Made by a program: the position numbers and the translations under genes. This document shows, piece after piece, positions 1 to 64,000 of a stretch of DNA of 64,000 nt. Where the stretch lies: the NCBI RefSeq assembly GCF_008728965.1, contig NZ_VSMC01000003.1:1-64000 (forward strand), given 5' to 3'. This stretch comes from Heminiphilus faecis (GTDB taxonomy: Bacteria > Bacteroidota > Bacteroidia > Bacteroidales > Muribaculaceae). Positions within the stretch are counted from its first letter, which is position 1. Every line of letters begins with the position of its first letter. Below the pieces are notes generated by a model. The model was not told the origin of the DNA. It was given only the letters and a program-made list of their open reading frames with translations, and ran no database searches.

Positions 1-113
1 GCCTCAACAATTATTTCGACTTGCGGAAAATCTCCGCATCTCAAAATAATTCAGAAAATAAATCATCGGTTGACTCAGTTAGCGGCTTAGCCAAGGCTGA
101 ACAACCTCAAATT
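1..113. other. Left edge, junction after truncated glycosyltransferase
   Basis: This stretch follows the premature stop of the neighbouring glycosyltransferase. Read on the minus strand it does not continue that protein in any frame: one frame stays open for only 14 codons. A short inverted repeat (GCGGA, five bases, TCCGC) lies at 24-38. The sequence may be the end of an inserted element or of the next capsule gene, but too little is in the window to say which. No gene is claimed. Confidence 0.3.
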
Positions 114-767
114 TTACCGAATCATTGCTAAAATATACCTATGATTTTTTCTATGAATAAATTGTGCGGTATATAAGCCGATAAAATCAGAAGAGTCAAG
201 ACCTAGTTGTTGCCTTTTGGATTTTCGCTCTTGCTGACTAAGCGGATGAAATTTAAGCAAATCGACACCAACTCCATTTATTAGAAATATATCTCCACTT
301 GATAATTTACTTTCTTGAGCCCTATAATAATCTTCCATATTAATTGTCACAAGAGTATCAGTAAAACGTGCCAATATTTTCTCTATAGAATAATATATAA
401 CCCAATTTTTTAATGGAGCTCCATCAAAAAAATGAAACCCATGGGCTGTATATACAACTTTTGCCCCATTCTTTCGAGCTTTAATAGAAGCTAATCTACC
501 TAAAAAAGCACCCATTGGCGTGTGAACATGAATTATATCATAATTATTACACTTAATTATTTCTTTTAGTTTTATATATGCTTTGATATTCTTTAGAGAA
601 AATGGAGCTCGCTGAATCTCAATATCAAATTGATTATCAACTATACCTACTTCAATCCCAGGAGATGCATTGTCCACAATCCATCCCTGCTTTTTAAACC
701 ATTCCATATATGGAGCATTGAATTTTGAAAACCCCTTATGATTGGCGACAAACAAAACTCTCTTCAT
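114..767 (-). CDS. Glycosyltransferase family 4 (GT4), C-terminally truncated
   Basis: Resembles EpsD-like GT-B glycosyltransferases of capsule loci. The N-terminal Rossmann domain is intact: start MKRVLFVANHKGF, a HVHTPMGAFLGRL segment near residues 80-92, YTAHGFHFFDGAPL near 106-119, and a GVGVDLLKFHP linker near 165-174. The family is usually about 370 residues and the C-terminal nucleotide-sugar-binding domain should follow, but the frame stops after 217 residues, just after the start of that domain (YTAQFIHRKNH). It lacks the donor-binding E-x7-E region and is probably inactive, unless the stop is an assembly error. It begins one base after the upstream glycosyltransferase ends, so it belongs to the same operon. 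Confidence 0.75.
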   Translation of the reverse strand: MKRVLFVANHKGFSKFNAPYMEWFKKQGWIVDNASPGIEVGIVDNQFDIEIQRAPFSLKNIKAYIKLKEIIKCNNYDIIHVHTPMGAFLGRLASIKARKNGAKVVYTAHGFHFFDGAPLKNWVIYYSIEKILARFTDTLVTINMEDYYRAQESKLSSGDIFLINGVGVDLLKFHPLSQQERKSKRQQLGLDSSDFIGLYTAQFIHRKNHRYILAMIR

Positions 768-768
768 A

Positions 769-1497
769 TCAATTATTGATATAAGCTTCTAATAGATATT
801 TACGATACATCAATTTATAGCCTAACGAATTTGTCGACTTCTGACCGATATTAATTGATGCATTATCAGAATGTCTACGGTATAATAAATATGGTTCTTG
901 AATAAGGCCAATTTTCCCATGTTTAAGAGCCATTAATCCAATCCAAATATCATGCATTAACGGTTGTTTCGGAAATGGTAAAATATATTGCAGTAGGTTC
1001 TTACTAAATGCCATACAACAACCTAAAAACGGTGTTCTTATTAAAGTATTAATTAGTGTTGGTGTTTTAATCGGCTCTAAATTTATAGACATATCCATTT
1101 TTTGCAAAGTTTCATCTACAGGTATATGATTAGTAATCACCAAATCATATTTTTCTAATGCCTTAACACATTCCGTGACTTTATTTGGTAACCAAATATC
1201 ATCCTGATCTGCCAAAAATATATAATCACCGTTTGCGTGTTTTAAAGCATTTTCCGCATTCCGTCCCACCCTGAAACAAATTTCCATAGTATCTCTAAAA
1301 CCACCACTTTTAGCCGGATTATGATAAACTTTTATTCGACAATCATTAAATGCAGAAATAATGTCTAATGTACTATCGCTTGATCCATCATCAGATATCA
1401 CAACCTCATCATTATCACCCAATTGTGATATTATCGATTGGATTTGAGCCTTGATGAATTTTTCACCGTTATATGTTATAATACAAACTGAAATCAT
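769..1497 (-). CDS. Glycosyltransferase family 2 (GT-A fold)
   Basis: A 242-residue GT-A glycosyltransferase, expected to add one sugar to the lipid-linked capsule repeat unit on the cytoplasmic side of the membrane. It begins MISVCIITYNGEKF, has the nucleotide-binding DDGSS at residues 36-40 and the metal-binding DQDD at 97-100 followed by IW, a pattern common in rhamnosyl- and galactofuranosyl-type transferases. The start lies 29 bases inside the end of the upstream polymerase gene, indicating translational coupling. The donor and linkage cannot be read from sequence. It is AT-rich like its capsule neighbours. Confidence 0.85.
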   Translation of the reverse strand: MISVCIITYNGEKFIKAQIQSIISQLGDNDEVVISDDGSSDSTLDIISAFNDCRIKVYHNPAKSGGFRDTMEICFRVGRNAENALKHANGDYIFLADQDDIWLPNKVTECVKALEKYDLVITNHIPVDETLQKMDMSINLEPIKTPTLINTLIRTPFLGCCMAFSKNLLQYILPFPKQPLMHDIWIGLMALKHGKIGLIQEPYLLYRRHSDNASINIGQKSTNSLGYKLMYRKYLLEAYINN

Positions 1498-2692
1498 TTT
1501 TTTGTATATTGTAATGTATTATTTTATAAACCAGAACCATTAACATCAAAAACAGAGGGCTTATTAGCAACGGATTAGTTCCGACCAATATAAATGTTGA
1601 AAAGAAAGCAATACACAATGTTTTATACTGCTTCAACTTTGATTTCTGCAAAATCAAAATTTCCCAAATTATTATATAATAAAAAAAAGTCGACCATATA
1701 AAACCAAATTTACGAATCGTATTAATATGATCTATTTCAATATTATCTGCTAATCTTCCAAAACCGGATGTATAAAAACGAGTACCTAATCCTTGTCCTG
1801 TAATAATAAAACGAGGATTATCACTAAACAATTGAATTACGGATTCAAAATGTTTTATTCTTACGATTGTTGTTGCAGATTTGCCGGTTAGAGCGTTTAC
1901 AAAATAATTATAAAACACATCCAATTCGTGCCAATAAGATACAATTAAGAATATTGAACAAGACAAAATAATCATAATTAGCTTCATTTTTTGAGGCTTA
2001 ATATATAGATGATTATTCTTACGATGAAAAATATTTATTTCTAAAAATATCCAGCATATTATAGCACCAATTGTTGCCGATTTTGAAAAACTTAATAATA
2101 TGCCGACAAATATAATTAACGATTTATAGTATTGTTTTTTGCTATAGAAAATTATAAATGCAAAATTAAGGAATAATACACTTTTAAAGTATACATTAGG
2201 AAAATATGAGCCTTCAATATCTTTATTACCAAAAAATCCCATATTATGGTTTATCATAAATCCACTTATCAATTCTATAAGAGACGGATTTACTATTAGT
2301 AATAAATATATTACGATTGTTAATATTGCAATTATCAACAACGAATTATTAAATACATAAAGGGCTATATTTATATTATTTTTATCCAATAATAAAAGTA
2401 AAAAAAAAGCAGGAATAAAAGGCGTTATTTGAATTATTGCGCTATTTAATTCTGCATTATTACAGATCCCCCAAATAAACGATAATATAGGACATATAAT
2501 AAATAATATGCCAAATGAAATTAGACTTTTATTAAACGGAAATCTTCGTTTTAATAATATTACAAATAATGCAAATGTATAAGATGCATATTTTATGCCC
2601 AATCCTCCTCCCAAATCAATAACTGTTGCAAAAAACATCAATACAACAGCAATATCAACAATTTTATATTTTAATATATGGCTTAGTGCCAT
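1469..2692 (-). CDS. Wzy-like O-antigen/capsule polymerase
   Basis: A very hydrophobic 407-residue protein with about ten predicted membrane segments and a large periplasmic loop near residues 260-330 (around GQGLGTRFYTSGFGRL). This layout, one per capsule operon and next to glycosyltransferases and a flippase, is that of Wzy polymerases, which join repeat units in the periplasm. The primary sequence of Wzy proteins is poorly conserved, so the call rests on topology and context. It overlaps the glycosyltransferase genes on both sides (10 bases upstream, 29 downstream). Confidence 0.7.
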   Translation of the reverse strand: MALSHILKYKIVDIAVVLMFFATVIDLGGGLGIKYASYTFALFVILLKRRFPFNKSLISFGILFIICPILSFIWGICNNAELNSAIIQITPFIPAFFLLLLLDKNNINIALYVFNNSLLIIAILTIVIYLLLIVNPSLIELISGFMINHNMGFFGNKDIEGSYFPNVYFKSVLFLNFAFIIFYSKKQYYKSLIIFVGILLSFSKSATIGAIICWIFLEINIFHRKNNHLYIKPQKMKLIMIILSCSIFLIVSYWHELDVFYNYFVNALTGKSATTIVRIKHFESVIQLFSDNPRFIITGQGLGTRFYTSGFGRLADNIEIDHINTIRKFGFIWSTFFYYIIIWEILILQKSKLKQYKTLCIAFFSTFILVGTNPLLISPLFLMLMVLVYKIIHYNIQKNDFSLYYNI

Positions 2693-3633
2693 GAATATAT
2701 TCTTTTTACAATCGTCGGAGAAAAAATACCAATCAAGAATAAAATATTCTTCAGATAACTATTTTGCTTACTAAATAGTGCATCTCGTGCGACTTTTTTA
2801 GCATTATCACATTCATTGATAAAACAATATTTTATAAATAGAATCCAATCAAGATTATTTTTTGTTATCTTTTGCATTTGTTTGTTTGAATACGTCAAAG
2901 AAAAATAATGCGCAATTTCACGATAACATAACCCAAAATTAATCATCTTAATTTTTTCTTCGCAATGACTTAACGAATTTGGTAAAATTCTATATGTCCC
3001 AGTGGTATCAGGTATGAATTTAATCTTACTCATTGCAGAAAAATACAGCCATACAGGATAATCCCCCATACTCCATCCTTTACATTCTGGCTTAATTTCT
3101 TTAAGATACGACATATAAACATCGAATCTCATCAGGACAGAAAGAGTTGGAATCGTATTATTTTGCAATATATCATCAAACGTTTCCAGTGGCCCCCCAA
3201 AATCATTTATATATTTTGAAATACATTGCTTATATTGCTTTACGCGAGTATAACACATTGCATAATCAGGATGTGCTTCGAGAAAACTAACCTGCTTTTG
3301 AAGTTTATATGGATCAGTCCAATAGTCATCTCCTTCACACATAGCAATATATTTTGCATCAATGTCAACAAGAGCATTGCGTTTTATAATATCTAGAGAT
3401 CCATCATGTTTTTTATATTGATTCTCTGCCTCATAAATTGGCTTTATAATTTGTGGATATTTATTAGCGTATTCTCTAATTATCTCAATAGTACCATCTA
3501 TTGAACAATCATCATGAATTAATGCAACAAATTTAAAATTTGTTTTTTGTTGTACAATTCCATCCAAACATTTTTTTATATAATTACAATGATTATACGT
3601 CATTGTCCATATAGCAACCAAAGGCTTCTTCAT
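2683..3633 (-). CDS. Glycosyltransferase family 2
   Basis: GT-A glycosyltransferase of about 316 residues. From the chosen start, MKKPLVAIWTMTYNH leads into the N-terminal strand, HDDCSIDGT is the first nucleotide-binding motif and CEGDDYWTDPYKLQKQV is the metal-binding region typical of capsule GT2 enzymes. An upstream in-frame ATG at 3762 would overlap the preceding gene by 74 bases and add residues unlike the family, so the ATG at 3633 is preferred; it leaves a 55-base gap after the cobalamin-protein gene. Likely adds a sugar to the capsule repeat unit; donor unknown. Confidence 0.8.
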   Translation of the reverse strand: MKKPLVAIWTMTYNHCNYIKKCLDGIVQQKTNFKFVALIHDDCSIDGTIEIIREYANKYPQIIKPIYEAENQYKKHDGSLDIIKRNALVDIDAKYIAMCEGDDYWTDPYKLQKQVSFLEAHPDYAMCYTRVKQYKQCISKYINDFGGPLETFDDILQNNTIPTLSVLMRFDVYMSYLKEIKPECKGWSMGDYPVWLYFSAMSKIKFIPDTTGTYRILPNSLSHCEEKIKMINFGLCYREIAHYFSLTYSNKQMQKITKNNLDWILFIKYCFINECDNAKKVARDALFSKQNSYLKNILFLIGIFSPTIVKRIYSWH

Positions 3634-3688
3634 CCAATTCGAATTTAATTTTAACTCTATATTTTCGAAATATTGTATAGTAACATCA

Positions 3689-5551
3689 TTACATATTAAT
3701 GGATGATAGGATACTTCTATATCTGCTTGGCGTATATATAACCTCTCCTTTGTCATCAACAACCTTTACTCCTCCATCTATTACAGCTGTTTGCCAACGA
3801 GTAGCTTCCGGATATTCTTTTTTTTCATCAAGAATATATGGAACGGGGAAAAAACCATTCTTAAACACTGTATAAAGACCTTCAGGAGTATATAGATTGG
3901 GAATATTTGCTTCTAAAATCTGTATTGATTCTCTACACTCTTCCAATAAAAGATTATATCGATTCATAATCTCTAAATCATGCATTGTATCAAATGTTTT
4001 TCCTTTTGATTTTAAATCTCTATATGCTTTTAAAGAACCAAGCGTAATTTTTATACTCTCCTCTATTATATCAGGAGTAGCTAATCGTACAGCTTCTGAG
4101 TAGCTTACGACATGTATTATTTCTGGACTATTAGGATTATTCGGTTCTATATCGTCCATTAATGCTGTAATCTCAGCCAACTGAACTTTTGATTTTTCAA
4201 GATTCGGCACGAAATAATCCAATCCAGCCCTTAATTGAAGATGCACATGAAATCCAGCATCCTCCAGTTCTCGGATAAGCTTCAACATAACCCGACCTTT
4301 AGACAAATCTTCAATACCCCATGTCTGCTTCGGAGTATTTAACATATTTTGCAAAATAAGGTGCTTTATCCCATATTTCTTGGCAGTCTTTGCGGCAAGA
4401 TATGCTGAAATAACATATGTCACGTCATCTCCACCTCTAAAAGAGAAATGGTGAGACACATTTGGTTCTAATGGCTTACCTGTAGTAGATATATATTTTA
4501 TCGCCTCGATATGTTCTTTTAGATTATTTATTAATGAATTATTACCACGACCATCTATTTTACAGAACCACCAATATGATAGTGCATGCCACGATATATT
4601 CAAGCATCGTTCATGCATACAAGCCATCCATGGCACATTTTTTGTCCCTGCATATGTCCTAACAAGCATAGGCTTAGCCAAATCAGCAATTTCCTTATAC
4701 TCCAACTCAGTATTAATCGGGACACCTCCTCCGTTTGACATTCCATCCCAATCTTCGCCAAAATGCTGCTGCGTTAATTGAGAAGAGCCTATTGATAATA
4801 CATCCAATAATCTTGATTTTGCCAATTGAACAACCCATGAGCTATATTCTTTTAGAGCCTCATTCCTATTAGAAGAATATGGACCTGCATGAACTCGAAT
4901 CAATGGTAAAGTACCTTTTAATTTACAATATTGTAATCTACGAATAAAAGTATCATCATTTTTCCCACATTCCGGATAACCGTAATGATCAATTATAGGA
5001 GTATCTTTATAAGAATAGTTTTCTATAAATTTATACGCGAACTCTTGCCGGGCATTATCATAAGGATGTCTGTATAATAATGATTTTGGAAATAAAGCTT
5101 CTGGAATATAATACTTTTTTAAAGATTCAATAGAAGATTCTCCTCCTATAAAATAGACAATATCATCCTTGATTTTTTGTTTAATCAATTCACACGTATC
5201 AGGCAAACCTGAAAAAACTATTAATTTAAGAAATCCGCCCTCTCTAATTGTAAGTTTTTCGCTATTTAATAAATGATATAAACGACAAAAATATTCCAAT
5301 CCATCTTTAGGATCTAATCTATAGCTAAAAGATAATACCGTAATATTATTTCCTTTGAGCCATTTAGTTATTCGGCTTAAATTATTTAATTTTTCAGGAG
5401 ACTCAACTGCCCTCATTACCTCTTTGGGAGCAATATTAATCTCAAAACCACATTCACGCAAAAGATTTGACATAGAAGCCAACCCCATAGTATGAACGTC
5501 AACCTCCGTCTTGAGAAATCCAAATTTATCTTTAGAATTAATCTGCTCCAT
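3689..5551 (-). CDS. Cobalamin-dependent mutase-like protein (B12 domain fused to glutamate-mutase-like barrel)
   Basis: A 620-residue protein. Seen: residues 18-23 read DVHTMG, matching the DxHxxG cobalamin-binding signature in which His binds cobalt; SFSYRL follows near 74-79 and IGGESS near 135-140, in the order of the SxL and GG elements of B12 domains. The remaining ~450 residues include MSNGGGVPI, VRTYAGTKN and LSYWWFCKIDGRGN, which I judge similar to the glutamate mutase epsilon chain, a TIM barrel that converts glutamate to 3-methylaspartate. Here both parts would be one chain, whereas classical glutamate mutase has separate S and E subunits. The start codon shares one base with the stop of the opine dehydrogenase gene (TAATG). 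Reaction and substrate are inferred; a non-mutase cobalamin protein is possible. Confidence 0.6.
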   Translation of the reverse strand: MEQINSKDKFGFLKTEVDVHTMGLASMSNLLRECGFEINIAPKEVMRAVESPEKLNNLSRITKWLKGNNITVLSFSYRLDPKDGLEYFCRLYHLLNSEKLTIREGGFLKLIVFSGLPDTCELIKQKIKDDIVYFIGGESSIESLKKYYIPEALFPKSLLYRHPYDNARQEFAYKFIENYSYKDTPIIDHYGYPECGKNDDTFIRRLQYCKLKGTLPLIRVHAGPYSSNRNEALKEYSSWVVQLAKSRLLDVLSIGSSQLTQQHFGEDWDGMSNGGGVPINTELEYKEIADLAKPMLVRTYAGTKNVPWMACMHERCLNISWHALSYWWFCKIDGRGNNSLINNLKEHIEAIKYISTTGKPLEPNVSHHFSFRGGDDVTYVISAYLAAKTAKKYGIKHLILQNMLNTPKQTWGIEDLSKGRVMLKLIRELEDAGFHVHLQLRAGLDYFVPNLEKSKVQLAEITALMDDIEPNNPNSPEIIHVVSYSEAVRLATPDIIEESIKITLGSLKAYRDLKSKGKTFDTMHDLEIMNRYNLLLEECRESIQILEANIPNLYTPEGLYTVFKNGFFPVPYILDEKKEYPEATRWQTAVIDGGVKVVDDKGEVIYTPSRYRSILSSINM

Positions 5552-6618
5552 TACATAATTATTTTTTTTATCTCATTTACTGAATATTTCTCTAAACCTA
5601 AATTTATTAAAGATCTTCCTTCTTTTCTAAAATTTTGGTCTAGCAAAAATGAACATATCGTGATTAATGCATCAAAAATAGGAGTAGGAACCCCAGCTAC
5701 TTTACCTAATTCAGAAAGGGGCAAAATACCAGTAGGTATATCTTCAGTTATTTGCCTACAGTTTATAGTTTTAGGAGCTAAGATATCATAATATGCGGGA
5801 TTATTCTGCATTCTCTCACACAATGTATCACCACATACTCCAACATATGCATCTGCAACCCAATCTTTTGCAGAGATTGGGCTATAACCATATGCTTTAG
5901 CTACAGCAAGACGCTCGTTATCAGCCTGTTCTATTAAGCGAGCAAGACCGCTTGTCATATCACGATAAAAATAGAACTGATCTCCTCGTTCAATAGCCGC
6001 CTCATTAAAAAGTACAACACATGGATGAAATATTGCCCCAATATTTTCAAAACTCGTTTCTAAGACATTTTTTGCTGGATAGAAACATTTGAAGAATAAT
6101 TCTAGGGTTTTAATAACAATCGATGTATCAGAAGAAGGGAGCGCAGATATCAAAACTTTTTCTTTTATACCAATTATATTTACCTTGCCATTTTCAATTA
6201 AACGACACGCAAAAACAAGAGTCTGTGCTTCTGCTATAAAAATCTTTTTTGAAATGCCAACTTTATTTAAAGTATTTCTGAACTCTAAGGCCCCTCCCGT
6301 TCTACCCGGATTCAAAACTATAATTTGATTATCTTTAAGATAGGGAGCGATTTGTAGTGCGATTGAATTATGAGCTATTGCAGTAGTTGCAACCATTATC
6401 AAATCAGCATCAAATACAATTTCATCTATTTTGGTTGATATTTTAGCAAAGAAGCCTCTAAAATTAGCTTCTCCAACAAGCTCGATGAATCCTTTTTTCT
6501 TTAACTGCTTAACTCTACTCTCGTTACGGTCATAAATCTTAACATTATGACCACAATTAGATATCCATGCAGCCAATGCCTGACCACCATTGCCCGCTCC
6601 TATTACTGCAACATTCAT
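5551..6618 (-). CDS. NAD(P)-dependent opine (octopine/nopaline-type) dehydrogenase
   Basis: A 355-residue protein starting MNVAVIGAGNGGQALAAWI, a Rossmann dinucleotide site with GxGNGG as in opine dehydrogenases. The C-terminal helical domain holds ENIGAIFHPCVVLFNEAAI, matching the region with the catalytic His of the NAD/NADP octopine/nopaline dehydrogenase family. The family couples an amino acid to a 2-keto acid by reductive amination to give an N-(carboxyalkyl) amino acid. It overlaps the ATP-grasp gene by four bases (ATGA) and its stop shares a base with the next start, so it is made with those enzymes. Opines are known constituents of some bacterial O-polysaccharides, which fits a capsule locus; other reduced substrates are possible. 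Confidence 0.75.
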   Translation of the reverse strand: MNVAVIGAGNGGQALAAWISNCGHNVKIYDRNESRVKQLKKKGFIELVGEANFRGFFAKISTKIDEIVFDADLIMVATTAIAHNSIALQIAPYLKDNQIIVLNPGRTGGALEFRNTLNKVGISKKIFIAEAQTLVFACRLIENGKVNIIGIKEKVLISALPSSDTSIVIKTLELFFKCFYPAKNVLETSFENIGAIFHPCVVLFNEAAIERGDQFYFYRDMTSGLARLIEQADNERLAVAKAYGYSPISAKDWVADAYVGVCGDTLCERMQNNPAYYDILAPKTINCRQITEDIPTGILPLSELGKVAGVPTPIFDALITICSFLLDQNFRKEGRSLINLGLEKYSVNEIKKIIM

Positions 6619-7838
6619 AATTGATTTATGATTTCATGATTAACAATATCTACACCATCAGCACTTATTCCCCTTATTATCCGATTAAACTTATTCCTTT
6701 TTTGTAAAACTTCGATAGAATTCTTGCCTGAAATCAAGACACCGCCTAATCTATCACCACTTGTTAAAGATTGTGTAATTTTCGAAGGTAGCATTTTATA
6801 TTGAAAATAGAAATCAATCGTATTATCTTGTAATAACTGTTCTATACCGTAAACCGATTCTAATATTCCATTTTTACAATAAATATAATCAACCTCTATA
6901 TTTTCAGCCGATTGATTAACTTCAATCTTTTTTGAATCAACCCCAGTTACCAAATCGACATATTTAGACATTATGCAGACTCCAGATATAACTTCAATAA
7001 GTTTATATTTTGAGCCGCCTCCCATGCGAGCACTAAATTCTATTACAAAAAATTGTCCATCATCTTCTATAAATTGTACTAAAAGAGGTGAATTGTCTAT
7101 GCCAAAGGAATCAGCAATTCGTTGTCCTATATTTTCTATATCTCTATTTTGAAGCTCTGTTGTTGCCGGATATACACTTTGCACTATTGTAAAAGCGCCA
7201 TTGTCAGGTATTTTTTTTGATTCCGTAACTGATAGAAGTTGTGCTTTACCATGCTCTATATAAAAGTCTGCTGAAAATTCTTTACCATGCTTAAATTCCT
7301 CAACAATAGCTGTATTTGTTCTACTAATTTTTAAAGCATTTGTAAGTGCATTTATTAATTCAGTTATATTTTGAGCTTTTTTCACTCCTTTCGAACTATT
7401 ACAGTCTGCCGGTTTTATAACTACTGGATAGCTAATCTCTATATCGTCTATTTCTCGTATATTTTTAATAATGTAATATTTGGATGTAGGAATTCCAACC
7501 TCCCACATCTTCTTTTTCATATACGATTTATTCGTTACTTCTTTTGCCGTTTCTGCCGATATATATGTAGGCAGTCCTAATTCTTCCGAAATTTCAGCCG
7601 ATGTCAATAAAGCTTGATCAGTACATGCAGTAGTAATTAAATCTGGACGTATCTCTTTAGCAATCGCTCTAACAAAATCTAAATCTAAGGTACTTCCAAC
7701 AAAATGCCTACCAACATAGTTCTTTGCCGGTGGATTTTCATAATAATCAATTAAATAGACATAATATCCCCGTTTCTTAAGTTCTTTAATAAGCGCAATC
7801 TGATCATAGCCTCCAGCTAAAACAATAGCTTTCTTCAT
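6615..7838 (-). CDS. ATP-grasp domain carboxylate-amine ligase
   Basis: A 407-residue ATP-grasp enzyme. The chosen start gives MKKAIVLAGGYDQIALI, a pre-ATP-grasp Rossmann domain, and overlaps the aminotransferase stop as ATGA; a start 24 bases upstream would overlap more. The ATP-grasp core shows YPVVIKPADCNSSKGV, VEEFKHGKEFSADFY and FVIEFSARMGGG (Mg-binding E). Members activate a carboxylate as an acyl phosphate and attach it to an amine, as in D-Ala-D-Ala ligase or biotin carboxylase relatives. Between an amino-sugar transaminase and an opine dehydrogenase, an amide bond between an amino acid or opine and a sugar or second amino acid is likely (inference). Confidence 0.75.
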   Translation of the reverse strand: MKKAIVLAGGYDQIALIKELKKRGYYVYLIDYYENPPAKNYVGRHFVGSTLDLDFVRAIAKEIRPDLITTACTDQALLTSAEISEELGLPTYISAETAKEVTNKSYMKKKMWEVGIPTSKYYIIKNIREIDDIEISYPVVIKPADCNSSKGVKKAQNITELINALTNALKISRTNTAIVEEFKHGKEFSADFYIEHGKAQLLSVTESKKIPDNGAFTIVQSVYPATTELQNRDIENIGQRIADSFGIDNSPLLVQFIEDDGQFFVIEFSARMGGGSKYKLIEVISGVCIMSKYVDLVTGVDSKKIEVNQSAENIEVDYIYCKNGILESVYGIEQLLQDNTIDFYFQYKMLPSKITQSLTSGDRLGGVLISGKNSIEVLQKRNKFNRIIRGISADGVDIVNHEIINQL

Positions 7839-8947
7839 TTTTTTATTATTTTTATTACGCATTGAATATCCTTGTCCGATAAATCATGATGCATCGGCAA
7901 GCAAATTACTTCTGCAGCCATACTGGTGGCAACAGGAAGATTATTTTTACCGGCGGACGGGAGACCACGGTATGTCGAAAACTCACTAATAAGCGGATAG
8001 AAGTAGCGGCGACCAAGTACGTCATGCTCACGCATTTTGAAATAGAGTTCGTCGCGCGTCATACCATACTTTTCAGCATCAATAAATATGGGGAAATAGC
8101 TATAGTTGTACGTTACGTCGGGACGGTGCTCAAACATGGAAATGCCTTCTACATCAGCCAATCCTTCACGGTACATGGTGTCAACTTTACGTCGCGCTTC
8201 AATTGCAGAATCGACATGACGAAGATTCAGCAGACCATAGGCAGCACGCACTTCATCCATTTTTGAATTAATGCCGGGAGCTACAACTTCGGTCTCTCCG
8301 GCGAAACCGAAATTTTTAAGATAATCTATGCGCTGTTTGGTCTTGGCATCATGGCATACCAGCGCTCCCCCCTCAATGGTATTGTAGGTCTTGGTTGCAT
8401 GAAAGCTAAGTGTGGATATGTCGCCTGCTTTCAATACAGACTCACCGTTAACTCTGACACCAAAAGCATGGGCTGCATCATAGATAACCCGAAGTCCATA
8501 CTTATCGGCAATGGCCTGAATAGCCTCCGTATCACACGGATTACCATAGACATGAACCGGCATTATGGCTGTAGTTTTAGGCGTTATGGCTGCCTCTATC
8601 TTATTGGGGTCAAGATTACCGGTCGATGGATCGACATCGACAAATACAGGCTTTATTCCGTTCCACCACAAGGAATGTGTTGTAGCGACAAAACTGTATG
8701 GAGTGGTTATTACCTCGCCGGTTATTCTCAAGGCCTGAAGCGCAGTTATCAGAGGCAGTGTACCGTTGGTAAATACACTTATGTACTCGACACCAAGATA
8801 TTCACAAAGAGCCTTTTCAAGGGCTTGATGATAGTATCCGTTGTTAGTAATCCACTTACGACTCCATATATCTTGAAGATACGGAATAAACTCCTCTAAC
8901 GGAGGGAGCAACGGTGATGTGACCGTAATCTGTTCATTACAGCTCAT
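7835..8947 (-). CDS. DegT/DnrJ/EryC1 sugar aminotransferase
   Basis: A 370-residue PLP-dependent sugar aminotransferase. It shows FTNGTLPL near residues 59-66, the cofactor-binding YDAAHAFG near 156-163 and the Schiff-base lysine in SFHATKTYN (K186). The family transfers an amino group from glutamate to a nucleotide-linked keto sugar. The sequence resembles VioA/QdtB-type enzymes that make dTDP-4-amino-4,6-dideoxy sugars or the 3-amino isomers, but the position aminated cannot be settled by eye. It starts 12 bases after the flippase gene ends and ends in a four-base overlap with the ATP-grasp gene. The amino group made could be the site acylated by that ligase. Confidence 0.85.
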   Translation of the reverse strand: MSCNEQITVTSPLLPPLEEFIPYLQDIWSRKWITNNGYYHQALEKALCEYLGVEYISVFTNGTLPLITALQALRITGEVITTPYSFVATTHSLWWNGIKPVFVDVDPSTGNLDPNKIEAAITPKTTAIMPVHVYGNPCDTEAIQAIADKYGLRVIYDAAHAFGVRVNGESVLKAGDISTLSFHATKTYNTIEGGALVCHDAKTKQRIDYLKNFGFAGETEVVAPGINSKMDEVRAAYGLLNLRHVDSAIEARRKVDTMYREGLADVEGISMFEHRPDVTYNYSYFPIFIDAEKYGMTRDELYFKMREHDVLGRRYFYPLISEFSTYRGLPSAGKNNLPVATSMAAEVICLPMHHDLSDKDIQCVIKIIKK

Positions 8948-8959
8948 TTATAAATTTAT

Positions 8960-10393
8960 TTACTTTGTTTTGACAAATGACATAAGCTCGCGCAGATCTG
9001 ACGAACGTGTAAGTTTTGTTACAATGAAGAAATAAAATATACCAGTAATTATACCGACGGATAGGCTTGTCTTATTGTCGGGTAACAAACCGACCGTTAT
9101 CCAGACAACCGCTCCCATTGATAAAGAATAAGCAAGCGACGGCAGTAAATCGCGCATCTGAGTCAAGAAACCGACTTGAAGCAATTTACCGGTATAATGG
9201 GTGTTTATTATAAGACATATCAAAGAACTCGCTACCGTACCCCAACACATAGCTACAAGCCCAAGCGGCACAGTGACACATAGGATGACCACACCTATAC
9301 ATTTTTTCCACACCTCAAGTTTAAGGAAAAGATCACTACGCCCTTTTACCTGAAGCAAGTTGAGGTTTATTGAATGTATCGGATACCACATCATATTAAA
9401 GCATATAATCTGAAGCAGTATCGCAGCAAAACTCCATTTATCAGTCAGAACAACTACAATAAACGGATGAGCCACAGCCGCAAGCCCTATCATCAACGGG
9501 AAAACGACAAATGCCGAAAGCCGCAAAAAGCGCCTGTATACATCTCTCAACCGATTATCATCATTCTGTATCGTGCACAGGACCGGAAACGTAACCCTCT
9601 GTATTATACCGGATACATTTGATGACGGAAAGTCTGCAAATTGCTGCGCCCGAGTATAATACCCAAGGTCTGATGCATTAAAAATTTTCCCTATAACAAT
9701 CAAATAAACATTGCGGTATATAGTATCAATTATACCAGAAATGGCAAGCTTTGAACCGAAGCCGAAAAGCTCTCTAAAAGAATTCCATGAATATATCCAC
9801 TGCGGACGCCATTTAGAAAAGGCCCAAAGTAATACCACATTGGCGGCCAAATTAGACAGTTGATACCAGACTATAGACCAGACTCCATAGCCAGTATAGA
9901 CCATCGTTATGCCGACTACTCCGGAAACCACCGCTGCTATAAGCGAAGCCTTTGCTTGCGTCTTAAAATCAATATTAACCGTCAACAGTGCCCGCTGTAC
10001 AACAACGAAAGAGTTGATTATGACACTTAATGATATAAGACGAGTAAGCGGAGTAAGAATTGGCTCATTATAAAATCGGGCTATTATAGGAGCACACAAA
10101 TAAAGGATGATGTATAGAGCAATCCCGGCACATATATTAAAATAAAACACGGTAGAATTGTCAACCTCAGACCGATCTTGCTTACGGATGAGTGCTTGAG
10201 AGAAACCACTGTCAACCAACGATTGCGACACAGCAATAAACACAGTAAGCATTCCTATAAGACCATAGTCATCAGGCGTAAGGACCCTTGCCATGATAAC
10301 CATGACAATAAAAGATATTCCTTGTACAGAAAAGCGCTCGATACTGCTCCATACAGTACCTTTGAATGTCTTTTGTTTAAGAGATTCAGACAT
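8960..10393 (-). CDS. Lipopolysaccharide/capsule flippase (Wzx, MOP superfamily)
   Basis: A 477-residue integral membrane protein with about 12-14 hydrophobic segments. The N-terminus MSESLKQKTFKGTVWSSIERF leads into GISFIVMVIMARVLTPDDYGLIGM, the signature of the MOP-superfamily polysaccharide export family found in Bacteroides capsule loci. It would move the completed lipid-linked repeat unit across the inner membrane for polymerisation by the Wzy-like protein encoded downstream. Its start overlaps the end of the acyltransferase gene by 8 bases, so translation may be influenced by the reading state of that gene's poly-G tract. Confidence 0.9.
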   Translation of the reverse strand: MSESLKQKTFKGTVWSSIERFSVQGISFIVMVIMARVLTPDDYGLIGMLTVFIAVSQSLVDSGFSQALIRKQDRSEVDNSTVFYFNICAGIALYIILYLCAPIIARFYNEPILTPLTRLISLSVIINSFVVVQRALLTVNIDFKTQAKASLIAAVVSGVVGITMVYTGYGVWSIVWYQLSNLAANVVLLWAFSKWRPQWIYSWNSFRELFGFGSKLAISGIIDTIYRNVYLIVIGKIFNASDLGYYTRAQQFADFPSSNVSGIIQRVTFPVLCTIQNDDNRLRDVYRRFLRLSAFVVFPLMIGLAAVAHPFIVVVLTDKWSFAAILLQIICFNMMWYPIHSINLNLLQVKGRSDLFLKLEVWKKCIGVVILCVTVPLGLVAMCWGTVASSLICLIINTHYTGKLLQVGFLTQMRDLLPSLAYSLSMGAVVWITVGLLPDNKTSLSVGIITGIFYFFIVTKLTRSSDLRELMSFVKTK

Positions 10394-11443
10394 TTACTTT
10401 TTTATATCCTTTAATCTTGGAGAAGATTGGTCTCTCAATAAAATAATACCGTAGCAATTCAAGCATAGTACAGATCACATATACTGAAACTACAGAAAGA
10501 AGACAATGTAGCCATAAATAATCATGGGTCAAGTACTCTGTATTTTTTAAGAAATCTTTCCAAAGCCACTGCCTCATGATATCGTTATTGGCATGCCATA
10601 ACAATACGCCGAATGCAATACCCCCCCCCCCACATAATTTACTGATTTTATGCATCTTATATTTAGCCGTAAAAAATAAAGGAATATTGACACTGCCAGC
10701 AAGAATATATTTATTTTATTTGCATCACCTATTGCAAAGCACCATATACTTTGAGATTTATCAAATTTAAATACAATAAAATCGAGTAATAATATTTCTA
10801 CCCACGTCAGTATTACAAAACCAATTGAAATCCAACCAAAATGCCAATTCAACTTTGACAAGTCATATTTACGTATATATGCTCCAACACAATACATCGT
10901 AAATGCCCACCCCATATAATGCCATGTTTTTTGATTAAAAAACGTATGGAGCATACAAAAATATATCAACAGAACCAATAGCAAATAACTATACTCCTTC
11001 TTATTAAAGGATTTTAAAGCCTTATTTATAAATGGCGATAACAAATAAACTACAATATAATTAGATATAAATGATTCTGGCACATCAAAAATAAGAGGTA
11101 TTATTTTCAAATAATCCTTAAAGCCATATGAATAACCTATTGCGCTTAAAAATATACATACCAAAATATTTATTGATAAAATCTGAAATACCAACTGAAA
11201 TACTTTTCGCCACTTCATAGAACTATTAATCATAAAGTAGCCCGATATCAAAAAGAATATATTTACTCCGACTTTACCTCCTATAGACATAAATTGTACA
11301 AATAACATATTCCCGGTTAATATCTTTGGATTAATCAATTCTACAAAACCGGAATTTACGCAATAGTGGTGCAACACAATTATGAACATTGCTATAATAC
11401 GCAGAAGTTCAATATTAGACTGACGCTTTATTTCCAGTGCCAT
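10386..11443 (-). CDS. Membrane acyltransferase (acyltransferase 3 family), currently out of frame at poly-G tract
   Basis: The upstream part (11443 to 10574, 289 codons) starts MALEIKRQSNIELLRIIAMF, matching the first membrane helix of OafA-like acyltransferases, with VLHHYCVN and GVNIFFLISGYFM following. After SVNYVGGG it runs out of frame and stops. The downstream part, in another frame from about 10631 to 10386, continues GGGGIAFGVLLWHANND and ends ELLRYYFIERPIFSKI, the usual family C-terminus. The two parts meet at a run of 11 G on the coding strand (10621-10631); 9 or 12 G would restore one frame of about 350 codons. The family O-acetylates or otherwise acylates surface glycans. The gene is likely switched off in this copy. 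Confidence 0.8.
10621..10631 (-). repeat. Poly-G tract (11 G on coding strand), putative slipped-strand switch
   Basis: Eleven consecutive C on the plus strand, read as G in the acyltransferase gene. With 11 the frame reads V-G-G-G-V-L-H-S and soon stops; with 12 or 9 it continues as V-G-G-G-G-I-A-F-G into the rest of the enzyme. Tracts of this length are prone to slippage in replication. Homopolymer miscalling in assembly is the main alternative. Confidence 0.75.
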
Positions 11444-11529
11444 TTTGAAATATCTAATAAATCGATTTAAGCCAGAAAGAAGATGCCCTTTGTTATGAAT
11501 AAAGGTATATCACAAGTGAAAACGTACGG

Positions 11530-12144
11530 TTATTCGGGGAGGAGGCGGATGAATTCGGGGGCGACTTCGACGGCGACGGTGAGGAGTTGGGCGAGGTCGA
11601 TGAGGAGGTGGCGGCGACGGGTGCCGCGGGCCTTGAGCAGGCGTCCTTCGAGACCGTCGAGAGGGCCGCCGACTATGAGGACACGGCGTCCGTACATGTC
11701 AGGGGTTATCTCATCGGGACTGTAGTAGCGGGGCTCTTCGGTGGCGCGCACGGCAAGTATGAAGCGCTGCATGTCGACCCGGCGGACGGTCATGGGTGTG
11801 CGATAGCCGCGGCCGCGTTCGTAACGGTACTGTAGTGTGGGAGTAGCCTCAACCACAGGGTCGAGCTCATCGGCACATGCATGAACAAAGAGCAGGTCGG
11901 GAATGCAAGGCACCTCTTCGCGCTCACGGCGCCCGGATTTGGTGACAAGTCGCCACCGCATGGGAGTAAATACTTCAAAGCCGGATTCCCGCAGGAGCTT
12001 ATATGCGGGCATTTTGGCATTGGCACGTTTGAGGTCACGCATGGCATACCATTGCGTGCCATCCTCGGTGACTTCAACGCCGTTGTGACAGTCATCAGAG
12101 ACCTCGGCCGTAGCCGTGTCGGAAAGTGATGTTTCGGAAAGCAT
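11530..12144 (-). CDS. UpxY-type capsule transcription antiterminator (NusG-like)
   Basis: A 204-residue NusG-family protein. After a ~28-residue leader, TQWYAMRDLKRANAKM opens the NusG N-terminal (NGN) domain, followed by ESGFEVFTPMRW; the C-terminal part GRRVLIVGGPLDGLEGRLL is KOW-like. In Bacteroides, UpxY proteins are encoded first in each capsule operon and prevent early termination in the long untranslated leader of their own operon. Position fits: it is the first gene, about 180 bases downstream of a consensus promoter, with the capsule genes following. No upxZ-like gene follows; the next gene is the acyltransferase. Its base composition is clearly GC-richer than the capsule genes it precedes. 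Confidence 0.85.
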   Translation of the reverse strand: MLSETSLSDTATAEVSDDCHNGVEVTEDGTQWYAMRDLKRANAKMPAYKLLRESGFEVFTPMRWRLVTKSGRREREEVPCIPDLLFVHACADELDPVVEATPTLQYRYERGRGYRTPMTVRRVDMQRFILAVRATEEPRYYSPDEITPDMYGRRVLIVGGPLDGLEGRLLKARGTRRRHLLIDLAQLLTVAVEVAPEFIRLLPE

Positions 12145-12328
12145 GATGAATAATCGACAATAGCTCCTAATCCTGCCTCGTACTATATGCCTCTGTACTC
12201 TAAGCAGTTAACTACACCAACAATGAAAGTTGGACTGTATTTCACAATGCAATGTTTCATCAAGTCTGCATTGTTATGCTAACATTGATTGATAACGAAA
12301 ATGCCGAGAAAGGCAGTCGATACCGTTG

Positions 12329-12336
12329 CAAATTTA
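12329..12336 (-). promoter_or_regulatory. Promoter -7 element of capsule operon
   Basis: TAAATTTG on the minus strand, an exact match to the Bacteroidetes -7 consensus TAnnTTTG. The -33 box is weak (TGG about 20 bases upstream). A start near 12322 would leave a leader of roughly 180 bases before upxY, consistent with antitermination control. Confidence 0.5.
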
Positions 12337-12414
12337 GCGATTTTATATTAACTGTACCATATAATTGCGAATTTTTTTAGGAAAACATAAATTTTATATT
12401 GTGTATATGACCCC

Positions 12415-12437
12415 AATATGACATGGTATGTCATATT
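12415..12437. promoter_or_regulatory. Perfect 23-base dyad
   Basis: AATATGACAT and ATGTCATATT flank a GGT centre, giving 10-base arms without mismatch. It lies upstream of the capsule promoter (relative to minus-strand transcription). It could be a regulator-binding site or a small hairpin; nothing decides between these. Confidence 0.4.
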
Positions 12438-12546
12438 TTCACAGCAATAATGACAACCTTTTTCTCTATCGGATGTTATATTGGTACGAGAAGGCATTTT
12501 TCTGGCGTTATTAAAAAGCCGAATCACAAAATACGATAACCTTCTC

Positions 12547-12583
12547 AGCCCCGTTCCCGTCTCGGGAATGTGGGCTCTTTTTT
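12547..12583 (+). terminator. Plus-strand intrinsic terminator without an obvious gene
   Basis: AGCCC-cg-TTCCCG, loop TCT, CGGGAA-tgt-GGGCT, then C and six T. The U-tract is on the plus strand only, so it should end a rightward transcript, yet no plus-strand gene lies upstream. A small RNA of roughly 100-200 bases from this intergenic region is one explanation. Confidence 0.5.
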
Positions 12584-12669
12584 ATACCCGTGTCCCTCTC
12601 GGAGTTCATAGGTCAATATATAGAAAATAGGACTAATTGTAAAAATGCAATATCACAGATGTAATGTTA

Positions 12670-12716
12670 ACATAAAAGGAGGGTATCGCCGCTTGGACGA
12701 TACCCTCCTTTTATGT
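12670..12716 (-). terminator. Terminator of the HdeD-like gene
   Basis: Perfect 19-base arms (12670-12688 and 12698-12716) around a 9-base loop, located 16 bases after the stop of the minus-strand gene at 12732. The T/A-rich arm ends suit termination in either direction. Confidence 0.8.
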
Positions 12717-12731
12717 CAATCCGGCAAGGTT

Positions 12732-13301
12732 TTACTTTTCAAGGCCGCCGTTGTCGGCAGCGGGCTTGATATCGTATGCCACCATACATATCGAGAAGCC
12801 CCAGTAGATAAATGCAAGTGAAGTAAGGAAGCTGACCATCATCATATTCTGCACCCAGCCTGCCTCTATAAAGAAAAATCCGATAAGCATCAGCAATATA
12901 CCGTTGACGAGATAGAGCCACCAGTATTTGCCTTTGTGTCCGTTTACAGAGCTTATTATCATCGTGATGCCCCAGTAAAGGAATATCAAGGCAAGGAAAT
13001 ACGGGAATACCATTTCTGATAACATAATACTTCTTACCATCAGGAAGCCTATAAACATGTCAATCATGCCTCCGGCAATCCACCATCCCCATCCCTTGGG
13101 ATAACGCGGACCGGCTGCCACGATAAGTTGTACAATGCCGACAAGGATAAGCACCCATCCGAAAATCTGCGATGCGATTGCAAAACCTGCACTCGGCCAG
13201 AACCAATAAGCGAAACCGCATATTACCATTAAAATACCGGCCAACAAAACGAGCCACCAGCTCTTGGAGTAGCCTAAAAAGTTAAATTTCGTGAGACTCA
13301 T
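12732..13301 (-). CDS. HdeD/DUF308 family membrane protein
   Basis: A 189-residue protein with six hydrophobic segments in three pairs, each pair rich in Gly and Trp (for example WWLVLLAGILMVICGFAYWF near residues 15-34 and LVNGILLMLIGFFFIEAGW near 130-148). This repeat layout is that of the DUF308/HdeD family, linked to acid or envelope stress in enterobacteria; its molecular role is not established. It is a single gene with its own strong terminator downstream. Confidence 0.75.
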   Translation of the reverse strand: MSLTKFNFLGYSKSWWLVLLAGILMVICGFAYWFWPSAGFAIASQIFGWVLILVGIVQLIVAAGPRYPKGWGWWIAGGMIDMFIGFLMVRSIMLSEMVFPYFLALIFLYWGITMIISSVNGHKGKYWWLYLVNGILLMLIGFFFIEAGWVQNMMMVSFLTSLAFIYWGFSICMVAYDIKPAADNGGLEK

Positions 13302-13403
13302 AACTTTAATAAATTTAGTTGATGTTTTAATTATAAAACACCCAAACCGTTAATTTGTTGAAAGTTTATAAAATTCTCACAAATTATCCGGCCGAGTCAT
13401 CTC

Positions 13404-14114
13404 CTAAAGATAAAAATCCGACGTCAGTTCGCGATATTCCGGCGACCCTATATAAACGGCTTCGCGACACATCGTGCCCGGACGGGTCGAAATAAACCAG
13501 ATAAGTCGCGAAGGCGTCTTGGCTCCGATTTTTGTGTATACACTGATCAATCGAGTTACGTGAAGTCCACGCAGAGCTATCGACATAGTTATGTCATCCT
13601 CCCTGTCGGCAGGCGATATGAAGACCATGGCTCCCTGTGCAGTGAGCAGAGCCGAAGCAGAGTTTACAAGAGTATCATAGGACAGCCCGGTCTCATGGCG
13701 AGCCATGGCACGTGATGAGTCGGGCGATTTAAGAGTCGTCGCGAAATAAGGCGGATTGCTCACAACGATATCATAACGTCCGGCCAAACCGTCCGACAAC
13801 ATTTTATTAAAATCGCCTTCGACAACGGTTATACGGTCATGCCACGGCGATGCCGCCACATTCATCCGGGCCTCAGAAGCCGCATCGGCATCAATCTCCA
13901 CAGCCGTGATACTCAATGCCTGATTGCGCTGCGCAAGCATCAGAGCTATAAGTCCGGTGCCTGTACCTACATCGAGTGCATTGACATAGCCATTTACCGG
14001 ACACACCGCTCCGAGCAGTACACCGTCGGTGCCCACCTTCATAGCTGCAAGCTCATTTCTCACCTCAAACCGTTTGAAGCGAAATACAGATTCTCTATTA
14101 CGGTTTATTCCCAT
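13404..14114 (-). CDS. trmN6: tRNA1(Val) (adenine(37)-N6)-methyltransferase
   Basis: A class I SAM-dependent methyltransferase of about 236 residues. From the chosen start: FRFKRFEV, then the SAM-binding ALDVGTGTGLIALMLAQR, the acidic motif TAVEID, and the N6-adenine catalytic motif SNPPYFATTLKSPD. The order and the KVGTDGVLLGA segment match YfiC/TrmN6, which modifies A37 of valine tRNA. An ATG at 14180 is in frame, but a promoter element (TAAATTTG at 14138-14145) lies between it and the ATG at 14114, so the shorter start is preferred. Confidence 0.85.
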   Translation of the reverse strand: MGINRNRESVFRFKRFEVRNELAAMKVGTDGVLLGAVCPVNGYVNALDVGTGTGLIALMLAQRNQALSITAVEIDADAASEARMNVAASPWHDRITVVEGDFNKMLSDGLAGRYDIVVSNPPYFATTLKSPDSSRAMARHETGLSYDTLVNSASALLTAQGAMVFISPADREDDITMSIALRGLHVTRLISVYTKIGAKTPSRLIWFISTRPGTMCREAVYIGSPEYRELTSDFYL

Positions 14115-14137
14115 TGCCAATACTATTTCCGGCGATA

Positions 14138-14145
14138 CAAATTTA
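14138..14145 (-). promoter_or_regulatory. Promoter -7 element for trmN6
   Basis: TAAATTTG on the minus strand, an exact -7 consensus match, placing transcription start near 14131, about 17 bases before the ATG at 14114. It lies just after the catalase terminator, giving trmN6 its own promoter. The -33 box is weak. Confidence 0.5.
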
Positions 14146-14206
14146 CAATAATTCGAGCCATCTGCACATACATTCTTCACTAAATCTTTGAAAAGAAAAA
14201 ACTTTC

Positions 14207-14245
14207 AAAAAAAGGCTCTTATGTGAACCATAAGAACCTTTTTTT
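14207..14245 (-). terminator. Catalase gene terminator
   Basis: Arms AAAAAAAGG-CTTATG and CATAAG-CCTTTTTTT with a two-base internal mismatch and five-base loop, starting 9 bases after the catalase stop codon. The U-tract is on the minus strand. Confidence 0.75.
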
Positions 14246-14253
14246 AATAATAT

Positions 14254-15759
14254 TTATTTGGCGGTCGTGCGCTTGTCCCATGACGGATGGGCAGGGTCCT
14301 CCGCCACCAGAGCTTCGGCAAGACCTATACCCAACGCCTCGGCAAGCATACGTCCATATTCCGCATCGGCATTATGACAAGCCCGTACATGACGTTGCTT
14401 GATAAACAAAGGCACACCTTCCATCTGCGCAGCGGTGTTATCACATGTCGCCTTTTTGTCTTCAGCGGTCATAAGCCTCCACAACTTGCCCGGCTGCGTA
14501 TAGTAATCATCATCATAAAGACGTTCATCATAGTTATACATATCGCCGTGTAACTCCATTGGAGGCTCTTTTAGCGATGGAGTATCTTTCCATTCGCCAT
14601 AGCTATTGGGCTCGTATGCAATCGTGGCTCCGCAATTGTCATCAGTACGCATCTGGCCGTCGCGATGATATGAATGAAACGGACACCTCGGACGGTTAAC
14701 AGGAATCAGATTATGATTCACGCCAAGGCGATATCGCTGCGCATCACCGTAAGAGAAAAGTCGCCCCTGAAGCATTTTATCGGGCGAGAAGCCTATACCG
14801 TCAACAATATTGGCCGGATTAAACGCCGCCTGCTCAATCTCGGCAAAGAAATTGTCAGGATTACGATTAAGTTCAAGTATACCCACATCACGTAGAGGGA
14901 AGTCTTTGTGATACCACACTTTCGTCAAGTCAAAAGGATTTATATGGTACTTCCGGGCCTCATCTTCGGTCATCAGCTGTACCTGAAGTTTCCATCGCGG
15001 AAAATCGCCACGTTCGATAGCCTCAAACAAATCGCGTTGATGCGACTCCCTGTCTTTTGCTATAATTGCCTCCGCTTCCTTGTCTGTCATATTTTTTATA
15101 CCCTGAAGAGTACGGAAATGAAATTTAACCCATGTGCGCTTATTATCTTTGTTAATAAAACTATAAGTATGGCTACCGAAACCATGCATATTGCGGAAAG
15201 AAGCAGGAATACCACGCGGCGACATTGTGATTGTTATCTGATGAAGAGCTTCAGGCAGCAGAGTCCAAAAATCCCAGTTAGCTGTCGGATTACGCATTCC
15301 CGTACGAGGATCGCGCTTTATCGCATGGTTCAGATCGGGAAATTTAAGAGGATCACGTAAGAAAAATACAGGAGTATTGTTGCCAACAAGATCCCAATTT
15401 CCTTGGTCCGTATAAAACTTCATTGCGAAGCCGCGGATGTCGCGTTCAGCATCGGCAGCACCACGCTCACCCGCCACAGTCGAAAACCGGACAAGGCAAG
15501 GGGTCTTCTTACCCACTTCCGAAAAAATCGAAGCGCGGGTAAATTCTGTAATATCTTCTGTTACAGTGAATGTGCCGAAAGCACCGGAACCTTTAGCATG
15601 CATACGCCGTTCAGGTATCACTTCGCGGTCAAAATGAGCTATTTTTTCAAGATACCACGGGTCTTGGGCTGTAAACGGGCCGGGACGACCTGCTGTCTGT
15701 ACATTTTGGTTGTCGGCGATAGGGCGTCCGTTTTCAGCGGTAAGTCTTTTCTTATCCAT
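14254..15759 (-). CDS. katA: Heme catalase (clade 3, small subunit)
   Basis: A 501-residue monofunctional catalase that turns hydrogen peroxide into water and oxygen in the cytoplasm. Visible landmarks: [20 protein letters not shown] near residues 43-62 with the distal catalytic His, [14 protein letters not shown] near 89-102, the distal Asn in [11 protein letters not shown], and the heme-ligand Tyr in [14 protein letters not shown] near 331-344. The length fits small-subunit catalases. It is monocistronic, with a terminator downstream, and is divergent from the SPFH gene across a 190-base region. In Bacteroidales such catalases are usually induced by peroxide through OxyR; no OxyR site could be identified by eye. 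Confidence 0.95.
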
Positions 15760-15913
15760 ACAATCAATCGAGTTTTATAATCAGTAAAATATTGTAATTT
15801 GAACATTTATAAGTCTAAAAAAGTTTTTCGACGCGGCCAACCGTCATAATTGTAATATGCAGATTTATGCACAAATAATTTACAACAGTTAGTATTTATT
15901 CAAAAGTTCTGAT

Positions 15914-15921
15914 TATATTTG
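15914..15921 (+). promoter_or_regulatory. Promoter -7 element for SPFH gene
   Basis: TATATTTG matches TAnnTTTG and lies 30 bases before the ATG. The -33 box is not clear. Confidence 0.5.
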
Positions 15922-15950
15922 CATATCATTAACATAATAAACACATATTT

Positions 15951-16820
15951 ATGGAAAACAATGAATATCCTTACAAAGGTTTGAGTATAAACGGTTTTAT
16001 CATGCTGTTTTTCCAGCTTTTGCTTGCTCTGCTCATCATGGCATTAATATTAATTCTGGGATGGATTGTACCGGCAGCCATCCTAAGTTTAATATGGGTA
16101 TTTCTATCATCAGGTTATATAAAGCAGGAGCCCAACGAATCGCGTGTATTGGTGTTTTTCGGGAAATACAGCGGCACATACCGTAAAGTCGGCTTCAACT
16201 GGATCAATCCCCTACTTACTAAAAAACGCATATCGCTCCGCATAAGAAACCTTGATGTCGAACCGATAAAGGTCAATGACAAAGTAGGCAACCCTATACT
16301 TATCGGTCTCGTGCTCGTATGGAAAATCAATGACACATATCGTGCCGTATTTGATCTCGACTCCGGATCAGCCACATATCAGTCATTCGTTGCCATTCAG
16401 AGCGATGCAGCCCTGCGTGAGGTCGCCGGAAAATACGCCTATGACAACGAGTCGAGCCACGCCGAAGAACTAACCTTGCGGTCAGGAGGTGAAGAAATCA
16501 ATGAAGAACTCGAACGCAAGCTCAATGAACGTCTCGCCATGGCAGGTATAGAAGTGGTGGAAGCCCGCATAAATTATCTGGCATACGCGCCAGAAATAGC
16601 GGCCGTGATGTTGCGCCGCCAACAGGCATCAGCCATCATCTCGGCGCGTGAAAAGATTGTAGAAGGCGCAGTGACGATGGTTAAGCTCGCTCTTGACCGC
16701 CTTGACGAAGAAAACGTAGTAAAACTCGATAACGAACGCAAAGCCACCATGATAGGCAATCTTCTTGTGGTACTCTGTGCCGATGAGGCCGCCCAACCCG
16801 TTGTAAATGCCGGCAACTGA
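15951..16820 (+). CDS. SPFH/Band 7 domain membrane protein
   Basis: A 289-residue stomatin/prohibitin-type protein. Two hydrophobic segments lie near residues 15-55, followed by the SPFH core: ESRVLVFFGKYSGTYRKVGFNWINPLL, VNDKVGNPILIGLVLVWKI and the dense charged helix around EELERKLNERLAMAGIEVVEARINYLAYAPEIAAVMLRRQQA. Such proteins oligomerise on the membrane as scaffolds, often with proteases or stress functions; the specific role here is unknown. In Bacteroidales this gene is commonly beside a small Arc-like or AT-hook protein, as here, though in this window the partner is convergent. Confidence 0.85.
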   Translation: MENNEYPYKGLSINGFIMLFFQLLLALLIMALILILGWIVPAAILSLIWVFLSSGYIKQEPNESRVLVFFGKYSGTYRKVGFNWINPLLTKKRISLRIRNLDVEPIKVNDKVGNPILIGLVLVWKINDTYRAVFDLDSGSATYQSFVAIQSDAALREVAGKYAYDNESSHAEELTLRSGGEEINEELERKLNERLAMAGIEVVEARINYLAYAPEIAAVMLRRQQASAIISAREKIVEGAVTMVKLALDRLDEENVVKLDNERKATMIGNLLVVLCADEAAQPVVNAGN

Positions 16821-16984
16821 TAAGGGAAAACGCTGTTGCTAAACGACGCCCTGCCCTTATGTCCATCCTGATATGCGGGCGCCGTAGGACTATTGGCGCC
16901 CCGACCCGCCTGCTGTATTTTAGCAGTTCAATCTGCCGGAATTTGTGTCTATCCATTTTGAGACTGAACCATTAATAAGCCATA

Positions 16985-17032
16985 TAATGAAAGAGTTGCC
17001 CCGCCTAATTAGGCGGGGCAACTCTTTCATTA
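16985..17032. terminator. 48-base perfect palindrome, bidirectional terminator
   Basis: Twenty-four-base arms with no mismatch and no spacer, centre CTAATTAG, GC-rich core (GTTGCCCCGCC) and A/T-rich ends. It sits between the plus-strand SPFH gene and the convergent small DNA-binding gene and could end both. Confidence 0.8.
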
Positions 17033-17063
17033 GTCTATGCATGCATTAAAATGGGTGGTTATG

Positions 17064-17249
17064 TCAGCAAAGTCCTTTGTCTTGACCATGCTTAAGAACA
17101 GCTTCACAGATAAAATCGGTGATGCTATCCACTTGTTCCAGAACTGCATGCACTGTTGCGGGAGCATTAAAGCCATAGCGCTTTACTGTCGATTTTTTGC
17201 GACCGGCACCGGGACGGCGTCCGCCTCGCTTTTTTGCAGTTTCTTCCAT
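17064..17249 (-). CDS. Small DNA-binding protein (AT-hook-like motif plus helical tail)
   Basis: A 61-residue basic protein. Residues 7-19 read KRGGRRPGAGRKK, an AT-hook-like GRP-rich patch, followed by STVKRYGFNAPATVHAVLEQ and DSITDFICEAVLKHG, which resembles the second helix region of ribbon-helix-helix proteins. It is likely a nucleoid or operator-binding protein; targets are unknown. It has its own consensus promoter (17321-17328) with a leader of about 65 bases, and it converges on the SPFH gene across the palindromic terminator. Confidence 0.6.
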   Translation of the reverse strand: MEETAKKRGGRRPGAGRKKSTVKRYGFNAPATVHAVLEQVDSITDFICEAVLKHGQDKGLC

Positions 17250-17320
17250 AATTCGCCTAAACTAATTGCACAAAAACGTAATGTTGAACTTTGCGAGTGA
17301 TAAACTCGTAAATTCGGTTG

Positions 17321-17328
17321 CAAAACTA
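17321..17328 (-). promoter_or_regulatory. Promoter -7 element for the small DNA-binding gene
   Basis: TAGTTTTG on the minus strand, fitting TAnnTTTG; a TTG lies 22 bases upstream, slightly more than the usual 19-21. Confidence 0.4.
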
Positions 17329-17505
17329 CAAAAAAACTTATTTTATACATCAATATTAAGATATTTTTTGATGCTTTTTTAGTGAAAAAATGAATTTGAC
17401 ACAACATAATCGCACCAAATTAACACGTTTTAACTCAATATAACTACCAAATATTCATATTTTCGTATTACTCGATATTTTAGCGGATAAATCATATTAA
17501 TATTT

Positions 17506-17513
17506 TAAATTTG
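17506..17513 (+). promoter_or_regulatory. Promoter -7 element for the transglutaminase-like gene
   Basis: TAAATTTG, an exact consensus match, 38 bases before the ATG at 17552. The -33 box is weak. Confidence 0.45.
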
Positions 17514-17551
17514 CATACCAATCTATCCATAACGACAATCTATAATCTCAA

Positions 17552-19466
17552 ATGAATATCGTCAAAAAATATATTATTGCAATTATAACGATCAGTTTTA
17601 TTCTCATATTTTTTAAATACAACACAAGAGAAGCAATTGATTACTCTATAGATGCTGCACTAAAAAAGGCTGGTGAAAATAGACTCGAACTTGAATTTGT
17701 ATTAAATTATTTCAAGAATGACTCAATCAAATATAATGCAGCAAAATTTTTGATACAAAACATGCCCGGTCATTTTTCTATAACGAGTCCAGAACTTGAC
17801 GAAATTAAAGAAATTAAATATAAAAAATGGCATTTAAATGATAGTGATAAAACGAAATATGCCAAATTCAATTATCTTGAGCTACCTAAATCATATGATT
17901 TAAAAGAAATAAAAGCATCATTACTAATAAATAATATCAACATGGCTGTGGACGTTTGGAAGTCTCGACCATGGCATAACAAATATAATTTTGATGAATT
18001 TTGCGAATATATTCTACCATATAGAATCGGGGATGAACCATTAGAAGATTGGCGTACACTATACTATAATAGATATGCGTGCATATTGGATTCTTTATAT
18101 GACGGTAATGATCCTGTAGAAGCTGCCGAAAAAATAATGACCTATGTAAAACATGAGGGCTTCGACAATTATACCGATGTTAAACTTCCTCATTTAGGAG
18201 CTTCATTTTTATATAAACAAAGGGCCGGCTATTGTAGAGAAAATTGTGATATCGCCATTTACATATTGCGCTCATTAGGAATACCTGTCGCTATGGATTT
18301 TTATGAATCGTCACCAAGTTATAACAGTCGACATTACTGGACCGCAATAATTGACACATGCTATCCTCGAAAATCAATAGCATTTAATTACACAGAAGCT
18401 CCTATAAACAGAGATAATGCCACAGGTACACGAAAAAAGGGAAAAGTATACAGGCACTACTATAGCAACCAGTCTAAATTAGTAAATTACATCACGACAT
18501 CTAATGTGCCGCTTTTTTTAAAAGACAAGATATTGCCGATGTTACCCATGAGTACTTTGGATACAATTCAATTGTAATAGACAGCTACTGCATGTTTAAG
18601 GAACCATTCATCTATTTATCAATTTAATGGGAATACTTATCACCCTATTGATATATCTTATGCATATAATAATCAATTTAACAATATTGAACCGGGGGTA
18701 ATATACTTTCCGACTAAATGCATTCAAGAAAAAATGATTGCAGTCGATTATCCTCTTTTAATCAATAAGAATCGAATACACCGATTCGTTCCCTCATATA
18801 CACAAACAGTTTCGGCCCCAATAATTAGGAAATATCCTATTCGCAATAATATTCAATTCCTTTCAACGGTGATTGGGAGCACTATTGAAATTTCAAAATT
18901 TAAAGATTTTACAGAAACGGATATTGTCAAGCATTTCAAACATACAATGACAACAAACACGTTATTGATTAAATTTAATAAAAGAATAAATTTAAGATAT
19001 CTCCGATATTCTGCACAAAAGGATAAACGTATCGAATTAGGTGAATTTCGTTTCTATAAATTGTGGGCAAGAAATTTTTCCTGATACGATATGGGCAAAT
19101 CACCGCTTGAGTATAATCCATCGAAAAAACTTAAACCTCATAAATGACGATGATTGGAGCTCATTTTATATGTCAGACCGTAATGGAGAAAAACTAATAT
19201 TCGACTTCGGTAAAAATATCTATTTAGACAGCATTCTATTTATTCCTCGAAATGATGACAATTTTATCCATTTCGGGGATGAATATGAATTATTTTACCA
19301 TGCAGGAGCTAAAGGATGGAAATCATTGGGCAGACAAAAGGCTAATTCAAACAGTCTTTATTATGATAACATCCCCCAAAATTCAGTTTTATGGCTACAT
19401 GACCATACTCGTGGCAAAGAGGAAAGATGCTTCTACCTATTAAACGGGCAACAAGTTTTCATATAA
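17552..19466 (+). pseudogene. Transglutaminase-like secreted protein, broken
   Basis: The first 341 codons (to 18577) give a membrane-anchored N-terminus (KYIIAIITISFILIFF) and a transglutaminase core: AGYCRENCDIAIYILRSLGIP with the nucleophilic Cys, and SRHYWTAIID with the His. Two stop codons (TAA TAG) then occur at 18575-18580, after which the same frame is open to 19084 (PGVIYFPTKC, MIAVDYPLLINKN), and a frameshift around 19041-19084 moves it to another frame ending at 19466 (ELFYHAGAKGW). The pieces read like one Bacteroidales transglutaminase plus C-terminal beta-domain protein of about 620 residues, with a short deletion near the stops. The N-terminal domain might still be made. Very AT-rich. 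Confidence 0.6.
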
Positions 19467-19544
19467 ATTCTTACTACACGAAAATATCATGCCACAACCC
19501 ATTTATTTTAACTTAAATTAACTCAATCTACATTATTTTATTTT

Positions 19545-19552
19545 TATTTTTG
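19545..19552 (+). promoter_or_regulatory. Promoter -7 element
   Basis: TATTTTTG fits TAnnTTTG, 20 bases before the ATG at 19572 that begins the interrupted DUF1573 frame. Confidence 0.4.
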
Positions 19553-19571
19553 TAAAAACAATTTAGACATC

Positions 19572-20012
19572 ATGAGAATATTACCTAACATTAAAGCATT
19601 TCCAGATTTCCTGTTAAAATGATGCACAACGTCACTTATTGCATTGCTTTTGACCACGTTCCATTGTTCCGCAATTAAGGATACGACAAAAGAAGTTTCG
19701 CAGCTATTACTTGGGACTAATCAATTTGACTTTGGCCAAATTGACAAAAACAGCAAATCTATAGCAACGGTAAAAATAGGACTGTACAATTCAGGAACGA
19801 CCCCAGTATTAATCCTTAAAGCTGATACATCTTGTAAATGCGTAAAAACAAATTTTGAAAATGACGAAATTCCGCCTAAAGGAACTGCATATTTATCAAT
19901 CAGTATTGAGACCAAAGAGTTAGAAGGTCCGTTTAAGAAAAAAGTTTATTTAAAAACGACAGCAAAAAATAGAGTTGAACTAATTAAAATTTCAGGAAAT
20001 GTTACCGATTAA
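19572..20012 (+). pseudogene. DUF1573 domain protein with in-frame stop in the leader
   Basis: An ATG at 19572 starts MRILPNIKAFPDFLLK and meets TGA at 19620-19622; the same frame then continues SLIALLLTTFHCSAIKD, a hydrophobic export-signal core, into a DUF1573 domain: FDFGQIDKNSKSIATVKI, NSGTTPVLILKADTSCKCV and PPKGTAYLSISI. The stop therefore splits the signal peptide. A TTG at 19644 could start a shorter protein but would remove most of the signal. DUF1573 proteins are small secreted Bacteroidetes proteins of unknown role. The end overlaps the next gene by 14 bases. Confidence 0.6.
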
Positions 20013-20739
20013 TTTTTACAACATAAGATATAGCATCTTGCTTATCATTTTATTGATTACATCATGTGATTCCGCAAATGAACCGTTGTTCAGTTGTGAC
20101 GAACATATAAACCATTGGGTCGAAACCAATTTAAAGACGGTACACCAATTAAACAGACAACAATGGTTAACAATTAAAACAATTGGCCAAAAAATAGCGA
20201 CCTATCGTGGTTTTACTTCGGAACAAAAACATAAATTTTGGCATGATAAATTAAAGGAAGTAAAAATGCTTGACTGGAATTCTGAAGAATTAAAACATAT
20301 TGATACTCTAATAAATTTTATTGATGAATACGATAAGATATTCACTGACAATTTTAAAAATAAGACAATTGATGAAGAATTAGAGGATACTTTTGATGTC
20401 TTTATGTATACTTGGACACAAGACGCAAAAGACAACCTTAATTGGAGTGACCGTACTATATTTGCAATAATTGGGGCAGGAGAAAAAATGCTGTCTAAAG
20501 ATGGAGATATTGAATTGCCGGAGAAGACATATGCTATAGAAAAGTTGTCGGTACCGGATGAACAATCCGGAGATTGCTTTTGTAATGACCCAGACGATTA
20601 TTGCAACTTCATACTCGAAATTGTGAACCCGAATACTATTAAATTTGATTGTGTCAAAAATGGATGTCAAGTAAAGAGTGGTTGCGGTTGGATGTTTAAT
20701 TATGATTGCAATGGGCAATGCATAGCACGCAAAAATTAG
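19999..20739 (+). CDS. Fulvocin C-related lipoprotein
   Basis: A 246-residue lipoprotein: hydrophobic leader YSILLIILLITSC with the lipobox Cys near residue 23. The mature part is helical and acidic, and ends in a Cys-rich motif, GDCFCNDPDDYCNF followed by CQVKSGCGWMFNYDCNGQC. This C-terminal pattern (CGW...CNGxC) is that of Bacteroidetes proteins annotated as bacteriocin fulvocin C-related. Those proteins are not shown to be bacteriocins; the name comes from similarity to a myxobacterial peptide. In Bacteroidales they cluster with DUF1573, transglutaminase-like and O-antigen-ligase-like genes, as here. This is the intact member of a decaying block. Confidence 0.55.
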   Translation: MLPINFYNIRYSILLIILLITSCDSANEPLFSCDEHINHWVETNLKTVHQLNRQQWLTIKTIGQKIATYRGFTSEQKHKFWHDKLKEVKMLDWNSEELKHIDTLINFIDEYDKIFTDNFKNKTIDEELEDTFDVFMYTWTQDAKDNLNWSDRTIFAIIGAGEKMLSKDGDIELPEKTYAIEKLSVPDEQSGDCFCNDPDDYCNFILEIVNPNTIKFDCVKNGCQVKSGCGWMFNYDCNGQCIARKN

Positions 20740-20747
20740 AAACTGTC

Positions 20748-21185
20748 ATGAAACAAAAACTGATCATATTTTTTACAGCAGTACTGACGACTGCCATTCT
20801 TATACCCTTGCGAGGTGGTTATCTCAACATCAGTACTCTTAGTAGCTTCCAGATGGCCGATATCGGATACTTGATTGTGTTTTTCCCTCTTACGCTATTC
20901 ATTCTCAACCGCTACTCGCGACAAATAAAACTATCCGAGATATTGGCATTGCTGCTTATCGGCAGTTCATGGGATTTAGTCACCTCAATAACACATATGC
21001 CGGGGTCGTTGGTGTCAATGCTCGATTTTTTATGTAGATGGGCAGCTATAATCGCCGCATTTCTTTTCTATAAATCATCCTATCGTAAAAGATTACTGGT
21101 ATTAGGCAGCTTTATCATAATCGGGCTAGCCATTGTCATCGTTCAAGAACCTTACTTTTGGTTTATAGTGAACAATGTTGATTAA
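20748..21185 (+). CDS. Small integral membrane protein, unknown function
   Basis: About 145 residues with four to five hydrophobic segments (starting MKQKLIIFFTAVLTTAILIP; later DIGYLIVFFPLTLFIL and LLVLGSFIIIGLAIVIV). I do not recognise the family. The ATG at 20748 follows the lipoprotein stop by 8 bases; an earlier ATG at 20706 would overlap that gene and add a hydrophilic stretch, so it is not preferred. The 3' end overlaps the start of the O-antigen-ligase-like frame at 21175, suggesting co-translation. Confidence 0.6.
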   Translation: MKQKLIIFFTAVLTTAILIPLRGGYLNISTLSSFQMADIGYLIVFFPLTLFILNRYSRQIKLSEILALLLIGSSWDLVTSITHMPGSLVSMLDFLCRWAAIIAAFLFYKSSYRKRLLVLGSFIIIGLAIVIVQEPYFWFIVNNVD

Positions 21186-22595
21186 TGCATTGCACAAAGT
21201 AAACAGGCAAATAATCTATAAAAATCTTTTAATCTGCTTAATTTTGTGGGGCTCTTCAAACTTTTTATAGGTTATCTCCAGTTATTCGGATTCATCAAAA
21301 ACAATAATTTTTTATACAAGGTCACCGGATCATTTTTTAATCCGGGACCTTATTGTGGTTTTCTATCCACAATTATACCGACAGCATTATGGTTGTCATT
21401 TTCTGCCGATAAACCGTACATACGTCATCTGGCTAAAACATATATCATCATCGCAATTATAATCTTACCGTTTCTTTCGAGTAGAATTGGCTGGATATCT
21501 GCAATCACCGGAAGTGCGTTAGTATTATCGCACATCTATAATTTTAATTTAAAGAAAAAGCAAAATTCGCTCTATATATTTATCGGTGCCCTTTTGTTTC
21601 CTTTATTATTATATCTTTTATGGTATTTAAAACCGGTATCTGCTGCAGGTAGAATATTTTTATGGCGTATTGGTATATCTGCTGTATTAAACGCACCCTT
21701 TGCAGGTGTTGGCTGGAATCATGTTGCAGGAGCATTAGGTAATGCTCAAGAAGAATTTTTCAGAAATAATATTGAATCCGTATCAGAATACAATGCCATC
21801 GGAATACCACAATATGCATTCAATGAATATATACATATAGCTATTTCATGGGGTATTCCGACAGCTATAGCGGTATTAGCAAGTATAATATTTCTAATTA
21901 AATCCGCATTAAAGGACAAAAATTACGGAATAGCCGGAAGCATTGTTACATTTGCAATATTTGCATTTGCTTCATATCCACTCCAATTTATTCAATTCAT
22001 AATACTTATATGTATATTATCGTCATTAGTCCTGCTATCGCCCAGAAAAGCACAGACGTATTATTACTTATCAATTATCATTATTTGTATAATTGGCATT
22101 ACAGGAATATACAATACATACACCCGTAATTCAAATATTAGAAAATATAACAATTTCATATGCACTGAAATTTCTGAATATGAGAATCTATTTTCACATA
22201 TGGCATCCAATCCACGGTTTTTGTTTGATTATGGGATGATATTACGGAAAAATAAACGACTATACGAATCCAATATCATAATGCTCAAAACGACAGAAAT
22301 AAGTAGCGACCCTATGCCATTAAACATAATAGGTCGGAACTATGAAGATTTAAAACAATACCATTTAGCTGAAAAATACTATATAAGAGCATCTCATCGA
22401 ATGCCCAAATTATTATATCCACACTATTTACTAATGAAATTATATGGCACACCGGGATACAACAATATAAACTTAATGAGATTGGAAGCCAAGACGATAA
22501 TGATGCTTAATCCGGATGTCAACAACGAAAGCATGGCCTTGATGCGAAAAGAGGCACAAGCCTGTTTAGACAGTCTCGAAGATCAGGCATTGTAG
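21175..22595 (+). pseudogene. O-antigen-ligase-like membrane protein, frameshifted near the start
   Basis: The ATG at 21175 opens MLINALHKVNRQIIYKNLL ... LWGSSNFL and then stops (TAG). One missing base near 21264-21271 (the CTTTTTATAGG run) would join it to the frame that runs to 22595: GYLQLFGFIKNNNFLYKVTGSFFNPGPYCGF, then several membrane helices, WRIGISAVLNAPFAGVGWNHV, and a C-terminal helical region with TPR-like pairs from about residue 300. That is the layout of Bacteroidales O-antigen ligase family proteins. A GTG at 21246 could start a shorter product. The 3' end overlaps the convergent acyl-CoA ligase gene by 13 bases. Confidence 0.6.
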
Positions 22596-24262
22596 AGATA
22601 ACGCTTGATAGAGCGCTTGGGGGTCTTTTCAAATTCGTTGGCTATAAGCTGTATCTTATCTACCTTTTCGTAAGGAGCCACAAGTTTGTTAAGTTCGACA
22701 AGCACCTGCTCCATCTCCTTAGGCAACTCCTCGTTGGTGACTCCAAATTTATCCATAGCCTCATAATCGGGATACACAAGGGCTACAAGCCGCCCGTTAC
22801 GTTCTATAACAAGACTCTCGGCCACATACGGCATATTGTTCAGTTTGGCCTCTATCTCCTCCGGATATATGTTCTGACCGTTGGAAGACAATATCATGGT
22901 CTTATAACGCCCTTTAATAAATATCGTGCCATCGGCGCTACGTGTACCCATGTCGCCGGTGTGAAGCCAGCCGTCGGCATCGAGCACAGCCTCCGTAGCA
23001 TCGGGATTGTTGTAATAGCCCTTCATGACATTGACGCCCTTGACACATATCTCTCCGGGTATGTTTTCCGGATCGTCGCTCAGGACCTTACTGTGCATTA
23101 TGACAGGCAGAGTACGGCCCGAGGAGCCGGAAATAAACTGACGCCATGGAGTGTAGCTGATAAGTGGCCCGCACTCGGTCATGCCGTATCCCACCGTAAA
23201 CGGGAAGCGTATGCGGTGCAGAAATTCCTCCACCTCATGGTTAAGCGGAGCGCCGCCCACAATAACCTCCTCAAACTCCCCGCCAAACGCATCGACCAGC
23301 TTGCGCCTTATAAGAGCGTACAACGCCTTGTCAATACCCGGCATGGAGAGGACCCACCGTATGCCCTTCTTGGTAATCATAGGCAGTATCTGCTTACGAT
23401 ATATCTTCTCAAGTATAAGCGGCACACATATGACAAGATTGGGTCTGACTTCATGGAGAGCCTTCAGAAGAAGATTAGGCGAAGGAAGCTTGCCGAACAC
23501 GGTTATGTGCGTACCCACGGCGAGCGGCACCAGCATGTCAAAAGCGCAGCCATAGGCGTGAGCCAGCGGCAAAAACGACAGACAACGCGAACCTTGATAA
23601 TGCAGACGCGAATGTATACCGAAAGTGACATTGCCCCACAGATTACGGTAAGTCAGCATGACTCCTTTTGAAAATCCGGTCGTTCCAGAAGTATAATTAA
23701 GCACAGCCACATTATCAGGGTCAGGCACAGGATACCTGACATCATCAGGCTTAAGCCCTCCCCTATAACGGCGGCTGAATTTGCGGTTTATATTTTTAAG
23801 TTGTTTCTGCATGCGCCCGTCGTTAAGCGGATGCTCGGCAAGAATCTTACCGTCAGTCAATGATATGACACCGCGCAGACGCGGCATCTTCTCAAACTCA
23901 AAGGTCTCCCATATGTTATTTTCGACAAACAACATCACACTCCCGGAGTGATTTACTATATGCTGGGCATCGGTGGGATTAAATTCCTGCAGTATAGGCA
24001 CTATAGTGGCGCCATAAGTTATCGTGGCGATAAACACCATTATCCATCCGGGCGAATTCTTACCGATAAGAGCCACTTTATCGCCGGGAGTTATTCCAGC
24101 CAGCTCATAAGTCATGTGTATCTTGGCTATCTCATAAGACAGGTCGGAGTACAGATATGTTTTGCCAGTGCCATAGTCGGTAATAGCCGGCAATGTCCAA
24201 TTATCACGAAAACTCGATGCATATATTTCATTCAGGTCGTTGGAAGCACTCATAAAAATCAT
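22583..24262 (-). CDS. Long-chain fatty acid-CoA ligase (AMP-forming)
   Basis: A 559-residue ANL-superfamily enzyme, activating a fatty acid first as acyl-AMP and then as acyl-CoA. Motifs: P-loop NYTSGTTGFSKGVMLTYRN near residues 189-207, GYGMTECGPLISYTP near 359-373, the hinge/ATP site GWLHTGDMGTRSADGTIFIKGRYKTMI near 426-452, and the C-terminal lysine in EKTPKRSIKRYL. Length and motifs fit FadD-like ligases, though related enzymes activate other carboxylates. The N-terminus may begin at the ATG at 24253 (MSASNDLNEI), four codons in. A dyad at 24288-24306 overlaps its promoter region and may bind a regulator. Confidence 0.85.
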   Translation of the reverse strand: MIFMSASNDLNEIYASSFRDNWTLPAITDYGTGKTYLYSDLSYEIAKIHMTYELAGITPGDKVALIGKNSPGWIMVFIATITYGATIVPILQEFNPTDAQHIVNHSGSVMLFVENNIWETFEFEKMPRLRGVISLTDGKILAEHPLNDGRMQKQLKNINRKFSRRYRGGLKPDDVRYPVPDPDNVAVLNYTSGTTGFSKGVMLTYRNLWGNVTFGIHSRLHYQGSRCLSFLPLAHAYGCAFDMLVPLAVGTHITVFGKLPSPNLLLKALHEVRPNLVICVPLILEKIYRKQILPMITKKGIRWVLSMPGIDKALYALIRRKLVDAFGGEFEEVIVGGAPLNHEVEEFLHRIRFPFTVGYGMTECGPLISYTPWRQFISGSSGRTLPVIMHSKVLSDDPENIPGEICVKGVNVMKGYYNNPDATEAVLDADGWLHTGDMGTRSADGTIFIKGRYKTMILSSNGQNIYPEEIEAKLNNMPYVAESLVIERNGRLVALVYPDYEAMDKFGVTNEELPKEMEQVLVELNKLVAPYEKVDKIQLIANEFEKTPKRSIKRYLYNA

Positions 24263-24272
24263 GTCATTTTGA

Positions 24273-24280
24273 CAAAATTA
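24273..24280 (-). promoter_or_regulatory. Promoter -7 element for acyl-CoA ligase gene
   Basis: TAATTTTG on the minus strand fits TAnnTTTG, about 10 bases before the first possible ATG. A TTG lies 23 bases upstream, inside the adjacent dyad. Confidence 0.45.
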
Positions 24281-24287
24281 CAATATT

Positions 24288-24306
24288 TTGTACTTACTTA
24301 GTACAA
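24288..24306. promoter_or_regulatory. Candidate operator dyad in the divergent promoter region
   Basis: TTGTACT and AGTACAA around TACTT give perfect 7-base arms. The site covers the -33 region of the acyl-CoA ligase promoter, a place from which a bound repressor would block RNA polymerase. TetR- or FadR-like regulators bind dyads of this size, but no such regulator is in the window. Confidence 0.35.
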
Positions 24307-24377
24307 TTAAATGCTATAATTTGTTTTTACAATCAATTATAGTCAGTTTATGGTTATGATAAATAAATTATCTGTAG

Positions 24378-24385
24378 TAATTTTG
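24378..24385 (+). promoter_or_regulatory. Promoter -7 element for mtaB
   Basis: TAATTTTG fits TAnnTTTG and ends only 4 bases before the ATG at 24390, so the mRNA would be leaderless or nearly so, or start at the next ATG (24402). Confidence 0.45.
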
Positions 24386-24389
24386 CAGA

Positions 24390-25712
24390 ATGATTGACGA
24401 GATGACATTTGGCAATGCGAAAGCCCTGTTTCACACATTGGGCTGCAAATTGAACTTTGCCGAGACTTCCACCATAGCCCGTATTTTTGCCGAAAAAGGC
24501 ATACGTCGCATTCAAGCCGGAGAAATTCCAGACGTCATAGTAGTAAACACATGTAGCGTGACTGACATGGCCGACAAAAAATGTCGTCAGGCCATACACC
24601 GTTTTTCATCACGCTATCCACAAGCCGCCATAATAGTGACCGGTTGCTATGCCCAGCTTAAAAGCGACGAGATAATAGCAATGCCCGGCGTAGACATTGT
24701 GGCAGGAACTGACCGTAAACTCCGGCTCACAGAGTATCTTGAAGACTGGATGAAGTCAAGACAGCCGAGCAGCATGGTGACCCCCACCAAGGACATAAGA
24801 GAATTCAGCCCTTCCTGTTCACGAGGCGACCGCACACGCTACTTTCTCAAAGTGCAGGACGGCTGCGACTATTGGTGCACCTACTGTACTATCCCCAAGG
24901 CTCGCGGACGTAGCCGGTCCGGCACTATTGACAATCTCGTGGCCCAAGCCCGAGGCGTAGCTGAAGAAGGCGGTAAGGAGATAGTGATAACCGGAGTCAA
25001 TATAGGTGATTTCGGCAAAGGGCGCGATGACACATTCCTCGATCTTATAAAGGAGCTTGACAAGGTGGACGGCATAGAACGTTATCGTATTTCGTCGATT
25101 GAGCCCAATCTTCTTACCGATGATATAATAGAATTCGTCGCCGCTTCACGCCGCTTCATGCCCCACTTTCATGTACCGTTACAAGCCGGAAGCGACAAAG
25201 TACTGTCATTAATGCACCGTCATTATGACACGACACTGTTCCGTCATCGCATGGAGAAAATAAGAGACGTGATGCCTCACGCTTTTATCGGAGTAGATAT
25301 TATTGTAGGCGCACGTGGTGAAACCGATGAACTATTTGACCGATCGTTTGATTTCGTCGAGTCGCTCGATATATCACGATTGCATGTGTTCCCCTACTCA
25401 GAACGTCCCGGCACACGTGCACTTGAAATCGACCACGTAGTCACACAAGCCGAAAAACATCGCCGCACCAACATCATGCTCAAAGTTTCGGAAAAAAAAC
25501 TCTCCGATTTCACTTCACGATTCATCGGCACAGTACGGCCCGTACTCGTCGAACACCGGCGTGGCAACCGTCCGATGACCGGTTTCACCGACAATTATCT
25601 GAAAGTAGAAATCGCACCCGAAGACTCGATTGCCAACACTATCATACCGGTTATGCTGGATAAGATGACAGATAACGACCCGGGATTAATCAAAGGTGAC
25701 ATAGTACAATGA
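24390..25712 (+). CDS. mtaB: tRNA t6A37 methylthiotransferase
   Basis: A 440-residue radical-SAM methylthiotransferase that adds a methylthio group to t6A at position 37 of ANN-reading tRNAs. The N-terminal MTTase domain carries Cys19 (LGCKLN), Cys55 (NTCSVTD) and Cys86 (TGCYAQ) for the auxiliary 4Fe-4S cluster; the radical-SAM motif is CDYWCTYC near residues 159-166; a TRAM-like C-terminal region holds VLVEHRRGN and GFTDNYLKVEI. It is first in a three-gene run with a lipid acyltransferase and a glycosyltransferase (four-base overlaps), an order found widely in Bacteroidales. Confidence 0.93.
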   Translation: MIDEMTFGNAKALFHTLGCKLNFAETSTIARIFAEKGIRRIQAGEIPDVIVVNTCSVTDMADKKCRQAIHRFSSRYPQAAIIVTGCYAQLKSDEIIAMPGVDIVAGTDRKLRLTEYLEDWMKSRQPSSMVTPTKDIREFSPSCSRGDRTRYFLKVQDGCDYWCTYCTIPKARGRSRSGTIDNLVAQARGVAEEGGKEIVITGVNIGDFGKGRDDTFLDLIKELDKVDGIERYRISSIEPNLLTDDIIEFVAASRRFMPHFHVPLQAGSDKVLSLMHRHYDTTLFRHRMEKIRDVMPHAFIGVDIIVGARGETDELFDRSFDFVESLDISRLHVFPYSERPGTRALEIDHVVTQAEKHRRTNIMLKVSEKKLSDFTSRFIGTVRPVLVEHRRGNRPMTGFTDNYLKVEIAPEDSIANTIIPVMLDKMTDNDPGLIKGDIVQ

Positions 25713-26623
25713 AAGGATACCGTAGTTACATACCGCTTGGGTGGTTGTTAAACGCACTTGCCCGTATGCCGCTGAAAGTACTATATATATTCAGCGACAT
25801 ACTGTTTGTAGTCATGTACCATATTGTCAGATACCGGCGTAACGTCGCGATGACCAATATAACGGAATCGTTTCCCGACAAGTCACCTGAAGAATGCAGA
25901 AAAATATGTCGTGACTTTTTCCGTCATTTCTCGGATTATATCGTAGAGACAGTAAAACTCGGACATATATCGGACGACGAAATAAAACGCCACATAGAAT
26001 TTACTGGCTGCGAAATTCTCGACAAGTATTTCGACCAAGGACGCTCTATGGTGGTTTACTTCTCGCACTGCGGCAATTGGGAGTGGGCTACGTCCCTGAC
26101 CCTCTGGATGCGCCATAAACCATCATCTGACTTGGTATATGCTCAAGTATATCGTCCGTTGACCAACAAATGGTTTGACTCATATTTTCTTAAACTAAGA
26201 AGCCGCTTCGGCTCGGTATCATATGACAAACGAATGGTATTTCGCCATCTGATTATGTTGCGCCGCGACAATATACAGAGCATAACCGGCTTCATGAGCG
26301 ATCAGAAACCGAGTCATAATGATCCGGTGCACATAGTCAAATTTCTCAACCATCCCACTGCCGTAATAACAGGCACCGAAACCGTAGTACGTAAACTTGA
26401 CATGGTGGCTGTATACTGGGATATGGAAAAGACCGGGCGCGGACACTATCGTTTAAATGCCCGCGTCATAACCGACAATGCTTCGGAAATGCCTGAATAC
26501 GCCATAACCGACACCTATGTCAGGATGCTGCAGGACACCATTACACGTCAGCCGTCCATATGGCTGTGGACCCACAAGAGATGGAAAAACAAAGTAGAAT
26601 ACCCTGCCGACATGCCACGATGA
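25709..26623 (+). CDS. Lipid A/lysophospholipid acyltransferase (LpxL/HtrB family)
   Basis: A 304-residue inner-membrane acyltransferase. The hydrophobic N-terminus (LKVLYIFSDILFVVMYHIV) is followed by MVVYFSHCGNWEWATSL near residues 113-129, carrying the HxxxxE catalytic motif of LpxL-type enzymes, and later FMSDQKPSHND and WLWTHKRWKNK, conserved near the end of the family. The likely role is adding a secondary acyl chain to lipid A. It overlaps mtaB upstream and the glycosyltransferase downstream by four bases each. Confidence 0.85.
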   Translation: MKGYRSYIPLGWLLNALARMPLKVLYIFSDILFVVMYHIVRYRRNVAMTNITESFPDKSPEECRKICRDFFRHFSDYIVETVKLGHISDDEIKRHIEFTGCEILDKYFDQGRSMVVYFSHCGNWEWATSLTLWMRHKPSSDLVYAQVYRPLTNKWFDSYFLKLRSRFGSVSYDKRMVFRHLIMLRRDNIQSITGFMSDQKPSHNDPVHIVKFLNHPTAVITGTETVVRKLDMVAVYWDMEKTGRGHYRLNARVITDNASEMPEYAITDTYVRMLQDTITRQPSIWLWTHKRWKNKVEYPADMPR

Positions 26624-27618
26624 AAAAACCGATTGCCGTAATAATACTTAATTGGAACGGTGAAGCGATGCTGCGCACGTTTCTTCCGGCTGTGATACTG
26701 ACGACCCCGACCGACATAGCCGACATAATAGTCGCCGACAACGGCAGTACCGACGCATCGCTCTCCATGCTTGAAACAACGTTTCCTGATATCAAAACCG
26801 TCAAACTTGACAGGAACTATGGATTTGCTGAGGGTTACAATCGCGCCATAGCCGCCACGCGTTACCGCTATACCGTATTGCTGAACAGCGACGTGGCACC
26901 AGCACCCGGCTGGCTTCGTCCGTTGTATGACTACCTTGAAGAAAAAACCGAGACTGCCGCCGTACAACCCAAGATTCTATCTTATATACGACAAGATACA
27001 TTTGAATATGCTGGTGCAGCCGGTGGATATATAGACTGCAACGGCTATCCATATTGCCGCGGACGACTCTTTGAAACTGTAGAGAAAGACATAGGACAAT
27101 ACGATAGCACAGTATCGGTTTTCTGGGCTACCGGAGCCGCATTGATGGTACGTACCGATGTATATGAATCCACCGGGGGGCTTGATCCTGAATTCTTTGC
27201 CCATATGGAAGAGATAGATCTGTGCTGGCGTATAAAACTCGCCGGCCACGACATAGCGGCCATACCGGCATCTACCGTATACCACCTCGGAGGAGGAACC
27301 CTGCCGGCATCCAATCCGCACAAAACATACCTCAACTTCCGAAATAACCTCCTCCTGTTGCATAAAAACCTCCCCGATTCATGCAGACGCCGCCGACTTG
27401 TCATACGCAGACTATACGACACCTTGGCATGGGGCAAGTACGTACTTACCCTTGATTTTGCCAATGCCGGAGCCATACTGCGGGCCCACCGCGATTTCAG
27501 AAAGATGTCAAAAAACTATCGGTCACATCCTGATAAAAATCTGTTGCCATCGCGTCCTAATATAATCCGAGACTACTTTTTATATAGAAAACGATATTTC
27601 AACCAATTAAAACACTAA
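26620..27618 (+). CDS. Glycosyltransferase family 2, rhamnosyltransferase-like
   Basis: From the ATG at 26620, which overlaps the previous stop as ATGA, the protein is 332 residues: KPIAVIILNWNGEAML, VADNGSTDASL, the LDRNYGFAEGYNRAI motif, LLNSDVAP with the metal-binding DxD-like site, and FFAHMEEIDLCWRI. This is the WcaA/rhamnosyltransferase-like subgroup. An ATG at 26560 is in frame but lies deep inside the preceding gene. Given the upstream lipid A acyltransferase, a role in LPS or a cell-surface glycolipid is plausible. Confidence 0.85.
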   Translation: MKKPIAVIILNWNGEAMLRTFLPAVILTTPTDIADIIVADNGSTDASLSMLETTFPDIKTVKLDRNYGFAEGYNRAIAATRYRYTVLLNSDVAPAPGWLRPLYDYLEEKTETAAVQPKILSYIRQDTFEYAGAAGGYIDCNGYPYCRGRLFETVEKDIGQYDSTVSVFWATGAALMVRTDVYESTGGLDPEFFAHMEEIDLCWRIKLAGHDIAAIPASTVYHLGGGTLPASNPHKTYLNFRNNLLLLHKNLPDSCRRRRLVIRRLYDTLAWGKYVLTLDFANAGAILRAHRDFRKMSKNYRSHPDKNLLPSRPNIIRDYFLYRKRYFNQLKH

Positions 27619-27667
27619 ATATAACAACATATAACAATTTGCCATAAAACAAAACCCACACCGGCCC

Positions 27668-27685
27668 CGTTATAACTTCATAACG
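27668..27685. promoter_or_regulatory. Possible operator upstream of glpK
   Basis: CGTTAT, six bases, ATAACG form a short dyad about 40 bases before glpK. It could be an operator for glycerol control, but dyads this short arise by chance. Confidence 0.2.
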
Positions 27686-27723
27686 TAAACACATTTAGTT
27701 ACTTTAAATCATTTCATATCATT

Positions 27724-29238
27724 ATGACACTTGATAACACAAAGGGGCAATACATACTGTCCCTCGATCAGGGGACAAGCAGTTCCCGCGCTATCGTATT
27801 TGACCGCTCGGGCTCAATCTGCTCCGTGGCCCAGCGTGAATTTGAACAAATATTTCCCCAATCGGGGTGGGTGGAGCATGATCCCCACCAGATATGGGCT
27901 TCACAAGCTTCTGTCATCGCCGAAGCCATTTCGAAGATAGACATCAACGGCAAAAACATTGCGGCGATAGGTATAACCAACCAACGCGAGACCACCATAG
28001 TATGGGACTGTGACACAGACGAACCGATATACAACGCTATCGTATGGCAGGACCGACGCACAGCCGATTACTGCGACCAGCTGCGCGAGGAGGGCCTCGT
28101 CGAGATGATACGTTCAAAAACTGGTCTTATCCTTGACGCCTATTTCAGCGCCACCAAGATAAAATGGATTCTTGACAATGTGCCGGGAGCCCGTAAACGT
28201 GCCGAACAGGGCAAACTGATGTTCGGCACCGTCGACTCATGGCTCATATGGCGACTTACGCGCGGCGAGGTACACGTGACAGACGTAACCAACGCATCAC
28301 GTACTATGCTTTTCAACATACACTCGCTTGAATGGGACAAAGAACTTCTGGAACTCTTCGACATACCGCTGTCAATGATGCCAGAAGTAAAATCGTCAAG
28401 TGAAGTATACGGTTATACTACCACAACCATTTTCGCCCACAAAGTACCTATTGCAGGCATCGCAGGCGATCAGCAGGCCGCGCTTTTCGGGCAGATGTGT
28501 ATCGAGCCCGGCTCTGTAAAAAACACCTACGGCACCGGATGCTTCCTGCTTATGAATACAGGCAACCGCCCCATAGAGTCAAAAAACAAGCTCCTGACCA
28601 CAATCGCGTGGAAGATAGGCGACAAAGTTTCGTATGCCCTTGAAGGATCCATATTTGTCGGAGGCTCCGTAGTACAATGGCTCCGCGACGGGCTCAAGTG
28701 CATAAGCAGTTCAGCCGATGTCGAAGCTCTTGCCGCATCGGTTGATGATACAGACGGTGTATATTTCGTACCAGCTCTCACCGGACTTGGCGCTCCATAT
28801 TGGGACCAATATGCCCGTGGAGCCATAAGCGGCATAAGCCGAGGCACCACTACCGCCCATATAGCACGCGCGGCACTCGAAGGCATAGCATACCAGACCT
28901 ATGATATTGTAAAGGCTATGGAGAGAGACTGCGGATTGCCCATAACCAACCTCAAAGTCGACGGCGGCGCATCGCGCAACAATCTACTCATGCAGTTCCA
29001 AAGCAATATTCTCGCTACCGAGGTACTGCGTCCACGCATTACTGAGACCACCGCTCTCGGAGCCGCATATCTTGCGGGTCTTGCCATCGGGTTCTGGCCG
29101 AGCCTTGACGAAATAAAGGCCCAATGGCAGGTAGAACGCACGTTTGACCCGTCGGGTGACGAGGCCAAGGTGACATCGAAAATCAACGGCTGGCACAATG
29201 CAGTTAACCGCGTACTCTCAGAGTATTCACAGAAATAA
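27724..29238 (+). CDS. glpK: Glycerol kinase
   Basis: A 504-residue FGGY-family kinase that phosphorylates glycerol to glycerol 3-phosphate. Motifs: [16 protein letters not shown] near residues 13-28, [11 protein letters not shown] near 86-96, [10 protein letters not shown] with the glycerol-binding Arg, [15 protein letters not shown] near 242-256, and [16 protein letters not shown] near 411-426. Length matches the family. It is followed after 14 bases by the glycerol channel gene, so uptake and trapping are one operon. Confidence 0.95.
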
Positions 29239-29252
29239 CAAAAGGAGCAGTC

Positions 29253-29996
29253 ATGGAAGTACCACTGTTTATACAATGTGTATTTGAATTTTTAGGCACA
29301 CTCATACTTGTTGTTCTCGGATGCGGTGTAGTGGCTTGTGTAAGCCTGCGAAAATCAAAAGGCGAAAGTGCAGGATGGATTGTAGTCACACTCGCGTGGG
29401 GCCTTGCCGTAATGTGCGGAGTGCTCATTGCCGGTCCTTATTCAGGAGCACACCTTAATCCAGCTGTCACACTCGGACTGGCGGCCGCGGGAAAATTTCC
29501 GTGGACTTATGTCATACCGTTTATAGTGGCTCAGATACTCGGAGGCATGCTAGGCGCCATGTTGGTATATGTATTTTACAAAGACCATTTCGACGCCACC
29601 GAAGATGCGGAGTCAAAACTCGGAGTATTCTCCACCATTCCGGCCATACGTAACCACAGCCGCAATCTTATAAGCGAAATCATCGGTACATTTGTACTCG
29701 TACTCGTCATATTGTTCATAGGCGATGAAGGCAACTCCTCGCAGGTCGGGCTCGGCAGTATCGGCGCCCTGCCTGTGGCTCTACTTGTCGTGGCTATCGG
29801 CATGTCGCTCGGCGGCACTACCGGATATGCGATAAATCCGGCACGTGACCTCGGACCGCGAATAGCCCATGCATTGCTCCCCATAAAAGGAAAAGGCTCA
29901 AGTCAATGGAGTTATAGCTGGATTCCCATAGTGGGACCGCTTCTTGGCGGAGTCATCGCCGCACTCCTATATTGCGCCATAAAGGCTATGATGTAG
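29253..29996 (+). CDS. glpF: Glycerol uptake facilitator (MIP/aquaglyceroporin)
   Basis: A 247-residue channel with six membrane helices and both half-helix NPA motifs: SGAHLNPAVTLGLA near residues 66-79 and GYAINPARDLGPR near 191-203. The residue after the second NPA motif is Arg followed by Asp, as in glycerol-conducting members. A preceding AAAAGGAG at 29239-29246 is a good ribosome-binding site. It lets glycerol enter for glycerol kinase, encoded just upstream. Confidence 0.93.
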   Translation: MEVPLFIQCVFEFLGTLILVVLGCGVVACVSLRKSKGESAGWIVVTLAWGLAVMCGVLIAGPYSGAHLNPAVTLGLAAAGKFPWTYVIPFIVAQILGGMLGAMLVYVFYKDHFDATEDAESKLGVFSTIPAIRNHSRNLISEIIGTFVLVLVILFIGDEGNSSQVGLGSIGALPVALLVVAIGMSLGGTTGYAINPARDLGPRIAHALLPIKGKGSSQWSYSWIPIVGPLLGGVIAALLYCAIKAMM

Positions 29997-30008
29997 CACT
30001 ACATAGCA

Positions 30009-31262
30009 TCAATCGCCCAACATACGGCCCGGAAGACAATCGACAAGATACTTCCGGGCTTTTTCCCATGGTACGTATATTTCTTCCGAGCCGACCAACA
30101 AGTCTACAGGTACCTCGTTGAGGTCGGTGCGGAGGTACATACGCCCGCTGTCGGAACGAAACAGAATAAGCTGCAGATTAGAAGCCATCGGTACAACACG
30201 GAAGTTACACCAATGACGTGACACAAGCGAAAAATCATCGGTCATATAGTAACATCCCGGCAAGTGCATAAGCGACAACAAAGGCATCAGAGTCTCGGCA
30301 TGTCCGAACCGCAGTTGCACATACGCATCATTGTGTCCGGTAATAACGCTATCAATACTGTTTATAATCTCGCCAAGAAGCGGAGACGCGATGTCGGCCG
30401 GCAACTTGGACACGGTCGACGCCGTACGCGTAAGATACTGACTCAGATTATTGCATGACCATAGACGGCTATACTCCTCCTCTGTCATGAACTCGGCAAT
30501 GTCCACATTGTAACTCATAGCGCCGAGCGATGACAAAAAACCGTATTCGGTCAGCGCGAAGTCGCGAAGCTGTTTTTCGGTAGCGCAACATCCGTCACCA
30601 AGCGCCCGTACAGCCGGAGTCACAGGAGCATTATCATCAAAAAAGCGTTCATATATGTCATGATACGGCTCCCTCTCACGATAGCGCACATAACTGCTGT
30701 CGACTTCAAAAGGCCTTAACAGCCGCGAAGTCACAGGTCCCGACTCGGTGTATATATTCATACGGCGGTGCTCTATAGCCAATTGATGGGTAAACGCATC
30801 CATGCTCATCACACAGCGGGGCACATAAGAAGCCATAGCTGTGACGCGACCGCGTACAAAAAGTTCGGGAAAGCTGCGGTACATACGGCGGGCTATACCC
30901 TCCTGCTCCGCCATACCCAGAGAATCAAGCATGCCCCATCGGCCTTCGCACATGGTCAGCACATCATCGACTATCGACAGCAACTTACGGCCTACAGGCG
31001 TTATACTTCCGAGCGAGTCGGCTTTTAAAAGAGCACTCTTCAATTTCATGGCACGTGCGTCTGAAGAAGGATACCGTGCACCATGACGACCTACATGACT
31101 GATCATAACAGGCTTCAATGTGTCGGGATATGCCGCTCTTGCCGACGGTATAGAATATGGCATGGCACTTCCTGCATACTCCGTCATAGTATAGTTAAAA
31201 TCACCGGCAAAAACTGAAGTAACCGAAATTATTGCCGCAAACAGTACAGTTATACTCTTCAT
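30009..31262 (-). CDS. Periplasmic histidine-type phosphatase (phytase/acid phosphatase branch)
   Basis: About 417 residues beginning MKSITVLFAAIISVTSVFAG, a signal peptide, so it works in the periplasm or outside. The catalytic motif ISHVGRHGARYPSS near residues 54-67 is the RHGxRxP signature with the phosphohistidine; VQLRFGHAETLMPLL later supplies the proton-donor region (HAE). This is branch 2 of the histidine phosphatases, which includes acid phosphatases, phytases and MINPP-like enzymes; in gut Bacteroidales MINPP-type phytases are likely relatives. An upstream ATG at 31301 would overlap the divergent gene and lack a signal peptide at the start, so it is not used. Confidence 0.8.
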   Translation of the reverse strand: MKSITVLFAAIISVTSVFAGDFNYTMTEYAGSAMPYSIPSARAAYPDTLKPVMISHVGRHGARYPSSDARAMKLKSALLKADSLGSITPVGRKLLSIVDDVLTMCEGRWGMLDSLGMAEQEGIARRMYRSFPELFVRGRVTAMASYVPRCVMSMDAFTHQLAIEHRRMNIYTESGPVTSRLLRPFEVDSSYVRYREREPYHDIYERFFDDNAPVTPAVRALGDGCCATEKQLRDFALTEYGFLSSLGAMSYNVDIAEFMTEEEYSRLWSCNNLSQYLTRTASTVSKLPADIASPLLGEIINSIDSVITGHNDAYVQLRFGHAETLMPLLSLMHLPGCYYMTDDFSLVSRHWCNFRVVPMASNLQLILFRSDSGRMYLRTDLNEVPVDLLVGSEEIYVPWEKARKYLVDCLPGRMLGD

Positions 31263-31293
31263 TGTTTTTAAATTTGCAAAAAAGTCTGCATCC

Positions 31294-31566
31294 ATGAGCA
31301 TACCCTCTCATATATTAAATCTCATAGAGAATAACGCTGTCGACGAAGCTATTGTTTCGCTAGACAGGTTTATCGAGGAATCGGGCGACTCAGCCGAGGC
31401 CTATTTTCAGCGTGGCAAACTCCACTGGCAGGCAGGCCACCGTCGCGAGGCCATAAACGACTACCACCGTGCAGTCGACATAGATTCTGCCAGTCCGGCC
31501 CGCGAAGCCCTGCGCCTTTCCATGTCAATCATGAACTTCTATAACACGGATCTTTACAATCCGTAA
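31294..31566 (+). CDS. Small tetratricopeptide-repeat protein
   Basis: A 90-residue protein with about two TPR units: NAVDEAIVSLDRFIEESGDSAEAYFQRGKLHW and REAINDYHRAVDIDSASPAREALRL carry the spaced Ala, Gly, Tyr and Pro of the motif. Such proteins are adaptors; the partner is unknown. It is divergent from the phosphatase gene by about 30 bases and is followed by a bidirectional terminator. Confidence 0.7.
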   Translation: MSIPSHILNLIENNAVDEAIVSLDRFIEESGDSAEAYFQRGKLHWQAGHRREAINDYHRAVDIDSASPAREALRLSMSIMNFYNTDLYNP

Positions 31567-31592
31567 CCTGCGCCGGGATATAATATAAGGCA

Positions 31593-31627
31593 GCCTGCCG
31601 GAAGAAAGAATCAATACTCCGGCAGGC
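31593..31627. terminator. Bidirectional terminator
   Basis: GCCTGCCGGA and TCCGGCAGGC, perfect 10-base arms with a 15-base loop, between the TPR gene (+) and the GlsB-like gene (-). Confidence 0.6.
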
Positions 31628-31657
31628 CGATGTCAGTATACTTTATGACAATAGACG

Positions 31658-31909
31658 CTAACGTGACGACGATCGGCTTATAAGCCCGACAATCCACAGT
31701 AGCACTATAGCACCTATCACCGATGTTATGAGGCTACCGATAATGCCGCCTGCGGTAATGCCAATAAGGCTGAACAGCCATCCGCCGAGCACACCGCCTA
31801 TTATACCCACTATAAGATTCACTATAAGGCCAAATCCGCCTCCACGCATTAACTTGCCAGCAACGAAGCCGGAGACTATTCCAATAAGAATGTACCAGAT
31901 AAAATTCAT
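31658..31909 (-). CDS. GlsB/YeaQ/YmgE family membrane protein
   Basis: An 83-residue, Gly-rich protein with three short hydrophobic helices: MNFIWYILIGIVSGFVAGKL, GLIVNLIVGIIGGVLGGWL and IIGSLITSVIGAIVLLWIVGL. This matches the transglycosylase-associated GlsB/YeaQ/YmgE family, small inner-membrane proteins linked to general stress. The molecular role is unknown. It stands alone and is convergent with the TPR gene. Confidence 0.85.
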   Translation of the reverse strand: MNFIWYILIGIVSGFVAGKLMRGGGFGLIVNLIVGIIGGVLGGWLFSLIGITAGGIIGSLITSVIGAIVLLWIVGLISRSSSR

Positions 31910-32221
31910 ATTCTCTAAATTTTTAAGGCCGGTTCCGGTCTGTCAGTAAGGCGCCCCCGCACCCGGCAATGTTCTATATCGAAACGACCCTACATTTAAA
32001 CTTGTTCACGGCATCAGCCTAATAATTTTGAACCGACACCGTCACAACACATTAAATAGCTATGGAAATTCCTAACAATAAACGATTTGTTTAAGTTTTT
32101 TTCGGCGAAACCTTTGCCATTAAGTAAATTATCACTACCTTTGCACCGCTTTTCGTAATCTCTGGCAAGACATGCAGCTTGCTATATTGCGTATTATTAA
32201 CATTTTAACATTCAATCAAAA
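31910..32221. other. Intergenic region before rplS
   Basis: About 310 bases with the rplS promoter at 32113-32143 and a leader of about 70 bases before the start codon. No gene was seen. The leader may hold an autoregulatory structure of the kind some L19 genes have, but none was folded here. Confidence 0.5.
32113..32143 (+). promoter_or_regulatory. Promoter of rplS (consensus -33 and -7)
   Basis: TTTG at 32113-32116, 19 bases, then TACCTTTG at 32136-32143: an ideal Bacteroidetes sigma-ABfr promoter. Transcription should start near 32150. Confidence 0.8.
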
Positions 32222-32572
32222 ATGGATTTAATCAAAGTTGCTGAAGAAGCATTTGCCACCGGCAAGCAGCATCCGGAATTCGGTCCCGGCGATACCATCA
32301 CCGTAGCTTACCGTATCAAAGAGGGTAACAAGGAGCGTATCCAGCAATACCGCGGCGTAGTAATCCGCATCTCAGGCGACGGAGAAAAGAAGCGTTTCAC
32401 TGTACGTAAGATGAGCGACAACATCGGCGTAGAGCGTATATTCCCTATCGAATCTCCGTTTATCGACTCTATAACCGTAAACAAATACGGTAAAGTACGT
32501 CGTGCTAAACTTTACTATCTCCGCAACCTTACCGGCAAGAAAGCTCGTATCAAAGAGCGTCGCATAAAGTAA
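32222..32572 (+). CDS. rplS: 50S ribosomal protein L19
   Basis: A 116-residue ribosomal protein of the large subunit. [52 protein letters not shown] and [25 protein letters not shown] match L19 along the full length. It is transcribed alone from a strong promoter and followed by a strong terminator. Confidence 0.97.
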
Positions 32573-32594
32573 TCAACGACATTGCCAAATCACA

Positions 32595-32633
32595 TATAAC
32601 AATGCCCGGCTCATAAAGTCGGGCATTGTTATA
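32595..32633 (+). terminator. rplS terminator
   Basis: TATAACAATGCCCG and CGGGCATTGTTATA, perfect 14-base arms with an 11-base loop. It may also end the convergent small membrane gene at 32649. Confidence 0.8.
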
Positions 32634-32648
32634 TACTTTAAAAGCATA

Positions 32649-32924
32649 TTACTCGATATCATCGTCATCATCATCGCGACGAGGCGATACGACATACAAT
32701 ATCCATAAGAAAAACGCACACATGACAGCCGCGGCACCAAGCGATACGGCCTGCATGGCAGACGAGTCGCCAATCAAAATAAACACCCACCCGCCTAACA
32801 ATGCACCACATATACCTACACACACCGCAAAGGCGGTGCTTCTTATCTTAGGCACCAGACGGCCTACCATGAAACCGCCTATAATACCGATGATTGTCCA
32901 TACAATCCAAAGTGATCCGGCCAT
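32649..32924 (-). CDS. Small membrane protein with acidic tail
   Basis: A 91-residue protein with three hydrophobic segments (SLWIVWTIIGIIGGFMVGRLV, AFAVCVGICGALLGGWVFILI, VMCAFFLWILYVV) and a tail of six Asp. The first two segments resemble the GlsB/YeaQ family, of which a clear member lies 1 kb away, but the third is different. Function unknown. Confidence 0.6.
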   Translation of the reverse strand: MAGSLWIVWTIIGIIGGFMVGRLVPKIRSTAFAVCVGICGALLGGWVFILIGDSSAMQAVSLGAAAVMCAFFLWILYVVSPRRDDDDDDIE

Positions 32925-32954
32925 AACTCTGTTTTTTTAATTTCTCACATGATA

Positions 32955-33065
32955 TCAAGCGCTCCAGTACTCAAATATGGTGAGCCACACCAGCAGCAGA
33001 GCAATCAGTATGCTTACCCCTATCCAAAGCCAAACGGCCACGCGATCTTGCTTTTCTCTCTTCAT
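32955..33065 (-). CDS. Very small single-span membrane protein (36 aa)
   Basis: Start ATG at 33065, stop TGA at 32955-32957. The product begins MKREKQDRVAVWLW and continues with one hydrophobic helix IGVSILIALLLVWLTIF, ending EYWSA. A charged basic N-terminus before one helix is typical of real small membrane proteins. It lies in tandem with the 91-residue membrane protein, 30 bases upstream of it. It could also be chance. Confidence 0.5.
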   Translation of the reverse strand: MKREKQDRVAVWLWIGVSILIALLLVWLTIFEYWSA

Positions 33066-33185
33066 AGTTACCACAATTAAATAGTCGATTAAAGTGCCGG
33101 CCGAAAGCCTGACACTTTAAATCTATAACAATCGCAGCGCCCAATAGTTTTTCAACCATAGAAGTAAGAGTAAAACCCGATAAGA

Positions 33186-33566
33186 TCAACAACCTATAGC
33201 ACGGCGGAGAGTGTCCACCTGAGTCTCCCACAGCTCCTTGCTGTCATCGAGTTCATCAGGTTCGGCATAATCGGTGACAATCAAAGTGGTATCATCGGTC
33301 ATCTCGTTGACACTGATGCTCATCTCGAAATATGCACGCGACGTCTCGTCATCCCACCTGAAACGTATAGACAAACCGTCGCGTCTGCCTATGACAGTAG
33401 CACACTGCTCCTGTCCGTTCCACTCAAACACGTATTTCTTACCTGCGACACTCACAGCGTCGGCAAACCATTCCTTAAGCCCTGTAGCCGAAGATATATA
33501 ACTCCACAAAAGGCTTACCGGCACACTGCGCATGGCAAACTCAAGACGAAATTTCTGCTTTTCCAT
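33186..33566 (-). CDS. START/SRPBCC-like domain protein (AHSA1-related)
   Basis: A 126-residue single-domain protein. FAMRSVPVSLLWSYISSATGLKEWFADAV near residues 10-38 is the opening helix-strand pattern of SRPBCC proteins, and the ending LWETQVDTLRRAIGC is the long C-terminal helix. Such domains bind hydrophobic ligands in a deep cavity; the ligand is unknown. This short form is widespread in Bacteroidales. Confidence 0.75.
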   Translation of the reverse strand: MEKQKFRLEFAMRSVPVSLLWSYISSATGLKEWFADAVSVAGKKYVFEWNGQEQCATVIGRRDGLSIRFRWDDETSRAYFEMSISVNEMTDDTTLIVTDYAEPDELDDSKELWETQVDTLRRAIGC

Positions 33567-33651
33567 AACTATCGTTTTATGATAAGCTTAATCCACAGAT
33601 GCGAAATAAATATTTTCCCGCGATACTGACAAATATCTTACGGAATTTATG

Positions 33652-33659
33652 TATATTTG
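33652..33659 (+). promoter_or_regulatory. Promoter -7 element for aldolase gene
   Basis: TATATTTG, an exact consensus match. The leader from near 33665 to the ATG at 33729 is about 65 bases. The -33 box is weak. Confidence 0.55.
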
Positions 33660-33728
33660 CACCCGTAAAATGCCCTAAAGGCATTAAGAGGCATACATAG
33701 ATTTATTCACCAAAATACTAAAAAATTC

Positions 33729-34724
33729 ATGGTAAGTTACAAAGACCTCGGCTTGGTCAACACTCGTGAGATGTTTGCTAAAGCCATCAAGGGCGGATAT
33801 GCCGTTCCCGCTTTCAACTTCAACAACATGGAACAGCTTCAGGCCATCATCAAGGCTGCTGCTGAAGACCGTTCACCAGTTATCCTTCAGGTATCTAAGG
33901 GCGCACGCAACTACGCCAACCCCATTCTGCTCCGCTACATGGCACAGGGTGCCGTAGAATATGCAAAGAGCCTCGGATGGGAAAATCCCCAGATATGCCT
34001 TCACCTCGACCACGGTGACAGCTACGAGATTTGCAAAGACTGCATCGACCACGGCTTCTCATCGGTTATGATTGACGGTTCACATCTCCCCTATGAAGAA
34101 AACGTAGCTCTTACAAAGAAAGTCGTTGAATACGCTCATCAGTTTGATGTTACTGTAGAAGGCGAACTTGGCGTACTTGCCGGTGTTGAGGACGAAGTTT
34201 CTTCCGACCACCACACCTATACCGACCCCGAAGAAGTTATCGACTTCGCTACTCGTACAGGTTGCGACAGCCTCGCTATATCAATCGGTACTTCTCACGG
34301 AGCTTACAAGTTCACTCCCGAGCAGTGCACCCGCAACGCCGAGGGTAAACTCGTTCCCCCGCCTTTGGCATTTGAAGTGCTCGACGCCGTTATGGAGAAA
34401 CTCCCCGGCTTCCCCATCGTTCTCCACGGTTCATCATCAGTTCCTCAGGAGTATGTAGACATGATCAACCACTACGGTGGCAAATTGCCCGACGCTATCG
34501 GTATACCCGAAGAAGAGCTCCGCAAAGCAGCCAAGAGCGCCGTATGCAAGATCAACATCGACTCTGACAGTCGTCTTGCCATGACTGCTGCCGTCCGCAA
34601 GGTCCTCTCTGAGAAACCCGCAGAATTTGACCCCCGCAAATATCTCGGTCCGGCCCGCGACGAAATGGAAAAACTCTACAAGCACAAAATCGAAAACGTG
34701 CTTGGCAGCAAGGATAAAGCATAA
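33729..34724 (+). CDS. fba: Class II fructose-1,6-bisphosphate aldolase
   Basis: A 331-residue zinc-dependent aldolase of glycolysis and gluconeogenesis, splitting fructose 1,6-bisphosphate. The barrel shows VPAFNFNNMEQLQAI, the zinc-binding HLDHGDSYE near residues 95-103, SVMIDGSHLPYEENV, VEGELGVLAGVED, SIGTSHGAYK near 200-209 and VLHGSSSVPQE near 232-242 with the second zinc His. Length and motifs support the assignment. It is a single gene between its own promoter and a 54-base palindromic terminator. Confidence 0.95.
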   Translation: MVSYKDLGLVNTREMFAKAIKGGYAVPAFNFNNMEQLQAIIKAAAEDRSPVILQVSKGARNYANPILLRYMAQGAVEYAKSLGWENPQICLHLDHGDSYEICKDCIDHGFSSVMIDGSHLPYEENVALTKKVVEYAHQFDVTVEGELGVLAGVEDEVSSDHHTYTDPEEVIDFATRTGCDSLAISIGTSHGAYKFTPEQCTRNAEGKLVPPPLAFEVLDAVMEKLPGFPIVLHGSSSVPQEYVDMINHYGGKLPDAIGIPEEELRKAAKSAVCKINIDSDSRLAMTAAVRKVLSEKPAEFDPRKYLGPARDEMEKLYKHKIENVLGSKDKA

Positions 34725-34738
34725 TATAACACAACAGC

Positions 34739-34792
34739 TTTATAAAATTAATAGAGGAGACCCAGCTGGGTCTCCTCTATTAATTTTATAAA
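34739..34792. terminator. 54-base perfect palindrome, bidirectional terminator
   Basis: Twenty-seven-base arms without mismatch or spacer (core GAGGAGACCCAGCTGGGTCT, A/T-rich ends). It sits between the aldolase gene (+) and the esterase gene (-), 7 bases from the esterase stop, and can end both. Confidence 0.85.
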
Positions 34793-34798
34793 ATGCTA

Positions 34799-36329
<1,531 letters not shown>

Positions 36330-38111
36330 ATGAACGAAGAATTAAAGAATTCTCCCATCGAAGACTTCGATTGGGACGCCTATGAAAAAGGCGACGCCGT
36401 CGGTGAAAAGAGCCGCGAAGAACTCACCAAAACTTATGATGAGTCGCTCAACACCGTAAAAGACAAAGAAGTAATCGAAGGTACCATCATCGCCCTCAAC
36501 AAGCGCGAAGCGGTGGTTAACATCGGCTACAAAAGCGACGGTATAATCCCCGTCAACGAATTCCGCTACAACCCCGACATCAAAATAGGTGACGTAGTGG
36601 AAGTATTCATCGAGAATCAGGAAGACAAGAAAGGACAACTTATCCTGTCGCACCGCAAGGCCCGCATGTCACGCTCATGGGAGCGCGTAAATCAGGCTCT
36701 TGAAAACGATGAAATCATCAAGGGTTACATCAAGTGCCGAACCAAGGGCGGTATGATTGTTGACGTGTTCGGTATCGAGGCATTCCTCCCCGGCTCTCAG
36801 ATCGATGTAAAACCCATCCGCGACTACGACATCTTTGTAGGCAAGACTATGGAGTTCAAGGTCGTGAAGATCAATCAGGAATTCAAGAACGTTGTTGTAT
36901 CGCACAAGGCTCTTATCGAAGCCGAGCTTGAGCAGCAGAAGAAAGAGATCATTTCCAAGCTTGAGCGCGGTCAGGTACTCAAAGGTGTTGTCAAGAACAT
37001 CACCACTTACGGTGTATTCATCGACCTTGGCGGTGTTGACGGTCTTATCCATATCACAGACCTCTCTTGGGGCCGCGTAAGCCATCCCGAAGAAGTGGTT
37101 AAACTTGATCAGGAACTTGACGTCGTTATCATCGACTTCGATGACGAACGCAAGCGCATAGCCCTTGGTCTGAAGCAACTTCAGCCCCATCCGTGGGATG
37201 CTCTTGACGCCGATCTCAAAGTGGGCGACAAAGTAAAAGGCAAAGTTGTCGTTATGGCTGACTACGGCGCATTTGTTGAAATCGCTCCGGGTGTAGAAGG
37301 CCTCATCCATGTATCGGAAATGTCTTGGTCACAGCACCTTCGCTCGGCTCAGGACTTCATGAAGGTAGGCGACGAGGTAGAAGCTGTAATCCTTACCCTC
37401 GACCGCGACGAGCGCAAAATGTCACTCGGCATCAAGCAGCTCAAAAACGACCCGTGGGAAAACATCGAAACCAAATACCCCATCGGAAGCAAGCACACCG
37501 CCAAAGTGCGCAACTTCACCAACTTTGGAGTATTCGTTGAGATTGAAGAGGGCGTAGACGGTCTTATCCACATCAGCGACCTCTCTTGGACCAAGAAAAT
37601 CAAACATCCGTCGGAATTCACCCACGTAGGTGCTGACATCGATGTTCAGGTTCTCGAAATAGACAAGGACAACCGTCGTCTCAGCCTCGGCCACAAGCAA
37701 CTCGAAGACAATCCTTGGGATGAACTCGAATCGGTATTTACCGTAGGCAGCATCCACAAAGGCAAGATCATCGAAATGCAGGACAAGGGCGGTGTAGTGG
37801 CTCTCCCCTACGGTGTTGAAGGTTTCGCAACCCCCAAACACCTCGTCAAGGAAGACGGCACTCAGGCTCAGGTCAATGAAGAACTTGACTTCAAGGTAAT
37901 AGAGTTCAACAAAGACAACAAGCGCATATTCCTTTCTCACAGCCGCATCTTCGAGGACGAAGCAAAGGCAGAAAAGAACGAAGCTCGCAAAGCCCGTCGT
38001 CAGAACAAGAAAGAAGAGCAGCCCGTACTCAATACAACCATTGAGCGCACTACTCTCGGTGACCTTGAGGAACTCGCAGCTCTGAAAGAAAAACTTTCAG
38101 GCAAGAATTAA
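36330..38111 (+). CDS. rpsA: 30S ribosomal protein S1
   Basis: A 593-residue S1 protein that helps recruit mRNA to the 30S subunit. After an acidic N-terminus (FDWDAYEKGD), six S1 RNA-binding repeats are visible, with characteristic segments GVVKNITTYGVFIDLGGVDGLIH, GKVVVMADYGAFVEIAPGVEGLIHVSEMSW and FTNFGVFVEIEEGVDGLIHISDLSW at about 85-residue spacing. The C-terminus is Lys/Arg/Glu rich. It is monocistronic with a strong promoter and terminator. Confidence 0.96.
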   Translation: MNEELKNSPIEDFDWDAYEKGDAVGEKSREELTKTYDESLNTVKDKEVIEGTIIALNKREAVVNIGYKSDGIIPVNEFRYNPDIKIGDVVEVFIENQEDKKGQLILSHRKARMSRSWERVNQALENDEIIKGYIKCRTKGGMIVDVFGIEAFLPGSQIDVKPIRDYDIFVGKTMEFKVVKINQEFKNVVVSHKALIEAELEQQKKEIISKLERGQVLKGVVKNITTYGVFIDLGGVDGLIHITDLSWGRVSHPEEVVKLDQELDVVIIDFDDERKRIALGLKQLQPHPWDALDADLKVGDKVKGKVVVMADYGAFVEIAPGVEGLIHVSEMSWSQHLRSAQDFMKVGDEVEAVILTLDRDERKMSLGIKQLKNDPWENIETKYPIGSKHTAKVRNFTNFGVFVEIEEGVDGLIHISDLSWTKKIKHPSEFTHVGADIDVQVLEIDKDNRRLSLGHKQLEDNPWDELESVFTVGSIHKGKIIEMQDKGGVVALPYGVEGFATPKHLVKEDGTQAQVNEELDFKVIEFNKDNKRIFLSHSRIFEDEAKAEKNEARKARRQNKKEEQPVLNTTIERTTLGDLEELAALKEKLSGKN

Positions 38112-38143
38112 TTCTAAAGAGAAATCAATTCAATAGCAAAGGC

Positions 38144-38176
38144 AAAGGCTGTGTCAACAAAATTGGCACAGCCTTT
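38144..38176 (+). terminator. rpsA terminator
   Basis: AAAGGCTGTG and CACAGCCTTT, 10-base arms with a 13-base loop that can pair further, followed by an A/T-rich tail. Confidence 0.8.
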
Positions 38177-38193
38177 ATAATTTAATAACATGC

Positions 38194-38538
38194 ATGATGT
38201 CGACACTTACACAATTACTTGAAGAGAGCCACACCTTGGGGCTTGTCATAGGCTTGAGCACATTTATTATCATCGGCCTGTTTCATCCGGTGGTAATCAA
38301 GTGCGAATATCATTTCGGAGTAAGATGCTGGTGGTGGTTTCTCGTCCTCGGCACGATATGCCTCGCACTATCCATAATGCTATATGACGTACTATGGTCA
38401 TCAATACTTGGAGTGGCCGGCTTCTCGTCATACTGGACAATAAAGGAGATATTCGAACAGCAGGAGAGAGTGCGCAAAGGCTGGTTTCCTCGTAACCCGC
38501 GACGCACCTACCCATGGGACAATCCTGAACAAAAATAA
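38194..38538 (+). CDS. DUF4491 family membrane protein
   Basis: About 114 residues with three hydrophobic helices (LVIGLSTFIIIGLFHPVVI, WWWFLVLGTICLALSIM, VLWSSILGVAGFSSYW) and a conserved cytoplasmic tail, IKEIFEQQERVRKGWFPRNPRR. FHPVVIKCEYHFG and KGWFPRNP match DUF4491. Function unknown. Confidence 0.8.
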   Translation: MMSTLTQLLEESHTLGLVIGLSTFIIIGLFHPVVIKCEYHFGVRCWWWFLVLGTICLALSIMLYDVLWSSILGVAGFSSYWTIKEIFEQQERVRKGWFPRNPRRTYPWDNPEQK

Positions 38539-38608
38539 CATTCACCCGCCGTCTACCGAACATTCCATAGACCGGCCGTCTTATAAACAAATTATTAGAA
38601 TCGCACTT

Positions 38609-38646
38609 ATTTTTAGAGCCATCGTATTATAGATGGCTCTAAAAAT
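38609..38646. terminator. Bidirectional terminator
   Basis: ATTTTTAGAGCCATC and GATGGCTCTAAAAAT, perfect 15-base arms around an 8-base loop, between the convergent DUF4491 and TPM genes. Confidence 0.8.
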
Positions 38647-38707
38647 ATAACACAATTCCAATACATCTTATCAGGCTTCGGAACGGATCTGAATAATCCC
38701 CTATAAA

Positions 38708-39967
38708 TTACCACCCTCCGGAAGCGCCGCCTCCACCGGTCATACCTCCTCCGAAGGAGCCTCCTCCAAAACCACCGCCGAATCCATTGCCTCCACCCCC
38801 GCCAAATCGCCCGGGGACAACAATGACAGGAGGGAGCTTGGCAATATTATACGGCACGTGGGTCTGATAACCGCAATTGCGACACATATAGTCTTTCACT
38901 CCCTGCCCCTCACGGGTCGTTGTGGGATTAGCTATTATGCGGTCGCTTCGCAACGAACTCGCACGCGCTCCGCAATGTGGACACACTTTATAAGTCGATG
39001 CCGTATTTACAAACGGCAATACATCGGTCTCCCCGCATGTGTCGCAAAGCCATACATCGTAGTCCACAGAATCAATCTTCTCCTCGACATCCTGCTGTGG
39101 AGTAAGGTATGCATTGTCAGACTTTTCGTCGAGACGACGCATCTTGTGATGACAGTTAGGACACTTTCTTCGGCGTAAACGCATATATCGCATTGTAAGC
39201 CATATCACCAACGCCATCACAAACGGCACTCCAAGTCCTATGAAACCGACAATCACCGATGGTATAAGAAGTTTTTTCAATGACTGATAGCGGTCGTAGC
39301 GGTCAAGACGTCGGGTCTTGAACATATTGACGATGTATATAAGAGCCATAAATGCCACAAGCACACAGCCAATGTACAACCATGCCGAAAATAGGTGGTC
39401 GGCACCCGAAGTATCGCGATTGCTGTCGTTGCGATACTTAGACATCAGTTCTTCCGTCGCACCGGGGGTTGTGGCAAGGCGCGCTATCTCCCCTACCGAT
39501 GCCATGACCCCTCCGTCATAATCCATAGCTTTGAACCGCGGACCGGCAATATTCCTGATAATTCGTCCGGCAAGTATATCGGGCACCACACCCTCCATGC
39601 CATAACCGGTACGTATGGCAGCTCTACGGTCATCGCTGGCTATCACATACAGAAGTCCGTTGTTTTTATCCTTCTTTCCCACACCCCAGTCAGTAAACAG
39701 CCGGGTAGCGAAGTCATCGATATCTCCGTCAACACTCCCGACGACAACCACGACCACTTCGGCAGAAGTCTTGCGCCAGACATCGGCAAGCATTGAGTCA
39801 ATCCGCGTCACAGCCTCCTGCGAAAGTATGCCGTCAGGATTGGACACATACTTGGTACGATCGGCAACGTGAACATTGGGCACATCGGAAGGCCGATATA
39901 ACGAAGCCGACATCTGTAACGCGACTGACAATAATAAGAGCAACAATAGTTTTATTCGTTTCATCAT
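38708..39967 (-). CDS. TPM-domain membrane protein with zinc-ribbon-like region
   Basis: A 419-residue protein: signal peptide (KLLLLLLLSVALQMSAS), a TPM domain (VSNPDGILSQEAVTRIDSMLADV near 40-62, DFATRLFTDWGVGKKDKNNGLL near 87-108), two membrane segments near 195-260, then four CxxC pairs (CPNCHHK, CDTCGE, CPHCGA, CRNCGY) likely binding zinc in the cytoplasm, and a Gly-rich tail (GGGGGNGFGGGFGGGSF). TPM proteins of the YgcG type are linked to membrane stress and photosystem repair in plants; the bacterial role is unclear. Confidence 0.85.
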   Translation of the reverse strand: MMKRIKLLLLLLLSVALQMSASLYRPSDVPNVHVADRTKYVSNPDGILSQEAVTRIDSMLADVWRKTSAEVVVVVVGSVDGDIDDFATRLFTDWGVGKKDKNNGLLYVIASDDRRAAIRTGYGMEGVVPDILAGRIIRNIAGPRFKAMDYDGGVMASVGEIARLATTPGATEELMSKYRNDSNRDTSGADHLFSAWLYIGCVLVAFMALIYIVNMFKTRRLDRYDRYQSLKKLLIPSVIVGFIGLGVPFVMALVIWLTMRYMRLRRRKCPNCHHKMRRLDEKSDNAYLTPQQDVEEKIDSVDYDVWLCDTCGETDVLPFVNTASTYKVCPHCGARASSLRSDRIIANPTTTREGQGVKDYMCRNCGYQTHVPYNIAKLPPVIVVPGRFGGGGGNGFGGGFGGGSFGGGMTGGGGASGGW

Positions 39968-39982
39968 CCAGTATTTTCATTA

Positions 39983-41338
39983 TTAAACCGCCGGCAGACT
40001 CATACCATACAATTTACGGTACAAATCAAGGGCATACACATCAGTCATACCCGAAACATGATCGAGAACGGCCTGTACCTTTCCATAAAGGTCGGGTGCC
40101 GCGATATCGTACTGTTTCGGTACTTTATTTAACAACAAGGCCGAATAGTTAAGTTCAGGATAACGCACGGCATGAATAAGTTTTTCCATAAGAAACGATA
40201 TTATACGATTACCGGCGAGTTCCACATCGACCACGTCACTTGCACAATATATCTTCTCCCAAGCCTTGGCCGAACAACACGCATAACCTCTACGCTCCGT
40301 CTCGTCGACATGGTCGAGTAGTGTTCCGGCAAAATCGCCTGACAGTATAGTCTGTTCATTTTCAACAAAAGCCTTGGCACACTGTTTTACCAGAGTACCG
40401 ATGACGCAACTGCGCAGATAAGCTATCTTTTCATTCGGGTCATCGACATGACTCATGGCACGGTGCATATGGTCACGCTTTGCCACGTCGAAAAACGACA
40501 TGAAAAGCCCGATCACCTCATCGGTAAGAAGCACCCGCAATTTATGGGCATCTTCAATATCCATGACCTGATAGCATATGTCATCGGCAGCTTCCACGAT
40601 ATATACAAGCGGATGTCGTGCATAACATATTTCTCCGCCGGCTCCGTAACGAGGCAACAAACCAAGCTCATCGGCTATGCGCTTGAACGTATCGGTCTCG
40701 GAGCTAAAAAAACCGAATTTGTTTTTCTTACCGGCAAGACGCGACTCATAAGGATACTTGACTATGGATGCAAGCATTGAATAAGTCATAGCGAATCCAC
40801 CCTGACGGCGTCCTTTGAACTGATGCGTCAGAAGTCGAAACGAATTGGCATTTCCTTCGAAATGCGTAAAATCGGCCCATTGCGCTTCGGTCATATCCTT
40901 CTGCAGCACAGCTCCGGCACCTTCGCTGAAAAAAGTAGATATGGCTTTTTCTCCCGAGTGACCGAAAGGAGGATTGCCCAAATCATGGGCAAGACATGCA
41001 GCTCCGACTATCTCGTCAAGAGCATCGAGTTTGCCGCGCCACGGCTCGTCGGCATACTTTGCCGAAAGAGCCGAACTTATTTCGTTAGCAAGCGATCGGC
41101 CTACCGACGCGACCTCCATCGAGTGTGTCAGTCTATTGTGAACAAACACACTGCCCGGCAGCGGAAACACCTGCGTCTTGTTTTGCAGACGACGAAACGG
41201 CGACGAAAACACAAGCCTGTCGAAATCGCGTTGGAAATCGCTGCGTGAACCACGTCGGGCGTCATGAAAATCCTCAAGTCCAAACCGCTTGTCATTGATA
41301 AGCCGGTCCCACGACATCTGTTCATTCATCTCTTTCAT
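39983..41338 (-). CDS. dgt: Deoxyguanosinetriphosphate triphosphohydrolase (HD domain)
   Basis: About 451 residues. FSSPFRRLQNKTQVFPLPGSVFVHNRLTHSMEVASVGRSL near residues 49-88 and CLAHDLGNPPFGHSGE near 116-131 form the HD metal site of dNTP triphosphohydrolases, which convert dNTP to the deoxynucleoside and triphosphate. The long C-terminal helical domain is present. Two in-frame ATGs lie at 41344 and 41338; MKEMNEQMSWDRL from 41338 is used. It controls nucleotide pools and may limit phage replication. Confidence 0.9.
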   Translation of the reverse strand: MKEMNEQMSWDRLINDKRFGLEDFHDARRGSRSDFQRDFDRLVFSSPFRRLQNKTQVFPLPGSVFVHNRLTHSMEVASVGRSLANEISSALSAKYADEPWRGKLDALDEIVGAACLAHDLGNPPFGHSGEKAISTFFSEGAGAVLQKDMTEAQWADFTHFEGNANSFRLLTHQFKGRRQGGFAMTYSMLASIVKYPYESRLAGKKNKFGFFSSETDTFKRIADELGLLPRYGAGGEICYARHPLVYIVEAADDICYQVMDIEDAHKLRVLLTDEVIGLFMSFFDVAKRDHMHRAMSHVDDPNEKIAYLRSCVIGTLVKQCAKAFVENEQTILSGDFAGTLLDHVDETERRGYACCSAKAWEKIYCASDVVDVELAGNRIISFLMEKLIHAVRYPELNYSALLLNKVPKQYDIAAPDLYGKVQAVLDHVSGMTDVYALDLYRKLYGMSLPAV

Positions 41339-41443
41339 ATACAATTATTACCCGAAGTTACCATTTTTTCTTAATATAACGAAATTTACGGCAATATCAA
41401 TATCAACTGCTACAACATAGTTTCAGCATTAAACGTTTTTTAG

Positions 41444-41451
41444 TAAATTTG
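41444..41451 (+). promoter_or_regulatory. Promoter -7 element for chromate transporter genes
   Basis: TAAATTTG, exact consensus; TTTC lies 19 bases upstream as a one-mismatch -33 box. The leader to the first ATG (41475) is only about 18 bases. Confidence 0.55.
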
Positions 41452-41477
41452 CAACTCAAAAAATCAGCATATTCGTG

Positions 41478-42068
41478 ATGAACAATCTGTATTTTAAACT
41501 ATTTTGGACATTCTTGAAAATCGGAGCTTTCACTTTCGGCGGAGGATGGGCCATGATATCCATTATCGAACGGGAGATTGTAGACAAACACCGGTGGATC
41601 AACAAAGAAGAGTTTCTCGACCTGCTTGCGGTGTCACAGTCTCTGCCGGGCATCCTTGCCGTAAACATATCAGTGTCGATAGGCGACAGGCTCCGAGGCC
41701 TTAAAGGAAGCATAGTAGCTGCATTAGGCACTATCCTACCGTCGTTTCTGATAATACTGGCCATAGCCGTATTTCTTACGCCCGACATAATAAAAAACAA
41801 TCCTGTCGTATCCAAGATATTCATGGGCATACGTCCCTGCGTTGTAGCACTGATAATAGCTCCGGTACTATCTTCGGCCCGCGCGGCCAAAATAACATGG
41901 AAGACAGTATGGATACCTATAGCTGTGGCGGTACTCATATATGTCGGCTGCAGCCCTATTGTATTCATAATTATCGGCGGACTCGGGGGATATCTGTGGC
42001 TGAGCCACAAACAGAAACTCGCACACGACGAGCTAAACAAACGAAATAACGACAACGACCGACAATGA
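41478..42068 (+). CDS. Chromate transporter, subunit 1 (short-chain CHR)
   Basis: About 196 residues with roughly six hydrophobic helices. FLKIGAFTFGGGWAMISIIEREIV and LLAVSQSLPGILAVNISVSIGDRLRG are the CHR-domain signatures. Short-chain CHR proteins occur as pairs of homologous half-transporters; the next gene is the partner. Transport of chromate or a similar oxyanion is the family role; the natural substrate in gut bacteria is uncertain. An adjacent ATG at 41475 is also possible. Confidence 0.85.
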   Translation: MNNLYFKLFWTFLKIGAFTFGGGWAMISIIEREIVDKHRWINKEEFLDLLAVSQSLPGILAVNISVSIGDRLRGLKGSIVAALGTILPSFLIILAIAVFLTPDIIKNNPVVSKIFMGIRPCVVALIIAPVLSSARAAKITWKTVWIPIAVAVLIYVGCSPIVFIIIGGLGGYLWLSHKQKLAHDELNKRNNDNDRQ

Positions 42069-42592
42069 CAGTATATCTGAAACTCATATGGGCCTACCTG
42101 AAAATAGGCCTTTTCGGCTTCGGCGGAGGCTATGCCATGCTTGCTCTAATCGAACGCGAAGTCGTGGCTCCGGGCTGGATAACCAAGCAGATGTTTACCG
42201 ACATCGTGGCCATATCGCAGATGACACCGGGACCGATAGGCATCAACAGCGCCACTTATATAGGCTATGTGGTGACCGGCAGTGTGTTAGGTTCAATCAT
42301 CACCACACTAACCGTGACACTGCCATCCTTTCTGCTTGTCCTTTATGCCAGCCACTATATAAGGCGTCATCGTGAGTCGACCGTGATAAAAGGCATATTC
42401 GCAGGTCTTCGACCGGTGGTGATAGGCCTTATAGCATCGGCCGCTCTCCTTTTGATGAACAAGCAGAATTTTCCCGATTACACAATAAGCATAGCTATAT
42501 GTGCGGCATCATTCTGCCTAGTTTATTTTACCAAAATACACCCGATATTTATAATCTGTCTTGCCGGATTGGTCGGCCTCATAGTATATTGA
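42065..42592 (+). CDS. Chromate transporter, subunit 2 (short-chain CHR)
   Basis: A 175-residue homologue of the preceding protein (YLKIGLFGFGGGYAMLALIEREVV, IVAISQMTPGPIGINSATYIG). Paired half-size CHR proteins are thought to insert in opposite orientation and form a heterodimer. It overlaps the first subunit gene by four bases and is followed by folC after 7 bases. Confidence 0.85.
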   Translation: MTVYLKLIWAYLKIGLFGFGGGYAMLALIEREVVAPGWITKQMFTDIVAISQMTPGPIGINSATYIGYVVTGSVLGSIITTLTVTLPSFLLVLYASHYIRRHRESTVIKGIFAGLRPVVIGLIASAALLLMNKQNFPDYTISIAICAASFCLVYFTKIHPIFIICLAGLVGLIVY

Positions 42593-42599
42593 TTCTATT

Positions 42600-43880
42600 A
42601 TGGACTATAACGCAACTCTCGATTTTCTATATACTCAACTTCCCATGTTTCAGCGAGTAGGCGCCCCGGCCTACAAACCGGGACTGGATACATCTGAAGC
42701 CTTGGCCGCCGCTTTCGGCAATCCGCAAAACAACTACCCTACCGTACATATAGGAGGTACAAATGGAAAAGGCTCGACGGCACATACACTCGCAGCCATA
42801 CTTCAGGAAGCAGGTTACAAAACCGGACTTTATACATCGCCTCACCTTGTGGATTTCCGTGAACGCATACGAGTCAACGGCAAAATGATACCCAAAGATG
42901 ACGTTGTGGATTTTGTCAGGCGGTTCAGATATAAAAATCTATCTATAGCACCGTCGTTCTTTGAACTGACTATGGTCATGGCCTTTGATTTTTTTGCCAA
43001 GGAGCACGTCGATGTAGCAGTAATAGAAGTTGGACTTGGCGGGCGTCTTGACAGCACCAACATAATCACCCCCGCTCTAAGTGTGATAACCAATATATCG
43101 CGCGATCACATGCAATTTTTAGGCAACACGCTCCCTGAAATAGCATCGGAAAAAGCAGGCATAATAAAACATGGTGTCCCTGTCGTCATAGGCGAGTCGG
43201 AAGGAGCTGTAAGACGTGTATTTGCGGAAAAAGCGGCTGAAATGTCATCGCCGATAGTATATGCCGACGATAACATGGCATTTTCGTCTGCAACACTTTC
43301 TCCTGATGGCATACTTTATAGTGGCACACTGTACGGCAACATAACCGGACAACTTACCGGCGAGTGTCAGTTAAAAAACACCGCTACAATACTTGCCGCT
43401 GTGTCGGAACTAAAAAAAACAGGCATGCACATAACGCCTGAAGCAATAAAAAGAGGATTCGCCGGGGTATGCGAGACAACAGGTCTTGCCGGCCGTTGGA
43501 TGAAACTGTATGAAAAACCGTTTACAGTGTGCGACACAGGTCACAACGAAGGCGGATGGAGCTACCTTTCAAGTCAACTCGCCAAAACACCCGGAGAGAA
43601 ACACATGGTAATCGGCTTCGTCAATGATAAAGACGTAAGTCACATTCTTGACATGATGCCGCACAACGCCCTGTATTACTTCACTCAGGCATCGGTCAGC
43701 AGAGCGCTTCCCGCTGAAGAACTCGCACGTCTCGCCCAAGCCGCCGGATTGCACGGCAAAACATATGACTCCGTTGAAGGAGCCTATAAAGCGGCTCTAA
43801 AACATGCCACGTCCGATGACACCATATTCATAGGCGGCAGCACTTTTGTCGTAGCCGACTTTCTTACATATATGCAATAA
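42600..43880 (+). CDS. folC: Folylpolyglutamate/dihydrofolate synthase
   Basis: A 426-residue Mur-ligase-family enzyme that joins glutamate to dihydropteroate and adds further glutamates to folates. P-loop HIGGTNGKGSTAHTLAAIL near residues 51-69, TSPHLVDFRERIRVNGK near 80-96, EVGLGGRLDSTNII near 142-155, RDHMQFLGNTLPEIASEKAGIIK near 169-191, and GGSTFVVADFL at the end match FolC. Co-transcription with the chromate transporter genes is likely but not functionally explained. Confidence 0.93.
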   Translation: MDYNATLDFLYTQLPMFQRVGAPAYKPGLDTSEALAAAFGNPQNNYPTVHIGGTNGKGSTAHTLAAILQEAGYKTGLYTSPHLVDFRERIRVNGKMIPKDDVVDFVRRFRYKNLSIAPSFFELTMVMAFDFFAKEHVDVAVIEVGLGGRLDSTNIITPALSVITNISRDHMQFLGNTLPEIASEKAGIIKHGVPVVIGESEGAVRRVFAEKAAEMSSPIVYADDNMAFSSATLSPDGILYSGTLYGNITGQLTGECQLKNTATILAAVSELKKTGMHITPEAIKRGFAGVCETTGLAGRWMKLYEKPFTVCDTGHNEGGWSYLSSQLAKTPGEKHMVIGFVNDKDVSHILDMMPHNALYYFTQASVSRALPAEELARLAQAAGLHGKTYDSVEGAYKAALKHATSDDTIFIGGSTFVVADFLTYMQ

Positions 43881-43892
43881 TACAGACATAAT

Positions 43893-43932
43893 AATATAGC
43901 AGACCGCCCCGTAAGGATGTCTGCTATATTAA
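43893..43932. terminator. Bidirectional terminator
   Basis: TAATATAGCAGAC and GTCTGCTATATTA, perfect 13-base arms with a 14-base loop, between folC (+) and ridA (-). Confidence 0.75.
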
Positions 43933-43951
43933 TTAAGAGAGCCGATATATG

Positions 43952-44326
43952 TCAGCGAACTGCTATGACCTCGATCTCTACAAGTACTTTTTTGGGCAAT
44001 TCACGTACAGCCACAGCCGAACGTGCAGGATAAGGAGCCTTGAAGGCCTCGGCATACACCTCGTTCATTGCGGCAAAATCATTCATATCGGCAAGAAATA
44101 CAGTGGTCTTCACCACATTGTTAAGAGTAAGACCGGCCGCATCAAGAATAGCCTTGACATTGGCAAGCGACTGTGCAGTCTGAGCCTTTATCCCTTCGGG
44201 AATGGTACCGTCGATAGGATTGATGGGTATCTGTCCTGACGCATACAACATTGAACCGGTATCGATAGCTTGGCTATATGGCCCTATGGCACCCGGAGCC
44301 GCGGTAGTTGAAACTGGATTTTTCAT
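43952..44326 (-). CDS. ridA: RidA family reactive-enamine deaminase
   Basis: A 124-residue protein: [27 protein letters not shown] near residues 9-35, [20 protein letters not shown] near 85-104 and [22 protein letters not shown] at the end with the conserved substrate-binding Arg. RidA removes reactive 2-aminoacrylate and related enamines made by PLP enzymes. It is followed by a weakly spaced gene on the same strand upstream? No: its upstream neighbour ends elsewhere, so it appears to be transcribed alone or after a read-through. Confidence 0.92.
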
Positions 44327-44361
44327 CGTTTTGATCCTCTTTACTTTTTAATTGGTTTATA

Positions 44362-45753
44362 CTATTTTATTTTTGTTGGAGTTCCGTCAATATTTACCGG
44401 CAGATTCATGAGTAGAATCTCCGATTCTTTATCGATAATATCCTTAACGGCATCGGCCACAACTTTTATAACAGGAGCAAACTCCGTCTTAAAGTTAGGT
44501 ATAAACTCAGTTGTCCCCAACTTATTAAGACGATCAAGCACCAGACCCACCGAAATTTTATTTATATCCATCGCCGGCTGATACGCATGCTGGTCCTTGT
44601 CTGTCTCGGAATAAACTATTGACACAAGCCCCGCCTCGGACATTTCAGATATAAGCTCCGTGACAAGTCTTGACGGCATATGATACAACGCGGCAAAATC
44701 AGGGAGAGTAAGCGGCGGACTCTGCTGCTCAAAACGCTTCACTATAATAGTCATGATCACTATAGCTACCTTGCGCTTGTAATCGAGCGATATATTGTTT
44801 ATGTTGCCATTGAAACTAAACTGAAATATATTCTGCGAGGAGTAACACAACACGGCACCGGCAAGGGTTATTATCCATACAAGCTGAAGCCATATGAGCA
44901 GCAACGGCAGAAATGCAAAGCTACCGTATATGGCATTGTACTTTGACACATACAGTTGTCCCGATACAAACAGATATTGAAGTATCTGAAATGCGGTACC
45001 GGCAAATATACCGCAATACAACGCATTTCTGAACTTTACTTTGGTGTTTGGGAAAAGCATATACATACCGGTAAACGAAAGCCATGTAAGTACAAAAGGC
45101 ACACAATCAAGCACGACCTTTACCGCCGGAGAAAACAGACTGAAATGCGGATTGTCAACTATCGCCGTCGACATCAGTAACGATATTCCGCTTGAGCATA
45201 CCATCAATATCGGCAGCATAAACAATATGGCCGTATAATCTATAACCTTTCGGGTCATGGTGCGGTCACTTCTGACTCCCCATACTGTATTGAACGCCGA
45301 CTCGATATTGCCCATAAGCGATATCATAGTCCACAATAAAAACACAAGACCTACTCCAACAAATACACCTTGCGACGCCTGAGCGAGATAATGGTCGACA
45401 AAACCGAGAGCAGCACGCAAAGCATTTTCCTGCGAAGGAAAGAACGTAAATAGTTGCGATTGTAAAAGGTTCTGAAATCCGAATCCTCGCCCGATGGCAA
45501 ACAATAGCGCCAACGCCGGCACGATAGCCAGCAATGTATTGTAAGTAAGTGCCGACGCGCGATTCTGCAGGTCACTGTTAAGAAATGACTTCACCGAAAG
45601 GTTTATAGTCTTTATCGTGTTTACTTTCCATGTACGGCGAGTATCGTTCCACACACCTTCACTGCAGTAAAGCCACAACGCACGCAGCCGCTCGACCCGG
45701 GACGATACGTACCGGGTGAACCGTGAAGGGGTCGATGTATTATCCTTTTTCAT
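44362..45753 (-). CDS. YihY/BrkB family inner-membrane protein
   Basis: About 463 residues. From the chosen ATG: a basic N-terminus (RFTRYVSSRVERLRALW), then FLNSDLQNRASALTYNTLLAIVPALALLFAIG, which opens the YihY domain, about six helices ending near residue 310, and a cytoplasmic tail of about 150 residues with a winged-helix-like part (LPDFAALYHMPSRLVTELISEM). Formerly mis-named ribonuclease BN. An ATG 111 bases upstream exists, but the added segment is unlike the family. The likely role is in envelope or lipid transport; not settled. Confidence 0.88.
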   Translation of the reverse strand: MKKDNTSTPSRFTRYVSSRVERLRALWLYCSEGVWNDTRRTWKVNTIKTINLSVKSFLNSDLQNRASALTYNTLLAIVPALALLFAIGRGFGFQNLLQSQLFTFFPSQENALRAALGFVDHYLAQASQGVFVGVGLVFLLWTMISLMGNIESAFNTVWGVRSDRTMTRKVIDYTAILFMLPILMVCSSGISLLMSTAIVDNPHFSLFSPAVKVVLDCVPFVLTWLSFTGMYMLFPNTKVKFRNALYCGIFAGTAFQILQYLFVSGQLYVSKYNAIYGSFAFLPLLLIWLQLVWIITLAGAVLCYSSQNIFQFSFNGNINNISLDYKRKVAIVIMTIIVKRFEQQSPPLTLPDFAALYHMPSRLVTELISEMSEAGLVSIVYSETDKDQHAYQPAMDINKISVGLVLDRLNKLGTTEFIPNFKTEFAPVIKVVADAVKDIIDKESEILLMNLPVNIDGTPTKIK

Positions 45754-45890
45754 CACCTGTGGATTAAAACCGTTTTGCAAAATAACAAATTTTATATGTG
45801 AAAAGCCCAAATTCAGTTCAAAAAACTGAACCCCCATATAAAAAGTCATGTTTAAATGCTGCATACTTCAGCTTGTAAATTATCAAATAA

Positions 45891-45923
45891 TTTGTCATTG
45901 CACTCGACTTATTCGTATATTTG
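45891..45923 (+). promoter_or_regulatory. Promoter of the K+/H+ antiporter gene
   Basis: TTTG (45891-45894), 21 bases, TATATTTG (45916-45923). The segment TTGCACTC-N-ACTTATTCG before the -7 box recurs almost unchanged before the Fur-family gene at 47,528. Confidence 0.7.
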
Positions 45924-45941
45924 TAACACCAATTTATATTT

Positions 45942-47435
45942 ATGGACTTTATCACATCTGAAAACATACTTCTTGTAGGCTCGACAGTGCTTATTGCCGG
46001 AGTGCTTATAGGCAAGACAAGCTACCGTATGGGACTCCCGCTGCTGTTGATATTCCTCATTGTGGGTATGCTATTTGGTTCCGACGGTCTGGGCATACAG
46101 TTCAACGACATGCATACCGCACAATTCATTGGCATGATAGCACTATGTATAATTCTATTTGCGGGCGGTATGGACACCAAGCTATCAGCCATAAAGCCGG
46201 TAATAGTACCGGGACTGATACTTTCAACCGCAGGTGTCATGCTGACAGCTCTGCTTACAGGACTTTTTGTATGGTGGCTCTCGGGCATGTCATGGACAAA
46301 TATACATTTTGCTTTTTTACCCTCTCTTTTACTTGCCGCCACAATGTCATCTACCGACTCGGCATCGGTATTCGGCATACTCGGGACACAGAAAGTTAAT
46401 CTAAAACAAAATCTGCGCCCCATGCTGGAACTCGAAAGCGGCTCCAACGACCCGATGGCCTATATGCTTACCATAATACTTATCGAGACCATCGTCATGG
46501 GAGGCCATCTTTCTGCCGGACGACTGCTGCTTGACCTCTCGCTTCAATTCGGCATAGGCACCGCCATGGGACTTCTCATGGGACGCGCCACCATATGGTT
46601 AATAAAGATGTACAAAAACATAGGACGCGGCGCATCGACAAAAGAGGATGTCGATCAGGCATCATCCATGATTTCCATACTCATGCTCGCATCGGTTTTT
46701 TTAACATTCGCACTTACAACCGCATTTAAAGGCAACGGATATCTCGCCGTATACATATGCGGCATCATGCTTGGCAATGCCCGCGGCATAAGCAACCGCG
46801 GCATAAGCAAGTTCATGAGCGGCATGACGTGGCTCGCACAGATAGTGGTCTTTCTTATGCTTGGCCTTCTTGTCAATCCCCACGAAATGCTCGAAGTAGC
46901 ACCTGTGTCGCTGCTGATAGGCGCATTCATGATTGCTATCGGACGACCTTTAAGCGTATTTGCATGCCTTGCGCCCCTTCGTGGCATATCCCTAAAGGCC
47001 AAGAGCTTCGTGTCATGGGTAGGACTGCGTGGAGCCGTACCTATAATCTTCGCCACATATCCGGTCATAGCCGACATTGACGGAGCGTCACAGATATTCA
47101 ACATCGTATTTTTCGTGACCCTGCTGTCATTGCTCATTCAGGGCACAACTGTAATTACCAGTGCACGGCGTCTCGGCCTTATCTCTCCTACAACCGATTT
47201 TACCGATTTCGGAGTTGAATTGCCGGAAGAACTACCTACATCGCTCACCACCCTGACACTTACCGACAGCGAACTATCGTCCGGCAATACCCTCCGCGAC
47301 ATGAACCTGCCCGAAGGCTCACTTGTGATGATGGTACGTCGCGGTGAAAAATACATGGTACCAAACGGAGCACTTATATTAAAGAAGGGCGATTCGCTGC
47401 TCATCATAAAGGAAGAAGACTCCGACCGGCCGTAA
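45942..47435 (+). CDS. Potassium/proton antiporter (CPA1 family, NhaP2/CvrA-like)
   Basis: A 497-residue protein with 12-13 membrane helices followed by a cytoplasmic RCK_C (TrkA_C) domain. MGLPLLLIFLIVGMLFGSDGLG, LFAGGMDTKLSAIKPVI, and ATMSSTDSASVFGIL followed by LELESGSNDPMAYML are CPA antiporter landmarks with the ion-binding Asp residues; FVSWVGLRGAVPIIFA is the conserved late helix. The last 80 residues (TLRDMNLPEGSLVMMVRRG, LILKKGDSLLIIKEE) are the RCK_C domain, which senses ligands. It exports K+ in exchange for protons. Confidence 0.9.
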   Translation: MDFITSENILLVGSTVLIAGVLIGKTSYRMGLPLLLIFLIVGMLFGSDGLGIQFNDMHTAQFIGMIALCIILFAGGMDTKLSAIKPVIVPGLILSTAGVMLTALLTGLFVWWLSGMSWTNIHFAFLPSLLLAATMSSTDSASVFGILGTQKVNLKQNLRPMLELESGSNDPMAYMLTIILIETIVMGGHLSAGRLLLDLSLQFGIGTAMGLLMGRATIWLIKMYKNIGRGASTKEDVDQASSMISILMLASVFLTFALTTAFKGNGYLAVYICGIMLGNARGISNRGISKFMSGMTWLAQIVVFLMLGLLVNPHEMLEVAPVSLLIGAFMIAIGRPLSVFACLAPLRGISLKAKSFVSWVGLRGAVPIIFATYPVIADIDGASQIFNIVFFVTLLSLLIQGTTVITSARRLGLISPTTDFTDFGVELPEELPTSLTTLTLTDSELSSGNTLRDMNLPEGSLVMMVRRGEKYMVPNGALILKKGDSLLIIKEEDSDRP

Positions 47436-47522
47436 AATAGCCATACAAGAGGCCATAGCCTAAATTCATTATTCATATCTTTGACTATGTTTTAGATACT
47501 TTCGCTTGGCAAAACTCAAATA

Positions 47523-47554
47523 TTTGTTTTGCACTCTACTTATTCGTATCTTTG
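47523..47554 (+). promoter_or_regulatory. Promoter of the Fur-family gene
   Basis: TTTG (47523-47526), 20 bases, TATCTTTG (47547-47554). Start is expected near 47560, next to the ATG at 47562, so the transcript is nearly leaderless. Confidence 0.7.
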
Positions 47555-47561
47555 CACTGCT

Positions 47562-48035
47562 ATGATAGACGAGAAATCGCGGACAACGGCTAAAGCGGCG
47601 CTTACCGAATATCTTCGCATAAAAAAACTGCGCAAGACCCCGGAGCGATACGCTATACTTGACAAAGTGTGCGAAATGAACCGCCACTTTGACATCGACA
47701 TGTTGTACGATATTATCGAAGAAGACGGGTTTCATGTAAGCCGCGCTACACTATATAATACTATGGAGCTGTTTACCGACTGCGGCATTGTGCGCAGACA
47801 TCAGTTCGGCAACCAGCCAATGCAGTATGAACGCGTAGCCGGATTATCCAATCACCTGCATCTCATCTGTCAGCAATGTGGCAAAATAAAGGAGGCCAAG
47901 GACCCCGAACTTGTAAAGTTCATGAACTCACGCAAATATTCGGCATTTCACAACGCTTGGTTTTGCCTTTATGTCTACGGTACATGCGCGGCATGTGCCC
48001 GCCGTAACAAACGTTTGTGTAAAAATAAAAATTAA
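47562..48035 (+). CDS. Fur-family transcriptional regulator
   Basis: About 157 residues from the ATG at 47562, chosen because the promoter leaves no room for the ATG at 47529. The winged-helix part has RKTPERYAILDKVCEMNRHFDIDMLYDII and VSRATLYNTMELFTDCGIV; the C-terminal part has HLHLICQQCGKIKE and a late CAAC with further Cys, giving two CxxC zinc sites. It is a metal- or peroxide-responsive repressor; Fur, PerR and Zur cannot be separated by eye. It precedes purA by 12 bases, so both may share a transcript. Confidence 0.85.
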   Translation: MIDEKSRTTAKAALTEYLRIKKLRKTPERYAILDKVCEMNRHFDIDMLYDIIEEDGFHVSRATLYNTMELFTDCGIVRRHQFGNQPMQYERVAGLSNHLHLICQQCGKIKEAKDPELVKFMNSRKYSAFHNAWFCLYVYGTCAACARRNKRLCKNKN

Positions 48036-48047
48036 ATAATCTTAGAA

Positions 48048-49316
48048 ATGAAAGTTGACGTTTTGCTCGGGCTCCAGTGGGGCGATGAAGGGAAAGGAAA
48101 AGTAGTTGACGTACTTACACCGCGTTATGACGTAGTGGCCCGTTTTCAGGGCGGTCCAAACGCAGGTCACACCCTTGAGTTTGAAGGTAAGAAATACGTA
48201 CTCCGTTCAATACCGTCGGGAATATTTCAACACGGACAGACCAACATAATAGGCAACGGCGTGGTACTTGACCCAGTTCTCTTCCGCGAAGAAGCTGAAG
48301 CTCTCGAAAAGAGCGGTATTAAACTGAAAGAAGTGCTCAAACTGTCCAAGAAAGCCCATCTGATCATGCCTACACACCGCCTTCTTGACGCAGCTAACGA
48401 AAAAGCCAAAGGAGGAGCCAAAATAGGCACCACAGGCAAAGGCATAGGCCCGACTTACACCGATAAAGTGAGCCGCAACGGTCTGCGACTCGGCGACGTA
48501 TGCCATAACTTTGACCAAAAATACAACTCCGCGCGCAACCGTCATGTGGCCATGCTTAACTCCATGGGAGAGAACCCCGACTTCAGTGAGCTCGAAGCTA
48601 AATGGCTTGACGCGGTGGAATACCTCAAAAGCTACGACATAATCGACAGCGAACACTTCATAAACAAAGCTTTGAAAGATGGCAAGAGCGTGCTGTGCGA
48701 GGGTGCACAAGGCACTCTGCTTGACGTAGACTTCGGAAGCTATCCGTTTGTCACATCAAGCAATACGGTATGTGCCGGCGCATGTACGGGTCTTGGAGTG
48801 GCTCCTAACAGAATCGGTGAGGTATTCGGTATTTTCAAAGCATATTGTACGCGTGTAGGATCAGGCCCCTTCCCCACCGAACTTTTTGACGAGACAGGCA
48901 AGCGCATACGCGATCTCGGTCATGAATACGGAGCTGTCACCGGCCGCGAACGCCGCTGCGGATGGATTGACCTCGTGGCTCTGAAGTATGCCATCATGAT
49001 CAATGGCGTAACCCAACTCATCATGATGAAAAGCGACGTACTTGATGACTTTGACGAGATAAAAGCATGCGTGGCATATGAAATAAACGGCAATCGCGTG
49101 GATGACTTTCCTTTCTCCATCGAAGATGACACAATCACTCCGGTATATGTGACTATGCCCGGCTGGAAAACCGACATGACCGCATTTAAGAGCGAAGACG
49201 AATTTCCCCGTCAGTTCAAGGATTATATCGAATTTCTTGAAAAAGAGCTTGAGACACCCATAACCATCGTGTCGATAGGCCCGGACCGCGAACAGACAAT
49301 AATACGCAAACGCTAA
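48048..49316 (+). CDS. purA: Adenylosuccinate synthetase
   Basis: A 422-residue GTP-dependent enzyme joining IMP and aspartate in AMP synthesis. GLQWGDEGKGKVVDVL near residues 8-23 holds the catalytic Asp and P-loop; GGPNAGHTLEFEGK, GTTGKGIGPTYTDKVSRNGLR near 128-148, EGAQGTLLDVDFGSYPFVTSSN near 222-243, and VTGRERRCGWIDLVALKYA near 298-316 are all present. Full length. Confidence 0.97.
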   Translation: MKVDVLLGLQWGDEGKGKVVDVLTPRYDVVARFQGGPNAGHTLEFEGKKYVLRSIPSGIFQHGQTNIIGNGVVLDPVLFREEAEALEKSGIKLKEVLKLSKKAHLIMPTHRLLDAANEKAKGGAKIGTTGKGIGPTYTDKVSRNGLRLGDVCHNFDQKYNSARNRHVAMLNSMGENPDFSELEAKWLDAVEYLKSYDIIDSEHFINKALKDGKSVLCEGAQGTLLDVDFGSYPFVTSSNTVCAGACTGLGVAPNRIGEVFGIFKAYCTRVGSGPFPTELFDETGKRIRDLGHEYGAVTGRERRCGWIDLVALKYAIMINGVTQLIMMKSDVLDDFDEIKACVAYEINGNRVDDFPFSIEDDTITPVYVTMPGWKTDMTAFKSEDEFPRQFKDYIEFLEKELETPITIVSIGPDREQTIIRKR

Positions 49317-49331
49317 ACCATCGCTTGACAT

Positions 49332-50579
49332 ATGGCAAAAGTAAGACCGTTCAGAGGAGTACGCCCTCCACGCAAATTTGTGACTGAAGTAGCTTCCCGG
49401 CCCTATGACGTACTGAATTCCGAAGAAGCCCGGGCTGAAGCCGAGGGAAATGAAAAATCGCTCTATCATATCATAAAGCCCGAGATAGATTTCGAACCCG
49501 GCACTGACGAACATGATCCGAAAGTATACAACAAAGCTGTAGACAACTTCAACGCCTTTCAACAAAAAGGATGGCTTGTTCAGGACGAAAAACCCCTTTA
49601 CTACATTTACGCCCAGACTATGGACGGACGCACTCAGTACGGTTTCGTCATAGCGGCCAACGTTGACGACTATATGGAATGGCGTATCAAGAAGCACGAG
49701 CTTACCCGTCGTGACAAAGAAGAAGACCGAATGAAACACGTTCGCATCAACAACGCCAATATAGAGCCGGTATTCTTCGCTTTTCCCGACAACGACGAAC
49801 TCGAGAAAATAATACGCGATGTCACTTCCGGAGAAGCTGAATATGACTTCACTGCACCCGACGGCTTCGGCCATCACTTCTGGGTCATTAATGACGACGT
49901 GCTGATAAACCGCATAACCGAATTGTTTGACGCCATACCCGCATTGTATATAGCCGACGGTCATCACCGCACTGCCGCAGCGGCTCTTGTGGGCAATGAA
50001 AAGGCCCGTCAAAATCCCGTTCACACCGGAAGCGAAGAGTATAATTACTTTCTTGCAGTAGCGTTTCCGGCTTCGCATCTAAAGATTATAGATTACAACA
50101 GGGTAGTCAAAGATCTTAACGGATTGACACCGTCTGAATTTATCAAAGCGCTTGACAAAGACTTTATCGTTGAAGAAAAAGGCGAAACCGAATATCGTCC
50201 CGAAAGACTTCATAACTTCTCGCTTTATGTCGACGGCAAGTGGTACAGCATGACCGCACGCGAAGGCACCTATGATGACAACGATCCTATCGGACAACTT
50301 GATGTGACAATATCAAGCGACCTGATACTGCGTGATATTCTCGGCATACATGATTTAAGAAGCGACAAGCGCATAGACTTCGTAGGTGGCATTAGAGGTC
50401 TCGGAGAACTTAAACGCAGAGTGGACTCCGGCGAGATGAAAATGGCGCTCGCGCTCTATCCTGTGTCAATGGCTCAGCTTATGAACATTGCCGATACTGG
50501 CAATATCATGCCACCCAAAACTACATGGTTTGAACCTAAGTTGAGATCGGGCCTTGTCATACACAAGCTCGACGACTGA
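49332..50579 (+). CDS. DUF1015 family protein
   Basis: A 415-residue soluble protein: VRPFRGVRPPRKFVTEVASRPYDVLN at the N-terminus, NAFQQKGWLVQDEKPLYYIYAQ, and ALYIADGHHRTAAAAL near residues 211-226, the DGHHR core of DUF1015. The family is common in anaerobes and often sits near serine or purine genes; structure suggests a nucleotide- or HPr-kinase-like fold, function unproven. Located 15 bases after purA in one operon. Confidence 0.85.
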   Translation: MAKVRPFRGVRPPRKFVTEVASRPYDVLNSEEARAEAEGNEKSLYHIIKPEIDFEPGTDEHDPKVYNKAVDNFNAFQQKGWLVQDEKPLYYIYAQTMDGRTQYGFVIAANVDDYMEWRIKKHELTRRDKEEDRMKHVRINNANIEPVFFAFPDNDELEKIIRDVTSGEAEYDFTAPDGFGHHFWVINDDVLINRITELFDAIPALYIADGHHRTAAAALVGNEKARQNPVHTGSEEYNYFLAVAFPASHLKIIDYNRVVKDLNGLTPSEFIKALDKDFIVEEKGETEYRPERLHNFSLYVDGKWYSMTAREGTYDDNDPIGQLDVTISSDLILRDILGIHDLRSDKRIDFVGGIRGLGELKRRVDSGEMKMALALYPVSMAQLMNIADTGNIMPPKTTWFEPKLRSGLVIHKLDD

Positions 50580-50583
50580 CTGT

Positions 50584-51024
50584 ATGTCGGACAGCAGCAT
50601 GGTTCATAACGGCACTGTCGCAGACATCACACTACATGGATTGAAGATAGCGCTTCACGAAGACAGCGGGCAATGCAGCTCATGTTCGATAAAATCGTTT
50701 TGCAAACCGCACGAGCACGATAAAGATAATCGGAATATTATTGACGTTACTATATCGGCAACCGATAAGTTCAGCATCGGTGATGAAGTGACGGTATATT
50801 GTTCCGAACGGCAACAGACGGCAGCCATGATTCTGTCATTGGCGTTGCCGTGTCTATTGCTCGTAGCGGCAGTGCTGACAGCACTTGCGGCAGATATCAG
50901 TGAAGGCAAGTCAGCTTGTTGCGGACTCGCAGTGACAGTAGCGTATTATGCTCTGCTATATGCCTTTCGCCGTAAGCTAAGGAAAAGATTCAACAGAATG
51001 AAGATATGTCACCGGTTATCATAG
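50584..51024 (+). CDS. rseC: RseC/SoxR-reducing-system family protein
   Basis: About 146 residues. The N-terminal domain has a Cys cluster (CSSCSIKSFC near residues 30-39), followed by two membrane helices (MILSLALPCLLLVAAVLTAL and LAVTVAYYALLYAF). RseC-like proteins precede the rnf genes in Bacteroidales and may deliver electrons or help cluster assembly. The ATG at 50584 follows the DUF1015 stop by 4 bases. The 3' end overlaps rnfB by 19 bases. Confidence 0.85.
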   Translation: MSDSSMVHNGTVADITLHGLKIALHEDSGQCSSCSIKSFCKPHEHDKDNRNIIDVTISATDKFSIGDEVTVYCSERQQTAAMILSLALPCLLLVAAVLTALAADISEGKSACCGLAVTVAYYALLYAFRRKLRKRFNRMKICHRLS

Positions 51025-51872
51025 CCATTATAGTACTTGGAACCACCGGCATAGCAGGAGCAGTCATATTATATGCGGTGGCCAAAAAGTTTTATGTAAA
51101 TGAAGACCCGAGAATAGCACTTATAGAAGAACTGCTGCCGGGAGCCAATTGCGGGGGATGCGGGCGTTCCGGATGCCATGATTTCGCATGTGCATGTGCG
51201 GCGGCCTCATCACTTGACAACCTCGTATGCCCCGGAGCGGGAACGGAAGTCATGACAAAAATCGGCGACATCGTAGGACTCGCTCCCTCGACAGCCAAAG
51301 CAAAGATAGCCGTACTACATTGCAACGGTTCTTGTGCAAACCGTCCGGTAACTTCAACATATGACGGCGCCAAATCATGTGCGATACTCGGAAACCTTTA
51401 TATCGGGGCAAGCGACTGCGCATACGGATGTCTCGGACAAGGCGACTGTGTGGCTTCATGCCGATGGAATGCCATACACATGGATCCGCTGACGGGTCTG
51501 CCGGTTATTGACTCCGAATTGTGTACCGGTTGCGGAGCTTGCACCGCCGTATGTCCCCGTCATATAATAGAGTTGCGCGACAAAGGGCCTAAAGGCCGAC
51601 GCGTATGGGTAGCCTGTGCCAACAAAGAACGCGGAGCCCTTGCCCTTAAAGAGTGTAAGGCCGCTTGTATCGGATGTTCGAAATGCCGCAAGATATGTCC
51701 ACATGATGCAATAACGGTCGAAAACAATCTGTCATATATTGATTCCTCAAAGTGTAAATTGTGCCGAAAGTGCGAGGCTGTATGTCCTACAGGCTCCATA
51801 ATAGACAGCGGCTTCCCGCTCACGCTAAAGGAGATGGAAGCACTCGCAGCGACACGACATCAACAAAAATAA
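51006..51872 (+). CDS. rnfB: Rnf complex subunit B (iron-sulfur protein)
   Basis: A 288-residue subunit with one membrane anchor (IIAIIVLGTTGIAGAVILYAVA), the GANCGGCGRSGCHDF four-cysteine domain near residues 45-59, and several ferredoxin-type 4Fe-4S motifs (CTGCGACTAVCPRHI, CIGCSKCRKICPHDA, CKLCRKCEAVCPTGS). RnfB takes electrons from reduced ferredoxin and passes them into the complex, which pumps Na+ or H+ while reducing NAD+. It lies in the usual Bacteroidales order RseC-B-C-D-G-E-A. Confidence 0.95.
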   Translation: MSPVIIAIIVLGTTGIAGAVILYAVAKKFYVNEDPRIALIEELLPGANCGGCGRSGCHDFACACAAASSLDNLVCPGAGTEVMTKIGDIVGLAPSTAKAKIAVLHCNGSCANRPVTSTYDGAKSCAILGNLYIGASDCAYGCLGQGDCVASCRWNAIHMDPLTGLPVIDSELCTGCGACTAVCPRHIIELRDKGPKGRRVWVACANKERGALALKECKAACIGCSKCRKICPHDAITVENNLSYIDSSKCKLCRKCEAVCPTGSIIDSGFPLTLKEMEALAATRHQQK

Positions 51873-51878
51873 GCCGGC

Positions 51879-53234
51879 ATGTCACATACATTTCATAAAG
51901 GAGGCGTGCATCCTCCCGAAAATAAGATTACAGCTTCGTGCCATATAATAGAAGTAGAGCTCCCGAGAGAGGTTGTAGTGACATTCTCACAACATATCGG
52001 AGCCATGGCCGTTTGTTGCCGTAGCAAAGGCGAGCATGTGAAACGCGGCGATCTGATAGCAAAGGCATCAGGCTTTGTATCGGCCAACGTGCACACACCG
52101 ATATCGGGTACAGTGACACGCTTGGACAAATGGAAAACGGCATTTGGCTATGCTGCCGACACAGTAACCATAGTAGCTGATGACGAAGACCATGCCGGTG
52201 ACATGGCATCCATAGCCGGAAGAGAAACGCTGCGTACGGCCAAAGAAGTGGCATCACTGTCTGATAAAGATATTGTGGAAATAATAGACAATGCCGGAAT
52301 AGTGGGCCTCGGCGGGGCGGCATTTCCCACAAAAGTGAAGCTGTCGCCTCCATCCGGAATGAACGCCGACATGCTTCTTATCAACGGTGTGGAGTGCGAA
52401 CCGTATCTAACCAACGACCATGCTCTGATGCTAGCCGCTCCCCAAAAGATACTCGACGGAATAAAACTGCTTATGAAAGCGGCCGGAACAGACCGAGCCG
52501 TGATAGGTATAGAACGCAACAAGGATGACGCCATAAAGCTTTTCGAAAAGCTTACAACCGGCGATCCCTCAATATCGGTTGCAGCCCTTGATGTAAAATA
52601 TCCTCAAGGAAGTGAAAAACAACTTATCAAGGCTGTAACAGGCCGGGAAGTACCATCAGGAGCCCTGCCGATAGCCGCCGGAGTCATAGTACATAACGTG
52701 GCTACGGCATATGCCGTATACGAAGCCGTGTATCTCGGCAAACCGCTCATCGAACGTATAATAACCGTAACAGGACCATCGGTAAAACGACCGGGCAATT
52801 ATAACGTACCTATAGGTATGAATATAGCGGACCTCGTGGACATAGCCGGCGGAGTACCGGCCGACACAGGTAAAATAATACTCGGCGGCCCCATGATGGG
52901 CCGCGCGGTGGTATCGCTCGACGCCCCTACCATAAAAGGTGTGTCAGGCATACTTATGTTGCCCTATGACAAATCGCATCGTGATGCCGTACAGCCCTGC
53001 ATACGGTGTGCAGCCTGTGTCGACGCATGCCCGATGGGGCTTGAACCCTATCGACTCGCCACATTATCACGTCATAAAATGTGGGATGAAGCGGAAGACG
53101 ACAAAATCATCAACTGTATCGAGTGTGGATGCTGCAGCTATTCATGTCCATCGTCCCGTCCCATACTAGATTATATAAGATTAGGTAAAACCACCGTCGG
53201 CAGCATAATACGAGACCGACAGTCAAAAAAATAA
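51879..53234 (+). CDS. rnfC: Rnf complex subunit C (NADH/FMN-binding)
   Basis: A 451-residue peripheral subunit. The N-terminal barrel-sandwich segment has GGVHPPENKITAS, the flavin/NADH-binding part has GIVGLGGAAFPTKVKL and INGVECEPYLTNDHALM near residues 140-190, and two 4Fe-4S motifs occur near the end (CIRCAACVDACPMGLEPYR and CIECGCCSYSCPSSRP). It reduces NAD+ with electrons from RnfB. Gene spacing is 6 bases from rnfB. Confidence 0.95.
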   Translation: MSHTFHKGGVHPPENKITASCHIIEVELPREVVVTFSQHIGAMAVCCRSKGEHVKRGDLIAKASGFVSANVHTPISGTVTRLDKWKTAFGYAADTVTIVADDEDHAGDMASIAGRETLRTAKEVASLSDKDIVEIIDNAGIVGLGGAAFPTKVKLSPPSGMNADMLLINGVECEPYLTNDHALMLAAPQKILDGIKLLMKAAGTDRAVIGIERNKDDAIKLFEKLTTGDPSISVAALDVKYPQGSEKQLIKAVTGREVPSGALPIAAGVIVHNVATAYAVYEAVYLGKPLIERIITVTGPSVKRPGNYNVPIGMNIADLVDIAGGVPADTGKIILGGPMMGRAVVSLDAPTIKGVSGILMLPYDKSHRDAVQPCIRCAACVDACPMGLEPYRLATLSRHKMWDEAEDDKIINCIECGCCSYSCPSSRPILDYIRLGKTTVGSIIRDRQSKK

Positions 53235-53238
53235 ATGT

Positions 53239-54195
53239 ATGGCACAACTGCTTACCGTTTCGGCATCGCCGCATATTCATACAAAGCGCACCGTCGCGGG
53301 CTGCATGCGCCATGTGACGATAGCACTGCTCCCGGCCGCCGCATGCGCACTGTATTTCTTCGGAATAGGCGCGTTAATAGTCATAGCCACATCAATAGCG
53401 GCATGTGCAGCCACAGAATACATAATAAACCGATGGATGCTTCGGCGACCGTCGACACTCGCTGACGGCAGCGCCATACTGACAGGACTCCTGCTCGCGT
53501 TCAATCTGCCGTCCAATCTGCCGGTATGGGCGGTAATCATCGGTTCGGTCGTGGCTATCGGCATCGGAAAAATGGCATTCGGAGGCCTCGGCTGCAATAT
53601 ATGGAACCCGGCTCTTGTTGGACGCGTATTTCTGCTCATATCTTTTCCCGTACAGATGACATCTTGGCCACTGCCGTTGGTAAACCGCAGCGAATACTTC
53701 GACGCAGTCACAGGAGCCACCACACTGGGCATACTGAAACTCGGCGAGGCAGACTCCGCGTCAATTGACATATTGGCCAGCGCAACCGGTGCCATAGGCG
53801 GCTCACTTGGCGAAGTGAGTGCGATAGCACTGCTCATAGGCTTCATATATCTGTTGTGCATGAAAGTCATAACTTGGCATATACCGGTATCAATACTCGG
53901 CACTGTTGCCCTGTTTACCCTCTGTATAGGAGGCAATCTCGCGGTAGAACTCCTCTCAGGCGGTCTGATGCTCGGGGCGTGCTTTATGGCAACCGATTAT
54001 GTCACCTCACCCATGTCGAAAAAGGGCATGCTTATATTCGGCGTCATGATAGGCCTGATAACAGTCATAATACGCCGCTGGGGGGCTTACCCGGAAGGAG
54101 TATCTTTTGCCATACTGCTCATGAACGGTTTCGTACCGCTCATAGACCGATATATAAAACCACGTAAATTCGGAGAAAGGAGGTCGAAGTCATGA
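53239..54195 (+). CDS. rnfD: Rnf complex subunit D
   Basis: A 318-residue membrane protein with about nine helices. VSASPHIHTKRTVAGCMRHV at the start, GGLGCNIWNPALVGRVFLLI, and DAVTGATTLGILK near residues 155-167, where the Thr of TGATTLG is the covalent FMN site in RnfD/NqrB. With RnfG it carries electrons in the membrane. Confidence 0.95.
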   Translation: MAQLLTVSASPHIHTKRTVAGCMRHVTIALLPAAACALYFFGIGALIVIATSIAACAATEYIINRWMLRRPSTLADGSAILTGLLLAFNLPSNLPVWAVIIGSVVAIGIGKMAFGGLGCNIWNPALVGRVFLLISFPVQMTSWPLPLVNRSEYFDAVTGATTLGILKLGEADSASIDILASATGAIGGSLGEVSAIALLIGFIYLLCMKVITWHIPVSILGTVALFTLCIGGNLAVELLSGGLMLGACFMATDYVTSPMSKKGMLIFGVMIGLITVIIRRWGAYPEGVSFAILLMNGFVPLIDRYIKPRKFGERRSKS

Positions 54196-54803
54196 AAAAG
54201 CTACCCTCAACCCTTACATACATGACTGTATCGCTCGGAGTTATCACGATAGTGGCCGGGGCATTGCTCGCTTGGGTGCATGAGATAACCGCCGCACCTA
54301 TAGCAGAAGCGGCGCAACGCAAGCAAGTCGAAGCCATACGGGCGGTATTGCCGGAATTTGACAACGACCCCACCTCACAAAAGGTCACGTGGACTCCTAT
54401 GGCCGGCTCGGAGCCTTTTATGATATTTCCGGCATACAAAGGCAACACCTTTGCAGGTGCGGCAGTAGAAGGTTATTCGCTTAACGGATTCTCTGGTGAA
54501 GTACGCATTATGTACGGCTTCAATGCAGCTGGCGATATCACCGGTTACGAAGTGCTGTCACATGCCGAGACACCGGGTCTCGGCGCTAAAATGAACGAAT
54601 GGTTTCGCACGGATATGGGCCGCAGGTCAGTCATAGGCAAGAATCCCGCAAGGACATCAATGTATGTCACCAAGGACCCCGGTGGAGAAATCGATGCCAT
54701 AACAGCCGCCACAATTTCGTCGCGGGCATTTCTGTCTACCCTGCGCGAATGTTATGACGCTTTTGTATATTACAAAACTGAAAAAACGGTATCTAATGAA
54801 TAA
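54192..54803 (+). CDS. rnfG: Rnf complex subunit G (flavoprotein)
   Basis: A 203-residue protein: one N-terminal membrane helix (VSLGVITIVAGALLAWV) and a periplasmic FMN-binding domain with ETPGLGAKM near residues 129-137 and DAITAATISSRAFLSTL near 165-181, containing the Thr expected to carry covalent FMN. It overlaps rnfD by four bases. Confidence 0.93.
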   Translation: MKKLPSTLTYMTVSLGVITIVAGALLAWVHEITAAPIAEAAQRKQVEAIRAVLPEFDNDPTSQKVTWTPMAGSEPFMIFPAYKGNTFAGAAVEGYSLNGFSGEVRIMYGFNAAGDITGYEVLSHAETPGLGAKMNEWFRTDMGRRSVIGKNPARTSMYVTKDPGGEIDAITAATISSRAFLSTLRECYDAFVYYKTEKTVSNE

Positions 54804-55389
54804 ACTGCGCATCATATACAACGGTCTTGTTACCGAAAATCCGACATTTGTGCTGTTGCTCGGCATGTGTCCCACACTCGGCACAACAGGCTCCGCCATA
54901 ACTGGACTCTCCATGGGTCTGGCCACCTCGGGAGTGCTTGTGTGCTCAAACGCCGCTATATCAGCAATAAAGAATATGGTGCCCGACAAGGTACGCATAC
55001 CGGCCTACATAGTGGTCATAGCCACCTTTGTCACTCTGCTTCAGATGTTCATGCAGGCCTACCTGCCCTCTCTCAACGAAAGCCTCGGCATATTCATACC
55101 GCTCATCGTCGTTAACTGCATACTTCTCGGACGCGCCGAGGCTTATGCCTCGCGCCACTCGGTCATCGACTCGGTCTTTGACGGCATAGGCATAGGATGC
55201 GGCTTCACCGTAGCGCTGACACTGCTCGGCAGCATACGCGAACTGCTCGGCACCGGCACTGTGTTTGGCGCACGCATATTTCCCGAAACATACGGGTCGC
55301 TCGTATTCGTACTCGCACCGGGAGCTTTCATAGCGCTGGGGTTTCTCATCGCCATAATAAACCATGTACGTAACCGCAATAAGTCATGA
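54796..55389 (+). CDS. rnfE: Rnf complex subunit E
   Basis: About 197 residues from the ATG at 54796 (MNKLRIIYNGLVTENPTFVLLLGMCPTLGTT), which overlaps rnfG by 8 bases; an upstream ATG at 54754 would overlap more. Six hydrophobic helices; NCILLGRAEAYASRHSVIDSVFDGIGIG is the NqrD/RnfE signature. With RnfA it forms the ion-conducting core and holds an iron-sulfur centre between them. Confidence 0.94.
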   Translation: MNKLRIIYNGLVTENPTFVLLLGMCPTLGTTGSAITGLSMGLATSGVLVCSNAAISAIKNMVPDKVRIPAYIVVIATFVTLLQMFMQAYLPSLNESLGIFIPLIVVNCILLGRAEAYASRHSVIDSVFDGIGIGCGFTVALTLLGSIRELLGTGTVFGARIFPETYGSLVFVLAPGAFIALGFLIAIINHVRNRNKS

Positions 55390-55967
55390 TCACATACATA
55401 TCCATAATAATAACCGCAATATTTGTCAATAATATTGTTTTTGCCCAGTTTCTCGGCATATGTCCGTTTCTTGGAGTGTCGAAAAAACTAAGTTCAGCGG
55501 CCGGTATGGGAGCCGCCGTAACTTTTGTCATGGCCCTCGCGACCTGTGTGACATGGTTGCTTCAGAAGTATGTGCTTGATGTATTCGGACTTGGCTACAT
55601 GCAAACCATATTGTTTATACTTGTAATAGCCGCACTTGTACAGATGCTCGAGATAATACTCAAGAAAATAGCGCCAGCACTGTATAGTGCGCTCGGCGTT
55701 TTTTTGCCGCTTATAACTACCAACTGCGCCGTACTCGGAGTAGCCATACTTGTGACGCAGAAAGGCCTTTCGCTGGGTGAGTCACTGGTCTATGCGGTAG
55801 CTACCGCTTTGGGCTTCACACTTGCACTGGTACTTTTTGCCGGTATACGCGAACGGCTCGCACTTACCGAAGTACCGTCACCGATGCGTGGCATCCCCAT
55901 AGCCCTTATCTGCGCCGGGCTTCTCGCAATGGCATTCATGGGCTTTGCCGGTATATCGGTAGGCTAA
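55386..55967 (+). CDS. rnfA: Rnf complex subunit A
   Basis: A 193-residue six-helix membrane protein: VNNIVFAQFLGICPFLGVSKKL and LGVFLPLITTNCAVLGVAIL are the RnfA/NqrE signatures, with conserved Cys near the centre. It overlaps rnfE by four bases and ends the operon. All six Rnf subunits are present, so the complex is complete. Confidence 0.95.
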   Translation: MITYISIIITAIFVNNIVFAQFLGICPFLGVSKKLSSAAGMGAAVTFVMALATCVTWLLQKYVLDVFGLGYMQTILFILVIAALVQMLEIILKKIAPALYSALGVFLPLITTNCAVLGVAILVTQKGLSLGESLVYAVATALGFTLALVLFAGIRERLALTEVPSPMRGIPIALICAGLLAMAFMGFAGISVG

Positions 55968-56045
55968 TTGCAGGCTTAAATCAAAATATTTGTTAAAAAA
56001 AAATCAAAATAAAACAAATACGATAAACAAGGTAATTCTATTGAC

Positions 56046-56053
56046 TATCTTTG
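56046..56053 (+). promoter_or_regulatory. Promoter -7 element before the lipoprotein gene
   Basis: TATCTTTG, 31 bases before the ATG at 56085; the -33 box is weak. Confidence 0.5.
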
Positions 56054-56084
56054 TGAGGCATAAACCATTCATTATTGCCTTGAC

Positions 56085-57101
56085 ATGAATATAGTACACG
56101 CACCATTCAAGTTCTTGTTGCTCTGCGCATTATCGACAGTCATTGCAGCATGCAACGACGATGTATTTATCGATGACACCAAGCCTTCGGCCGAAAAGCT
56201 CACGCTTGACGGCAGCGGAGCCACGGCATCGTTAACGTTTCAGACCGACCTTCTTACCGCTCTTAATGTAAATACGCCATATGATTTTACACATCAGGTA
56301 TATTATAGCGCCGACGGAAAAGTAGTGCGTGAGAGCGAAGGTTATACCATACCCATAATAGATAGGACAGCATCTTATATTCAGACTAAATATGTCGAGG
56401 TCACCACTGAGGATGACCTGTCGTTTAAAGTGGAACTGAACGGCAATGAGATAACACTGACAGAACTTGACAATCCATACGGCATTAGTATGACCGGACA
56501 TATAGAACTTGAATATGAATACAAGATAGATGACATCACATTCAGCATCAGTCCGGCCCAACCGTCATTATACCGCATAACCGATATAACCTACAATTCC
56601 GACAGAGGCATTGACTTTGAGACCCGGTCTATAACGTCGCCTGTACTTACGTATATAAACAGCACTCCCAACACTTCATACACGAAAGTGACCCCGGGTA
56701 AAAACAGGCCCATGCAAGTGCTATTTAATATTGACAAACGCTCGATAGAATTTACCGAAGAAATGCCGGAGGTAGAAATTCCCACCTATCCGCTTATAGA
56801 CGAAGTAGACGGCATATACATGCCGGGGTTTCACGGTATAAAGGTCAGGTTTTCTACTGAAACGATAAAAATGGACCCGCTTGACCCCGAATTCAACAAG
56901 ACTTATAGCACGGAAGTAGAGCCGTATTCCTCAAAGCAGGCCATACTTAGGACCGACTTCGGCATAGCCCGGGCCTACGGCAATATACGCGCAGTCAACA
57001 CCTTGTCGGGAAGGGAAATAGACATCGCGTTTACAGTGGGGGTATCTCAGCCTTTCTTGTTTAATCTTAAATGGATAGATATACCTTATGAAGAAGAATA
57101 A
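56085..57101 (+). CDS. Lipoprotein of unknown function
   Basis: A 338-residue lipoprotein: leader FLLLCALSTVIAACND with the lipobox Cys near residue 23. The mature part looks all-beta, with SGATASLTFQTDLLTALNVN resembling a BACON-like domain and later repeated Asp/Thr-rich strands. I do not recognise the family. Its stop overlaps the start of the PagL-like gene by 14 bases, so the two are made together and probably act at the outer membrane. Confidence 0.7.
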   Translation: MNIVHAPFKFLLLCALSTVIAACNDDVFIDDTKPSAEKLTLDGSGATASLTFQTDLLTALNVNTPYDFTHQVYYSADGKVVRESEGYTIPIIDRTASYIQTKYVEVTTEDDLSFKVELNGNEITLTELDNPYGISMTGHIELEYEYKIDDITFSISPAQPSLYRITDITYNSDRGIDFETRSITSPVLTYINSTPNTSYTKVTPGKNRPMQVLFNIDKRSIEFTEEMPEVEIPTYPLIDEVDGIYMPGFHGIKVRFSTETIKMDPLDPEFNKTYSTEVEPYSSKQAILRTDFGIARAYGNIRAVNTLSGREIDIAFTVGVSQPFLFNLKWIDIPYEEE

Positions 57102-58320
57102 CATACCGCGTGTTTTGGCATCTATGTGCCGAAAAATTATAGCGTCAATACTGATTTTTTCAGCGATAACGTCATATGCCGCACAAAATGACACATGCAC
57201 GGTATCGCCAAAGCTAATACACCACATCGGAGCAGACGTGCGTCCGTCATATGTGGCATCATCGCGAAATGCGACGACATACAGTTACGACGACGGCGAA
57301 CGTCCCGGCGAAATGCACACCGCACTGTCGGCCCACATGAAGTGGTCGTTCAGTTTCTCGGACGCAACCAAACTCGGCCGCATGTATCCTGAGGCATATC
57401 AAGGCATAGGCATCGGTTATACTTCATTTTTCAACAGCGACCGTATAGGAAATCCCATTGGCCTTTATATATTTCAGGGCGCTCCTATAGTGCATCTATC
57501 TGACAGACTGTCGTTAAACTACGAATGGAATTTCGGAGCGACATTCGGGTGGAAGAAATATGATCCCGAACTCCCTCACGTAAATCTGGTGGTAGGCTCT
57601 AAAGTAAATGCCTACATCAATCTCGGCCTCATGCTTAAATATCGAATATCGAAACGGATTAACCTGACGGCAGGCATAGACATGTCGCACTACTCCAACG
57701 GCAACACATCGTGGCCCAACCCCGGAGTAAATTCAATCGGAGGTAGAGTCGGTGTCGTTTACACACTCAACACAGTACCTGAACGCAGGAACTATGCCAT
57801 GCCCGATACAGCCGCATGCATGAAGCCCCATATAAGCTATGACATGGTCGTATACGGAGCAGCCCGCAAGCGTGCGGTAGAAACGTATGAGACAGAAATG
57901 GTGCCGGGACACTTCGCTGTGGCCGGCATAAACTTCGCACCTATGTACAACTTCAACCGCTACTTCCGTGCGGGTCTGTCGGCCGACATACAATATGACG
58001 AGGGTTCCAATCTCTCCAAATACTGGATTGAAGGAACCCATGACGAAAATATAAAATTTCGCCGGCAACCGTTCAAGGATTGTATCAGCGCCGGAGTCTC
58101 GATACGCGGTGAACTTGTAATGCCCATATTTTCAATCAACATGGGCATAGGACGCAACTTCATAGCATGTCATGAAAACCGTAATTTCTATCAGATACTT
58201 GCGTTGAAAGTACATATAATGCCACAGGCATTTCTGCATATAGGCTATCAGCTAAACAGCTTCAAGAATCCCAATAATCTAATGATCGGTTTCGGCTACC
58301 GCTTCCACGACAAGCGATAG
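57088..58320 (+). CDS. PagL-like acyloxyacyl hydrolase outer-membrane protein
   Basis: A 410-residue protein with a signal peptide (KIIASILIFSAITSYAAQ), followed by amphipathic beta-strands of an outer-membrane barrel. TAGIDMSHYSNGNTSWPN near residues 193-210 matches the His-Ser catalytic region of PagL-type lipid A 3-O-deacylases; the C-terminus ends in the aromatic strand MIGFGYRFHDKR, as outer-membrane proteins do. Bacteroidales homologues are annotated as acyloxyacyl hydrolase; activity on lipid A is inferred. The protein is about twice the length of PagL (roughly 150-180 residues), so extra regions may give a different specificity. Confidence 0.7.
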   Translation: MKKNNIPRVLASMCRKIIASILIFSAITSYAAQNDTCTVSPKLIHHIGADVRPSYVASSRNATTYSYDDGERPGEMHTALSAHMKWSFSFSDATKLGRMYPEAYQGIGIGYTSFFNSDRIGNPIGLYIFQGAPIVHLSDRLSLNYEWNFGATFGWKKYDPELPHVNLVVGSKVNAYINLGLMLKYRISKRINLTAGIDMSHYSNGNTSWPNPGVNSIGGRVGVVYTLNTVPERRNYAMPDTAACMKPHISYDMVVYGAARKRAVETYETEMVPGHFAVAGINFAPMYNFNRYFRAGLSADIQYDEGSNLSKYWIEGTHDENIKFRRQPFKDCISAGVSIRGELVMPIFSINMGIGRNFIACHENRNFYQILALKVHIMPQAFLHIGYQLNSFKNPNNLMIGFGYRFHDKR

Positions 58321-58322
58321 CG

Positions 58323-58342
58323 ATAAGCAGTTAGTTGCTTAT
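58323..58342. terminator. Weak hairpin between convergent genes
   Basis: ATAAGCA and TGCTTAT around a 6-base loop, in the 18-base gap between the PagL-like gene and the META gene, running into the stop codon of the latter. No clear U-tract. Confidence 0.3.
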
Positions 58343-58812
58343 TGCTTTGACTGCTCTTTGGACAGCACTATGTATTGATTGGGAACAGAGGTATTTAACC
58401 GTGCTACAGTATCATTTTCAAAATCAACGACAACAACATTGGGAAGTACCTGTGTCAAAATATCCTCAACAGCCATATTGTCGGGGCAAAGCATTGTAGT
58501 CTTGAGCGAATTGCCCCACTTGATCGAGTCGCCTACAAGAGCGTAGCCGCCCTGAATGGAATTGCAACCGGTCGCTACGACATAGGCCGAATCGTTTTTA
58601 AAATCAAAATATGCGTCGATTGAGTCAGGCCTTACCGAAACAGCATCGTTAACCACGATATTTTCTATATTCCACTTGCCGAGCAATGAATAGACAACTT
58701 CTGCTTCCGCAATTGTATCGTTTACTGTATCTGCACTTTGTGAATTGTTTTTGCTCCCGCATGAAGAAAGCGTAAGCGCCGTAGCTGCGACGACAGTAAG
58801 AATTTGTTTCAT
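58339..58812 (-). CDS. META-domain lipoprotein (HslJ-like)
   Basis: About 157 residues: signal and lipobox TVVAATALTLSSCGSKN with Cys near residue 18, then a META domain (LGKWNIENIVVND, YFDFKNDSAYVVATGCNSIQGGYALVGDSIKWG, CPDNMAVEDILTQVLPNV). META/HslJ proteins are small periplasmic or surface proteins linked to heat or drug stress; the mechanism is unknown. An ATG 30 bases upstream is possible but the MKQILTV start gives a cleaner signal peptide. Confidence 0.75.
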   Translation of the reverse strand: MKQILTVVAATALTLSSCGSKNNSQSADTVNDTIAEAEVVYSLLGKWNIENIVVNDAVSVRPDSIDAYFDFKNDSAYVVATGCNSIQGGYALVGDSIKWGNSLKTTMLCPDNMAVEDILTQVLPNVVVVDFENDTVARLNTSVPNQYIVLSKEQSKQ

Positions 58813-58996
58813 CTTTAATTGTGTTTTATATAAGTTAAACATTCTTTTTTGTTAACAGGGCACAAAGCTAATAACAATTATTGGAACCGGCACAAAATCG
58901 CGACAAATTTTTATTGCACCTCAACCGACATAAACGATACCGCAACGATGGCATTAAATACTAATTTTTCTCATGACATGTTTATATATTATACAT

Positions 58997-59018
58997 AACA
59001 TGTTCTTAAGAACATGTT
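58997..59018. promoter_or_regulatory. 22-base perfect palindrome
   Basis: AACATGTTCTT and AAGAACATGTT without spacer; a second partial copy of ACATGTT lies at about 58976-58983. It is upstream of the META gene and downstream of the 59066 gene. It could bind a dimeric regulator or act as a weak terminator. Confidence 0.35.
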
Positions 59019-59065
59019 TCGATTAAGATGTCTGACATAATAAAAGTGACAAATATATGACTTAA

Positions 59066-59443
59066 TTATCTCAAAAAAATTTCTTTAAAAACCTCACCTA
59101 TCCATGGTTCTTTCATCTTTTCCTTGAATGGATTATATTTCAATTTAAAAACATCGTTATTATATGGTTTCTTTAAATTATCGCAAATACTGTCCCGACA
59201 TAACATTATTGACCGATATAAGGCAGTATCGATAGCACTATGTTCAGCTTTAAATGAATCTATATTTCCATTTACGGCCAATGTGTATTGCTTTATTGTG
59301 TCCATAGGTAAAGAATCCTGTGATACATTTATATCTAATGTATCTACACTGCTGATTATCTTATTACTTGTTGTCTGAGCAAAAAAAGCGGAACTGCTTA
59401 GAACAACAATCAATAATATTGTTATTTTCGCAAGATTATTCAT
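59066..59443 (-). CDS. Secreted protein of unknown function
   Basis: A 125-residue protein with a signal peptide (AKITILLIVVLSSSAFFAQ) and a hydrophilic mature part including ALYRSIMLCRDSICDNLKKP and FKLKYNPFKEKMKEPWIGEVFKE. The two close Cys may pair. I do not recognise it. AT-rich like the following CRISPR region; no operon partner. Confidence 0.5.
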   Translation of the reverse strand: MNNLAKITILLIVVLSSSAFFAQTTSNKIISSVDTLDINVSQDSLPMDTIKQYTLAVNGNIDSFKAEHSAIDTALYRSIMLCRDSICDNLKKPYNNDVFKLKYNPFKEKMKEPWIGEVFKEIFLR

Positions 59444-59535
59444 ATGTACTTTTTTTTGTAAAAATAGTATTTTACGCCCAGTTAGGCAAGTAGTAATTAT
59501 GATTTTATAAAGAAGCGATAAAGCGAAATATTCCG

Positions 59536-59543
59536 TATCTTTG
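59536..59543 (+). promoter_or_regulatory. Promoter -7 element
   Basis: TATCTTTG, 41 bases before the ATG at 59585. The preceding ATATTCCG resembles the ATTCG before other -7 boxes in this window. Confidence 0.45.
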
Positions 59544-59584
59544 TATAGCTTGAAATAGCCTCGTGAAAATTTATATATAGAAAT

Positions 59585-60256
59585 ATGAAGAAGTCATTCA
59601 TCGCATTTTTAATTGCGTTTATCTGCATTGTTGATGTGCGTGCCCAGCAGATTAAGATGGAATATAACGACAAGACACTGTCGCTACCAGAGATTATGCG
59701 GCAATACCTTAGAATAAAGGGAGTCCAGAGCATAAGTGCCACTATGAAGGGGGAATTTAACGGTAAACGGGGTAAAATTAAGCGAATTTCTTGTCACAAC
59801 GGGGAGTTTGCCGAAAAGGAAATGCTGGAGGATTTTATTCATTTCGTACTGGTCGACAGCGTGGAAACGCTTGATTTCATGGCCGTACCTACTAATGACG
59901 GCAAAATGATATTGGAATGTGTACATTCCGCTACCGGTCAGCCGATGTTCTCCGACACATTGGATATCGACAAAAATAAAATACTTCTGGAAACCTATAC
60001 TGCTGGCGGTGATGAGGAATTTCCAATCATAGCTTACTCTTCGGGAATTAAGATTGGCAGTGAAATTGACACTATGATTTGGTATTGCGGGCTGCGCGAT
60101 TCAGGGGTAGAACCTCGGAAATGGCATGAGAAACACAATATAGACGATTATGTCTATTATACAGTTACACTTGAAGAAGATACTCCTCCCGGCGACAATA
60201 CTTCTGTCTACTTGAAGGTGGCCAAGAAAGGCAGAGAAGCTTTCCATAGACATTGA
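59585..60256 (+). CDS. Secreted protein of unknown function
   Basis: A 223-residue protein with a signal peptide (SFIAFLIAFICIVDVRAQ). Parts such as SVETLDFMAVPTNDGKMILECVHSATG suggest a beta-rich domain. It is similar in style to Bacteroides proteins with domains of unknown function, but I cannot name the family with confidence. It is the last gene before the CRISPR region and convergent with the open frame that begins there. Confidence 0.55.
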   Translation: MKKSFIAFLIAFICIVDVRAQQIKMEYNDKTLSLPEIMRQYLRIKGVQSISATMKGEFNGKRGKIKRISCHNGEFAEKEMLEDFIHFVLVDSVETLDFMAVPTNDGKMILECVHSATGQPMFSDTLDIDKNKILLETYTAGGDEEFPIIAYSSGIKIGSEIDTMIWYCGLRDSGVEPRKWHEKHNIDDYVYYTVTLEEDTPPGDNTSVYLKVAKKGREAFHRH

Positions 60257-60280
60257 CGGTTTATTAGTGGCATAACAAAT

Positions 60281-60556
60281 CTAATCAAGCCTTTGCCCTT
60301 TTGTATGAATCAGTTTATAATATAACTGCAACCTAATTACTGCCGATTTCATGTCGGTATTTGACGAGCCGATATAAACCTTGAATTCTCTCAGTTCATC
60401 AATCCATCCGTGAGCCTTGTCATAAAAGAATTTCAGATCGTTTGGTATTATTTCGAATTTTACGCTCTTGGTATTCAACGGATTCAGTTCCACTTTATTG
60501 TACATTTCCAAGCCCTTAAGCCAGTATTCAAATGTCGTATAGCTGTTGTAATTTGC
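60281..60556 (-). pseudogene. Orphan reading-frame fragment next to the CRISPR anti-repeat
   Basis: A minus-strand frame is open from 60556 to the stop at 60281, but its first ATG is at 60505; upstream, the frame runs through part of the anti-repeat sequence and meets a stop at 60557-60559. The product includes EYWLKGLEMYNKVELN, FYDKAHGWIDELREFKVYIG and VIRLQLYYKLIH, plausible protein but not recognised. It may be the tail of a gene cut off when the CRISPR region formed, a short real gene with TTG or ATG start, or chance reading of a tracrRNA tail. Confidence 0.35.
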
Positions 60557-60590
60557 TTAATTTTTGTTACTCGGAACTATAGACTACAGC
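60545..60590 (-). ncRNA. CRISPR anti-repeat, candidate tracrRNA
   Basis: A single 46-base copy of the repeat, 318 bases left of the array. Repeat positions 1-15 are identical, the outer end (ACTATAG and TACAGC) is nearly identical, and differences gather in the middle, where one base is missing and the TACTTTTG box is destroyed. In type II systems the tracrRNA pairs with both ends of the crRNA repeat with a central bulge. If crRNAs are plus-strand, this copy read from the minus strand would pair with them. A terminator-like tail was not found, and a plain degenerate repeat is the alternative. Confidence 0.5.
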
Positions 60591-60639
60591 ATTATTTCTC
60601 AAGACCCATATTAGGTTAATATGCACTATCTATCAACTT

Positions 60640-60759
60640 TTAGCATATAATGCCGAAACAAATCAAAGCGACGATAAAAATAAAAACAAAAACAACTAAT
60701 GCGCAAAAAATTGCCCAAGCAGTAAAAAGATTGCGTATAAAGTTGTCTGATATTTTCAT
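60640..60759 (-). CDS. Very small hydrophobic membrane protein (39 aa)
   Basis: Start ATG at 60759, stop TAA at 60640-60642. The product MKISDNFIRNLFTAWAIF continues as one hydrophobic helix rich in Val, Ile and Phe to the end. A consensus -7 box (TATCTTTG, 60764-60771) ends 4 bases before the ATG, so the message would be nearly leaderless. It lies between the anti-repeat and the CRISPR array. No family recognised; it may be chance coding in an AT-rich leader. Confidence 0.4.
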   Translation of the reverse strand: MKISDNFIRNLFTAWAIFCALVVFVFIFIVALICFGIIC

Positions 60760-60763
60760 ATTG

Positions 60764-60771
60764 CAAAGATA
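60764..60771 (-). promoter_or_regulatory. Promoter -7 element upstream of the small membrane gene and anti-repeat
   Basis: TATCTTTG on the minus strand, an exact consensus match. A transcript from here would cover the small gene and then, about 170 bases on, the anti-repeat, so it is one possible tracrRNA promoter. Confidence 0.4.
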
Positions 60772-60908
60772 TAAAAAATCTCACTGCATATCTATAGATT
60801 TCGATTCTAAGACATTCTTGTAATGACAACGTTGCGCTGTCACAGTCAGGAGCAAGATTGTTAATGTATTCAAGGCAATGACGGACATATGGTAAAATGT
60901 ATATATTA

Positions 60909-62187
60909 GTTGCAATTTACTTACTTTTTATTACTTTTGTACTATAGGATACAGCCGAGGTGGCCTCAATGGGATTGATTGAAATGTTGTAATTTGCTTA
61001 CTTTTTATTACTTTTGTACTATAGGATACAGCACGGGTGCTGCGCGAGCTGGCAGTTGGTGTGTTGTAATTTGCTTACTTTTTATTACTTTTGTACTATA
61101 GGATACAGCATTTTGAACACGAAAAAGACTAGAAAGAAAGTTGTAATTTGCTTACTTTTTATTACTTTTGTACTATAGGATACAGCCATGCAGGCGACCG
61201 TCGCGCCTATCATGCAGTTGTAATTTGCTTACTTTTTATTACTTTTGTACTATAGGATACAGCTCGCTGCCGTCTTATGACGATACCGGCGAAGTTGTAA
61301 TTTGCTTACTTTTTATTACTTTTGTACTATAGGATACAGCGGCGGTCAGAGCGTCGAATTGTTCCTCGTCGTTGTAATTTGCTTACTTTTTATTACTTTT
61401 GTACTATAGGATACAGCTTCCGGCTTAGCAGAACAGAGGTCGCTTGTGTTGTAATTTGCTTACTTTTTATTACTTTTGTACTATAGGATACAGCCATTTT
61501 CGGAAGCGTTTAATATTTCTGCTTGTTGTAATTTGCTTACTTTTTATTACTTTTGTACTATAGGATACAGCCTGTTTTTTCGGGGTGTTGTAGTCGTTCT
61601 GGTTGTAATTTGCTTACTTTTTATTACTTTTGTACTATAGGATACAGCTTCCGGCTTAGCAGAACAGAGGTCGCTTGAGTTGTAATTTGCTTACTTTTTA
61701 TTACTTTTGTACTATAGGATACAGCGCTCGTGCGAAAGATTAAAAAAGTTCCTGCGTTGTAATTTGCTTACTTTTTATTACTTTTGTACTATAGGATACA
61801 GCGATGGTGAGGGTTAATACATAAGGTGGCGGGTTGTAATTTGCTTACTTTTTATTACTTTTGTACTATAGGATACAGCTTAAAGTGAAACATTAAAAAT
61901 AGTTGTCTAGTTGTAATTTGCTTACTTTTTATTACTTTTGTACTATAGGATACAGCCCGACTTCCAGGCCGTTGTCAAACGTAACAGTTGTAATTTGCTT
62001 ACTTTTTATTACTTTTGTACTATAGGATACAGCAATCGGGATTTATGTTCATCATAACAATTAGTTGTAATTTGCTTACTTTTTATTACTTTTGTACTAT
62101 AGGATACAGCCAGGAACTTCGTTACACCATGAAGGTTCAGGTTGTAATTTGCTTACTTTTTATTACTTTTGTACTATAGGATACAGC
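60909..62187 (+). CRISPR. Type II-C CRISPR array, 17 repeats of 47 bases, 16 spacers of 30 bases
   Basis: Repeats start at 60909 and recur every 77 bases; each begins GTTGTAATTTGCTTAC and ends CTATAGGATACAGC. Repeats 2-17 are identical; the first differs at positions 5 (T to C) and 11 (G to A). All spacers are exactly 30 bases. Spacers 7 (61418-61447) and 10 (61649-61678) are the same except their last base. Within each repeat, TTG at positions 2-4 and TACTTTTG at 24-31 are 19 bases apart, fitting a Bacteroidetes promoter. The GTTGT start and the terminator at the right end argue that crRNAs are read rightwards, convergent with the cas genes. Confidence 0.97.
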
Positions 62188-62236
62188 ACAATCGGCGCAA
62201 ATACCTAATGGTCAAGGTTTAGCACAGCTATTTAGA
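62188..62236 (+). other. Array right flank
   Basis: Thirty bases that look like a further spacer (62188-62217) follow the last repeat but are not closed by another repeat. GTTTAGCACAGC at 62217-62228 contains only the first three and last five bases of the repeat, perhaps a collapsed terminal copy. The rest leads into the terminator. Confidence 0.3.
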
Positions 62237-62275
62237 AATAAAAAACAAGCTCTTAAAAAGAGCTTGTTTTTTATT
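62237..62275. terminator. Strong bidirectional terminator between array and cas2
   Basis: AATAAAAAACAAGCTCTT and its perfect complement (18-base arms) around AAA. A- and T-runs on both sides suit termination of the plus-strand array and of the minus-strand cas operon. Confidence 0.85.
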
Positions 62276-62293
62276 CTTACAGACTTTTTGTCA

Positions 62294-63528
<1,235 letters not shown>

Positions 63529-63530
63529 AT

Positions 63531-64000
63531 TTATATCGGAATAATTTCGCCTAAGTAATTAATTCTCACCTTTATAGGGTTTAATAGAGACAGTGTCTTC
63601 ATGCTTTGTACGACATACAACATTCGAGATTCCTTATCAACTAATTCATTTTTTGCATCGACAGTAGTCTGTGTATGAAGTCTGAAATAATAGTTTACTG
63701 TAGCAAGCTTCTGCACCCGGTACAAATGGGCCGTAAGCAACGCTTTATTATCCTCCGATATAGCGTCCATAAACTCCTCATCTGTAAGCCCAAGAATAAA
63801 CATCTCATTTTGTTGCATCGACATAAACAACTTCCAACCGGGCTGCGGCAAAGTGGCAAGGACCTCTTCAGGTATCTCGTCACTACGCCCTGCAATGTCA
63901 TCCCATACATCATCAGGGGTCTCAATGACTATAGGCAAGTTGTAACGGCACCGCAATACAGCATCCCAAAACGGCACAACGATTTCGTGAATCTCTCCAC
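63531..64000 (-). CDS. cas9: Cas9 (type II-C), C-terminal part only
   Basis: The 3' end of cas9; the gene continues past the right edge, so the apparent GTG start at 63977 is internal (the frame reads GEIHEIVVPFWDAV across it). Visible segments FMSMQQNEMFILGLTDEEF and AHLYRVQKLATVNYYFRLHTQTT match the end of the PAM-interacting domain of Bacteroidetes Cas9. RuvC and HNH are outside the window. With cas1 and cas2 following and no csn2 or cas4, the system is type II-C. Confidence 0.92.
   Translation of the reverse strand, partial: GEIHEIVVPFWDAVLRCRYNLPIVIETPDDVWDDIAGRSDEIPEEVLATLPQPGWKLFMSMQQNEMFILGLTDEEFMDAISEDNKALLTAHLYRVQKLATVNYYFRLHTQTTVDAKNELVDKESRMLYVVQSMKTLSLLNPIKVRINYLGEIIPI

Follow-up and report, generated by a model that had tools for sequence, protein, structure and literature searches.

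A putative cobalamin-dependent mutase and an opine dehydrogenase encoded together in a capsule operon of Heminiphilus faecis

The capsule operon and its four-gene cassette

The window analyzed here is a stretch of 64,000 nucleotides from Heminiphilus faecis (contig NZ_VSMC01000003.1, positions 1 to 64,000). It contains a capsule operon on the minus strand. Since the left edge of the window is the start of the contig, the downstream end of the operon is outside our view. From the operon head downstream, the features are:

11530..12144, minus strand: UpxY-family antiterminator that heads the capsule operon (NF033644, 133 bits, cut-off 100)
10574..11443, minus strand: acyltransferase of 289 aa (Acyl_transf_3, family match)
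8960..10393, minus strand: Wzx-type flippase (family match)
7835..8947, minus strand: AT, DegT/DesI-like sugar aminotransferase (DegT/DnrJ/EryC1/StrS family, PF01041, 335 bits; 2po3, E 5e-70)
6615..7838 (longest ORF 6615-7862), minus strand: ATP-grasp ligase, likely amide-bond former (ATP-grasp_4, PF13535, 60.0 bits, cut-off 27; L-amino acid ligase 3vot, E 1e-13)
5551..6618, minus strand: ODH, opine dehydrogenase of 355 aa (Octopine_DH, PF02317, 138 bits, cut-off 30; 1bg6, E 2.5e-71)
3689..5551, minus strand: MUT, predicted fusion of a B12-binding domain and a glutamate-mutase-like barrel, 620 aa (relatives, profile comparison, structure model)
5102..5551, minus strand: N-terminal B12-binding domain of MUT, approximately residues 1-150 (invariant motif, PF02310 in relatives, structure matches)
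3713..4963, minus strand: barrel of MUT, residues 197-613 (match to glutamate mutase E)
2683..3762, minus strand: GT2 glycosyltransferase (family match; similar genes are frequent companions of the cassette)
1469..2692, minus strand: membrane-type ORF without family match, possibly a polymerase as judged by eye from the sequence
769..1497, minus strand: glycosyltransferase-like ORF, assigned by position and by eye
114..767, minus strand: short N-terminal part of a GT4 glycosyltransferase (217 aa) close to the contig start (family match)

As described in the initial annotation, positions 3689 to 8947 hold four genes in a row with overlapping stops and starts, placed between the flippase, which is preceded by the acyltransferase and UpxY genes, and the glycosyltransferases. 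The junctions AT/ATP-grasp, ATP-grasp/ODH and ODH/MUT read ATGA, ATGA and TAATG, respectively. The ATP-grasp start was deduced from the ATGA overlap and is the ATG at 7838, which overlaps the AT stop. The identities proposed for the sugar aminotransferase, the ATP-grasp ligase and the opine dehydrogenase were borne out by the family scores listed above. The genome carries RmlB and a cobalamin adenosyltransferase. For neighboring genes, here and below, the names CobA, PduO, RmlA/B, PglC, PglE, flagellin and ABC transporter are assigned from reading the sequences by eye.

MUT and its relation to glutamate mutase

Searched alone, the MUT protein of the window matched nothing in Pfam or NCBIfam at E 0.01 and no sequence in the PDB at E 0.1, and its B12-binding match was weak (E 0.015). 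The glutamate mutase E family (PF06368, curated cut-off 26.6) did not match it, was reached below the cut-off by two relatives, L031 and L040 (best score 20.7 bits, E 1.6e-4, for L040), and matched none of 59 MUT sequences in a further scan. One or two of 15 members hit an NCBIfam corrinoid-protein model with E 1.1e-4. Leaving aside the general B12-binding domain, neither Pfam nor NCBIfam offered a model that convincingly described the whole protein, a profile of 15 relatives gave only chance-level matches to PDB sequences, and searches of plasmid and phage collections yielded no match at E 0.001. Relatives were found in Bacteroidota, Bacillota, Spirochaetota, Aminicenantota and others, usually alongside an opine dehydrogenase. 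Of 59 sequences, 33 carried a PF02310 match with E 0.1 or lower, and the cobalamin-ligand motif DxHxxG (D18-x-H20-x-x-G23) was invariant in all 59.

The predicted structure of MUT has a B12-mutase fold, whose barrel matches glutamate mutase E; alignments with IcmF extend to MUT residue 2, and the N-terminus matches the small subunit of HCM (4r3u_C, E 0.01). This structure model upholds the earlier designation "cobalamin mutase-like". Profile comparisons of MUT with two glutamate mutases were weak (E 0.08 and 0.15). Sixty-five MUT rows compared with six GlmE rows, one of them a 220-residue fragment and with L185 giving no row under the motif rule, reached E 5e-5 (probability 67) across MUT residues 357-608 only; restricted to the six divergent rows, the comparison gave E 0.09. 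The B12 and mutase nature of MUT is read from its relatives, the profile comparison and the structure model; as a putative rearrangement enzyme, MUT would depend on adenosylcobalamin. Indirect signs of this cofactor are the genes, taken to encode adenosyltransferase-like proteins, that adjoin MUT in L060, L103 and L118, in addition to the one in the H. faecis genome.

Several features set MUT apart from the glutamate mutase GlmES of Clostridium cochlearium (1cb7/6h9e). GlmES has a separate small B12 subunit, whereas the B12 domain of MUT is fused N-terminally. In a joint alignment of approximately 14% identity, built from a chosen subset of MUT rows and omitting the fragment, the positions of the arginine claw of glutamate mutase, R66, R100 and R149, fell on H221, Q261 and Y300 of MUT, an assignment that depends on the alignment at this low identity. 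The claw arginines are thus not conserved, which suggests that the MUT substrate is not simply glutamate; invariant R219 and R298 sit two residues ahead of claw positions. MUT is linked to ODH, in contrast to the GlmES-type operon L121 with its methylaspartate ammonia-lyase-like genes. Across genomes, PF06368 was found in none of 21 relatives, two of 18 genomes and six of 118 other genomes, with one genome common to the latter two sets.

The opine dehydrogenase, the ligase and the aminotransferase

The closest solved relative of ODH is N-(1-D-carboxylethyl)-L-norvaline dehydrogenase (CENDH, 1bg6), which matches over nearly the full length. Among 69 ODHs from greedy ORF calls, which miss ODHs under longer spurious ORFs, R288 and D293 were conserved in all sequences and H198 in 68; we take this His/Arg/Asp set to be catalytic. 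ODH keeps this set of CENDH and octopine dehydrogenase (3c7a), but unlike these enzymes it is encoded with a B12 mutase-like protein. Tree distances for the same 69-ODH set, in which the ATP-grasp rows pool several subfamilies, showed that MUT and ODH co-diverge. From its sequence, ODH is predicted to condense an amino acid and a 2-oxo acid reductively. PF02317 occurred in all six MUT genomes and in 22 of 295 genomes overall. In the seven genomes inspected out of 16 that were PF02317-positive and MUT-negative, ODH-like proteins had 20-31% identity to the best reference ODH, and we read these as probable members of other subfamilies. In Aminicenantes loci, TldD/PmbA-like genes neighbor ODH.

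The ATP-grasp protein is a likely amide-bond former, as judged by its family and 3vot matches. AT scored 301 bits with the NCBIfam DesI equivalog, below the cut-off of 650, yet this was the top of its 17 NCBIfam matches, and AT probably makes the acceptor amino sugar.

Conservation of the gene neighborhood

A recount by tblastn used 88 loci, 72 of which extend 1.5 kb or more to either side of MUT; the remaining 16 were dropped from counts "of 72". The loci were chosen by similarity to the window MUT, which favors like contexts, and counts cover genes on the MUT strand within 5 kb. ODH was found near MUT in 65/72 flanked loci, an ATP-grasp gene in 45/72, and an ATP-grasp or AsnB-like gene in 51/72. 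AT-like genes were present in 21/72, GT2-like genes in 20/72 and a PglE-like aminotransferase in 9/72. Across all 88 loci, ODH occurred within 5 kb in 75 and ATP-grasp in 49, and six of the 16 dropped loci showed no ODH. The expectation that all four genes co-occur therefore held strongly for MUT and ODH, well for the ligase, and only in part for the complete set. In 21/72 loci the MUT strand has no ATP-grasp and no AsnB-like gene within 5 kb, so attachment to a sugar is not the universal fate of the product. In one of these 21 loci, L104, the opposite strand next to MUT carries both an ATP-grasp and an AT-like gene. On a quick MUT tree, with an arbitrary root and L028 on a very long branch, sugar context required eight label changes, at least six of them forced by well-supported branches.

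Proposed pathway and alternative explanations

According to our best explanation, MUT would be an adenosylcobalamin-dependent mutase with a glutamate-mutase fold that carries a B12 domain itself and has an altered substrate pocket. Together with ODH it would produce a small N-(carboxyalkyl) amino acid of rearranged structure. The ATP-grasp ligase would activate one carboxylate of this product and form an amide bond with the 4-amino group of a 4-amino-4,6-dideoxy sugar (probably dTDP-Qui4N) supplied by the DesI-like AT, and a glycosyltransferase would place the decorated sugar into the capsule repeat unit. In this scheme we infer the mutase activity, the substrate, which of MUT and ODH acts first, the formation of the amide, and the identity of the acceptor sugar. 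Taken as a whole, this account seems to us evenly poised between right and wrong. Against attachment to an amino sugar, the pair itself is not an invention of capsule biosynthesis and is often found without sugar genes. Here it probably builds an unusual substituent resembling an amino acid, to be joined to a capsule sugar.

The same pathway might run in reverse order, with ODH making an ordinary N-(carboxyalkyl) amino acid that MUT then rearranges. ODH is present almost everywhere MUT occurs, and the changed glutamate-holding residues together with R219 and R298 near the claw could suit an N-substituted substrate, but residue equivalence is unsure in an alignment of such low identity, and we consider this order rather unlikely. 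Still less probable is that MUT is a PLP/B12 aminomutase and not a carbon-skeleton mutase: lysine 5,6- and ornithine 4,5-aminomutases hold PLP on a lysine of the B12 domain, and no lysine is invariant in this domain across the 59 sequences. A catabolic module, in which the two enzymes degrade opines or uncommon amino acids and their position in the capsule operon is incidental, would fit the reversibility of opine dehydrogenases and the amino-acid ABC transporter beside MUT in L089 and, to judge from gene sizes, also in L105. The overlapping genes inside a capsule operon, the frequent ATP-grasp neighbor and the different arrangement of the genuine glutamate mutase operon L121 make it very improbable.

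Compatible with our best explanation is an origin of MUT and ODH as a compatible-solute (osmolyte) pathway, recruited only later to capsules. The c-di-AMP riboswitch class is tied to osmotic stress, and RF00379 immediately precedes ODH in L119 and four related Tissierellia-type genomes (102-113 bits, cut-off 38); the stretch that separates the aptamer from ODH holds a hairpin and a U-run. In the four Tissierellia-type genomes this is the sole RF00379 over the cut-off genome-wide, and the changes of sugar context on the MUT tree point the same way. However, these five loci, out of 35 scanned, are all from Bacillota and four are related; no RF00379 reached the gathering score in the window or the 30 other scanned loci, including those of Spirochaetota and Aminicenantes. 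Moreover, ODH lacks the riboswitch in L109 and L116, although the L109 genome has two elsewhere, and the separate MUT locus of the four Tissierellia-type genomes also lacks it. We regard this origin as a real possibility that falls short of an even chance. Neither the scanned loci nor the window gave a cobalamin riboswitch at the gathering score; T-boxes are present in L089 and L105. Because the pair often occurs without sugar genes and in a few cases under a c-di-AMP riboswitch, its product probably has a wider role.

Comparison with known systems

The pyrrolysine route PylBCD combines a mutase-type rearrangement, ATP-grasp amide ligation and a Rossmann dehydrogenase, a logic resembling that of the cassette. 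In contrast, PylB is a radical-SAM enzyme, whereas MUT is a B12 protein with a B12-mutase fold model whose sequence, inspected by eye, lacks CX3CX2C, and the cassette ligase matched the PylC model weakly (35 bits versus 248). Some O-polysaccharides carry amides of alanopine or N-(1-carboxyethyl)lysine, that is, opine-type acids amide-linked on surface polysaccharides as proposed here; we know of no B12 mutase in these pathways, and none was recognizable for alanopine-type O-polysaccharides among the matches listed from the openly licensed literature. Among the matches listed from that literature, none described the gene set of MUT, ODH, ATP-grasp and AT. Beta-lactam synthetase and CarA (1jgt, 1q15) close N-carboxyalkyl amino acids. 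An AsnB-like partner adjoins MUT in L038-L040 and L119, and its N-terminal Cys is replaced by Ala, Ala and Ser in L039, L040 and L119, respectively. However, the AsnB-like sequences resemble asparagine synthetase more closely than they do 1jgt or 1q15, and L038 and L117 keep the Cys.

Implications

Tentatively, and with less confidence than for the osmolyte origin, a new B12 mutase family and a dedicated ODH may form a hitherto undescribed pathway to a rearranged opine. Some Bacillota would use this opine as a compatible solute under c-di-AMP control, while in others AsnB-like partners would amidate or cyclize it; on several occasions it would have been recruited as an amide-linked decoration of 4-amino-4,6-dideoxy sugars in capsules and probably flagellin glycans. 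Vitamin B12 supply in the gut would then be tied to surface antigen chemistry. If the solute role is correct, an opine-type osmolyte would be predicted in anaerobic Bacillota. If our explanation for the capsule operon holds, a B12 mutase would enter surface-polysaccharide biosynthesis and the product would represent a new class of amino-sugar substituent. Gut bacteria compete for B12, and the availability of this cofactor would then be tied to capsule structure.

Gene cassette in the capsule operon

The four genes assigned by the initial annotation to a cassette were all recovered as minus-strand ORFs running from 8947 to 3689, and the overlapping stops and starts reported for their junctions are indeed ATGA, ATGA and TAATG:

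7835–8947, minus, DegT/DnrJ sugar aminotransferase
6615–7838, minus, ATP-grasp protein (presumed amide ligase)
5551–6618, minus, opine dehydrogenase (ODH)
3689–5551, minus, 620-residue B12-mutase-like protein (MUT)

The claimed capsule-operon setting was also confirmed: a Wzx flippase, an acyltransferase and a UpxY antiterminator flank the cassette at one end, and glycosyltransferases at the opposite end. Because the window begins at the contig start, it does not reach the distal end of the operon. Close to this start, the last glycosyltransferase ORF (114–767) encodes only 217 aa.

Farther along, the window contains a tandem array (60904–62187 and 62629–63528) with a 77-base period and approximately 47 bases common to the repeats. 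With an adjoining ORF read by eye as Cas1-like, this is probably a CRISPR array.

Distribution and linkage of MUT and ODH

MUT was rare and patchily distributed, occurring in 6/295 genomes of the order, 12/397 of the family and 5/395 of the phylum, and it was absent from the 13 other genomes of the same genus listed within the family sample. A scan of a species-genome collection yielded 329 stretches encoding a MUT relative, and the best 80 of these 329, which were kept, came from Bacteroidota, Bacillota, Spirochaetota, Aminicenantota, Armatimonadota, one Azoarcus and others.

Neighbors were counted on the same strand within a 5-kb radius at the 72 of 88 MUT loci that had at least 1.5 kb on each side. 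The expected co-occurrence of all four genes held for MUT with ODH (65/72 loci) and for MUT with an ATP-grasp gene (45/72; 51/72 if AsnB-like synthetases are included). We interpret MUT and ODH as a single functional unit, around which the ligase and aminotransferase are exchangeable. Consistent with this reading, pairwise distances of MUT and ODH were correlated (r = 0.73 for 69 loci; 0.78 for 35 Bacteroidales loci), while correlations were much lower for MUT and ATP-grasp (0.36, n = 47; 0.20, n = 34); those for MUT and the aminotransferase were 0.66 (n = 16) and 0.23 (n = 13). Seven loci had no standard ODH nearby (L028, L088, L089, L093, L100, L107 and L110). L028 carries a diverged ODH-like gene instead, five genomes (L088, L089, L093, L100 and L107) encode an Octopine_DH (PF02317) gene elsewhere, and only L110 had no PF02317 gene in its genome. 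This family was found in 16 of 18 genomes queried for it and, in the order sample, in 22/295 genomes including all six with MUT (8.6e-8, uncorrected for kinship).

At L028 (6645–9741), a mutase-like and an ODH-like gene, both diverged (26% and 22%, respectively), form a pair in a layout resembling that of locus L050, and perhaps represent a second chemistry. More distant ODH-like proteins (20–23% identity) were seen at L194, L195, L197 and L198 in genomes without MUT, and genes that we take to be nucleotidyltransferase-like lie close to them in L194, L197 and L198.

Loci outside glycan settings

An AsnB-like synthetase adjoins MUT in L038, L039, L040 and L119. Its N-terminal Cys is replaced by Ala in L039 and L040 and by Ser in L119, and is kept in L038 and in L117, where the AsnB-like gene lies 3.4 kb from MUT. 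In L119, a c-di-AMP riboswitch (7086–7217) is located immediately upstream of ODH-AsnB-MUT. The same riboswitch directly precedes an ODH unlinked to MUT in four related Tissierellia-type genomes:

L170, 9096–9229, c-di-AMP riboswitch
L173, 2032–2167, c-di-AMP riboswitch
L174, 7253–7384, c-di-AMP riboswitch
L176, 9064–9193, c-di-AMP riboswitch

A terminator-like hairpin with a U-run separates riboswitch and ODH gene in each case, and in these four genomes the riboswitch upstream of ODH was the sole one over the cut-off. The L119 genome contained two, as did that of L109 (neither at the ODH locus), and the L116 genome had none over the cut-off. The riboswitch was absent from 30 of 35 scanned loci and from the window. 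Its placement supports an osmotic role in the riboswitch-bearing lineage and has no direct bearing on the capsule.

Two tandem T-box leaders in L089 (12001–12504) and L105 (2860–3404) are located between MUT and an ABC transporter, presumably for amino acids. In the Aminicenantes loci L083, L163, L165 and L168, the genes adjoining ODH are, as we assume, TldD/PmbA-like.

Predicted pathway and acceptor sugar

MUT and ODH, with either enzyme acting first, would produce a rearranged N-carboxyalkyl amino acid, which the ATP-grasp ligase would join by an amide link to a capsule amino sugar; this is the most likely reading of the cassette. Over nearly its full length, the window ODH is related to N-(1-D-carboxylethyl)-L-norvaline dehydrogenase (1bg6; E = 2.5e-71), and a His, an Arg and an Asp, which we take to be the catalytic set, are conserved in 68/69, 69/69 and 69/69 MUT-linked ODHs, respectively. 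For the cobalamin cofactor, a PF01923 adenosyltransferase is encoded in the genome of the window, and presumed CobA-like (L103 and L118) and PduO-like (L060) adenosyltransferases come after MUT at other loci; this support is modest, since such neighbors were found in just 3/87 loci. No description of the gene set was found among the matches listed in the openly licensed literature, which omits most subscription journals.

The nearest match of the window aminotransferase was DesI, with a score below the cut-off, and 2po3 was also matched. RmlB was detected over the cut-off elsewhere in the same genome, and what we take to be RmlA- and RmlB-like genes adjoin the module in L108 and L113. In a second locus set, a PglC-like transferase (15/72) or a PglE-like aminotransferase (9/72) occurred within 5 kb of MUT. 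As both kinds of context point to it, we infer that the acceptor is a 4-amino-4,6-dideoxy sugar. In L104 and L108, presumed flagellin-like genes are found no more than six genes away from MUT.

In a quick MUT tree with an arbitrary root, sugar contexts were scattered, with eight label changes, at least six of them forced by well-supported branches. The surface use of this chemistry was therefore gained or lost several times.
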